Assembly (NCBI GenBank): GCA_027490055.1
Contig: JAIXYV010000043.1
Span: 1 to 32,961 of the forward strand
Source: Bacteroidota bacterium
Lineage (GTDB): Bacteria > Bacteroidota > Bacteroidia > NS11-12g > UBA955
Direction of reading: 5' to 3'
Length of the DNA stretch: 32,961 bases
Part shown: positions 1-32,961 of the stretch, piece by piece
How positions within the stretch are numbered: the first letter of the stretch is position 1
How the letters are laid out: each line of letters opens with the position of its first letter
Notes under the pieces: generated by a model
Told to the model about the DNA's origin: nothing
Seen by the model: only the letters and a program-made list of their open reading frames with translations
Databases searched by the model: none
Program-made: the position numbers and the translations under genes

Positions 1-43
1 ATGCTATTTTTTTTTGACCAATATCGTGTAACAAAAATCACGA

Positions 44-71
44 TTTTGTCAGTAAAATAGTTGTATTTTTG
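44..71 (+). promoter_or_regulatory. Promoter of pruA
   Basis: TATTTTTG at 64-71 matches the Bacteroidota -7 consensus TAnnTTTG. A TTTTG at 44-48 is a possible -33 element, although the 15-nt spacer is shorter than usual. The expected transcript would have a leader of about 15-18 nt before the ATG at 94. Confidence 0.6.
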
Positions 72-93
72 CGACCTTAAAAAGTAATACATC

Positions 94-1725
94 ATGAATG
101 GATTTTTCAAAGTACCAGTAGCTGTTAACGAGCCGGTATTAGACTATGCACCAGGCAGCAAAGAAAAATTAGCTCTTAAAGCCGCTCTTAATGAAGCACG
201 ATCAAAAGTTATTGATATTCCAATGTTTATCAATGGCCAGGAAGTTAGAACAGGCAAAACTCAGGACATCTTCCCGCCTCACGATATTCATCATAAAATT
301 GGCACTTTCCATCACGGTGATGCCTCTCATGTTCACCAGGCCATTGAAGCAGCTTTAGCCGCTAAATCAAAATGGGAAAATATGCCATGGGAACAAAGAG
401 CTGCCATTTTCTTAAAGGCTGCTGATTTAATTGCTGGACCATACCGCGCAAAACTTAATGCTTCTACCATGCTGGCGCAATCTAAAAATGCCTATCAGGC
501 AGAAATCGATGCGGCATGCGAGTTAATAGATTTCTTCCGTTTCAATGTTCAATACATGGCTGAAATATATGCCGACCAGCCAAGTGCCAATAGCAAAACT
601 ATCTGGAACCGCCTGGAACACCGTCCGCTTGAAGGTTTCACTTTTGCAGTGACACCATTTAACTTTACAGCTATCGCAGGTAACCTGCCTTGCAGTATGG
701 CAATGATGGGCAATGTTGTAGTATGGAAAGCTGCATTTACGCAAATCTATTCTGCTAATGTGGTGATGGAAATTTTAATGGAAGCTGGCTTACCAGCTGG
801 TGTTATTAACTTAATCTATACAGATGGTCCAACCACTGGTGATATCGTCTTTAATCATCCAGATTTTGCGGGGTTGCATTTCACAGGTTCTACAGGTGTT
901 TTCAGAAACATGTGGTCTACCATCGGTGCCAATATCTCTAAATACAAAACCTATCCTCGTATCGTAGGTGAAACAGGTGGTAAAGACTTTGTTTTACTGC
1001 ATAAAAGTGCTGATGTTGCAACATCTGTAACCGCTTTAGCAAGAGGCGCCTTCGAATACCAGGGTCAGAAATGCTCTGCCGCTTCAAGAGCTTATGTGCC
1101 TTCCAACCTTTGGGATGCTGTTAAAACGCAACTAGTTGCCGAAGTAAAAACCATGAAAATGGGACCAACTGAAGACTTCAGAAACTTTGTGAATGCCGTT
1201 ATCGACGAAAAATCATTTGATAAAATCAGTCGCTATATCGACAATGCGAAAAACGATAGTTCAGTTGAAATTATCGTAGGCGGTAATTATGATAAGTCGA
1301 AAGGTTACTTCATTGAGCCAACCATCATCGTAGCCAAAGATCCTAAATATGTGACTATGTGCGACGAGTTATTCGGACCAGTTTTGACGATCCATGTATA
1401 CAATGAAAACGAATTCGAAAACGCACTTGAACTGGTAAATACAACCAGCGAATATGCACTTACAGGCGCTGTGATTGCTCAAGACAGATATGCCATCACT
1501 CAGGCAACTGATGCTTTAAGACACTCAGCTGGTAATTTCTATATCAATGACAAACCTACTGGTGCAGTTGTTGGTCAGCAGCCTTTCGGTGGCAGCAGAG
1601 CCAGTGGAACGAACGATAAGGCCGGTAGCAAAGCCAACTTATTAAGATGGACCAGCACAAGAACAATCAAAGAAACATTGGTACCTGTGAAAGATTACAG
1701 ATACCCTTTCCTTAACGAGGAATAA
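94..1725 (+). CDS. pruA: L-glutamate gamma-semialdehyde dehydrogenase (1-pyrroline-5-carboxylate dehydrogenase)
   Basis: This 543-residue enzyme oxidises glutamate semialdehyde (from pyrroline-5-carboxylate) to glutamate with NAD+, the second step of proline catabolism, in the cytoplasm. The whole protein is an aldehyde dehydrogenase fold of the length usual for the monofunctional PruA group. Seen directly: the catalytic cysteine at residue 327 in GQKCSAASRAY, the general-base glutamate at 293 in VGETGGKD, the cofactor-region motif TPFNFTAIAGNLP, and the C-terminal QQPFGGSRASGTNDK segment typical of this family. The ATG at 94 is preceded by a good promoter and followed by an intrinsic terminator, so the gene is probably monocistronic. 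Proline dehydrogenase is not adjacent. A sodium:solute symporter lies 6.4 kb downstream, but nothing in the sequence ties it to proline. Confidence 0.95.
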   Translation: MNGFFKVPVAVNEPVLDYAPGSKEKLALKAALNEARSKVIDIPMFINGQEVRTGKTQDIFPPHDIHHKIGTFHHGDASHVHQAIEAALAAKSKWENMPWEQRAAIFLKAADLIAGPYRAKLNASTMLAQSKNAYQAEIDAACELIDFFRFNVQYMAEIYADQPSANSKTIWNRLEHRPLEGFTFAVTPFNFTAIAGNLPCSMAMMGNVVVWKAAFTQIYSANVVMEILMEAGLPAGVINLIYTDGPTTGDIVFNHPDFAGLHFTGSTGVFRNMWSTIGANISKYKTYPRIVGETGGKDFVLLHKSADVATSVTALARGAFEYQGQKCSAASRAYVPSNLWDAVKTQLVAEVKTMKMGPTEDFRNFVNAVIDEKSFDKISRYIDNAKNDSSVEIIVGGNYDKSKGYFIEPTIIVAKDPKYVTMCDELFGPVLTIHVYNENEFENALELVNTTSEYALTGAVIAQDRYAITQATDALRHSAGNFYINDKPTGAVVGQQPFGGSRASGTNDKAGSKANLLRWTSTRTIKETLVPVKDYRYPFLNEE

Positions 1726-1742
1726 TAGTTCAAATACTTTTT

Positions 1743-1783
1743 AAAAGGGTTGTTCAGATTTTGAACAGCCCTTTTTTATTTTT
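1743..1783 (+). terminator. Intrinsic terminator after pruA
   Basis: An inverted repeat, AAAAGGGTTGTTCA against TGAACAGCCCTTTT with one G-T pair and a short loop, is followed by a T-rich tract (TTTTTTATTTTT). It begins 17 nt after the pruA stop codon. Confidence 0.85.
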
Positions 1784-2171
1784 CGAATTTATTAAGTTCC
1801 TAACTCGACTAATAAGTTTGAGAAAACTCTGTTAAATTGAGAACAGTTACTTATAATTCTATTTGAATTAAATTATAGTTTTTTATAACAAACGTCAGAA
1901 AAAGTCAATTTTTTGTTGAATATAATTTGTTCTATTAGTTTTCTCTATGCTTGAATAGATTTTCTTTTTAACTAAAAAGTATAAATATAAAACAATTTAA
2001 TAACTTTATATTCAATGTTTTAAGTAGTTTTTTAGTGGCATTTTATTGCATTTTTAATACATATCCACTTTCCTTATCCACAAGTGTCAATAAGATTAAA
2101 AATTATCTATTTAAAAATACTAAATTAATATTATAATTGCATTGTGTTTTCATAGTTTTAGTTTTTAGAAT
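1784..2171. other. AT-rich non-coding gap between pruA and the fRMsr gene
   Basis: About 390 nt of very AT-rich sequence without any open frame of useful length. It contains one perfect -7-like box, TAAGTTTG at 1813-1820, and ends at a UUCG hairpin (2172-2196). In sequence this AT-rich a -7 match can easily arise by chance. No tRNA, rRNA or recognised riboswitch is visible. An AT-rich untranslated RNA ending at the hairpin is possible but unproven. Confidence 0.5.
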
Positions 2172-2208
2172 GGGTTAGACTTCGGTCTAGCCCTTTTCTA
2201 TTTTTAGA
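2172..2208 (+). terminator. UUCG-loop intrinsic terminator-like hairpin
   Basis: GGGTTAGAC, loop TTCG, GTCTAGCCC (one G-T pair), then TTTTCTATTTTT: a 9-bp stem closed by the very stable UUCG tetraloop and followed by a T-rich tract. It lies about 400 nt after the pruA terminator and just before the promoter of the next gene, so the RNA it terminates is not obvious. Confidence 0.75.
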
Positions 2209-2239
2209 CAATTCTGAACTGACTTCTCTCATTTCCTGT

Positions 2240-2247
2240 TAATTTTG
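2240..2247 (+). promoter_or_regulatory. -7 box of the fRMsr gene
   Basis: TAATTTTG matches TAnnTTTG exactly. Only four bases separate its last G from the ATG at 2252, so transcription should start at or within a base or two of the start codon (leaderless mRNA). No clear -33 TTTG is seen. Confidence 0.55.
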
Positions 2248-2251
2248 TTGC

Positions 2252-2704
2252 ATGGCAAATTCAAAAGCTGAACGATACGAGGAGCTTCTTCAAAAAGCTT
2301 CGGGACTAATTGATAAAAACTGTGGTGATACAGCCAATCTGGCCAATGTTTCAGCCCTTCTTAAAGATACATTTAATTTCTGGTGGTGTGGTTTTTACCT
2401 GATAAACTCTAATCAAGTATTAGAACTTGGTCCATTTCAGGGACCAGTAGCCTGCACGCTGATTCCTTTTGGAAAAGGTGTTTGCGGCAGCGCCTGGGAA
2501 AGACAAGAAACGATTATTGTACCGGATGTCCACCAGTTTGAAGGGCATATTGCCTGCTCTTCGGTGAGTAACTCCGAAATTGTTGTCCCTTTTTTCAGAG
2601 ACAACAAAATCGTCGGAGTACTTGATATTGACAGCGAACACTTCAATCATTTTGACCAAACCGATCAAAAATATCTTGAAGCCTTGCTTAAACTTCTTAA
2701 TTAA
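2252..2704 (+). CDS. msrC: Free methionine-(R)-sulfoxide reductase, GAF fold (fRMsr/MsrC)
   Basis: This 150-residue single GAF-domain enzyme reduces free methionine-R-sulfoxide in the cytoplasm, with electrons from thioredoxin. Three cysteines at residues 68 (PVACTLIP), 78 (GVCGSAW) and 102 (HIACSS) have exactly the 10- and 24-residue spacings of the catalytic and resolving cysteines of E. coli fRMsr (84/94/118). The family motifs LGPFQGPVAC, VPDVHQFEGHIAC and GVLDIDSEHF are all present. The start is supported by a -7 box directly in front of it. Its stop codon overlaps that of the convergent repeat-protein gene by 4 bp. A protein-bound counterpart, msrB, lies 5 kb downstream. Confidence 0.93.
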   Translation: MANSKAERYEELLQKASGLIDKNCGDTANLANVSALLKDTFNFWWCGFYLINSNQVLELGPFQGPVACTLIPFGKGVCGSAWERQETIIVPDVHQFEGHIACSSVSNSEIVVPFFRDNKIVGVLDIDSEHFNHFDQTDQKYLEALLKLLN

Positions 2705-5700
2705 CGTTTAATGGTGTCTACCATGTTGCCAGACATCATTTCGCCTTCTGTATAGTATTCTTCCTTTAAGTTCAGATTGCCACCATAAGTGTTAATCCAG
2801 GCAACAAATTCTTCATTGCTCATAAAGCAAACCTTATCACTTAAATTCAATCCACCAAGATCACCAACCAGCCATCTGCCTGATTTCTTGCCGTTCTCAA
2901 AGGCGCCAATAGCATTTGGCAAACCAAATTTACTGTAGTAAACCCAAATGCCTTCTTTCTTGCCATTCACCATTCTGCCTTCTTTTAATTTATAACCATT
3001 AGACTGCAATTCCTCAATAAAGCCTGAACCATTAACTAATACTGGCTTACCTACTGTATCGTAAAACTCCAGGTAGTAATCCTCTTCTGTTGGAATATCA
3101 GCCTCACTCTCGCAAGAATACTTGGTTTCCTGATCTAAGGCCAAACCCTTAAACATCAATCTACCATCATCATAGTAAGCTTTTACAATTCCATAACTGT
3201 GGAATGTATCTTCACCATTGATCTCAATAATTGAATCTCTAAAGTCTATGCGCTTATAAATTCTGTCTTTGCCTTCTCTGTAAAAACTCCATTCACCTAC
3301 CGGATTATTGTCTTTTTTCATCCCCTCACTAAAGATGGTTCCGCTCTTGTAGTAGTATTTGTAATTGCCTTTTTTCACATAGGTAGTCGAGAATATACCC
3401 GTTAAGAAATCATTGCCACTTAAATCTGGCGATTCGATGATAGCATTCGCGCCACTGGACAAGGAAGGAACTCTTTTGCCTTTCTTATAATTCCAATACA
3501 TTCTTGGAATAGAATGGTAAATGTCATAGTACATGCTGTCTTTTGAATTCATATCAACTGTCATTTTCAACTGACCGCTGTCTCTGTATAACTCATAAGT
3601 ACCAACCATATAACCTTTATTAAACTGATAGCGCTCGATAAAACGATTGATCGTATCAACTTCATTGTATCTGACAAAGTAACCATCTGGAACACCCATA
3701 TTGAAATACCCGCTATAGTTAGGCGTACCATTCATATCCAGATTCCAAACTTTACCATTAACTGTATCCCTTTTGGTATTATAGACATAGTTCAGATAAT
3801 TGTAATTGTAACCACTGTAACTATACTGCATACCTTCTTTCTTACCCTTCGAAAAGTTATACTGTTTCTCGAGGGTACTGTTGTTTAAAATATGCCACTG
3901 ACCATGTTTCTTTCCATCTTCAAATTGAATAGAAGAGGATTTAATTTGATAAGTATTATCCAGTTTAATTTTAGTGCGCTTTCTATGGTAACTTGAGCGA
4001 TAAAAATCTGGCTCATAGGCATAATCATAATCCCCATAGTCATCATAATCATCGCCTTTACTGTGATTGTTAAATCTGTAGAGATCAAATTCGAGTTCAG
4101 ATACAATTTTATTACTGCTAAAATAGGTGGACACCGATTGATTCCTGAAGATATCATAATACGAAGCACCACCGCTAAAATTCGCTTCTTCTATACCAAA
4201 ATTCATTCGTCTCACTGGCATAATGAAAGTGCTATTGTATTTCTTCAAAATATTTTTATCCATCTCCACTGTCAGTTCGATGATCTGTTTCTTAGCAAGA
4301 AAATCGAAGAACTGAGTGATTTCGTATACTCTTGCCTTGATCTTATTTGGACGTCTTTTGTATTTTACATTGACCTGAAGTGACCCTGTAAAAGGTTTTC
4401 TTCCAAGATAAATGGAACGGTGCATGGTAGGTTCAAGGGTGAAGAACTCAAGGAAGTTGGTATTGAAATTAGCTTTATAATCTCTTCGTCCTTTTTTGTA
4501 ATAATCGAACATGTCTTCAGAAAAATCACCAAAAGCATTGTAATAGTTTTCGTCATACTCGTAGAACTTTTTACCTTTTAACATCAAGGTGTCTGTTAAA
4601 GTTAATGTATCATAGTGAGTAGGTATCTTGATCACTCTTAATACTCTGCCATCTTTGTACCCTCCGGTAACCACAAAATACTTCTGATAGTTGAAATACT
4701 TGCCTTTAGTAAACTTAGTATTGTTATAGGTATAATCTAAGGCCATCTGATAAAACTCTTCGCCTGTATATGCACCTTTCTTGTAAACATATTTAGATTT
4801 AGGCACTAAAGAATCGCCGGTAAATAATTTATCATAAGTAGAAGTATACACTTTTGTGGTTTTGCCTTTCTTATCTGTCGTTTTATCCCATAACTCTGTT
4901 TGACAATAGGTGTTACTATTGCTGTAATCATCGTATCTTCTGTAATTATATGTTGTATTGTTGAACTTCTTCGAGCACGAATCTATCAGATAGGCCGTTT
5001 CGCCACTGCCACCTTTCCAGTGATTATAAGTTTCAATCTTTATATAGTGACCATTGATGATGGTGTCCTTAACATTTCTCCAAAACTGAGTCAGCTTGTA
5101 GTAATTAAAACGAGCTGAATCGGCTAATGCATAGGTATACTGTACAGGGACATCACTATCATACTTAAAAAAGATATAATCGTCTTTAGAAGAACCAAAC
5201 TCTGAAGAATACGAATATTCGTTTCTCACGATTGGAATATGCTTATCCGATTTGAAAGTGCTGGCATACTTCATCACACTGTCTTTGCTGAACAATGTCT
5301 TATTTTCCAGCTTTCCATCCGAATAATAGACTCTGGCTGTCTGTTTACCTTTACTGTAATACTCCAGGGTATAAGACAATTTTAATTCCGCATAGGCTTT
5401 TTTCCATTCACCTTCTTCTTCACCTTTCACATAATTTCCTTCTGTGGTTTGATAAACTGCAGGTTTTTTCTTTTTTAAATAATAAGTGGTTTTTTTATAA
5501 GGTCCAGATTTCTGACCCATCTCCATAGAAATTGATCTGGTTTCTAAAGTATCTTTTTTGCCATAACAAGCTTTCACTTTTTGTAAACCATCCAATACCC
5601 CATCTTTGAATTTTAACTCAAATACATAAGCACTGTATTTCATCTTGCCTCCGGGAGAATAGTCATAATCATTATTATAACTATAGTCATCATTATCATA

Positions 5701-6183
5701 ATAATCATAGTGCCTTCTTCTCGGTACATATCTGTGACTCTCTTGTATAAGTCTTACAGAACCATTTAGCATATCATTCTGATAAGGCAATTCTGCAAAT
5801 GGCTTAACCTGATTGTCTCTGCTGTAAAACTTTGCAATACCGTCTTTCTTATTGTTCTTGATGGTAAGTGTTGCAAACACATGATAAATGGTGTCATACA
5901 CCACTTCTTTTCCAATCTTGCGTTTGTTTTTTAAATCGAAAGATGTCGAATACATAAGGTACTCGCCGTCTTCTACTGTGCCAATTACCGGGGGCATATT
6001 GTAATTGTAAAACTCCAGTGAACTTTCACTGACAGTAAAACGCATACCCGAATAGCCGACATCAATGGTTTGAGGATAAATTAAGTAAGGTTTGCCATTA
6101 AATCTGGCTGTTTTCTGGGCATTAGCAGTAAAAACGGAAATAAAAAGTAATAGAACTAGGGATTGTTTTAGCTTTAATTGCAT
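2701..6183 (-). CDS. Very large secreted MORN-like repeat protein, function unknown
   Basis: 1160 residues beginning with a signal peptide (MQLKLKQSLVLLLFISVFTANAQ) that ends in the ANAQ cleavage context common in Bacteroidota. The body carries many degenerate MORN-variant/YwqK-type repeats of the form GxxxGxWxxYxxxG, for example GKKHGQWHI, NPVGEWSFYREG, GKKEGIWVYY and GKKSGRWLVGD, densest after about residue 730 and towards the C-terminus. Two low-complexity acidic/tyrosine tracts occur at about residues 158-177 and 706-725. I see no catalytic motif and no type IX sorting domain, so it may remain periplasmic or on the outer membrane; that is inference. It is transcribed alone from a divergent promoter region shared with der. 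Similar repeats are N-terminal in the truncated hydrolase at the right edge of the window. Confidence 0.8.
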   Translation of the reverse strand: MQLKLKQSLVLLLFISVFTANAQKTARFNGKPYLIYPQTIDVGYSGMRFTVSESSLEFYNYNMPPVIGTVEDGEYLMYSTSFDLKNKRKIGKEVVYDTIYHVFATLTIKNNKKDGIAKFYSRDNQVKPFAELPYQNDMLNGSVRLIQESHRYVPRRRHYDYYDNDDYSYNNDYDYSPGGKMKYSAYVFELKFKDGVLDGLQKVKACYGKKDTLETRSISMEMGQKSGPYKKTTYYLKKKKPAVYQTTEGNYVKGEEEGEWKKAYAELKLSYTLEYYSKGKQTARVYYSDGKLENKTLFSKDSVMKYASTFKSDKHIPIVRNEYSYSSEFGSSKDDYIFFKYDSDVPVQYTYALADSARFNYYKLTQFWRNVKDTIINGHYIKIETYNHWKGGSGETAYLIDSCSKKFNNTTYNYRRYDDYSNSNTYCQTELWDKTTDKKGKTTKVYTSTYDKLFTGDSLVPKSKYVYKKGAYTGEEFYQMALDYTYNNTKFTKGKYFNYQKYFVVTGGYKDGRVLRVIKIPTHYDTLTLTDTLMLKGKKFYEYDENYYNAFGDFSEDMFDYYKKGRRDYKANFNTNFLEFFTLEPTMHRSIYLGRKPFTGSLQVNVKYKRRPNKIKARVYEITQFFDFLAKKQIIELTVEMDKNILKKYNSTFIMPVRRMNFGIEEANFSGGASYYDIFRNQSVSTYFSSNKIVSELEFDLYRFNNHSKGDDYDDYGDYDYAYEPDFYRSSYHRKRTKIKLDNTYQIKSSSIQFEDGKKHGQWHILNNSTLEKQYNFSKGKKEGMQYSYSGYNYNYLNYVYNTKRDTVNGKVWNLDMNGTPNYSGYFNMGVPDGYFVRYNEVDTINRFIERYQFNKGYMVGTYELYRDSGQLKMTVDMNSKDSMYYDIYHSIPRMYWNYKKGKRVPSLSSGANAIIESPDLSGNDFLTGIFSTTYVKKGNYKYYYKSGTIFSEGMKKDNNPVGEWSFYREGKDRIYKRIDFRDSIIEINGEDTFHSYGIVKAYYDDGRLMFKGLALDQETKYSCESEADIPTEEDYYLEFYDTVGKPVLVNGSGFIEELQSNGYKLKEGRMVNGKKEGIWVYYSKFGLPNAIGAFENGKKSGRWLVGDLGGLNLSDKVCFMSNEEFVAWINTYGGNLNLKEEYYTEGEMMSGNMVDTIKR

Positions 6184-6212
6184 AAGTTGATCATTATAAA
6201 GTTAGACTAACG

Positions 6213-6220
6213 CAAATGTA
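6213..6220 (-). promoter_or_regulatory. -7 box of the MORN-like protein gene
   Basis: Read on the minus strand this is TACATTTG, an exact TAnnTTTG match, 29 nt before the ATG at 6183. No well-spaced -33 element was found. It lies back-to-back with the der promoter. Confidence 0.45.
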
Positions 6221-6259
6221 TTGCATTTATTTTACTAATTCTCTGATTTTTAAAGCCAA

Positions 6260-6290
6260 TTTGAAATAGCGTTTAAAAACCTTACCTTTG
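6260..6290 (+). promoter_or_regulatory. Promoter of der
   Basis: TTTG at 6260-6263, a 19-nt spacer, and TACCTTTG at 6283-6290: an almost ideal Bacteroidota -33/-7 promoter. The ATG at 6299 follows after eight bases, so the leader should be only a few nucleotides. Confidence 0.75.
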
Positions 6291-6298
6291 CAGGTCAA

Positions 6299-7618
6299 AT
6301 GTCAAGAATTGTAGCCATTGTAGGAAGACCGAATGTCGGCAAATCAACCTTATTTAACAGATTGGTTGGTGAAAGAAAAGCCATTGTAGATGATTACAGC
6401 GGTGTTACCCGTGATCGTCACTACGGCGACTGTGAGTGGAATGGCGAAACCTTTACGGTGATTGACACTGGTGGATACGTAAAAGACAGCAAGGATATGT
6501 TCGAAGCTGCTATCCGCGACCAGGTGAAAATTGCGGTTGAAGAAGCCAGTGTGCTGGTGTTCATGACCGATGTTCAAACTGAAGTTACCGACCTGGATTC
6601 TCAGTTTGCTGAGATTCTTAGAAAATCTAAAAAACCTGTTCTTATTGCAGTTAATAAAGTAGATAACCACGAGCAAATAACTGAAACCGCTGCATTTTAT
6701 CAGCTTGGTTTTGGCGAATTATTCCCGATTTCTTCTGCTACAGGCAGCGGAACTGGCGAATTGCTCGATAAAGTAGTGGAGTTACTGCCAGAAGATGATG
6801 GCAAAGACTATATCAGTGAAGAAATTGCTAACCTTCCTAAAATTGCTATTGTTGGCAGACCTAACGTAGGTAAGTCTTCTTTCATCAATGCCCTGCTTGG
6901 ATTTAATAGAAATATTGTTACAGACGTTGCAGGTACTACCCGCGACTCCATCCACACACGTTACAACGCCTTTGGCAAAGATCTGATCCTGATCGATACG
7001 GCAGGAATTCGTAAAAAATCTAAAGTTGAAGAAAACATCGAGTTCTACTCGGTAATGCGCAGTCTTAGAGCCATCGAAAATTGTGATATCTGTATCATTA
7101 TGCTGGATGCTCAAAACGGTATAGAATCTCAGGATCTGAATTTATTGTTCCTGGCTCAGAAACATGGAAAAGGGATTATCGTTCTGGTCAATAAATGGGA
7201 CCTGTACGAAAAGTCCACCAACACCGCCAAAGAATACGAAGAGCACATTAAAAAACGTACAGCGCCATACGTAGATTACCCAGTTGTATTTATCAGCGCC
7301 CTAAACAAACAACGTATTTTTCAGGCCATAGAGTCTGTATGTGAAGTATACGATAGATTATCAACTAAAATTAAAACCTCTAAACTTAATGAGTTGTTAT
7401 TGCCAATTATTCAGGCAACGCCTCCACCTAGTATTAAAGGGAAAACAATTAGTATTAAATACATTCAGCAACTGCCTTCAAAATCTGTTTGTTTCGCTTA
7501 TTTCTGTAATCTGCCTCAATACATCAACGATTCGTATAAACGTTTCCTTGAGAACAAACTGAGAGAAAATTTCAATTTTAACGGTGTTCCGATTAAGATT
7601 TTCTTCAGAAAGAAATAA
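6299..7618 (+). CDS. der: Ribosome assembly GTPase Der (EngA)
   Basis: A 439-residue essential GTPase that acts in late 50S subunit assembly. Two tandem GTPase domains are visible: the first P-loop GRPNVGKST at residues 8-16 with DTGG, and the second GRPNVGKSS near residue 184 with DTAG. The NKxD motifs are NKVD in domain 1 and NKWD in domain 2. The C-terminal roughly 90 residues (from about 350) form the KH-like domain unique to Der, ending in a basic tail. Length and order match the family. The gene has its own promoter with a very short leader. Its stop codon directly abuts that of convergent msrB. Confidence 0.97.
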   Translation: MSRIVAIVGRPNVGKSTLFNRLVGERKAIVDDYSGVTRDRHYGDCEWNGETFTVIDTGGYVKDSKDMFEAAIRDQVKIAVEEASVLVFMTDVQTEVTDLDSQFAEILRKSKKPVLIAVNKVDNHEQITETAAFYQLGFGELFPISSATGSGTGELLDKVVELLPEDDGKDYISEEIANLPKIAIVGRPNVGKSSFINALLGFNRNIVTDVAGTTRDSIHTRYNAFGKDLILIDTAGIRKKSKVEENIEFYSVMRSLRAIENCDICIIMLDAQNGIESQDLNLLFLAQKHGKGIIVLVNKWDLYEKSTNTAKEYEEHIKKRTAPYVDYPVVFISALNKQRIFQAIESVCEVYDRLSTKIKTSKLNELLLPIIQATPPPSIKGKTISIKYIQQLPSKSVCFAYFCNLPQYINDSYKRFLENKLRENFNFNGVPIKIFFRKK

Positions 7619-8008
7619 TTACTTTTTCTTGAAACCCAAACTGGCAGAATTGATGCAATAGCGCAATCCTGTTGGTGTGCCGTAACCATCTGTAAAAACG
7701 TGCCCCAGGTGACCTTCACAGTTAGCGCAAAGCACTTCCACCCTAATCATACCGTGACTGGTATCGCGTTTTTCTATCACTTTACTTTTGTCTGCTGACT
7801 CATAAAAACTTGGCCAGCCGCAACCCGCATCAAACTTAGTGTCTGAAGTAAAAAGCAACTCACCACAACCCTTGCATACGTAATCGCCAGCTTCCCAGTT
7901 TTTATCATAGGCACCTGTAAATGGTCGCTCAGTTCCCTTTTCTCTCAAGACTCTGTAAGATTTTTCTCCAAGCTGTTCAAGCCACTCTTCATTGGTTTTT
8001 TGTATCAT
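7619..8008 (-). CDS. msrB: Peptide-methionine (R)-S-oxide reductase MsrB
   Basis: A 129-residue thioredoxin-dependent enzyme that reduces methionine-R-sulfoxide in proteins. The catalytic cysteine is C118 in RYCINSASL; C63 in GCGWPSF is the likely resolving cysteine. Two CxxC pairs (C45/C48 and C94/C97) form the structural zinc site. The length is typical of a single-domain MsrB. There is no signal peptide, so the protein is cytoplasmic. The gene is transcribed towards der and its stop lies directly against the der stop. I did not find a convincing -7 box in the divergent interval shared with the symporter gene. Confidence 0.96.
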   Translation of the reverse strand: MIQKTNEEWLEQLGEKSYRVLREKGTERPFTGAYDKNWEAGDYVCKGCGELLFTSDTKFDAGCGWPSFYESADKSKVIEKRDTSHGMIRVEVLCANCEGHLGHVFTDGYGTPTGLRYCINSASLGFKKK

Positions 8009-8077
8009 CTTTAATTATGTAATTGTAGTGTTAGACCATTGATAGTCCTCTATATCAGACAACAATTAGTTACTTAA

Positions 8078-8109
8078 TTTGTTTGTTGCTTCAAAGCACG
8101 CTAATTTTG
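8078..8109 (+). promoter_or_regulatory. Promoter of the sodium:solute symporter gene
   Basis: TTTG at 8078-8081, a 20-nt spacer, and TAATTTTG at 8102-8109. The leader to the ATG at 8155 would be about 40 nt, longer than for most genes here. Confidence 0.65.
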
Positions 8110-8154
8110 GTCATTAAAACCAATTAATTAAACAGCCACAAGCTATTTGTATCT

Positions 8155-9654
8155 ATGTCAGCCGGATTATTTTTTACCGTAATTATATGCTATTTCGCAG
8201 CCCTGATTGTCATTAGTAAAATCACCTCTCGCAAAGCCGATTCAGCATCCTATTTTATTGGCAATAAACAATCTCCCTGGTATCTGGTAGCTTTTGGTAT
8301 GCTTAGCGATTCACTAAGTGGTGTTACCTATATTTCTGTTCCAGGAGCAGTTCAGAAAGCTTCGCTTACCTACATGCAGGTGGTATTTGGTTATTTCCTC
8401 GGTTACTTCATTATCGTCTTCATTTTACTTCCTCTTTATTATCGATTAAACCTTGTTTCTATTTATTCTTATTTAAGACAAAGATTTGGCGCAAATGCTC
8501 AGAAGACAGGGTCATTCTATTTTTTAATATCAAGATTGCTAGGCGCAGGTGGACGTCTCATGCTGGCCATTGGTGTGATGCAAACATTTATTTTCGACTC
8601 CTACAACATTCCATTTGCACTGACAACTGCCATCTTTATCGGACTAATGCTGATATACACCTACAAAGGCGGCATCAAAACACTGGTGTATACCGATGCT
8701 TTCCAATCACTGTTTTTAATCCTCGGAGTGGTTCTGGCTATCTCTGCTATTGCTGGTCAGCTAAACATGGGCTTCACAGATATTGTCGCTGTTGTGAAAG
8801 ACGGACCAATGAGTAAAGTAATTGAAACCGATCCAATGAAAGCCAATTTCTGGGCCAAGCACATCATTGGTGGCGCGCTCTTTACAGTGGCTATGACAGG
8901 TCTGGATCAAAACATGATGCAAAAAAATCTGAGCATGAAATCGCTAAAAGATGCTCAGAAAAACATGATCTGGTTCAGTTTCGTTATGGTGCTGGTAAAC
9001 ATATTTTTCCTCTCTCTGGGTATACTTCTTTACCATTTTGCTTCTACTAAAGGGATTGCTTTACCAATGGAGAATGGCGCTGTACTTACAGATAAAGTTT
9101 TCCCTAACCTGGCACTTAACTATTTCGGAACCTTCACAGCACTGGCTTTCATCATCGGCTTAACGGCTGCCACTTTTAGTTCAGCAGATTCAGTGCTTGC
9201 TACACTAACAACCTCATTTTGCATCGACTTCCTGAATTTCGACAACAGAAAAGACATGAGCGATAACAAAAAGAAAAACATAAGGCATGCTGTGCATATT
9301 GGATTTGCCTTTGCTCTGTTAGCTGTAATACTTTACCTGAAATACATGCTTAGAGGCAGCACCACCATCGATTTAATCTTGTGGATGGCAACACTAACAT
9401 ACGGACCATTGATAGGCTTATTTACAGCAGGATTGTTTACTAAAATTAACTACAAAGACCAATGGATCCCATGGATATGTCTCATTTCTCCGATATTGAG
9501 TTATTTCCTGTCCATCAATAGCAAAGCCTTGTTAGGCGGTTATGTGTTCGGCAACGAATTAATACTAATAAATGGTTTAATCACTTTTGTGTTACTGCTG
9601 ACGCTTCAGAACAAGTCGGCCCACAACAAAGAAAACCCCATTTCTACAATCTAA
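8155..9654 (+). CDS. Sodium:solute symporter family (SSS/SSF) transporter
   Basis: A 499-residue polytopic inner-membrane protein with about 13 hydrophobic segments, the length and spread expected for the SSF family (TC 2.A.21). Family features seen are the N-terminal SDSLSGVTYISVPGA segment, the GGIKTLVYTDAFQS motif and the AATFSSADSVLATLTTSF segment that contributes to the Na+ site in this fold. Substrate cannot be read from sequence; homologues carry sugars, proline, pantothenate, iodide or sialic acid. The following L,D-transpeptidase-like gene starts within 30-55 nt on the same strand, so the two may be co-transcribed. A proline role through pruA is not supported by position. Confidence 0.88.
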   Translation: MSAGLFFTVIICYFAALIVISKITSRKADSASYFIGNKQSPWYLVAFGMLSDSLSGVTYISVPGAVQKASLTYMQVVFGYFLGYFIIVFILLPLYYRLNLVSIYSYLRQRFGANAQKTGSFYFLISRLLGAGGRLMLAIGVMQTFIFDSYNIPFALTTAIFIGLMLIYTYKGGIKTLVYTDAFQSLFLILGVVLAISAIAGQLNMGFTDIVAVVKDGPMSKVIETDPMKANFWAKHIIGGALFTVAMTGLDQNMMQKNLSMKSLKDAQKNMIWFSFVMVLVNIFFLSLGILLYHFASTKGIALPMENGAVLTDKVFPNLALNYFGTFTALAFIIGLTAATFSSADSVLATLTTSFCIDFLNFDNRKDMSDNKKKNIRHAVHIGFAFALLAVILYLKYMLRGSTTIDLILWMATLTYGPLIGLFTAGLFTKINYKDQWIPWICLISPILSYFLSINSKALLGGYVFGNELILINGLITFVLLLTLQNKSAHNKENPISTI

Positions 9655-9682
9655 TTTATCACTAATTTAATCTCTGCAATAA

Positions 9683-10372
9683 ATGGCATCAGCTTTGCGT
9701 TATAAAGGTATGAAACTTACCAGCATCATATGGATATTAGTGGCCATCCTGGTAGTGAATTTAAGTTTCACCTTTGCAGGTAGTGGGCCCGGACCAAAAA
9801 AAGTTTACCGCGACACCATCTATCGTTACGGTACCAAAACCAAACCCGCAACTCCTGTTGTTCCTGTAGTAAAAGCCAAAACAAGTCCCGCTGCTCCTGC
9901 CCTTCCCAAGCTTCCAGAAATTGCCGAAGAAGACAGAATCATCGCTATTACTGCGGACATTAAAAAATTTGTGGTTAAAAAATCTGCTCAAAAACTTTAT
10001 GTCTACTTTGCAGATACATTTAAAGTCTTCAGAATCTCTTTAGGCGCTAACCCTGTTGGTCATAAACAAAAACAAGGCGACAATAAAACACCTGAAGGTA
10101 AATATACCATTACCTATAAAAATCCTCAAAGTCGCGGACACCGCTCTTTAAAAATTTCATACCCTAACGATCAGGACCGCGAAAACGCTCGTAAGGCTGG
10201 TGTTAATCCGGGAGGTGATATTTTTATTCACGGACTTTGGTGGCCAACACAAGACCCAAAGACTCATTGGAAAGATAACTGGACCCGTGGCTGCATCGCT
10301 GTTAACAATAGCGAAATTGAAGAAATTTTTGAGCACACCCTTACCAGTACCGATATCATTATTCAGCCTTAA
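9683..10372 (+). CDS. L,D-transpeptidase family protein (YkuD domain)
   Basis: A 229-residue protein exported or anchored by an N-terminal hydrophobic segment (about residues 11-32). A Pro/Val/Lys-rich linker (about 55-80) leads to a YkuD catalytic domain (about 96-228). The catalytic motif is present: His183 in FIHGLW and the nucleophile Cys204 in WTRGCIAVNN. Such enzymes form or remodel peptidoglycan cross-links in the periplasm, or attach proteins to peptidoglycan; this short single-domain form is closest to ErfK/YafK-like members, whose exact role is uncertain. The ATG at 9710 (MKLTSIIWILV) is an equally good start: it gives a cleaner signal sequence and has AAAGG just upstream. The stop is 3 bp from the convergent gene. 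Confidence 0.88.
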   Translation: MASALRYKGMKLTSIIWILVAILVVNLSFTFAGSGPGPKKVYRDTIYRYGTKTKPATPVVPVVKAKTSPAAPALPKLPEIAEEDRIIAITADIKKFVVKKSAQKLYVYFADTFKVFRISLGANPVGHKQKQGDNKTPEGKYTITYKNPQSRGHRSLKISYPNDQDRENARKAGVNPGGDIFIHGLWWPTQDPKTHWKDNWTRGCIAVNNSEIEEIFEHTLTSTDIIIQP

Positions 10373-10375
10373 GGC

Positions 10376-10795
10376 TTACATAATGGCGCACTTCGAATTG
10401 ATCATTTCAACTAATTTGTCAAGATCATCCGGATTGTCTAAATAAGATTTCTGAAAAGAAATAATCTCGCCACTAAGGGCTAATTTAAAATTGATTTCAT
10501 ACAACTGATGATTCACCTTTTCTATCTGACTCCACTGAATGCTCTTGGCTTGCTGAAATAAATTAAAGCAATAGCGCATGCCTTCATCATCCAGAATCAG
10601 AAAACATTGCTTAGAAAATAACCCTAGTTTCAATTTCTTTAATAAAAGATAGGAACCTGCAAGCAAAGGAAATATTAAAAAGCTGTACCAGTAAATTTTA
10701 GGATAGAAAGCAATACTCACAAATAATCCAAAAATTGCAAAGGCTGCAATTAGTGGGGCTTCCGATTTCGCACGATCAATTTTAAAAATATGCAT
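10376..10795 (-). CDS. Small membrane protein with PH-like cytosolic domain, unknown function
   Basis: 139 residues. Two adjacent hydrophobic segments (about residues 15-33 and 36-52) form a membrane hairpin. They are followed by a soluble beta-rich stretch with SIQWSQIEKVN and a C-terminal helix rich in Asp/Leu. That order resembles bacterial PH-domain/YcxB-like membrane proteins, but I do not recognise the family firmly. It follows prmC on the same strand after 18 bp and is probably co-transcribed with it. Nothing suggests a role in release-factor methylation; the link is likely positional. Confidence 0.7.
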   Translation of the reverse strand: MHIFKIDRAKSEAPLIAAFAIFGLFVSIAFYPKIYWYSFLIFPLLAGSYLLLKKLKLGLFSKQCFLILDDEGMRYCFNLFQQAKSIQWSQIEKVNHQLYEINFKLALSGEIISFQKSYLDNPDDLDKLVEMINSKCAIM

Positions 10796-10813
10796 CGCCG
10801 CAAAATTAATGCT

Positions 10814-11647
10814 TTATCTTGTAATCCGGGCAAACCGAATTTTTCCATGCATGTCTTTTCCGGTCTTAATTTTATAGCCTCTTTGTGTGCAATATTCCTC
10901 TAAGCCCCCTACTGTCAAAGGATTCAACTCAAAATATATCTCCGGAAATTGACCTTCTGAAAACACTTCAATAACTTTTTTATAAAACAACAAAGTGTCT
11001 GCATCGTCTACAAACAAAGCCAGATGAGGCTCGTAATTCATCACATTGGGAGTCATCAATTCAGATTCCTCTCTGCCAATATAAGGGGGATTGCAAATCA
11101 CCATATCTGGCCAGGTTGCTTCCCAGGCAGTGTTTAGAATATCATGATGCAACCAGTGAATTCTGTTGTTGCCAAAAATTTCCTGTTCGCTGCCAGCCGC
11201 CATTTTAAGCGCATCATCAGAAACATCCGATGCATACACCTGCCAGCGTTCTGATTGAGCCCTCATGTACAAAGCAATGCAACCACTTCCGGTGCAAATA
11301 TCTGCCACTACGCCCGGGCTAAGTGAAGTATTTTCCTTCATCCATTCCAACAACTCCTCTGTCTCTGGTCGCGGTATCAATACACTGGAATTGACCTTTA
11401 TTCGCATACCACCAAAATATTCGTACCCTATCAGGTGCTGCACAGGTGCCCCTGCCATTAAACTTTGAAGACTTTGATTGAGATGGTCTTCCCTTTCAAA
11501 TACCTCATCAGCCTGCAGTATTAACTGGGTTTTGGTAATAGTATAAATCTCGTTGAAGAGCGACAATGCAATAGCATCAGCCTCAGCTTCGGAATAAATT
11601 TCTCTGAGCTTTTTACGGGTAAATTGGTAAGCTTCTTTGATTGTCAA
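10814..11647 (-). CDS. prmC: Release factor glutamine methyltransferase PrmC (HemK)
   Basis: A 277-residue cytoplasmic enzyme that uses S-adenosylmethionine to methylate the GGQ glutamine of peptide chain release factors. The N-terminal helical domain (about 1-75) precedes a Rossmann methyltransferase domain with PRPETEELL at 92-100, the SAM-binding DICTGSGC at 116-123 and the substrate motif NPPY at 186-189. Length fits the family. The reading frame has no ATG at its beginning: it starts with TTG at 11647, or ATT one codon upstream. A -7-like box (AAACTTTG on the minus strand) sits 8 nt before it, implying a very short leader. It is divergent from ribD with nearly touching promoters. Confidence 0.93.
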   Translation of the reverse strand: MTIKEAYQFTRKKLREIYSEAEADAIALSLFNEIYTITKTQLILQADEVFEREDHLNQSLQSLMAGAPVQHLIGYEYFGGMRIKVNSSVLIPRPETEELLEWMKENTSLSPGVVADICTGSGCIALYMRAQSERWQVYASDVSDDALKMAAGSEQEIFGNNRIHWLHHDILNTAWEATWPDMVICNPPYIGREESELMTPNVMNYEPHLALFVDDADTLLFYKKVIEVFSEGQFPEIYFELNPLTVGGLEEYCTQRGYKIKTGKDMHGKIRFARITR

Positions 11648-11655
11648 AATGTCTG

Positions 11656-11675
11656 CAAAGTTTTAAGTATTTTTG
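11656..11675. promoter_or_regulatory. Back-to-back -7 boxes of prmC (-) and ribD (+)
   Basis: On the plus strand TATTTTTG at 11668-11675 is an exact TAnnTTTG for ribD. On the minus strand AAACTTTG at 11663-11656 is a one-mismatch box for prmC. The two core elements are separated by four base pairs, so two polymerases could hardly occupy them together. This placement puts the ribD transcription start near 11680, downstream of the TTG at 11641, and excludes that TTG as start codon. Confidence 0.5.
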
Positions 11676-11703
11676 CAGAATAACAACTACAGACGAAAAA
11701 TAC

Positions 11704-12702
11704 ATGCAGATGTGTCTGAATCAGGCCCAAAAAGGCTTCGGACATGTTTCCCCCAATCCTATGGTGGGCTGCGTAATCGTGCACAATGATCAGGTTGTTT
11801 CTGCCTCTTATCATAAAATCTTTGGGGGACCGCATGCCGAAGTGAATGCCATTCACCAGATGGATGCTCATGATATTCTCAAAGATTCTACAGTATATGT
11901 TAGTTTAGAACCTTGTGCCCACTTCGGAAAAACACCTCCATGCGCTTCACTTTTGATCGACAAGCAAGTGAAGAAAGTGGTGATCGCCACAACTGACCCA
12001 TATGCTGAAGTGTCTGGAAAAGGTATTCAAATGCTCAAAGACGCCGGAATTGAAGTGGTGTGTGGCGTTCTTGAAAAAGAAGCACAACAACTGAACAGAA
12101 GGTTTTTTGTCAACCAGACCCAAAAGCGCCCCTATGTCATCTTAAAATGGGCGGAATCTAAAGATGGATTTATTGGCAACGACACTGTCAAACAAATATC
12201 TGGCACAGAGGCACAAACCCTGCTGCATCGCTGGCGCTCAGAAGAAGATGCCTTTATGGTTGGCACTAATACGCTTATCAAAGACAATCCTCAATTGAAT
12301 ACCCGCTTATTCAAAGGCAAAGATCCAATTAGAATTGCTATTGACTTTCAATTGCGTTCAAAAGAAATGCCTTTGCATTTCTTCGAACCTGGTCAGAACA
12401 CTATCCTATTGAACGGTCATAAAGAAAGCAAAGAAAACCAGATAAACTTTGTAAAGATTGAAGACGCTTCTATTTCATCCATACTTAAAAAGTTGCATGA
12501 ACTCAAAATAGGCAGTCTGGTAGTTGAAGGCGGCGCCAGACTAATCAACAGCTTTATTGAGGCTGGTGTCTATGATGAAGTCAGGATCTTTAGTTCAAAA
12601 ACGCTTAAACTTAACACTGGTATTGCTGCTCCAGATTTAATAGTACCCGCCGCTCAGGTCAGTGATCTGGGAGATGATATTTTAACGGTATTTAAAAGAT
12701 AA
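11704..12702 (+). CDS. ribD: Bifunctional riboflavin biosynthesis deaminase/reductase RibD
   Basis: RibD deaminates the pyrimidine product of GTP cyclohydrolase II and then reduces its ribosyl side chain, two successive steps of riboflavin synthesis. The N-terminal zinc deaminase domain has the HAEVNA and PCAHFGKTPPC zinc/catalytic motifs; the C-terminal reductase domain begins near WAESKDGFIG and includes VVEGGARLINSF. The first ATG is 11704, giving 332 residues, but the in-frame codons just before it encode TTTDEKY, matching the (D)E-x-Y-M start of RibD proteins such as E. coli's. Translation may therefore begin at the ATA at 11680, four bases after the -7 box. The stop overlaps the yigZ start by one base. 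Confidence 0.94.
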   Translation: MQMCLNQAQKGFGHVSPNPMVGCVIVHNDQVVSASYHKIFGGPHAEVNAIHQMDAHDILKDSTVYVSLEPCAHFGKTPPCASLLIDKQVKKVVIATTDPYAEVSGKGIQMLKDAGIEVVCGVLEKEAQQLNRRFFVNQTQKRPYVILKWAESKDGFIGNDTVKQISGTEAQTLLHRWRSEEDAFMVGTNTLIKDNPQLNTRLFKGKDPIRIAIDFQLRSKEMPLHFFEPGQNTILLNGHKESKENQINFVKIEDASISSILKKLHELKIGSLVVEGGARLINSFIEAGVYDEVRIFSSKTLKLNTGIAAPDLIVPAAQVSDLGDDILTVFKR

Positions 12703-13316
12703 TGCTTTTCAGCGACTCCTATATTACCATTACTGAAAAGGCCCAGTTACTCTATAAATCTAAAGGCAGTAAGTTCTTTGCCTTTGCCTTTCCTATACAG
12801 AAGGAATCTGAAATAAAAGCCATTATTGCTGAACTGAAAATGCAATATCCTGATGCCACTCATCATTGCTATGCCTATGTGCTGGGCATGGATAAAAGTG
12901 CTTTCAGAGCCAACGATGACGGAGAACCATCGGGTACTGCCGGGAAACCAATCCTGAGACAAATTCAGAAAATGGAACTGACCAATACGCTGGTTGTGGT
13001 AGTCCGCTATTTTGGTGGAACACTTTTAGGTGTTAACGGACTCATCGAAGCCTATGGTGAATCGGCAGCGGAAGTCCTTAAAATATGCCCCGTTAAGACT
13101 CATGAAATAACTGAAAAATATGTACTGAGCTGCGACTTCGGCGAAGAGAAAGATATTTACAGAGTGTGTAAACAATTTCAACTGCAAACCGTCATACAGC
13201 ACGACCCATCGTGCTTTTCTGCAGAAATTAAAATACCTTTGCGTATAGTCGCCCCTTTTAAGGCGGCTATCAAGGATTTATACCATCTAAGAATACAATA
13301 TACAGGCATAGAATGA
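12702..13316 (+). CDS. yigZ: YigZ/IMPACT family protein
   Basis: A 204-residue cytoplasmic protein of the conserved YigZ (UPF0029/IMPACT) family. The N-terminal IMPACT domain has the signature DDGEPSGTAGKPIL and the neighbouring VVVVRYFGGTLLGVNGLIEAYG segment; the remaining ~75 residues form the DUF1949-like ferredoxin-fold domain. Eukaryotic IMPACT regulates the Gcn2 kinase; the bacterial function is not established, although a nucleic-acid or ribosome-related role has been suggested. The ATG overlaps the ribD stop (TAATG) and its own stop overlaps the next start by 4 bp, so all three genes are translationally coupled in one operon. Confidence 0.93.
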   Translation: MLFSDSYITITEKAQLLYKSKGSKFFAFAFPIQKESEIKAIIAELKMQYPDATHHCYAYVLGMDKSAFRANDDGEPSGTAGKPILRQIQKMELTNTLVVVVRYFGGTLLGVNGLIEAYGESAAEVLKICPVKTHEITEKYVLSCDFGEEKDIYRVCKQFQLQTVIQHDPSCFSAEIKIPLRIVAPFKAAIKDLYHLRIQYTGIE

Positions 13317-15724
13317 AGTTTTTCAAAGGCATACTACTTATCATTTTGTTCACAGGTGTCAACTCGTTTGCACAAATCAATGATTACTTCAATATCAAAG
13401 ATGTAAAAACCTACCGTTTTGATCACCTGAACATTCAAACAGACAAGGATATTGCGACATTTACCTCTGGCATTAATGATTATAATTTCATTGAAGCTTT
13501 AAAAATAAACAACACACTTAACCTCAACCAATGCCTCTCTGTTATTAGACAGTGTTACGGTTTAAAGGAAATCAATCTGATCGATTATCACGGTCCTTTT
13601 AATGAACAAACTTTTGATTCTTGTGCCGATATTGAAATCCTGCACCTCAGCATCTCCGAAGAAAAACTGGATCAGTTACAATTTCTGAGAGACCTGCCTA
13701 AGCTTCAAACACTCTTCTTATACATCATCGGAAAACCTGAATCTACGGTTGCCTTAAATAAATTGCCAAGTTTAAGAGAACTTCATATTATCGGCGATTT
13801 TCTGCCTGCAGATTTAAATGCTATTGCGACCATCGTTACCAATAATCAAGGACAACTGAAGCAATTTGGCCTAAGCGTAGACAGAGTGACTGATCTGCCG
13901 CCTGGAATTACCTCTCTTAAAATGTTGGACAAGCTGATTCTTTATGATAATTTGTCTGTATTTACCAATAAGGGCATTGACGATTTAAGTGAAGAAAAAA
14001 TCAGCATCATGTTTGATCTGTTTTCGGATTTAGTAAGTGCTGTGGCTATTACCTATTGCTCGAACAATGGTTCGCTTAGCGATTACGAGCGCGACTTCCT
14101 GCAAAATCTCTATAAAGGAGAACTGGTTGCTCAGCAGGCATCCGAAACTGATGTTGTCGCTGAAGATGGGTTTACTATTCCATTTAAAAAAGAATTTATC
14201 CCTGATTTTCCGGTAACGCCCGAATTCAATTCGCCCTATTCTTCAATCCGACCAGCGGAAGAGATATTCGTCATCAATCCGGGTAACAATTCTATATTGC
14301 ACACCCAAAGCGGACTATCGGTTAGCATCCCAGCCGGCAGTTTTATTAACGAGAATAGCGAACCTATTAAAGATCCGGTCTACATCAGAATTATTCAAAT
14401 CAACAAGCCAACAGAATTGTTGTTTGCTGGTTTAAATATGGCAAATAGCGGCAATCAGTTTACCAATCAGTTTCTATTTAATATTCAGGCCACGGCCGAA
14501 AAAAGTGCTGCGCGCTTAAAAGAAGGCTATCAGATGAAAGTCAATATGCCTGTTGCTGCCGACAGCGCCATTGCTCACTTCTACGACTACGAATCATCCA
14601 CCTGGCAAAACCTGAATTTCTATAACGAAATCTTCGCGGGCAATTTCGAGCCGATCGATTTCCATAAAATGGCTTCTTCAGCTTCAACTCAATCTCTGTA
14701 CTTATTTGATACTGCTAGTTTTGACAACAGATTCAGAAGCAGTCATGCTACTTACCTTAACGACAAAGACAATAAAAGTCAGTTGTTATTTAAAAATAAA
14801 GCCTTTTACAGCGACCTTGACAGAACATGGACCCGAACTTACAACCAAAGCGGTAAACTGAGCGGAATTCGCATAAAAAAGGGCAAATCCTACATAAAAA
14901 TCCAAAAGGTTATCCCTAAAGAGAGAAACAAAGCCAGACAGTACTTTAAATTACTGGATAAAACAGAACAGAATATATTCCCTGAGCTGAAAGCTTTCGG
15001 CAAACTGAACTTTAATGTTCCTGTCAATACAGACAACAAGAAAGAATTCAATGACAATTACATTCGCAATGTCAAATACAACGATGTTAGAATAAGTTAT
15101 AACAGAGGTAAAGACTATTGTGAAATTCTGCTTAAAACCAATGAAGGCTACCGAAAACTAATTGCTTACATCACCGATTCAGACAATAAAGATATCATTA
15201 AAAAACAACTGAAGAAGTTCAATAAATGCTATGATAAATACCTGAAAATTGTCGGCAAAAAAAGAGTGGAATTTAATGCGCTTAACCAAATAAGATTTCA
15301 GGAGTTCAGACAGTATACCAATGAAAAGACGACGCTTCTCGAAAAGAACGGACAATATCCTGAATTAAAGATTCATCAGTTAGGCACTTTCGGCCTGTTC
15401 TACTCGCAGACACCTGTCTTTAATACATCCCTGATTGCTCAGTATACCGACCAAAAAGGTCTGCCAATAGATATCAAAAATATCTACATGATTGACAACC
15501 GATACAATACAATCTTTAGAATACAGGTTGGCAATCTGAATTTCGAACCTAATAACTGCGATTATATCATTGCAACAGATTACTCTGGCAACCTATACTA
15601 CGCCAATAAAAATGATATACTGGCATCTGCCATCTCGAATAATTCGCTGATCTATATTAAGCTTAAGAAAGTATCTTCTAATGTGAGTGATATCAATACT
15701 TTCAACAATATCCTGAAGAATTAA
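13313..15724 (+). CDS. Large exported protein with LRR-like N-terminus and beta-rich middle domain, unknown function
   Basis: 803 residues starting with a signal peptide (MKFFKGILLIILFTGVNSFA). Residues about 85-220 contain leucine-rich repeat-like spacing (IEILHLSISEE, LPKLQTLFLY, LPSLRELHII, SLKMLDKLILY). Residues about 320-430 (FVINPGNNSILHTQSG, then VSIPAGSF) resemble a beta-sandwich module common in Bacteroidota surface proteins that has a ZU5-like look. The remaining C-terminal half is rich in Lys, Asn and Tyr and unrecognised. No catalytic motif or T9SS sorting domain is seen. It is coupled to yigZ by an ATGA overlap, an unexpected partner for riboflavin synthesis. Its stop codon shares a TTAA with the convergent gene. 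Confidence 0.8.
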   Translation: MKFFKGILLIILFTGVNSFAQINDYFNIKDVKTYRFDHLNIQTDKDIATFTSGINDYNFIEALKINNTLNLNQCLSVIRQCYGLKEINLIDYHGPFNEQTFDSCADIEILHLSISEEKLDQLQFLRDLPKLQTLFLYIIGKPESTVALNKLPSLRELHIIGDFLPADLNAIATIVTNNQGQLKQFGLSVDRVTDLPPGITSLKMLDKLILYDNLSVFTNKGIDDLSEEKISIMFDLFSDLVSAVAITYCSNNGSLSDYERDFLQNLYKGELVAQQASETDVVAEDGFTIPFKKEFIPDFPVTPEFNSPYSSIRPAEEIFVINPGNNSILHTQSGLSVSIPAGSFINENSEPIKDPVYIRIIQINKPTELLFAGLNMANSGNQFTNQFLFNIQATAEKSAARLKEGYQMKVNMPVAADSAIAHFYDYESSTWQNLNFYNEIFAGNFEPIDFHKMASSASTQSLYLFDTASFDNRFRSSHATYLNDKDNKSQLLFKNKAFYSDLDRTWTRTYNQSGKLSGIRIKKGKSYIKIQKVIPKERNKARQYFKLLDKTEQNIFPELKAFGKLNFNVPVNTDNKKEFNDNYIRNVKYNDVRISYNRGKDYCEILLKTNEGYRKLIAYITDSDNKDIIKKQLKKFNKCYDKYLKIVGKKRVEFNALNQIRFQEFRQYTNEKTTLLEKNGQYPELKIHQLGTFGLFYSQTPVFNTSLIAQYTDQKGLPIDIKNIYMIDNRYNTIFRIQVGNLNFEPNNCDYIIATDYSGNLYYANKNDILASAISNNSLIYIKLKKVSSNVSDINTFNNILKN

Positions 15725-17001
15725 AGGTTAATGCTCACTCTGATAATTTCAGAGGAAATTCCATTGTATTCAACCTTTATCATGTAAGAGCCAGAGCTAA
15801 CATCTTCTAATATTACCCTTGCTTCGCCTTTTAACTCATCCAGTGTACTGGTATAAACTGTTCTTCCGGCATTATCCATAACAATTACAACGGGTGCCGG
15901 AATTGATGGATCTTCAGAGGTAACATTGTAATAGAAGAAAAAGGTATTATTCGCCGGATTAGGGAATGTTTGCCCAAGTTCAATCTTGCACTGTTCTGCC
16001 CCTTTGGCATTAATCACTTCGCGTTTTTTTACTGGCAAAGTGGTAGAGATATCTTTTAAGACTGTTTCGCTATTCTTAATCTGAGCCGACTGAGCTTTGA
16101 AATTACTGATATCAAAAACAGGGTACATTCTGGCAGTATCTGAGGCATTAAACGATGTGAAATATAAATCATTTTTATTCCAAACAGATTCTGATAGAAC
16201 TACTGCCATCAATCCTGCCTTTTCAGCGAATCTAACCTGGGTGATATTTAACTGCGATTCAAATGTTTTGACCAGATAAATTGCTGGATCAAAATCTTCA
16301 GTCAGACTTCCGCGTTTTCTGCAAAACAACAAATTTGGAAAATCATCATTGGTAAAATAATACACTAATCCATCATTGTTCAAAATCCCCATTTCACGTT
16401 TTGTACTTGAAATAGTTGCAATAAAGGTATAAACATTATCTCCGGTTTTAGCATACTCGCACATGGTCGTATTGCCACTTAAATTAACATAAGCATACAT
16501 GCGACTCATATCTGCAGAAAAACTTAAATAGGACAACGGAACTTTAACTGAAGTACCATGATTGATTTCAATAAGTTCGGCATTTCCGAAATCAGTTCTG
16601 GAACCCTCGATAGAACGGCACTTGTAGAGTTTATCCTGACTGATAAAATACAACTCATTTTTATCCTGACTCAAATAGCAGGAACGAATGCGATCTTTGA
16701 AATTACTAATTGTTAGAGGCACCGGAACGGTCCATTTTCCTGTAGATGCTTCCCGCTGAGAGTAGAATAGCCAGTCGTATGACTGATCATGCGTAAAATA
16801 CAAATCCAGACCATCTGCTGAAATAAAAGGATAAGACTCCGTCTTACAACGCTCGTTAAATTCGAATGGCGTTAGCTCCCTGGTGTTAAAAATCAGATTT
16901 TCACAATCGCTTTGCGCCTTACTTTCAAGCGCAGTATTCTGAGCATTTGCAGAACTAAAAATAAGGACAGAAAGAATAAAGCAAAGTCGTTTTATCTTCA
17001 T
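15721..17001 (-). CDS. Secreted T9SS cargo protein with PD40/beta-propeller-like body
   Basis: 426 residues from the ATG at 17001 (MKIKRLCFILSVLIFSSANAQ is a signal peptide). A GTG two codons upstream is in frame but overlaps the -7 box, so the ATG is preferred. The body (about 45-300) has repeats of the form YPFISADGLDLYFTH, SQDKNELYFISQDKLYKC and FSADMSRMYAYV, typical of PD40/WD40-like propellers. The last ~85 residues (IELGQTFPNPANN through GSYMIKVEYNG to the end) form a Por_secre_tail-type A sorting domain, so the protein should pass the outer membrane by type IX secretion and be anchored or released there. Ligand or function is unknown. Its stop codon overlaps that of the convergent operon. 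Confidence 0.85.
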   Translation of the reverse strand: MKIKRLCFILSVLIFSSANAQNTALESKAQSDCENLIFNTRELTPFEFNERCKTESYPFISADGLDLYFTHDQSYDWLFYSQREASTGKWTVPVPLTISNFKDRIRSCYLSQDKNELYFISQDKLYKCRSIEGSRTDFGNAELIEINHGTSVKVPLSYLSFSADMSRMYAYVNLSGNTTMCEYAKTGDNVYTFIATISSTKREMGILNNDGLVYYFTNDDFPNLLFCRKRGSLTEDFDPAIYLVKTFESQLNITQVRFAEKAGLMAVVLSESVWNKNDLYFTSFNASDTARMYPVFDISNFKAQSAQIKNSETVLKDISTTLPVKKREVINAKGAEQCKIELGQTFPNPANNTFFFYYNVTSEDPSIPAPVVIVMDNAGRTVYTSTLDELKGEARVILEDVSSGSYMIKVEYNGISSEIIRVSINL

Positions 17002-17006
17002 AGGCA

Positions 17007-17014
17007 CAAAGATA
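17007..17014 (-). promoter_or_regulatory. -7 box of the T9SS cargo gene
   Basis: TATCTTTG on the minus strand matches TAnnTTTG exactly. Five bases separate it from the ATG at 17001, predicting a leaderless or nearly leaderless mRNA. It also shows that this gene is not simply read from the efflux operon upstream. Confidence 0.55.
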
Positions 17015-17084
17015 ACGCTAAAACAACTTGAAAAATTATAACATTATCCCCGAAAATTATTTCAATGTCTTGGAATTCCTACCG

Positions 17085-18368
17085 CTATTTAGCAGTAGCC
17101 TCGTAGAGCTTTTCTTTGTCGACAACATTGACAGCGCCACCATCCGTAATCTTGAAACTTATAGCCTCGTATGGCGCAGAAATAACTTCCTCGTCTTTCT
17201 TTATACCTTCTAAAATTTTGATGTATCTGGTATCCTGAATGCCTGTTTTTACGACCTTCTTAACCGCTTTACCATTCACCACCACAAATACCACTTCTTC
17301 TTTTTCACCAGAATTGTCAGATTTTTCTTTTAGCGTAATTGATGCTACTGGCACGGTTAATACATTACTCTCTGTTTTAGTATAAATATGCACTGTAGAA
17401 CTCATGCCCGGTCTGAACGGCATTTTACCGCCATTCTCTGCCATAATCGCTTCGTATGATGATTTTAAAATCAGAACCTTTACTTCGTATTTAGTAACTT
17501 GTTCTGTAGAAACCATTGTTGAACTATTTTTAGAACTATTAGCCACTTGCGTCACTATGCCTCTAAATTTTTTGCCATCATATGCATCCACTTCAATACC
17601 TGCAGAATCGCCTACATTGATACGAACGATATCATTTTCGTTCACTTCAACTCGAACTTCCATTCGGCTTAAATCAGAAATACGCATCATCTCTGTACCT
17701 GCCATCTGAGCAGTACCAACAACACGCTCGCCTCTCTTAGAAACCAATCCTGTTATTACACCATCTGTTGGTGCAATTACACTTGTTCTATTATAGGTTT
17801 TACCAGCCTGATTAACACTTGCCTCTACTGATTGGGTATTATACTGAGAAGCCAAGGCTTGTTTCTCTGCTGCCTGTAATTCGGCTCTTGCCATTTCATA
17901 CTGAGCTTCAGCCGTATTATACTCTTGTTGAGATATTACCTTTTCCTTGAACAGTTTCTCCTGCATCTCAAAGTTTTTTCTCTGTAATTCGACATTCGAT
18001 TTTGTTCTAAGCAACTGGGCCTGAATATTAGCAGAAGTAGCTTTAGCATTATTCAACCCGGCTTTAGCCTGCTCTAACTGTGTCTGGTAAATATCTGGAT
18101 TGATACGCACCAATAACTGACCTTTCTTAACCGTATCACCTTCCTGCACATATAAATCAATGATCTCTCCAGAGACATCCGGACTGATTTTAACTTCCGA
18201 TTCAGGATAAATAGTACCACTGGCAGTCACCTCTTCAACAATGTTGCGAAGACTTGCTTTCTCGGTCGCTACCATGATGCCCTTTTTGTCTTTCTTGCCG
18301 AAGACAGCCAGTAAAATAAAGATAAGAGCGATTACTCCTACAGATATAAATATTTTTTTCTTAGTCAT
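17085..18368 (-). CDS. Periplasmic adaptor (membrane fusion protein) of a tripartite efflux system, HlyD/MacA type
   Basis: A 427-residue adaptor that bridges an inner-membrane pump and a TolC-type channel. An N-terminal membrane anchor (about 1-23) is followed by the first half of the lipoyl domain (about 50-90, SGEIIDLYVQEGDTVKKGQ), a long alpha-helical hairpin (about 92-190, rich in Ala/Gln/Glu), the second lipoyl half (TSVIAPTDGVITGL) and beta-barrel and membrane-proximal domains. The sequence is closest to MacA-like adaptors that work with ABC pumps, but an RND partner cannot be excluded. It starts 5 nt after the TolC-family gene stop, in one operon. No pump gene follows: the next gene has its own promoter and is a T9SS cargo protein. 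Confidence 0.9.
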   Translation of the reverse strand: MTKKKIFISVGVIALIFILLAVFGKKDKKGIMVATEKASLRNIVEEVTASGTIYPESEVKISPDVSGEIIDLYVQEGDTVKKGQLLVRINPDIYQTQLEQAKAGLNNAKATSANIQAQLLRTKSNVELQRKNFEMQEKLFKEKVISQQEYNTAEAQYEMARAELQAAEKQALASQYNTQSVEASVNQAGKTYNRTSVIAPTDGVITGLVSKRGERVVGTAQMAGTEMMRISDLSRMEVRVEVNENDIVRINVGDSAGIEVDAYDGKKFRGIVTQVANSSKNSSTMVSTEQVTKYEVKVLILKSSYEAIMAENGGKMPFRPGMSSTVHIYTKTESNVLTVPVASITLKEKSDNSGEKEEVVFVVVNGKAVKKVVKTGIQDTRYIKILEGIKKDEEVISAPYEAISFKITDGGAVNVVDKEKLYEATAK

Positions 18369-18373
18369 TGTAA

Positions 18374-19789
18374 TTATAGTGTTATTGGATTGCCTTTGTA
18401 AAATTCTAAAATCAGACCTCTGAAGATAAGTTCATATCTGGCCTGTGTCTCGGTGGTTTGAGATTGTAAAAAATTGTTTTTTGATTGGATAAAGTCAAAT
18501 GAGGTTGATGCTCCGGCGTCATAGCGTTTCTGAACATAATCCAGACTTAATTTCTGTGCTTCCACATTGTTTCTTGCAGCATCATATCTAGCTCTGGCAG
18601 CGTTATAATTGGTAACTGCAATATTAATATCTGACAGCAAAGTATTCTTAACTTTGGTCAGATTCATTTCGCTAATCTGCATATTGATTTTACTCTTCTG
18701 GTATTGGTTCTGAACCTGAAAACCACCGAATAAATTCCAGTTTAAACTTAAACCCATACTCTGACCAAGATTATCTTTCATTTGCTTGCCGAAATCTATC
18801 GTTTTGGTAGTGTACGCAAATGTTGGTTGAATAACCGCTTCATTATTGGTTTGAGTCACGCCAATCACCTGAGTACCTGTTTGCGTCACTGAAGTAATGG
18901 CTTTTGAATTCTGAGAATACACTGTACTGATATTGCCGTACATCGAGATGCTTGGTGCCATATTGCCCCGGCTAATTTTAGATTGAATACCTGCAGACTC
19001 TGCCTGGTACTCTGCCGCTTTCACCTGAGGCATATTACCCAGGGCAATGGTATAAATCTGCATAGCATTAAGGGTATTGATCATTAGTTCACCTGGTATC
19101 TTTGGTATTTCGATGTTCAATTCATTCTCAAAAGGCATCTGCATCAGTGTCTTTAAATTCAGTATCGCAGAAACTTTGGTATTCTGAGCGGTAATCAGAT
19201 TGAGTTGCTCGTTAGCCAATTGTGCTTTTAAACTTAGTAAAGCACTTAGGTCGGTTGTACCAGCATCAACCATTTTCTGTGCTCTTTCTATTCTGTTAGA
19301 AGTGGTGGTAATTTGAAACTCTGCGTTTTTTATATTCTCATCTGCCTGTATGGTTTGTAAAAATGCACTTGAAATACTCAGAGCTATCTGATTCTTGATG
19401 GTTTGAATGTTTTCATTATTGGCTTTCAACAAGGCATCCTGATTTCTGATAGCATTTTCAAACTGAAGACCGTTGTACAATACAAAATTGGCATTTAAGC
19501 TGACGTTGTTGGTGCGTATGGTTTGATTGACGAAGGTATTCGTAAAACGGTCGATGGTTCTACCAAACTGGTAGTTCTGACCAGCACCTGCTGACAAAGT
19601 AGGTAACATTTGCGTCCTCGACTGACGGGCATCTATTTTAGAAGTCTCATAGTTTAAAATAGTCTGTCTGACATCGAGATTGTTCATCCAGGCATACTCT
19701 ACACACTCTTTCAAGGTGAAGTTGCTGGTCTGGGCACCTGAAGTAAGGCTGACTATTAGAGTTAAGGAAAGTAAAACACGCTTGATCAT
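18374..19789 (-). CDS. TolC family outer membrane efflux channel
   Basis: A 471-residue protein with signal peptide MIKRVLLSLTLIVSLTSGAQ. The mature part shows the internally duplicated TolC pattern: two long helical regions rich in Ala/Gln/Asn (about 120-215 and 340-450), each preceded by beta-strand segments that would form the outer-membrane barrel (for example SLNANFVLYNGLQFENA and SLNWNLFGGFQVQNQY, the equivalent strands of the two halves). The KECVEYAWMNN start and the C-terminal YDAGASTSFDFIQSKNNF are typical of the family. It is first in the operon, with a promoter about 20 nt upstream, and the adaptor gene follows at once. The substrate is unknown. Confidence 0.92.
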   Translation of the reverse strand: MIKRVLLSLTLIVSLTSGAQTSNFTLKECVEYAWMNNLDVRQTILNYETSKIDARQSRTQMLPTLSAGAGQNYQFGRTIDRFTNTFVNQTIRTNNVSLNANFVLYNGLQFENAIRNQDALLKANNENIQTIKNQIALSISSAFLQTIQADENIKNAEFQITTTSNRIERAQKMVDAGTTDLSALLSLKAQLANEQLNLITAQNTKVSAILNLKTLMQMPFENELNIEIPKIPGELMINTLNAMQIYTIALGNMPQVKAAEYQAESAGIQSKISRGNMAPSISMYGNISTVYSQNSKAITSVTQTGTQVIGVTQTNNEAVIQPTFAYTTKTIDFGKQMKDNLGQSMGLSLNWNLFGGFQVQNQYQKSKINMQISEMNLTKVKNTLLSDINIAVTNYNAARARYDAARNNVEAQKLSLDYVQKRYDAGASTSFDFIQSKNNFLQSQTTETQARYELIFRGLILEFYKGNPITL

Positions 19790-19810
19790 AGGTTTAACCT
19801 GATTTTGGGT

Positions 19811-19839
19811 CGAAATTAAGGAAACTTTGTTTCAGACAA
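19811..19839 (-). promoter_or_regulatory. Promoter of the TolC-adaptor operon
   Basis: On the minus strand TTG (19839-19837), an 18-nt spacer, and TAATTTCG (19818-19811). The -7 box has C in place of the third T of the consensus. The ATG at 19789 follows after 21 bases. Confidence 0.45.
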
Positions 19840-19872
19840 CCATGTCTTCGACAAAATCAGTCGTTCGCCGAT

Positions 19873-19894
19873 AAAAAAACTAGGAAACCAGTTT
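19873..19894 (-). terminator. Intrinsic terminator overlapping the stop codon of the CrtI-like gene
   Basis: On the minus strand AAACTGG, loop TTT, CC(T)AGTTT with a single bulged base, running directly into seven Ts. The TAG stop codon lies inside the 3' arm of the stem. It separates this gene from the efflux operon downstream. Confidence 0.5.
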
Positions 19895-21340
19895 GCTGAC
19901 AATCTCGGCACTTCGTAAACAAAGTGGAATACCACCGCCGGGATGAACGCTGCCACCACAGAAATACAAGTGATTGATACTGCCTTTATAATTAGGATGT
20001 CTGAAGAATGCCGCTAATCTTGAATTACTACTGCTACCATACAAAGCACCTCTGTAAGAAGACGTTCTCTTCTCTATTGACAATGGATCCAGGATATCTT
20101 CTGTTTCAATCAGTTTCTCGATATCAGTTCCAAGCAATCTGCTAAGTTTAGCCAATATAGATGCCTTAGCCTGAGCAATAAGCTTCTCCCAGTCCTGCCC
20201 CTTATTTGGTGGCACATTCACCATCACAAACCAGTTTTCGCAGCCTTCAGGTGCGTCGTCTTTTTTGAGTTTCGAAGTAATGTTGATGTATACTGTCGGA
20301 TCATCGCTGACCTGATTGTTATCAAAGATGGCACTGAATTCCTTTTTGTAATCTTTAGCGAAGAATATGTTGTGCAAGCCCAGTTGTTTAAATTCGTGTT
20401 TAATTCCCCAATAGAAAATTAATGCACTGCTGCTCGATTCCACTTTTTTAACTGTCTCCGGCATTACCACACCTTTTAATAAATGGCCGTAAGTATGGTA
20501 AATATCCATATTGCTTACCACAACATCCGCAAAGTAAGTCCCGGCATTGGTTCTGATACCCGTAGCTTTGCTGTCCTGAATGATAATGGATTCTACTACA
20601 GATTTGAAATGAAAGGTGATGCCCTGCCTGACAGCCAGTTCATACAAACTTCTGGTTACGTCAATCATACCACCATTCGGGAAATAGGTCCCTACACCAT
20701 ACTCTAAGTGAGGAATAATATTAAGAGTAGCGGGAGCTTTGTATGGATTGCTGCCATTGTAAGTGGCATAACGATTAAACAGTTGAACAGTCTTAGGATT
20801 GCTGAACCACTTGGTATTGACGCTATTCATGGTGCTGAACATATTCAGTCGCCATAAATTGAGAATTCCTTTCAGACCTGTTTTGGACAAGTATGTTGAC
20901 GATTTATGAAGCGAATTTTCAAGAAAAACAGGGGAGGTTAGTTCATATAAATATTTACTCTTATCCAGAAAACGTTTTACTTTTCCGGCATTCTCACCAT
21001 GCGATTCGGCAAGGGCTTCAGACAACTTTCCAGATTCAGTCGGAGCCATAAAACTCGTGCCATCTTCATAAAAATAATGACAGGCTACTTTTAAAGTCTC
21101 ATAGCTAAAACTATCTCTTGGATTTTCTCCAAAAAGTCTGAAAAGATCGTCAACCAGCTCGGGCATGGTAAAGAGAGAAGGACCGGTATCAAAGCGGTAT
21201 CCCTTTGATTGAATCTCACGCATCTTGCCTCCGGGACTGTCGTTTGATTCAAAAACATGCACTTCGTACCCCTTAGCTCTTAACCTTAAAGCACTTGCAA
21301 TTCCTGCAACTCCAGAACCTATGATAATCGCTTTCGCCAT
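19880..21340 (-). CDS. Phytoene desaturase-like FAD-dependent oxidoreductase (CrtI family)
   Basis: 486 residues from the ATG at 21340, which puts the FAD-binding dinucleotide fold at the extreme N-terminus (AKAIIIGSGVAGIASALRL, then VHVFESNDSPGGKM). The frame stays open 21 codons further to 21403, but those residues precede the normal family start. The C-terminal FCGGSVHPGGGIPLCLRSAE is the bacterial phytoene dehydrogenase signature. Such enzymes desaturate phytoene or related C30/C40 carotenes; other members are carotene isomerases, saturases or ketolases, so the precise reaction is open. No phytoene synthase (crtB) or other carotenoid gene is nearby. A near-consensus -7 box (TTAATTTG) ends 12 nt before the ATG. 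A terminator overlaps the stop. Confidence 0.85.
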   Translation of the reverse strand: MAKAIIIGSGVAGIASALRLRAKGYEVHVFESNDSPGGKMREIQSKGYRFDTGPSLFTMPELVDDLFRLFGENPRDSFSYETLKVACHYFYEDGTSFMAPTESGKLSEALAESHGENAGKVKRFLDKSKYLYELTSPVFLENSLHKSSTYLSKTGLKGILNLWRLNMFSTMNSVNTKWFSNPKTVQLFNRYATYNGSNPYKAPATLNIIPHLEYGVGTYFPNGGMIDVTRSLYELAVRQGITFHFKSVVESIIIQDSKATGIRTNAGTYFADVVVSNMDIYHTYGHLLKGVVMPETVKKVESSSSALIFYWGIKHEFKQLGLHNIFFAKDYKKEFSAIFDNNQVSDDPTVYINITSKLKKDDAPEGCENWFVMVNVPPNKGQDWEKLIAQAKASILAKLSRLLGTDIEKLIETEDILDPLSIEKRTSSYRGALYGSSSNSRLAAFFRHPNYKGSINHLYFCGGSVHPGGGIPLCLRSAEIVSKLVS

Positions 21341-21405
21341 GTATGTTTGGAACAAATTAAAGCGCAATTTGTTCATTTTTGATATAAAATTTGTTTCACT
21401 CATCT

Positions 21406-21413
21406 TATATTTG
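21406..21413 (+). promoter_or_regulatory. -7 box of the PrsW-like gene
   Basis: TATATTTG, an exact TAnnTTTG match, 16 nt before the ATG at 21430. A TTTG at 21378-21381 is 24 nt away, a little far for a -33 element. It is divergent from the CrtI-like gene. Confidence 0.55.
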
Positions 21414-21429
21414 ACAAAAATTAGAACAT

Positions 21430-22776
21430 ATGAATCTCATTTTAATTTCCTTATGTATCTATATTGCTTGGATTTGGGTCGACTATTTCAGGCTGATAGA
21501 CATCTTCCAGAGGGATGATATAAAATACCTGCTTCCTTTGTTTATAGGTGGTGCTCTCTCTACTCAACTGGTCATCGGTTTAGGCTATCTGCTACCCGAT
21601 AATGCCATCTTTGAACTCGATGGCACTTTTATACACGACTTCCTGATCAGTTTTCTTAAAATCGGTTTGGTAGAAGAAATCGCTAAGATTCTTCCCTTCT
21701 TTTTATTCTTCCTTATTTTTAAAGATAAAGCAAAAGAGCCAATCGATATTCTGGCATTCAGTTGTGTTAGTGCCCTCGGATTTTCTGCGGCTGAGAACTA
21801 TTTATACTATAACCAATACGGACCAGAAATCATCATTAGCAGAGCCATACTCTCTACTGTTGCTCATATGTTTAACACCGCGCTCGTGGCATATGGCTTC
21901 ATAAGATTCAGGTATTACCATAAAAAAAATGGGCTTCTGCTTATACTGATGTACTTGCTTTTTGCGGCATTTTCCCACGGTTTCTATGATTTCTGGTTAA
22001 TCTACGAACCTGCAGGCGCAAGAGGCTTTGTCATTACCATCGCCTATTTCCTCATTACTGTTTCAATCTTTGCTGTCATTCTCAACAATGCCATTAATAA
22101 TTCAGAATACTTTACCTATAGCAAAGTCATAGACTCCGGGAAAGTAAGTTCGCGGTTACTGATGTCATTTGGTTTTCTGTTCCTGATACAATTTCTGATG
22201 GTATGGCATCAGAATGAATTTATTGTTGCCTTTCTGAATTTATTTGTCACCCTTTTCTACATCGGCACTATTGTCTCTGTAACGGTTGTCAGACTTAGCA
22301 GATTCAAACTAATACGCAATCGCTGGCACCCTATTCGCTTTGAGTTGCCATTTACCTACGATACTTCAGAAGCATTACCCGGCGATAACCGAAGCAGTTT
22401 TAGAATCAGGGGCGAAGCTTATAATGAAACATTTATCAACGAGTACTACAATGATTACTGCGTTTTAAGTCCCGTAAGCAGTCGCAATACCTACCTCGAA
22501 GAGTCAAGAATTGCTTACATAGAAGAAAAACTATTCCTTAAAAACGACGATACTTTCTATCTGGCAAATGTCTATGCCGATCTTGAAAATGGTGTTGCTT
22601 TCAAACTACTTCTCAAACCCAAAATTTCTGGAAGCAGCTTTGTTGATGGCAAATTTCCAATAGTCGCCCTGCTGCGATTTGATGAAGATTTTGACATGAA
22701 TGACACCAGCAAAGCGTTATCAGACTTCGAATTTCTCGAATGGGCTTATATCAAACCCAGACAACATTTCAGGTAA
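21430..22776 (+). CDS. PrsW-family intramembrane protease with C-terminal soluble extension
   Basis: 448 residues. The first ~285 are polytopic membrane protein carrying the four conserved PrsW-type motifs: EEIAK (E82, E83, K86), the SAAEN motif (E122, N123), H146 in AHMFNTALVAYG, and HGFYD (H183, D187). PrsW cleaves anti-sigma factors within or near the membrane in Bacillus; related CAAX-protease-like families act on other membrane proteins. After the last hydrophobic segments (ending about residue 290) comes a soluble domain of about 155 residues that is not part of the core PrsW family and that I do not recognise (LENGVAFKLLLKPK, PIVALLRFDEDFDMND). No anti-sigma/sigma pair is adjacent. It has its own promoter and is 45 bp from the VWA gene. 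Confidence 0.82.
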   Translation: MNLILISLCIYIAWIWVDYFRLIDIFQRDDIKYLLPLFIGGALSTQLVIGLGYLLPDNAIFELDGTFIHDFLISFLKIGLVEEIAKILPFFLFFLIFKDKAKEPIDILAFSCVSALGFSAAENYLYYNQYGPEIIISRAILSTVAHMFNTALVAYGFIRFRYYHKKNGLLLILMYLLFAAFSHGFYDFWLIYEPAGARGFVITIAYFLITVSIFAVILNNAINNSEYFTYSKVIDSGKVSSRLLMSFGFLFLIQFLMVWHQNEFIVAFLNLFVTLFYIGTIVSVTVVRLSRFKLIRNRWHPIRFELPFTYDTSEALPGDNRSSFRIRGEAYNETFINEYYNDYCVLSPVSSRNTYLEESRIAYIEEKLFLKNDDTFYLANVYADLENGVAFKLLLKPKISGSSFVDGKFPIVALLRFDEDFDMNDTSKALSDFEFLEWAYIKPRQHFR

Positions 22777-22785
22777 TCAGCATCG

Positions 22786-22816
22786 TTGTTTATACCCCTT
22801 AAATAGTATAAATTTG
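22786..22816 (+). promoter_or_regulatory. Promoter of the VWA-radical SAM operon
   Basis: TTG at 22786-22788, a 20-nt spacer, and TAAATTTG at 22809-22816. Five bases lie between the -7 box and the ATG at 22822, so the mRNA should be leaderless or nearly so. Confidence 0.65.
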
Positions 22817-22821
22817 CACTA

Positions 22822-24891
22822 ATGCAGTTAGTCCTCTCCTCTTCCTGGTGGTTTATCCTTCTTTGCCTTGGCTTAGGCATAGGGTATTCTTACTTGCTGT
22901 ATAAACCTCAATTCAAAGATTTTAGTTACAAACTTATGGCTGTCCTCAGGGCGATATCTGTAAGTTTACTGGCATTTTTTCTTTTAGGTCCGGTTTTAGT
23001 GCGCATGAGCTCAGAAACAGAAAAACCCAAAATTATCATGGTACTGGATAATTCTGAATCAGTTCTGTCAAACAACAAAGCGAACTATTATAAAGATGCT
23101 TTTCTGAAATCCTGGTATGCCATGCCTGCTGAGCTTGGCGATGACTATGATGTAGAATTCATCAATATGGGTGGTGAAATTAAAATCAGTGATTCGGCCG
23201 ATTTTAAAGCTAAAAAAACCAATATTGGTGCAGCCTTCGATTACATCAATAACACCTATGCCAAACAAAACATTGGCGCTGTAGTCATGGCCACTGATGG
23301 CATTTACAACAGAGGAACAAACCCTTCCTACAAAACCATCAATAACCACAGTCCGGTTTACACCCTTGGTATGGGAGATACCGCCCTTAAAAAAGATGTT
23401 ATTCTAAAATCTGCCAATACGAACGCTATTGCATACCTAAACAATTCCTTCCCGGTAGAACTTAATTTATCCGCTTATGAATGCAGTGGACAGTCAACTA
23501 CATTGACTATCTCTGAGAATGGAAAAACGCTGCATAGTCAGGTGCTTACAATTGACAAAAAAGATTACTTTAAATCCATTACCATCAATCTGGATGCGGC
23601 TCAGCCTGGGACCAAACATCTGACAGTTATCCTGAGCACTATCAAGGGTGAACATAGCATCATCAACAACAAAAAAGATGTCTTTATTGAAATCATAGAT
23701 GGCCGGGAAAAGATCCTGTTGACATACGGTGGACCCCACCCTGACATCGGAGCAATAAAAGAAGCCATCAGTGTCAATAAAAATTATGAAGTAATCAGTA
23801 TTCAGGCTAACGAACTGAATCTTTCTGATATCAGCAAATACAGTGTCGCAATTTTATACCAGATTCCTTCCAGAACATACAACTCTGCTAATCTGATTAA
23901 AACACTCAGAAGTAATAATATTCCGATTTGGATCATCGCCGGCAATCAAACAAGTATAGAACAGTTAAGTACTGTGTCTGCTATGGCTAAAATCGATAAA
24001 CACCAGGGTAGATTTAATGAAGCTCAGGCTTCTTTTAATGCTACTTTCAATGCCTTTACGGTTGATGAGAATACCCGCCAGACCCTGAATGCTCTGCCGC
24101 CTTTAAATGTGCCTTATGGTCAGTACGCCGGCACAGAGATGATTGAACCTATGGCGTATCAGAAAATAGGCAGCGTTGTCACAAGCCTTCCTCTGTGGGG
24201 CTTCACCAACCAAAACAACGAAAAAACAGCCTACCTTTTTGGAGAAGGTTTCTGGAAATGGCGCATGCTTGATTTCGTAGAAAATGAATCCCATTTTGCC
24301 ACTAACGAACTAGTCGGAAAAACCATTCAATACCTCACCGTTAAAGAAGATAAACGAAAGTTCAGAGTCTATCCAGTTAAAAATGTCTATGAAGAAGATG
24401 AATCTGTAAGGTTCATTGCCGAATTGTACAATGCCAGTTACGAACTCATTAATACCAACGAAGTTAAACTAAGCTTAATCAATGAAGCCAAACAGGTATA
24501 CAATTATACCTTTAGCAAAAACGACAGAAGCTACTCGCTTGAACTGGGTCTGCTGCCTCCGGGAGCCTATAATTTTACCGCTAAAGCAGAAGGTATAAAC
24601 GAAACTGTTAGCGGCCGTCTGATTGTTACTGCCTTGCAAACTGAATTGGTGAATACCAGGGCCGATTTCGGACTGCTTAGAGATATTAGCAACAAACACA
24701 AAGGTGAATTTATGCCAGCTTCTGATATTGCTAAACTGGCCAATAAAATAAAAGCCAATACTGCTGTTACAGCTGTAACCTATAACGAGAAAAAACCAGA
24801 CGAACTTATTAGTCTGAAATGGGTGTTCTTCTTATTGCTGTTACTCATATCCGCAGAGTGGTTCATCCGAAAATACGAAGGTGCATATTGA
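22822..24891 (+). CDS. Membrane-anchored VWA-domain protein, function unknown
   Basis: 689 residues. Two hydrophobic segments at the N-terminus (about 8-27 and 38-61) are followed by a von Willebrand A-type domain whose metal-ion site is intact at DNSES (76-80), with a second MIDAS aspartate in VVMATDGIYN. A long, mainly extended region follows, including a stretch (YGGPHPDIGAIKEAI) that recalls glutamine-amidotransferase-like folds of related bacterial proteins, and a C-terminal membrane helix (WVFFLLLLLISAEWF). The arrangement is like large BatA/YfaS-neighbour membrane proteins of Bacteroidota, whose role is not defined. The domain most likely faces the periplasm. The TGA stop overlaps the ATG of the radical SAM gene, implying coupled synthesis. 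Confidence 0.8.
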   Translation: MQLVLSSSWWFILLCLGLGIGYSYLLYKPQFKDFSYKLMAVLRAISVSLLAFFLLGPVLVRMSSETEKPKIIMVLDNSESVLSNNKANYYKDAFLKSWYAMPAELGDDYDVEFINMGGEIKISDSADFKAKKTNIGAAFDYINNTYAKQNIGAVVMATDGIYNRGTNPSYKTINNHSPVYTLGMGDTALKKDVILKSANTNAIAYLNNSFPVELNLSAYECSGQSTTLTISENGKTLHSQVLTIDKKDYFKSITINLDAAQPGTKHLTVILSTIKGEHSIINNKKDVFIEIIDGREKILLTYGGPHPDIGAIKEAISVNKNYEVISIQANELNLSDISKYSVAILYQIPSRTYNSANLIKTLRSNNIPIWIIAGNQTSIEQLSTVSAMAKIDKHQGRFNEAQASFNATFNAFTVDENTRQTLNALPPLNVPYGQYAGTEMIEPMAYQKIGSVVTSLPLWGFTNQNNEKTAYLFGEGFWKWRMLDFVENESHFATNELVGKTIQYLTVKEDKRKFRVYPVKNVYEEDESVRFIAELYNASYELINTNEVKLSLINEAKQVYNYTFSKNDRSYSLELGLLPPGAYNFTAKAEGINETVSGRLIVTALQTELVNTRADFGLLRDISNKHKGEFMPASDIAKLANKIKANTAVTAVTYNEKKPDELISLKWVFFLLLLLISAEWFIRKYEGAY

Positions 24892-25868
24892 TGAAAATCC
24901 CGTTAAGACATCAGCCCGTACTCTGTAACTATTATGTTACTTATAGATGCAATGCTAAATGCGGGTTCTGCGATATCTGGGAAAAGCCATCCCCCTATAT
25001 CACCCTTGAAAATGCTGAAAAAAATTTTAAAGACCTGAAACGATTAGGCGTTAAAGTTATTGATTTTACTGGTGGAGAACCTTTACTGCACCGCGAATTA
25101 CCGCAACTACTCGACCTGGCTAAATCGTTCGGATTTATAACCACTGTCACGACCAATGCCCTGCTTTATCCCAAAATGGCTGAAAAGCTAAAAGGCAAAA
25201 TCGATATGTTGCATTTTTCGCTGGATTCTCCGGATGAAGCTACTCATAATAGCAGCAGGGGCGTTCAACTGTTTGATAAATTTGAGGAATCTATTGAGAT
25301 AGCGAAGCGTTTGGGAGAACGACCAGATATTCTGTTTACCGTGTTTAGTCACAATATCGACGAGATCGAAAGGGTGTACCAGACGTATTGCCTGCCAAAT
25401 AATTTCATGTTAATCTTGAACCCTGTTTTTGAGTACAATGAAGTTGGTGCTGAACTTAGTGCTGAAGAACTTAAGAAACTCGAACTCTGGGGAAAGAAAA
25501 AACTGGTGTACTTAAATGGTGGTTTTATTGAGCTGAGAAAAGACGGCGGCAACCATATCGACAATCCGGTTTGCCGGGCAGGTAGCACTACCATCGTCAT
25601 TTCACCAGATAACCAACTTGTATTGCCTTGTTATCATTTAGGTGTCGAAAGTTTGCCTATCAACAATAAATTGTATGAGGTTTGGACAAGTGCCGAGGCT
25701 CAGAATTTGATCAAACAAGAAGGTAAAATGGCTGCATGCGAAGGCTGCACGATTAATTGCTATATGCAACCAAGTTTCGCAACTGTATTAAGTAAATACT
25801 GGTTAAAGGCATTGCCTTCGACCCTGAAATACAACCTTGTAAAAGGTACCTGGAAACAGCTTATTTAA
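24891..25868 (+). CDS. Radical SAM enzyme with SPASM/twitch-like C-terminus
   Basis: 325 residues from the ATG at 24891, which overlaps the upstream stop as TGATG. The open frame extends back to 24819 but that stretch only shadows the VWA gene. The [4Fe-4S]-SAM motif is C20-x3-C24-x2-C27 (CNAKCGFCDIW), followed by the GGEPLL motif for SAM binding. The C-terminus carries further cysteines: CRAGSTTIVISPDNQ to LPC, then CEGCTINC, a shortened SPASM-like arrangement for auxiliary cluster(s). Such enzymes commonly modify peptides or proteins (PqqE, anSME) but some act on small molecules (HpnH group), so the substrate is open. Tight coupling with the VWA protein makes that protein or its partner a candidate client; this is inference. 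Confidence 0.87.
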   Translation: MKIPLRHQPVLCNYYVTYRCNAKCGFCDIWEKPSPYITLENAEKNFKDLKRLGVKVIDFTGGEPLLHRELPQLLDLAKSFGFITTVTTNALLYPKMAEKLKGKIDMLHFSLDSPDEATHNSSRGVQLFDKFEESIEIAKRLGERPDILFTVFSHNIDEIERVYQTYCLPNNFMLILNPVFEYNEVGAELSAEELKKLELWGKKKLVYLNGGFIELRKDGGNHIDNPVCRAGSTTIVISPDNQLVLPCYHLGVESLPINNKLYEVWTSAEAQNLIKQEGKMAACEGCTINCYMQPSFATVLSKYWLKALPSTLKYNLVKGTWKQLI

Positions 25869-26398
25869 ACGAAACGAGGATCGGTTTCCATCACATGCCC
25901 GCATGATTTGCAGGTTCTTAAATCTTCGTTGCCGTAGTAGTCTTTAAATCTCGGCAGAAAGTCTTTTTCTATGTCATGTAATTCAAAATAGGCAGAATGT
26001 AGAGGGTGATTGCACTTTTCGCAGAACCATAACAAGCCATCTGTAAAGCCTTTTCCCGCTCTGACACGCTCAAAAACTAAACCCAATGACCCCTCAGATC
26101 TTACAGGAGAATGAGGCACTTTTGCTGGCAATAAAAACATATCACCTGCAGATAATGGAATATCAACGGCCTTTCCATCTTGTTGAATTCTGACGGTAAT
26201 ATCGCCTTCCAACTGATAGAAAAATTCTTCTGTTTCGTTGTAATGGTAGTCTTTGCGGGCATTAGGACCAGCAACTATCATGACGATAAAATCACCCGCT
26301 CCCACAGTTAGATTCTTATTTCCGACAGGTGGTTTTAACAAATGTCTGTTGTCTTCAATCCATTTTGTAAAGTTAAAAGGAGGCTTTATATCAGTCAT
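25865..26398 (-). CDS. nbaC: 3-hydroxyanthranilate 3,4-dioxygenase
   Basis: A 177-residue cupin that opens the ring of 3-hydroxyanthranilate with O2, giving the precursor of quinolinate; it serves tryptophan degradation or de novo NAD synthesis by the kynurenine route. The catalytic Fe(II) ligands are H52, E58 and H96, the order and spacing known for the Cupriavidus enzyme. A second, rubredoxin-like iron site is complete: C126/C129 (CEKC) and C163/C166 (CKSC), as in other bacterial members. Length is typical. No other kynurenine gene is adjacent, so the pathway would have to be completed elsewhere. Its stop overlaps that of the radical SAM gene by 4 bp. Confidence 0.95.
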   Translation of the reverse strand: MTDIKPPFNFTKWIEDNRHLLKPPVGNKNLTVGAGDFIVMIVAGPNARKDYHYNETEEFFYQLEGDITVRIQQDGKAVDIPLSAGDMFLLPAKVPHSPVRSEGSLGLVFERVRAGKGFTDGLLWFCEKCNHPLHSAYFELHDIEKDFLPRFKDYYGNEDLRTCKSCGHVMETDPRFV

Positions 26399-26402
26399 GA
26401 GT

Positions 26403-26410
26403 CAAAATTA
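26403..26410 (-). promoter_or_regulatory. -7 box of the 3-hydroxyanthranilate dioxygenase gene
   Basis: TAATTTTG on the minus strand, an exact TAnnTTTG match. Four bases separate it from the ATG at 26398, predicting a leaderless mRNA. No clear -33 box. Confidence 0.55.
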
Positions 26411-26426
26411 GTAAAATTATTTAAAA

Positions 26427-26456
26427 TTGTAGCAGTCGTTATATTTTTTATATTCG
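26427..26456 (+). promoter_or_regulatory. Promoter of the PlsC-like/GNAT lipid operon
   Basis: TTG at 26427-26429, a 19-nt spacer, and TATATTCG at 26449-26456, which differs from TAnnTTTG only by C for the third T of TTTG. Four bases then lead to the ATG at 26461, again a leaderless arrangement. It is divergent from the dioxygenase promoter. Confidence 0.5.
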
Positions 26457-26460
26457 CAGA

Positions 26461-27336
26461 ATGAATGAAGAGAATCAGGATCTGCCTCTAATAGATGTGA
26501 GGAAAGTGTTTCACGACAAAAACCCCAAAATGGCCCGTTGGATACCGGGCTTCTTATTCAGATTCTTCGAAAAACTGATTCGTCAGGAAGATCTGAATAG
26601 AATACTCACCAAAGCCAAAGGCCTGAAAGGTGTGGATTTTGCTCGCTGCTGCTTTGATGATATCGGTGTTACCATCGTTTCTAAAAACATTCACAACGTG
26701 CCGAAAACAGGCCGATTAATACTGGCAGCCAACCACCCTTTGGGCGGACTAGATGGCATGGGCTATATCAGTGAGGTTCATAAGATCAGACCGGATGTAA
26801 AGTTTTTAGTGAATGACATTCTAATGAATGTTAAACCGCTTCAAAATGTTTTCTTGGGCGTTAATAAACTTGGCACTAATGCCAAGAGATCTTTATTAGC
26901 CGTTGAGCGTCAGTTTGCCTCAGATGGCGCAACCTTGATTTTTCCGGCAGGTATGGTGTCCCGCGATCAGGGCGGCAGAATATTTGACTTAAAATGGAAT
27001 AAAAGTTTTATCACTAAATCGGTCAAATATCAAACAGACATAATACCAACTTTCGTTGAAGCCAGTAACAGTAAGCGTTTTTATAATATCGCCAAGTGGA
27101 GAAAGCGATTAGGCATTAAACTCAATATTGAAATGTTATTATTGCCTTCAGAGATGTTTCATCAGAAAGGCAAAACCATTACCATACATTTTGGTAAACC
27201 AATTCCAGCCTATCTAATCAAGAATATTGGTGAACACCACAAGATTGCCAATGCAATGAGACATTTTGTATACACCTTGAAAGATAAGCCGGATGGCGAC
27301 TTTGAAGAATTTTACCACGCATTTAAACAAAAATAA
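26461..27336 (+). CDS. PlsC-type O-acyltransferase, probably glycine/ornithine-type aminolipid synthesis (GlsA-like)
   Basis: 291 residues with a lysophospholipid acyltransferase fold. The catalytic HxxxxD motif is H92-x5-D98 within NHPLGGLDG (one residue longer between H and D than in classic PlsC, as in the related hemolysin/OlsA-like group), and FPAGMVSRDQGG corresponds to the substrate-binding FPEG block. In Bacteroides a PlsC-type enzyme (GlsA) adds the second acyl chain to N-acyl-glycine after the GNAT enzyme GlsB. Here the GNAT-type gene follows 28 bp downstream, so the pair is likely to make the same kind of phosphorus-free membrane lipid. The amino acid (glycine, ornithine, serine-glycine) cannot be told from sequence. 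Membrane-associated at the cytoplasmic face. Confidence 0.82.
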   Translation: MNEENQDLPLIDVRKVFHDKNPKMARWIPGFLFRFFEKLIRQEDLNRILTKAKGLKGVDFARCCFDDIGVTIVSKNIHNVPKTGRLILAANHPLGGLDGMGYISEVHKIRPDVKFLVNDILMNVKPLQNVFLGVNKLGTNAKRSLLAVERQFASDGATLIFPAGMVSRDQGGRIFDLKWNKSFITKSVKYQTDIIPTFVEASNSKRFYNIAKWRKRLGIKLNIEMLLLPSEMFHQKGKTITIHFGKPIPAYLIKNIGEHHKIANAMRHFVYTLKDKPDGDFEEFYHAFKQK

Positions 27337-27364
27337 ATATATTTACCCTTTGAAATCTAACAAT

Positions 27365-28312
27365 ATGCAGGAGATTATAGCACCGGTTGACAGAGCGCTT
27401 TTAGAGCAGGAACTGAATGATTCAGTCTTTGTCAGACCAACAAACAATGGAGGTAACAAACTTTATATTGTTGATTGCCACGACGCCCCAAACACTCTAA
27501 GAGAAATTGGCCGCTTGAGAGAATTGTCATTTAGACAGGCAGGCGGAGGAACAGGAAAAGATTGCGATCTTGATGAATTTGATTACGGCAGCAGCGCCTA
27601 CAAACAACTGATTGTCTGGCACCCTGAAGACAAAGAAATTATCGGAGGTTACCGCTACATACTAACTAAAGACGCCCGCATGCCAGATGGCAATTACCAT
27701 TTGGCTACTACAGAAATATATGAGTTCAGCGAAAGGATGAAAGATTTCTATTTTCTGAAAACCATAGAACTGGGTCGTTCTTTTGTACAACCTAAATACC
27801 AGCCAAGTACTGAAAACAGAAGAGGTTTGTTCAGTCTGGACAACCTTTGGGACGGCTTAGGCGCACTGATCATCAACTACCCTGAAGTCGACTATTTCTT
27901 TGGCAAGGTAACGATGTATACCCATTTCAACAGAGAGGCCAGAGATTTAATACTGACCTTCATGCACCATTATTTCCCGGATCCAGAGAATCTGATAAAG
28001 GTTGAACATCCAATGCCAATTGTGTCTGATACTTCTGAATTTAAGAGGGTATTAGAGGGCATGGACTACAAGCACGGACATGTCGAATTAAACACCCGGG
28101 TGCGCGAACTTGGCGAAAACATCCCACCATTATTCAACTCATACATGAATACAAGTCCCACCATGAAAACCTTCCCTACCTGCATCAACACCCATTTTGG
28201 GGATGTAGAGGAAACGGGCATTATGGTGACGATAAAGGACATTTACGAGTCTAAAAAAGACCGCCATGTGAGTTCTTATATGAAATTTCTAGCCTCGAAA
28301 ACCCAGCAATAG
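27365..28312 (+). CDS. GNAT-family N-acyltransferase (GlsB/OlsB-like, hemolysin-type)
   Basis: 315 residues from the ATG at 27365; the frame is open back to 27293, but that part overlaps the upstream gene and is not conserved-looking. The protein fits the Acetyltransf_5/OlsB type: GGYRYILTKDA (acyl donor region), TIELGRSFVQPKYQ and NLWDGLGALIINYPEVDYFFGKV are the recurrent blocks of the family. In ornithine and glycine lipid synthesis this enzyme forms the amide bond between a 3-hydroxy fatty acyl group and the amino acid. It is second in the operon behind the O-acyltransferase. A near -7 sequence (TACCCTTTG, one base too long) lies upstream, so an extra promoter is possible. Confidence 0.85.
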   Translation: MQEIIAPVDRALLEQELNDSVFVRPTNNGGNKLYIVDCHDAPNTLREIGRLRELSFRQAGGGTGKDCDLDEFDYGSSAYKQLIVWHPEDKEIIGGYRYILTKDARMPDGNYHLATTEIYEFSERMKDFYFLKTIELGRSFVQPKYQPSTENRRGLFSLDNLWDGLGALIINYPEVDYFFGKVTMYTHFNREARDLILTFMHHYFPDPENLIKVEHPMPIVSDTSEFKRVLEGMDYKHGHVELNTRVRELGENIPPLFNSYMNTSPTMKTFPTCINTHFGDVEETGIMVTIKDIYESKKDRHVSSYMKFLASKTQQ

Positions 28313-28353
28313 CGGGACAAGTCCGAATTTTTGCCTGAATTTTAAAAAAAATT

Positions 28354-28383
28354 TTTGCAAAAAAAATTAAAAGGCTATATTTG
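28354..28383 (+). promoter_or_regulatory. Promoter of tRNA-Asn
   Basis: TTTG at 28354-28357, an 18-nt spacer and TATATTTG at 28376-28383. Transcription would begin about 50 nt before the mature tRNA. Confidence 0.7.
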
Positions 28384-28439
28384 CACTCCTTTTAGGAAAT
28401 TCCTATAAAGCTAACCCATATAAAATTGGGTTTAACCAT

Positions 28440-28513
28440 TCCTTGATAGCTCAGCTGGTTAGAGCGAGTGACTGTTAATCACTAGGTCCCTGGTTCGAGC
28501 CCAGGTCAGGGAG
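28440..28513 (+). tRNA. tRNA-Asn (anticodon GTT)
   Basis: A 74-nt cloverleaf. The acceptor stem pairs TCCTTGA with TCAGGGA (one G-T), the D arm contains AGCTCAGCTGGTTAGAGC, the anticodon loop is CTGTTAA with anticodon GTT, and the T arm is CCTGGTTCGAGCCCAGG. The discriminator base is G at 28513. CCA is not encoded: CAA follows, so it must be added after transcription. Confidence 0.96.
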
Positions 28514-28520
28514 CAAAAAA

Positions 28521-28546
28521 AAAAGCCATCTTCGGATGGCTTTTTT
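28521..28546 (+). terminator. Intrinsic terminator after tRNA-Asn
   Basis: AAAAGCCATC, loop TTCG, GATGGCTTTTTT: a perfect stem with UUCG tetraloop followed by a T run, beginning 7 nt after the tRNA. Confidence 0.92.
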
Positions 28547-28567
28547 CGTTTGCGAGCTGAGCTGGGC

Positions 28568-28740
28568 GAGAACTAAGCGAAGCGTTCTCACGACCGAAGG
28601 GAGTAACTTAGCGCAACGTAGTGAAGCCTTCTCACGACCGAAGGGAGTAACTTAGCGTAACGAAGTGGAGTCCCGCATCGTGATTGTAGCGAAGCGGAAA
28701 TCTCTGATGCGGGGAGCCCATTCCGATTCTAATCGGGAAG
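28568..28740. repeat. Intergenic repeat cluster behind the tRNA
   Basis: Locally GC-richer sequence made of repeated short words (TTAGCG, GAAGCG, GACCGAAGGGAG). It contains a 44-bp unit in tandem, at 28585-28628 and 28629-28672, with the first 29 bases identical and a few differences in the rest. An inverted repeat GAGAAC/GTTCTC (28568-28573 and 28584-28589) precedes it. A long hairpin, CCCGCATC (28672-28679) against GATGCGGG (28706-28713) with an inner GATT/AATC pairing, follows. The last part (28729-28740) has a short palindrome CCGATTCTAATCGG. No coding frame is visible. It looks like a copy of a genome-wide intergenic repeat. Confidence 0.75.
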
Positions 28741-28748
28741 AGAACATC

Positions 28749-28778
28749 AAAAAGCCTCAAAGAAATGTGAAGCTTTTT
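28749..28778 (+). terminator. Terminator-like hairpin before the DUF5946 gene
   Basis: AAAAAGCCTCA pairs with TGAAGCTTTTT across an 8-nt loop, with one C-A mismatch. The stem ends in five Ts. It overlaps the -33 element of the following gene. Confidence 0.55.
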
Positions 28779-28807
28779 GTTCTACATCTAAAATGTCTGT
28801 AATTTTG
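28776..28807 (+). promoter_or_regulatory. Promoter of the DUF5946 gene
   Basis: TTTG at 28776-28779, a 20-nt spacer and TAATTTTG at 28800-28807. The leader to the ATG at 28846 would be about 33 nt. Confidence 0.65.
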
Positions 28808-28845
28808 AAACCACTCCCATAAATCTCAATAAATAATTACAAATC

Positions 28846-29418
28846 ATGCAAGACTTCATGGACCAAGCCGCAAAAAATGGTGTGGCACTCCTCGATAAAG
28901 GAATGTGTCAGTTTTGTGGCGCAAACTATCAACGAGGAATTTTTGAATGTATGGAAAACTACAACAACGGACTTGTATATTTTGATTTTAATGATTCGAA
29001 AAATCATTTGTTTAGATTTTTAAGTGTTGATGCTCATGCTCTACAGCATCCAGAAATTCACGGACGATGGAGCAATCATTTTCATTTGACAAGGTTGCAT
29101 TTAATACTTGAAAAAAAGCAAACATGGGACTATAACAAATCACCTCTACTCAGTGACTATCTGAACGAATATAAATCAAGCAAAGAAAATGAGTTTCTAA
29201 AGATCCCAGAACCAATGAATAGAGGGAAAATCACAGCAAAAGATCTGATCAAGACAACAAATGCAGAAGAATGTGCTGAACTCATAATAAAATGGGCGGA
29301 TGAAGTATATCATTCCTGGAGTTCAAACCATGCACTAGTTTCTCAAATTGCAGATGGTTTTTTAAACAACTTCTATAAAGAAACAACCCAAGCGGAGAAA
29401 ACAAAGAAACGTTTATAG
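28846..29418 (+). CDS. DUF5946-like protein
   Basis: A 190-residue soluble protein of unknown function. An N-terminal CxxC-type pair (MCQFCGA) is followed by a spaced cysteine in FECMEN, the block FLSVDAHALQHPEIHG, the HLTRLHLILE segment, and a C-terminal KWADEVYHSWSSNHALV. This order of Cys, D-x-H-x-LQHP, HL and W-x3-V-x2-W-x4-H matches my recollection of the DUF5946 family and suggests a metal-binding protein (Cys/His ligands). No signal peptide. It stands alone with its own promoter behind the repeat cluster. Confidence 0.72.
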   Translation: MQDFMDQAAKNGVALLDKGMCQFCGANYQRGIFECMENYNNGLVYFDFNDSKNHLFRFLSVDAHALQHPEIHGRWSNHFHLTRLHLILEKKQTWDYNKSPLLSDYLNEYKSSKENEFLKIPEPMNRGKITAKDLIKTTNAEECAELIIKWADEVYHSWSSNHALVSQIADGFLNNFYKETTQAEKTKKRL

Positions 29419-29699
29419 CATATGCCCGAATTTGGCGATAAACTGCTTATTAAAAATTACTGATTAAACTCTCAATCGCACTTTCACTCTTTACAAGAAG
29501 TATTATATTATCTAATTTAATAAATCATAAAGGTTAATTTTTTTCAAACAGAGCACCTTTAACCTATGAGGCAGAATTAAATTAACAAATTAATTAATTA
29601 TCCTAAGATGAGTAGTTGTGAGAGAAAAACGGAGTTCCCATCCTATAGCTTATTAGCTATTCCATTCAAATTAAAAATAAAAAGTCCCCATAACTTACC
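29419..29699. other. AT-rich non-coding stretch
   Basis: About 280 nt without a credible gene. It holds two small inverted repeats: TAAAGGTTAA (29528-29537) against ACCTTTAACCT (29555-29565), which can pair in two registers, and ATAGCT/AGCTAT around TATT (29645-29660). Neither is followed by a strong T run. Nothing else recognised. Confidence 0.5.
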
Positions 29700-29707
29700 T
29701 AAGTTTG
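29700..29707 (+). promoter_or_regulatory. -7 box of the SOUL-protein gene
   Basis: TAAGTTTG, an exact TAnnTTTG match, 27 nt before the ATG at 29735. It covers a TTG at 29705 that is in frame, which excludes that TTG as start. No -33 TTTG is seen. Confidence 0.5.
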
Positions 29708-29734
29708 TTCTTTATCTTAATCCTTATTAGCACC

Positions 29735-30331
29735 ATGAAAACTTTAATCATTATTACAATTTCTATTGTCTTATTAATAGTAATAATACAGATTTATATA
29801 TCAAGAAGTACCCAACAAACAGAACAACACAATTACACGGTCATTAAGTCGTATGACAAATTTGAGATCAGACAATATGACTCTGCCTTGTTCTCGAGTG
29901 TGAAACTCAGTAAGAAAGGTTACAAAGAAAGCTCAAGTGAGGGTTTTAGGATACTGGCAGGGTATATATTTGGCGATAATGACGCTAACGAAAAAATTGC
30001 CATGACCACGCCTGTTATGATGGAATTAGGAGATTCTACTAAAATGATGTTTATGGTTCCGAAAAATAAAAATCTGGAGAATCTGCCGAATCCCAAAAAC
30101 AGTAAAATAGTGTTCGAAAAACAAGAAGAAAAAATTATTGCTGCCATTAGCTTTGATGGTTGGGCCGATGATGAAAAGATTGAAAAATATACCTCTATTT
30201 TAAAGGAAGAACTACTCAAAGAAAAACTCAATTTTGTCAATAAATTTACATTTATGGGCTATAACCCACCTTACGAAGTGATGAATAGACGTAATGAAAT
30301 TGTGGTTGAGTTAATTGACTATAAAAAGTAA
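29735..30331 (+). CDS. SOUL haem-binding family protein
   Basis: 198 residues from the ATG at 29735. A single N-terminal hydrophobic helix (about residues 2-24) anchors or exports the protein. The rest is a SOUL/HBP domain: YTVIKSYDKFEIRQYD at the start, then GFRILAGYIFGDNDANEKIAMTTP with the highly conserved MTTPV, and FMGYNPPYEVMNRRNEIVVEL at the end. Members bind haem or other tetrapyrroles; in bacteria the role is unclear. The gene is alone with its own promoter; the next gene encodes a Crp/Fnr regulator but is separately promoted. Confidence 0.88.
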   Translation: MKTLIIITISIVLLIVIIQIYISRSTQQTEQHNYTVIKSYDKFEIRQYDSALFSSVKLSKKGYKESSSEGFRILAGYIFGDNDANEKIAMTTPVMMELGDSTKMMFMVPKNKNLENLPNPKNSKIVFEKQEEKIIAAISFDGWADDEKIEKYTSILKEELLKEKLNFVNKFTFMGYNPPYEVMNRRNEIVVELIDYKK

Positions 30332-30417
30332 TTCATAAAGAGTCGAAAGTCCTTGATAGCGCGACAAACATCCTCTATATTCAAATTATAAACGGCCCTT
30401 TATTACAGACAAATTAA

Positions 30418-30447
30418 TTTGGATTATTTGATTAATTAGTAATTTTG
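30418..30447 (+). promoter_or_regulatory. Promoter of the Crp/Fnr regulator gene
   Basis: TTTG at 30418-30421, an 18-nt spacer and TAATTTTG at 30440-30447. The ATG at 30455 follows after seven bases, so the leader is at most a few nucleotides. Confidence 0.65.
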
Positions 30448-30454
30448 AACTTAG

Positions 30455-31033
30455 ATGACGGAACTCGAAAATTATATACAATCCTATTTTGGTATTGACG
30501 AAACTGATGTAGTAAAAATTGCTTCCTTCTTTCAGCCCATACATCTTAAGAAAGGTGACTTTTTTCTGAGGTCGGGCCACAGCTCTGATCGTCTTGCCTT
30601 TGTGCAAACAGGCGTACTAAGAGAATTTGTTGTTATGGATGATAAAGAAATTACTAAATGGATTTGTACCAAAGGCTATTTTGCGGTCGACCTCAACAGT
30701 TTTATTTTTCGTCAGCCAGCGCGCTCCAATTTTCAGGCTTTGACAGATTGCGAACTATTCGTGATCGATGCCAATACCTATAATCAAATCGGCTCTATCA
30801 TTCCGAAATGGATAGAGCTCGAAAAACTATTTATTGCCAAATGCTTTGGTCTATTAGAGAATAGAATTCTTCAACATCTTGCAATGTCTGCCGAAGAACG
30901 GTATCATCAATTATATCAATTTAACAAAGAATTATTCAATATCGTGCCCCTTCAATACCTGGCATCAATGCTTGGCATAGCCCCAGAAACATTAAGCAGA
31001 TTGAGAAGAAAGGATATGGATTCGATTTCTTGA
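30455..31033 (+). CDS. Crp/Fnr family transcriptional regulator
   Basis: 192 residues. The N-terminal cyclic-nucleotide-binding-type beta barrel (about 25-115) includes HLKKGDFFLRSGHSSDRLAFVQTGVLREF; it lacks the arginine-rich phosphate cassette needed for cAMP binding and has no Fnr-type cysteine cluster, so the signal is unknown. A long helix follows and then a C-terminal winged helix with the recognition helix in LGIAPETLSRLRRK. It resembles the many short Crp-like regulators of Bacteroidota. The DUF4260 gene lies 57 bp downstream with its own -7 box and is a plausible target, as regulators of this type are often next to the gene they control; this is inference. Confidence 0.88.
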   Translation: MTELENYIQSYFGIDETDVVKIASFFQPIHLKKGDFFLRSGHSSDRLAFVQTGVLREFVVMDDKEITKWICTKGYFAVDLNSFIFRQPARSNFQALTDCELFVIDANTYNQIGSIIPKWIELEKLFIAKCFGLLENRILQHLAMSAEERYHQLYQFNKELFNIVPLQYLASMLGIAPETLSRLRRKDMDSIS

Positions 31034-31065
31034 TATTTGTCAAGAGCAACTGGTATTGTACGCCA

Positions 31066-31073
31066 TAATTTTG
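31066..31073 (+). promoter_or_regulatory. -7 box of the DUF4260 gene
   Basis: TAATTTTG, an exact TAnnTTTG match, 17 nt before the ATG at 31091. A TTTG at 31036-31039 is 26 nt away, too far for a normal -33 element. Confidence 0.5.
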
Positions 31074-31090
31074 TGTCATTAATTATTGAC

Positions 31091-31465
31091 ATGAAAAACC
31101 TAATCAAAATCGAATCTGCTGCGCTGCTCTTTGTATTCTCAGGAGCATACTTTTATCTTTTAAATGGTCACTGGGGACTTTATCTGGCTTTATTTTTTGC
31201 ACCCGACCTGTCATTCGCCTTTTACCTAATCTCCAAAAAAACCGGGGCCATTGCGTATAATTTCATCCATCACCAGGGTTTCTTGAGTATTGGACTAATT
31301 CTAGGGTATCTTGCAAAAATGGATCTTGTAATGCAGGTAAGTCTCATCTTTCTTGCCCATTCTGCCTTTGATAGAGTGGCAGGTTACGGACTGAAATACT
31401 ATGACAGTTTCGACCACACCCATTTAGGTTGGATTGGAAAAAGTAAGAATCGCAATGTTGAATAA
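31091..31465 (+). CDS. DUF4260 family small membrane protein
   Basis: 124 residues from the ATG at 31091; an in-frame TTG at 31037 lies upstream of the -7 box and is not used. Four hydrophobic segments span most of the protein. The family blocks FFAPDLSFAFYL, GAIAYNFIHHQG and AHSAFDRVAGYGLKY are present, together with the C-terminal FDHTHLGWIGK. The function of DUF4260 (YqlB-like) proteins is unknown; the conserved His and Asp residues at membrane edges suggest a metal or small-molecule site. It is commonly found next to transcriptional regulators, as here with the Crp/Fnr gene. Confidence 0.82.
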   Translation: MKNLIKIESAALLFVFSGAYFYLLNGHWGLYLALFFAPDLSFAFYLISKKTGAIAYNFIHHQGFLSIGLILGYLAKMDLVMQVSLIFLAHSAFDRVAGYGLKYYDSFDHTHLGWIGKSKNRNVE

Positions 31466-31655
31466 TCGAAGGCATTGATATAAGCAAAGCCCAAGCATCA
31501 ATAGTAGAATTACTGTTATTTAATTGAAAAAAAACTGCAATAGACGACTACTTTAACCTACTTCAATTCATAAAAGTAAATCCGTATTTTATCGCATGGA
31601 AGAGCTTATCTATCGAACTTAACATTAGAACGATTTTTAGAAACGATTCAATGCG

Positions 31656-31663
31656 TATAATTG
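31656..31663 (+). promoter_or_regulatory. Putative -7 box of the 80-residue membrane protein gene
   Basis: TATAATTG differs from TAnnTTTG at one base and ends four bases before the ATG at 31668, the same spacing as at the exact boxes in front of 2252 and 26398. Weak by itself, supported by the spacing. Confidence 0.35.
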
Positions 31664-31667
31664 CCTC

Positions 31668-31910
31668 ATGAAATCACCATTTAACAGAATCCTCTATGTC
31701 GGATTCGTACTTTTGGGTATCTATCAAGCCGCAGTGAGTAAAGATTATATGCAGGCTGCCGCCTCTTTAGGCATAGCGATGGCCTTTGATCCTTTTAATC
31801 AGGAACAAAAATGGCAAGACAGACCAATATGGCAGAAAGCAGTTTTGATCATACATCTGGCACTTGTTGCCGCCATGTTCGGATTTGGCATCGGACTAAA
31901 CGATAAATAA
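31668..31910 (+). CDS. Small two-helix membrane protein, unknown function
   Basis: 80 residues with two hydrophobic segments (about 8-22 and 58-77). Between them lies a soluble stretch with FDPFNQEQKWQDRPIWQKA. Similar short proteins with this DPFN...W...P.WQK core occur widely in Bacteroidota in my experience, but I cannot name the family. The coding frame is clean, has a conserved-looking core, and is preceded by a -7-like box. The next gene begins 21 bp downstream with its own -7-like box, so the two could be either co-transcribed or separate. Confidence 0.75.
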   Translation: MKSPFNRILYVGFVLLGIYQAAVSKDYMQAAASLGIAMAFDPFNQEQKWQDRPIWQKAVLIIHLALVAAMFGFGIGLNDK

Positions 31911-31914
31911 TTGA

Positions 31915-31922
31915 TATATTCG
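31915..31922 (+). promoter_or_regulatory. Putative -7 box of the truncated hydrolase gene
   Basis: TATATTCG, identical to the variant box in front of the PlsC-like gene (26449-26456), nine bases before the ATG at 31932. Confidence 0.35.
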
Positions 31923-31931
31923 TTCCGATAA

Positions 31932-32961
31932 ATGATGAATATAAAGATTTTACTGTACCCACTTTGCTTTGTATGCTTGTTAGTATCTGATGCTTTGTAT
32001 GCTCAAGAAACAGCAGGCAATTACATTGCTGACAAAAAAACCGGCACTAAAGTTTGGTTCAAACATAATTTTGAAGAAGATAGTGTGACCTGGTCGGGCG
32101 ACACCAAAAAAGGGCTGGCAGACGGCTATGGCTCTATGATTGGTTTTACCAAAGGCAAGGCAAGCAGCAGTTATATTGGGTTTATGTCTGAAGGCAAGCC
32201 CAATGGCAATGGTAGTTTTACCTTTTGGGGTGATAGAAAACTGGAAGGTTATTTCAAAGATGGTGAGCCCCTATTTTTAGAAGAATCACTTCGAAAAAAA
32301 CTGGAGAAAAACATCGTTTCTGAAATTGATTCTTTCGTCACTTACGTGGGCGATAATGCAAAGATACAATTGTACTACCATGCCATCATTCCAGATAAAA
32401 CCATTAAAGGTGTAGTGGTTTTAATGCCCAGCACCTGGGAAACTACCGAACATGTTCTCAGTAGCATGAGTGCCTTTTGCTCTATGGCCCACAACAACCA
32501 ATTGGCCATCATAGTACCATCTATCAACCAAAGATTGACTTTAACCAATCATTCTATACAACTCATGAATACGATGTTTGCTCATTCCATCAAACATTAT
32601 AAACTTCCAAAAGATAAATTTGTTATTGGTGGTTTTTCTATGGGCGGCATTTTCAGTATGCGTTATACAGAGCTTTCAATTGAGCAACCTGAAGCTACAA
32701 GTATCCATCCGCTTGCTGTATTCAATTGCGATGGTCCCTGCGACCTGGCCAACATTTACAACAACTTTAAAAGAAAACAATTTAAAAACCCCGGTCAAGG
32801 TGAGCCTTTTTATGGCATGAGAGAATTGGAATATTACTGTGGCGGATCACCAGATACAGCTGCCGCTAACTATCAGTATTACTCACCTTTTACTTTTGCT
32901 GACCCCAAGGGCGGAAATGCGCAATATTTACTGAATATTCCTATTAGAATTTATGGCGATG
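31932..32961 (+). CDS. Secreted MORN-like repeat / alpha-beta hydrolase fusion (partial, 3' end outside window)
   Basis: The frame runs from the ATG at 31932 (or 31935) without a stop to the window edge, giving at least 343 residues. A signal peptide ending near YAQ opens the protein. Residues about 40-120 carry MORN-like repeats (GLADGYGSMIGF, GKPNGNGSFTFWGD, LEGYFKDGEP). From about 135 an alpha/beta hydrolase begins (KGVVVLMPSTWE), with the nucleophile elbow GGFSMGG near residue 240 placing the catalytic serine, and FNCDGPCDLANIY following. The acid and histidine of the triad should lie beyond the end or near it. Substrate unknown. It is partial only because the window ends. Confidence 0.8.
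   Translation, partial: MMNIKILLYPLCFVCLLVSDALYAQETAGNYIADKKTGTKVWFKHNFEEDSVTWSGDTKKGLADGYGSMIGFTKGKASSSYIGFMSEGKPNGNGSFTFWGDRKLEGYFKDGEPLFLEESLRKKLEKNIVSEIDSFVTYVGDNAKIQLYYHAIIPDKTIKGVVVLMPSTWETTEHVLSSMSAFCSMAHNNQLAIIVPSINQRLTLTNHSIQLMNTMFAHSIKHYKLPKDKFVIGGFSMGGIFSMRYTELSIEQPEATSIHPLAVFNCDGPCDLANIYNNFKRKQFKNPGQGEPFYGMRELEYYCGGSPDTAAANYQYYSPFTFADPKGGNAQYLLNIPIRIYGD

Follow-up and report, generated by a model that had tools for sequence, protein, structure and literature searches.

In the pathway to bacteriohopanetetrol cyclitol ether, a glycosyltransferase, a deacetylase and a radical SAM enzyme (HpnI, HpnK and HpnJ) make the hopanoid cyclitol ether (PMC12583986). In Clostridioides difficile, the HexSDF proteins, namely a glycosyltransferase, a polysaccharide deacetylase and an MprF-like flippase, produce an aminohexosyl glycolipid (PMC10128005). 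Concerning the radical SAM enzymes, the twitch type is a truncated SPASM that binds one auxiliary cluster (PMC9012708), and the auxiliary cysteines of BlsE have been proposed as C317xC319xxC322 (PMC3715490). The locus described here encodes a radical SAM enzyme (rSAM) directly behind a VWA-like membrane protein, within a window of 32,961 nucleotides, i.e. the whole stretch of Bacteroidota DNA that was analysed.

The VWA and radical SAM genes of the window

Both genes lie on the forward strand, as do all features given below. The VWA-like gene spans 22822..24891 (689 aa) and the SPASM/twitch-like rSAM gene 24891..25868 (325 aa). They share one base in a TGATG stop-start overlap (24889..24893), the TGA at 24889-24891 lending its A to the ATG at 24891-24893. 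This start of the rSAM is favoured by the alignment; the longest mechanical frame would begin at 24819. The coupling within a predicted operon proposed in an earlier note was borne out by coordinates and frames, and the two genes appear from their sequence to form a real operon with presumed co-transcription. The upstream PrsW gene and the downstream 3-hydroxyanthranilate dioxygenase gene were dropped as candidate partners because neither is a constant neighbour.

A putative promoter (22786..22816) precedes the VWA gene, consisting of a TTG at 22786-22788 (pattern match only) and a -7 box, TAAATTTG, at 22809-22816, which ends 5 nt before the VWA ATG. As this two-box pattern was not found above chance in the window (23 matches compared to 21.3 expected), it is conservation that supports the promoter: a TAnnTTTG box located 5-6 nt ahead of the start codon was kept in 12/12 aligned rows, while the surrounding sequence diverged. 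The conserved box predicts a leaderless start for the VWA gene, in agreement with the leaderless promoter suggested before. A similar box, scored by eye, also precedes 4 of 9 VWA genes devoid of an adjacent rSAM, and is thus a feature of the VWA gene; the idea that it marks the VWA-rSAM pair was rejected.

Unlike BatA-type proteins, to which its profile match is weak, the window VWA protein matched neither a VWA nor a BatA domain in Pfam, and a Pfam VWA match at E <= 0.01 was obtained for only one of 21 aligned members (PF00092, 9e-4). Profile comparison (hhalign) nevertheless aligned its residues 68-186 with a VWA_2 protein from the window's genome (E 5.4e-5, probability 67%), and a BatA-type VWA protein of that genome (677 aa, BatA + VWA_2) aligned over about 300 columns, including the MIDAS DxSxS (E 7e-4, probability 27%). 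The MIDAS signature (DxSxS...T/S...D) was intact in 21/21 rows, as claimed previously: D76, S78 and S80 of the DxSxS motif (residues 76-80, 23047..23061) and D159 (D159-G160, 23296-23301) were invariant, and position 133 was Thr or Ser (T133 in the window, 23218-23220). Taken together, the hhalign match and the MIDAS support a VWA domain in this protein although Pfam finds none. The helices predicted at residues 9-30, 34-62 and 666-685, in a model of modest quality (pLDDT 74), agree with the two N-terminal helices and the C-terminal anchor of the earlier description. Whole-chain Foldseek searches with this model returned TM scores of about 0.1 and were set aside.

The second protein belongs to the radical SAM superfamily (PF04055, 5e-26), with the CxxxCxxC cluster motif at residues 20-27 (24948..24971) and GGEP at residues 61-64, both invariant in 25/25 rows. 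Five cysteines of its auxiliary region (C228, C247, C283, C286 and C290; 25572..25760) were likewise unchanged in all 25 rows, at identities down to 42%. The SPASM motif comprises seven cysteines. With five conserved and a SPASM score (PF13186) of 18.3 bits, below the Pfam cut-off of 21.5, the enzyme falls outside SPASM and has the shortened auxiliary-cluster region anticipated from its sequence; it would be twitch-like, in a family that has no name. Its best NCBIfam match, nearly full length and shared by 25/25 rows at E <= 1e-10, was to the PTO1314 family (TIGR03961), a hypothetical equivalog of unnamed function, but its 94.4 bits lie well below the cut-off of 306. It also falls outside the BlsE family (TIGR04466; 49.6 bits, cut-off 400). 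BlsE, a sugar-nucleoside decarboxylase, had the top-scoring structural alignment (282 residues with Z 22.6, 20% identity), followed by SuiB (Z 20.5), with peptide maturases, MoaA and viperin close behind BlsE; ordered by Foldseek E-value, SuiB came first and BlsE tenth. BtrN, which like BlsE is one of the sugar and aminocyclitol radical SAM enzymes, aligned with Z 15.5. The auxiliary cysteine pattern differs from that proposed for BlsE in the available text of PMC3715490. A literature search at title and abstract level, with most subscription journals outside its coverage, found no account of the rSAM family or of the VWA-rSAM pair.

Association with glycosyltransferase-deacetylase pairs

The enzyme was retrieved in 34 of 395 Bacteroidota genomes (E <= 1e-60), and loci were recovered for 20 of the 33 other than the window's own. 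An rSAM model was built on 38 rows, window included, drawn from the 80 best loci. In 18 of the 34 genomes, the gene immediately upstream of the rSAM encodes a GT2 glycosyltransferase (8 of them determined from coordinates), nearly always in the presence of a polysaccharide deacetylase, e.g. in the order PF03706, GT2, PF01522, GT2 and rSAM at locus L174. In an rSAM tree built from 59 of 101 sequences, these arrangements belong to two non-adjacent clades (L168, where ORF calling missed the rSAM, was left outside the tree and the neighbour counts). The motifs TxDDGP and HxxxH are retained by the deacetylases of ten aligned operons, whose GT2s likewise retain DAD, ED and QxxRW. None of the 80 best rSAM loci had such a GT2 directly before the rSAM.

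The association extends beyond direct adjacency. A side-by-side GT2-deacetylase pair, scored by hand from coordinates as two genes on one strand within 300 nt, was present in 31/34 rSAM-positive compared to 17/85 rSAM-negative genomes (Fisher 3.7e-13), related genomes not being independent in these statistics and the profiles, for two common gene types, deriving from rSAM-bearing operons. Counted by family, the pair was found in 12/13 versus 3/30 (3.5e-7), and in the window's class only, in 7/7 versus 3/36; permutation within three mixed families, a weak test, gave p = 0.028. The 85 controls (8 + 77) were author-chosen from 361 rSAM-negative genomes, before the cluster results of that batch, with thresholds of 1e-30/1e-12 for the 8 and 1e-40/1e-22 for the 77; the rSAM-positive pairs of the first batch pass the stricter set too. 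Controls G244, G107, G204 and G071 (gaps of 0.3 to 1.3 kb) were counted as pair-less, as was G319, in which both matches lie in one 1130-aa frame, the one to the GT2 (2.1e-32) being too weak for the stricter threshold. Recounting five borderline controls as pairs gave 22/85 (p 4.3e-11).

With the thresholds applied, no GT2-deacetylase pair was found in three rSAM-positive genomes (G206, G063 and G145); G206 has the GT2-rSAM arrangement. Where the rSAM sits apart from a GT2, the pair is usually located elsewhere in the genome. This is also the case in the window's genome, where an overlapping deacetylase-GT2 pair was found on another contig (C79), its GT2 being 34% identical to the GT2 preceding the rSAM at L174; gene calling around it picked up neither a flippase nor another GT2, such calls being a lower bound. 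Gene orders around these pairs are lower bounds in general, since ORF calling displaced true genes in some loci (L216 and L217 lack genes that the profile search found).

Such a one-sided dependence of the rSAM on the GT2-deacetylase pair is as expected for a tailoring enzyme. We tentatively favour the explanation that the rSAM is an optional tailoring enzyme of an envelope amino-sugar pathway (glycolipid or glycan), the gene of which was captured behind the VWA gene in the window's lineage. Alongside the observed gene arrangement, conservation and co-occurrence, we infer a substrate, a reaction, an order of steps and a cell location for this pathway. Its core genes would be the GT2 and the polysaccharide deacetylase, to which a PF03706 flippase and another GT2 are often added. 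The GT2 would put an N-acetylhexosamine on a lipid carrier, the deacetylase would free the amine, and the rSAM would abstract a hydrogen from the sugar, with the auxiliary cluster as likely electron partner, leading to oxidation, deamination, decarboxylation or ring rearrangement, after which the product would be flipped. The VWA promoter would drive the rSAM in the window's lineage via the TGATG overlap, and the VWA protein need not participate in the pathway.

It is also conceivable, if somewhat unlikely, that the rSAM acts in the synthesis or modification of a cofactor or another small molecule apart from the glycolipid cluster, for example in fatty-acid metabolism, with incidental neighbours. 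Among the 80 best rSAM loci, the commonest direct same-strand upstream gene was a Carboxyl_trans (Pfam) gene, which we take to be accD (30/80, 14 of them within 11 nt), and a fabG-like gene was upstream in two. The single match per genome (34/34) and the 65-79% identity among these loci suggest a housekeeping-like role, and MoaA, NirJ and AhbC/D are weak relatives of the enzyme. However, accD is to our knowledge near universal, so that its neighbourhood says little about the rSAM, and a cofactor role leaves the GT2-rSAM adjacencies (18/34) and the co-occurrence (31/34) unexplained.

Pairing of the VWA and radical SAM genes across Bacteroidota

The earlier note had envisaged that the VWA protein might recruit a client to an uncharacterised system of modification or assembly, to be recognized by conservation of the pair across Bacteroidota. 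This held in a 59-genome sample, where the rSAM was present in 15 genomes and adjoined a VWA gene in 15/15, with reshuffled flanking genes. Among the 395 genomes it did not: the VWA gene is phylum-wide (270 genomes at E <= 1e-15, compared to 34 with the rSAM), four rSAM-positive genomes had no VWA match at that threshold, and the two were adjacent, by coordinates, in the window's genome only. Moreover, of the 80 best rSAM loci, 12 had an adjoining VWA gene, each of these from close kin of the window, and in the other 68 the two genes lay apart. Rare co-occurrence, named beforehand as grounds for abandoning the idea, is therefore largely what was found.

The overlap or near-overlap of the genes and the intact MIDAS would also suit a VWA protein that acts as recruiter of the client, or as the client itself, in such a system. 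Depending on the lineage, however, the upstream gene that the rSAM overlaps, or all but overlaps, is one of three unrelated ones (VWA, accD or glycosyltransferase), which makes a stop-start overlap weak evidence of partnership. Nor did the VWA protein carry a pair-specific signature: 8 columns were distinctive beside the rSAM, a number within the 2 to 13 obtained for nine control substitutions, and the VWA protein as client was rejected for want of a signature above controls. A VWA-linked modification system would have been new; as a general system it is unsupported, and we consider it improbable. The pair seems confined to a single bacterial lineage, where its survival among reshuffled flanks may reflect a lineage-specific functional link.

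That the rSAM matures a RiPP-type peptide whose precursor has escaped recognition is very improbable: the SPASM-like C-terminus and the presence of SuiB, anSME and SkfB among the structural neighbours fit this reading, but the small precursor gene sought near the pair has no room at the window locus as a separate gene (45 bp upstream and overlaps elsewhere, with overlapping short frames present), no small ORF (>= 60 aa screened) adjoining the rSAM was common beyond close relatives in the 80 best loci, and 325 aa, judged from length, would probably leave scant space for an additional peptide-binding domain.

Comparison with known glycolipid pathways

For an unnamed, well conserved rSAM family, the tie to a GT2-deacetylase pair under the tailoring-enzyme explanation offers a testable substrate class, and this link may point to an undescribed membrane lipid. 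Among described systems, L174 resembles the HexSDF set in its PF03706, GT2, PF01522 and GT2 genes; in the available text of PMC10128005, the hexSDF operon has three genes with no rSAM, and HexS is a monogalactosyldiacylglycerol synthase, not a GT2.

The HpnI-HpnK-HpnJ pathway shares with the rSAM clusters the combination of glycosyltransferase, deacetylase and radical SAM enzyme (PMC12583986). The GT2s preceding the rSAM match the HpnI model nearly full length, below its cut-off of 310 (68.6 bits for L171 and 54.7 for L174), and the list of 20 NCBIfam models matched by the rSAM at E <= 1e-10 does not include HpnJ. The rSAM-positive genomes had no squalene-hopene cyclase match (TIGR01507; 0/34, with 2/14 control genomes matched, none above the cut-off), which makes hopanoids unlikely. 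The rSAM also lies outside HpnH (TIGR03470; 41.2 bits, cut-off 225), the small-molecule family named in the earlier note as an example of a grouping that would speak against its idea, and an HpnH/hopanoid role was rejected on both grounds. As an unlikely but more specific conjecture, the GT2-deacetylase cluster, frequently extended by a flippase and another GT2, could be a hopanoid-free Bacteroidota counterpart of HpnI-HpnK-HpnJ, making an amino-sugar membrane lipid in Cytophagales, several deep-branching lineages and the window's organism, from whose sugar the rSAM would create a novel head group, for instance an aminocyclitol or a dehydrogenated sugar.

The VWA-rSAM gene pair and its surroundings

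The genes for a VWA-like membrane protein of 689 aa (ORF at 22822-24891, + strand) and a radical SAM (rSAM) enzyme of 325 aa (ORF at 24891-25868, + strand) shared one base within TGATG, and these coordinates bear out the overlap described in the earlier note. The VWA domain of the window protein was too divergent to be recognised by Pfam, and the protein matched no Pfam family at E 0.01. The reading of a VWA domain with an intact MIDAS was supported by the conservation of the MIDAS residues in all 21 aligned VWA rows and by a profile comparison in which the window protein matched a VWA_2 protein encoded elsewhere in its genome (E 5.4e-5). The rSAM possessed a complete radical SAM core and, as also proposed, a shortened auxiliary region, whose five cysteines were unchanged in all 25 rows from across the phylum. 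Its AlphaFold model was good (pLDDT 86; low at residues 20-33). It fell below the cut-off of every one of the best 25 NCBIfam models listed and belongs to an unnamed family.

All 12 rows having the VWA-rSAM pair showed a TAnnTTTG box, separated from the start codon by 5-6 nt. In Flavobacterium psychrophilum, TAnnTTTG is the sigma-A box and occupies positions -12 to -5, and just 5.5% of mRNAs are leaderless (PMC9723704). With this spacing, the transcript should begin with the start codon or immediately beside it, in agreement with the leaderless-type promoter suggested ahead of the VWA gene. A similar box, scored by eye, preceded four of nine VWA genes without a neighbouring rSAM; the box belongs to the VWA gene.

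Upstream lay the gene for CrtD, a 1-hydroxycarotenoid 3,4-desaturase (19880-21403, - strand; NCBIfam, 679 bits), homologues of which neighbour the pair in several congeners, followed by a PrsW-type intramembrane protease gene (21430-22776, + strand) with which no homologue clustered in 20 compared loci. Downstream, the stop end of a 3-hydroxyanthranilate 3,4-dioxygenase gene (25865-26398, - strand; NCBIfam) overlapped the rSAM gene end by 4 bases. Two glycine-lipid synthase genes that overlap each other, glsA and glsB (26461-27336 and 27293-28312, + strand; both above NCBIfam cut-offs), had homologues near the pair in four congeners (loci L066-L069). A 1160-aa frame (2701-6183, - strand) had no Pfam match at E 1e-5.

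Distribution of the pairing

Among 59 genomes (the window's own and 58 relatives), 56 possessed the VWA gene and 15 an orthologous rSAM (>=68% identity). These 15 were the window's genome, 13 of 16 congeners and a genome from a second genus of the family. By coordinates the rSAM adjoined VWA in all 15, two cases being broken by contig ends, and the outer neighbours varied between genomes. Two of the three congeners without rSAM also lacked VWA, and in the third the VWA gene was truncated by the end of its contig. Outside the rSAM-bearing group, VWA neighboured rpsO-pnp, mnmA, pheT or others (gene names assigned by reading the sequences).

In the phylum sample of 395 genomes, VWA was found in 270 (E <= 1e-15), mostly as a single match per genome of about 690 aa (alignment A2), and is a core Bacteroidota protein, whereas rSAM was found in 34 (E <= 1e-60), 30 of which also carried VWA. 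Among the VWA places listed for this sample, the two were adjacent solely in the window's genome. The earlier proposal of a modification or assembly system in which the VWA protein recruits a client was not supported as one of general occurrence; a link specific to the lineage is possible.

Within the best 80 rSAM loci, chosen from 488 relatives found, VWA neighboured rSAM in 12, and in 30 the gene immediately upstream on the same strand was accD. The 14 VWA-adjacent rows required two changes on the rSAM tree, and a single origin of this setting is possible. Since accD lies beside or near the rSAM in the tree-near rows L095 and L153, adjacency to VWA appears to be the derived state. On the VWA tree, L072, from the second genus, grouped apart from the window's genus, which implies that the rSAM was either lost repeatedly or captured twice. 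Two rSAM genes on public MAG contigs labelled Bifidobacterium breve (L149) and Thalassobius (L102) grouped among Bacteroidota; these contigs are probably mislabelled or mis-binned.

Association with a GT2-deacetylase pair

Across 99 rSAM loci (98 with a called upstream gene), a same-strand upstream gene overlapped the rSAM or lay <=20 nt from it in 38 (12 VWA, 14 accD, 10 GT2 and 2 others). As close coupling occurred with VWA, accD and GT2 alike, it is not partner-specific; gene overlap shows the rSAM's mode of expression, not its working partner.

A GT2 glycosyltransferase gene beside a polysaccharide deacetylase gene (same strand, <=300 nt) was a better partner than VWA. This pair occurred in 31 of 34 rSAM-positive genomes (nine of the 31 pairs taken from a survey of further loci) compared to 17 of 85 tested rSAM-negative genomes (Fisher p 3.7e-13), and by family in 12/13 and 3/30, respectively. 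With near-misses and a fused frame scored as pairs, the rSAM-negative counts were 22/85 (p 4.3e-11) and 5/30 families (p 4.5e-6). Permutation of the co-occurrence within three mixed-state families gave p = 0.028, and in the window's class the pair was present in 7/7 rSAM-positive versus 3/36 (strict) or 7/36 (lenient) rSAM-negative genomes. The rSAM-positive genomes without it were G206, G063 and G145. On another contig (C79, locus L210), the genome of the window carried an overlapping deacetylase-GT2 pair, with catalytic motifs present by inspection.

GT2 lay directly upstream of rSAM in 18 of the 34 rSAM-positive genomes (cases placed by coordinates included). An rSAM was called in 19 further loci, all but one from other classes of the phylum; ten of the 19 had deacetylase, GT2 and rSAM in that order, and in seven of these ten a PF03706 gene and another GT2 stood in front (families assigned by Pfam in L174 and partly in L171). 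The order PF03706-GT2-deacetylase-GT2 was found in at least 9 of 24 loci, three from rSAM-negative genomes (ORF calls, a lower bound). The pair thus exists without rSAM, but rSAM is seldom present where the pair is missing, a pattern that fits an optional tailoring enzyme.

Possible function and known counterparts

The favoured reading of the rSAM is that it tailors an amino-sugar lipid or glycan of the envelope, a role for which we infer both reaction and substrate. BlsE, which decarboxylates a sugar acid (PMC3715490), gave the best structural alignment of the rSAM model; by Foldseek E-value SuiB ranked first and BlsE tenth, so function is not decided by fold alone. Twitch enzymes carry one auxiliary cluster each, that of BtrN being a likely electron acceptor (PMC9012708). 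Most of ten aligned deacetylases had no obvious signal peptide when read by eye, which would fit deacetylation in the cytosol, before rSAM action. As none of the 34 rSAM-positive genomes had a squalene-hopene cyclase match, a hopanoid acceptor is unlikely.

In the HexSDF system (PMC10128005), an aminohexosyl glycolipid is made by a glycosyltransferase together with a polysaccharide deacetylase and an MprF-like flippase; when overexpression was tested, the product still formed in the absence of the flippase. The glycosyltransferase HpnI, the deacetylase HpnK and the rSAM HpnJ convert a glucosaminyl lipid to a cyclitol ether (PMC12583986), and the same three kinds of gene come together in the GT2-deacetylase-rSAM clusters described here.
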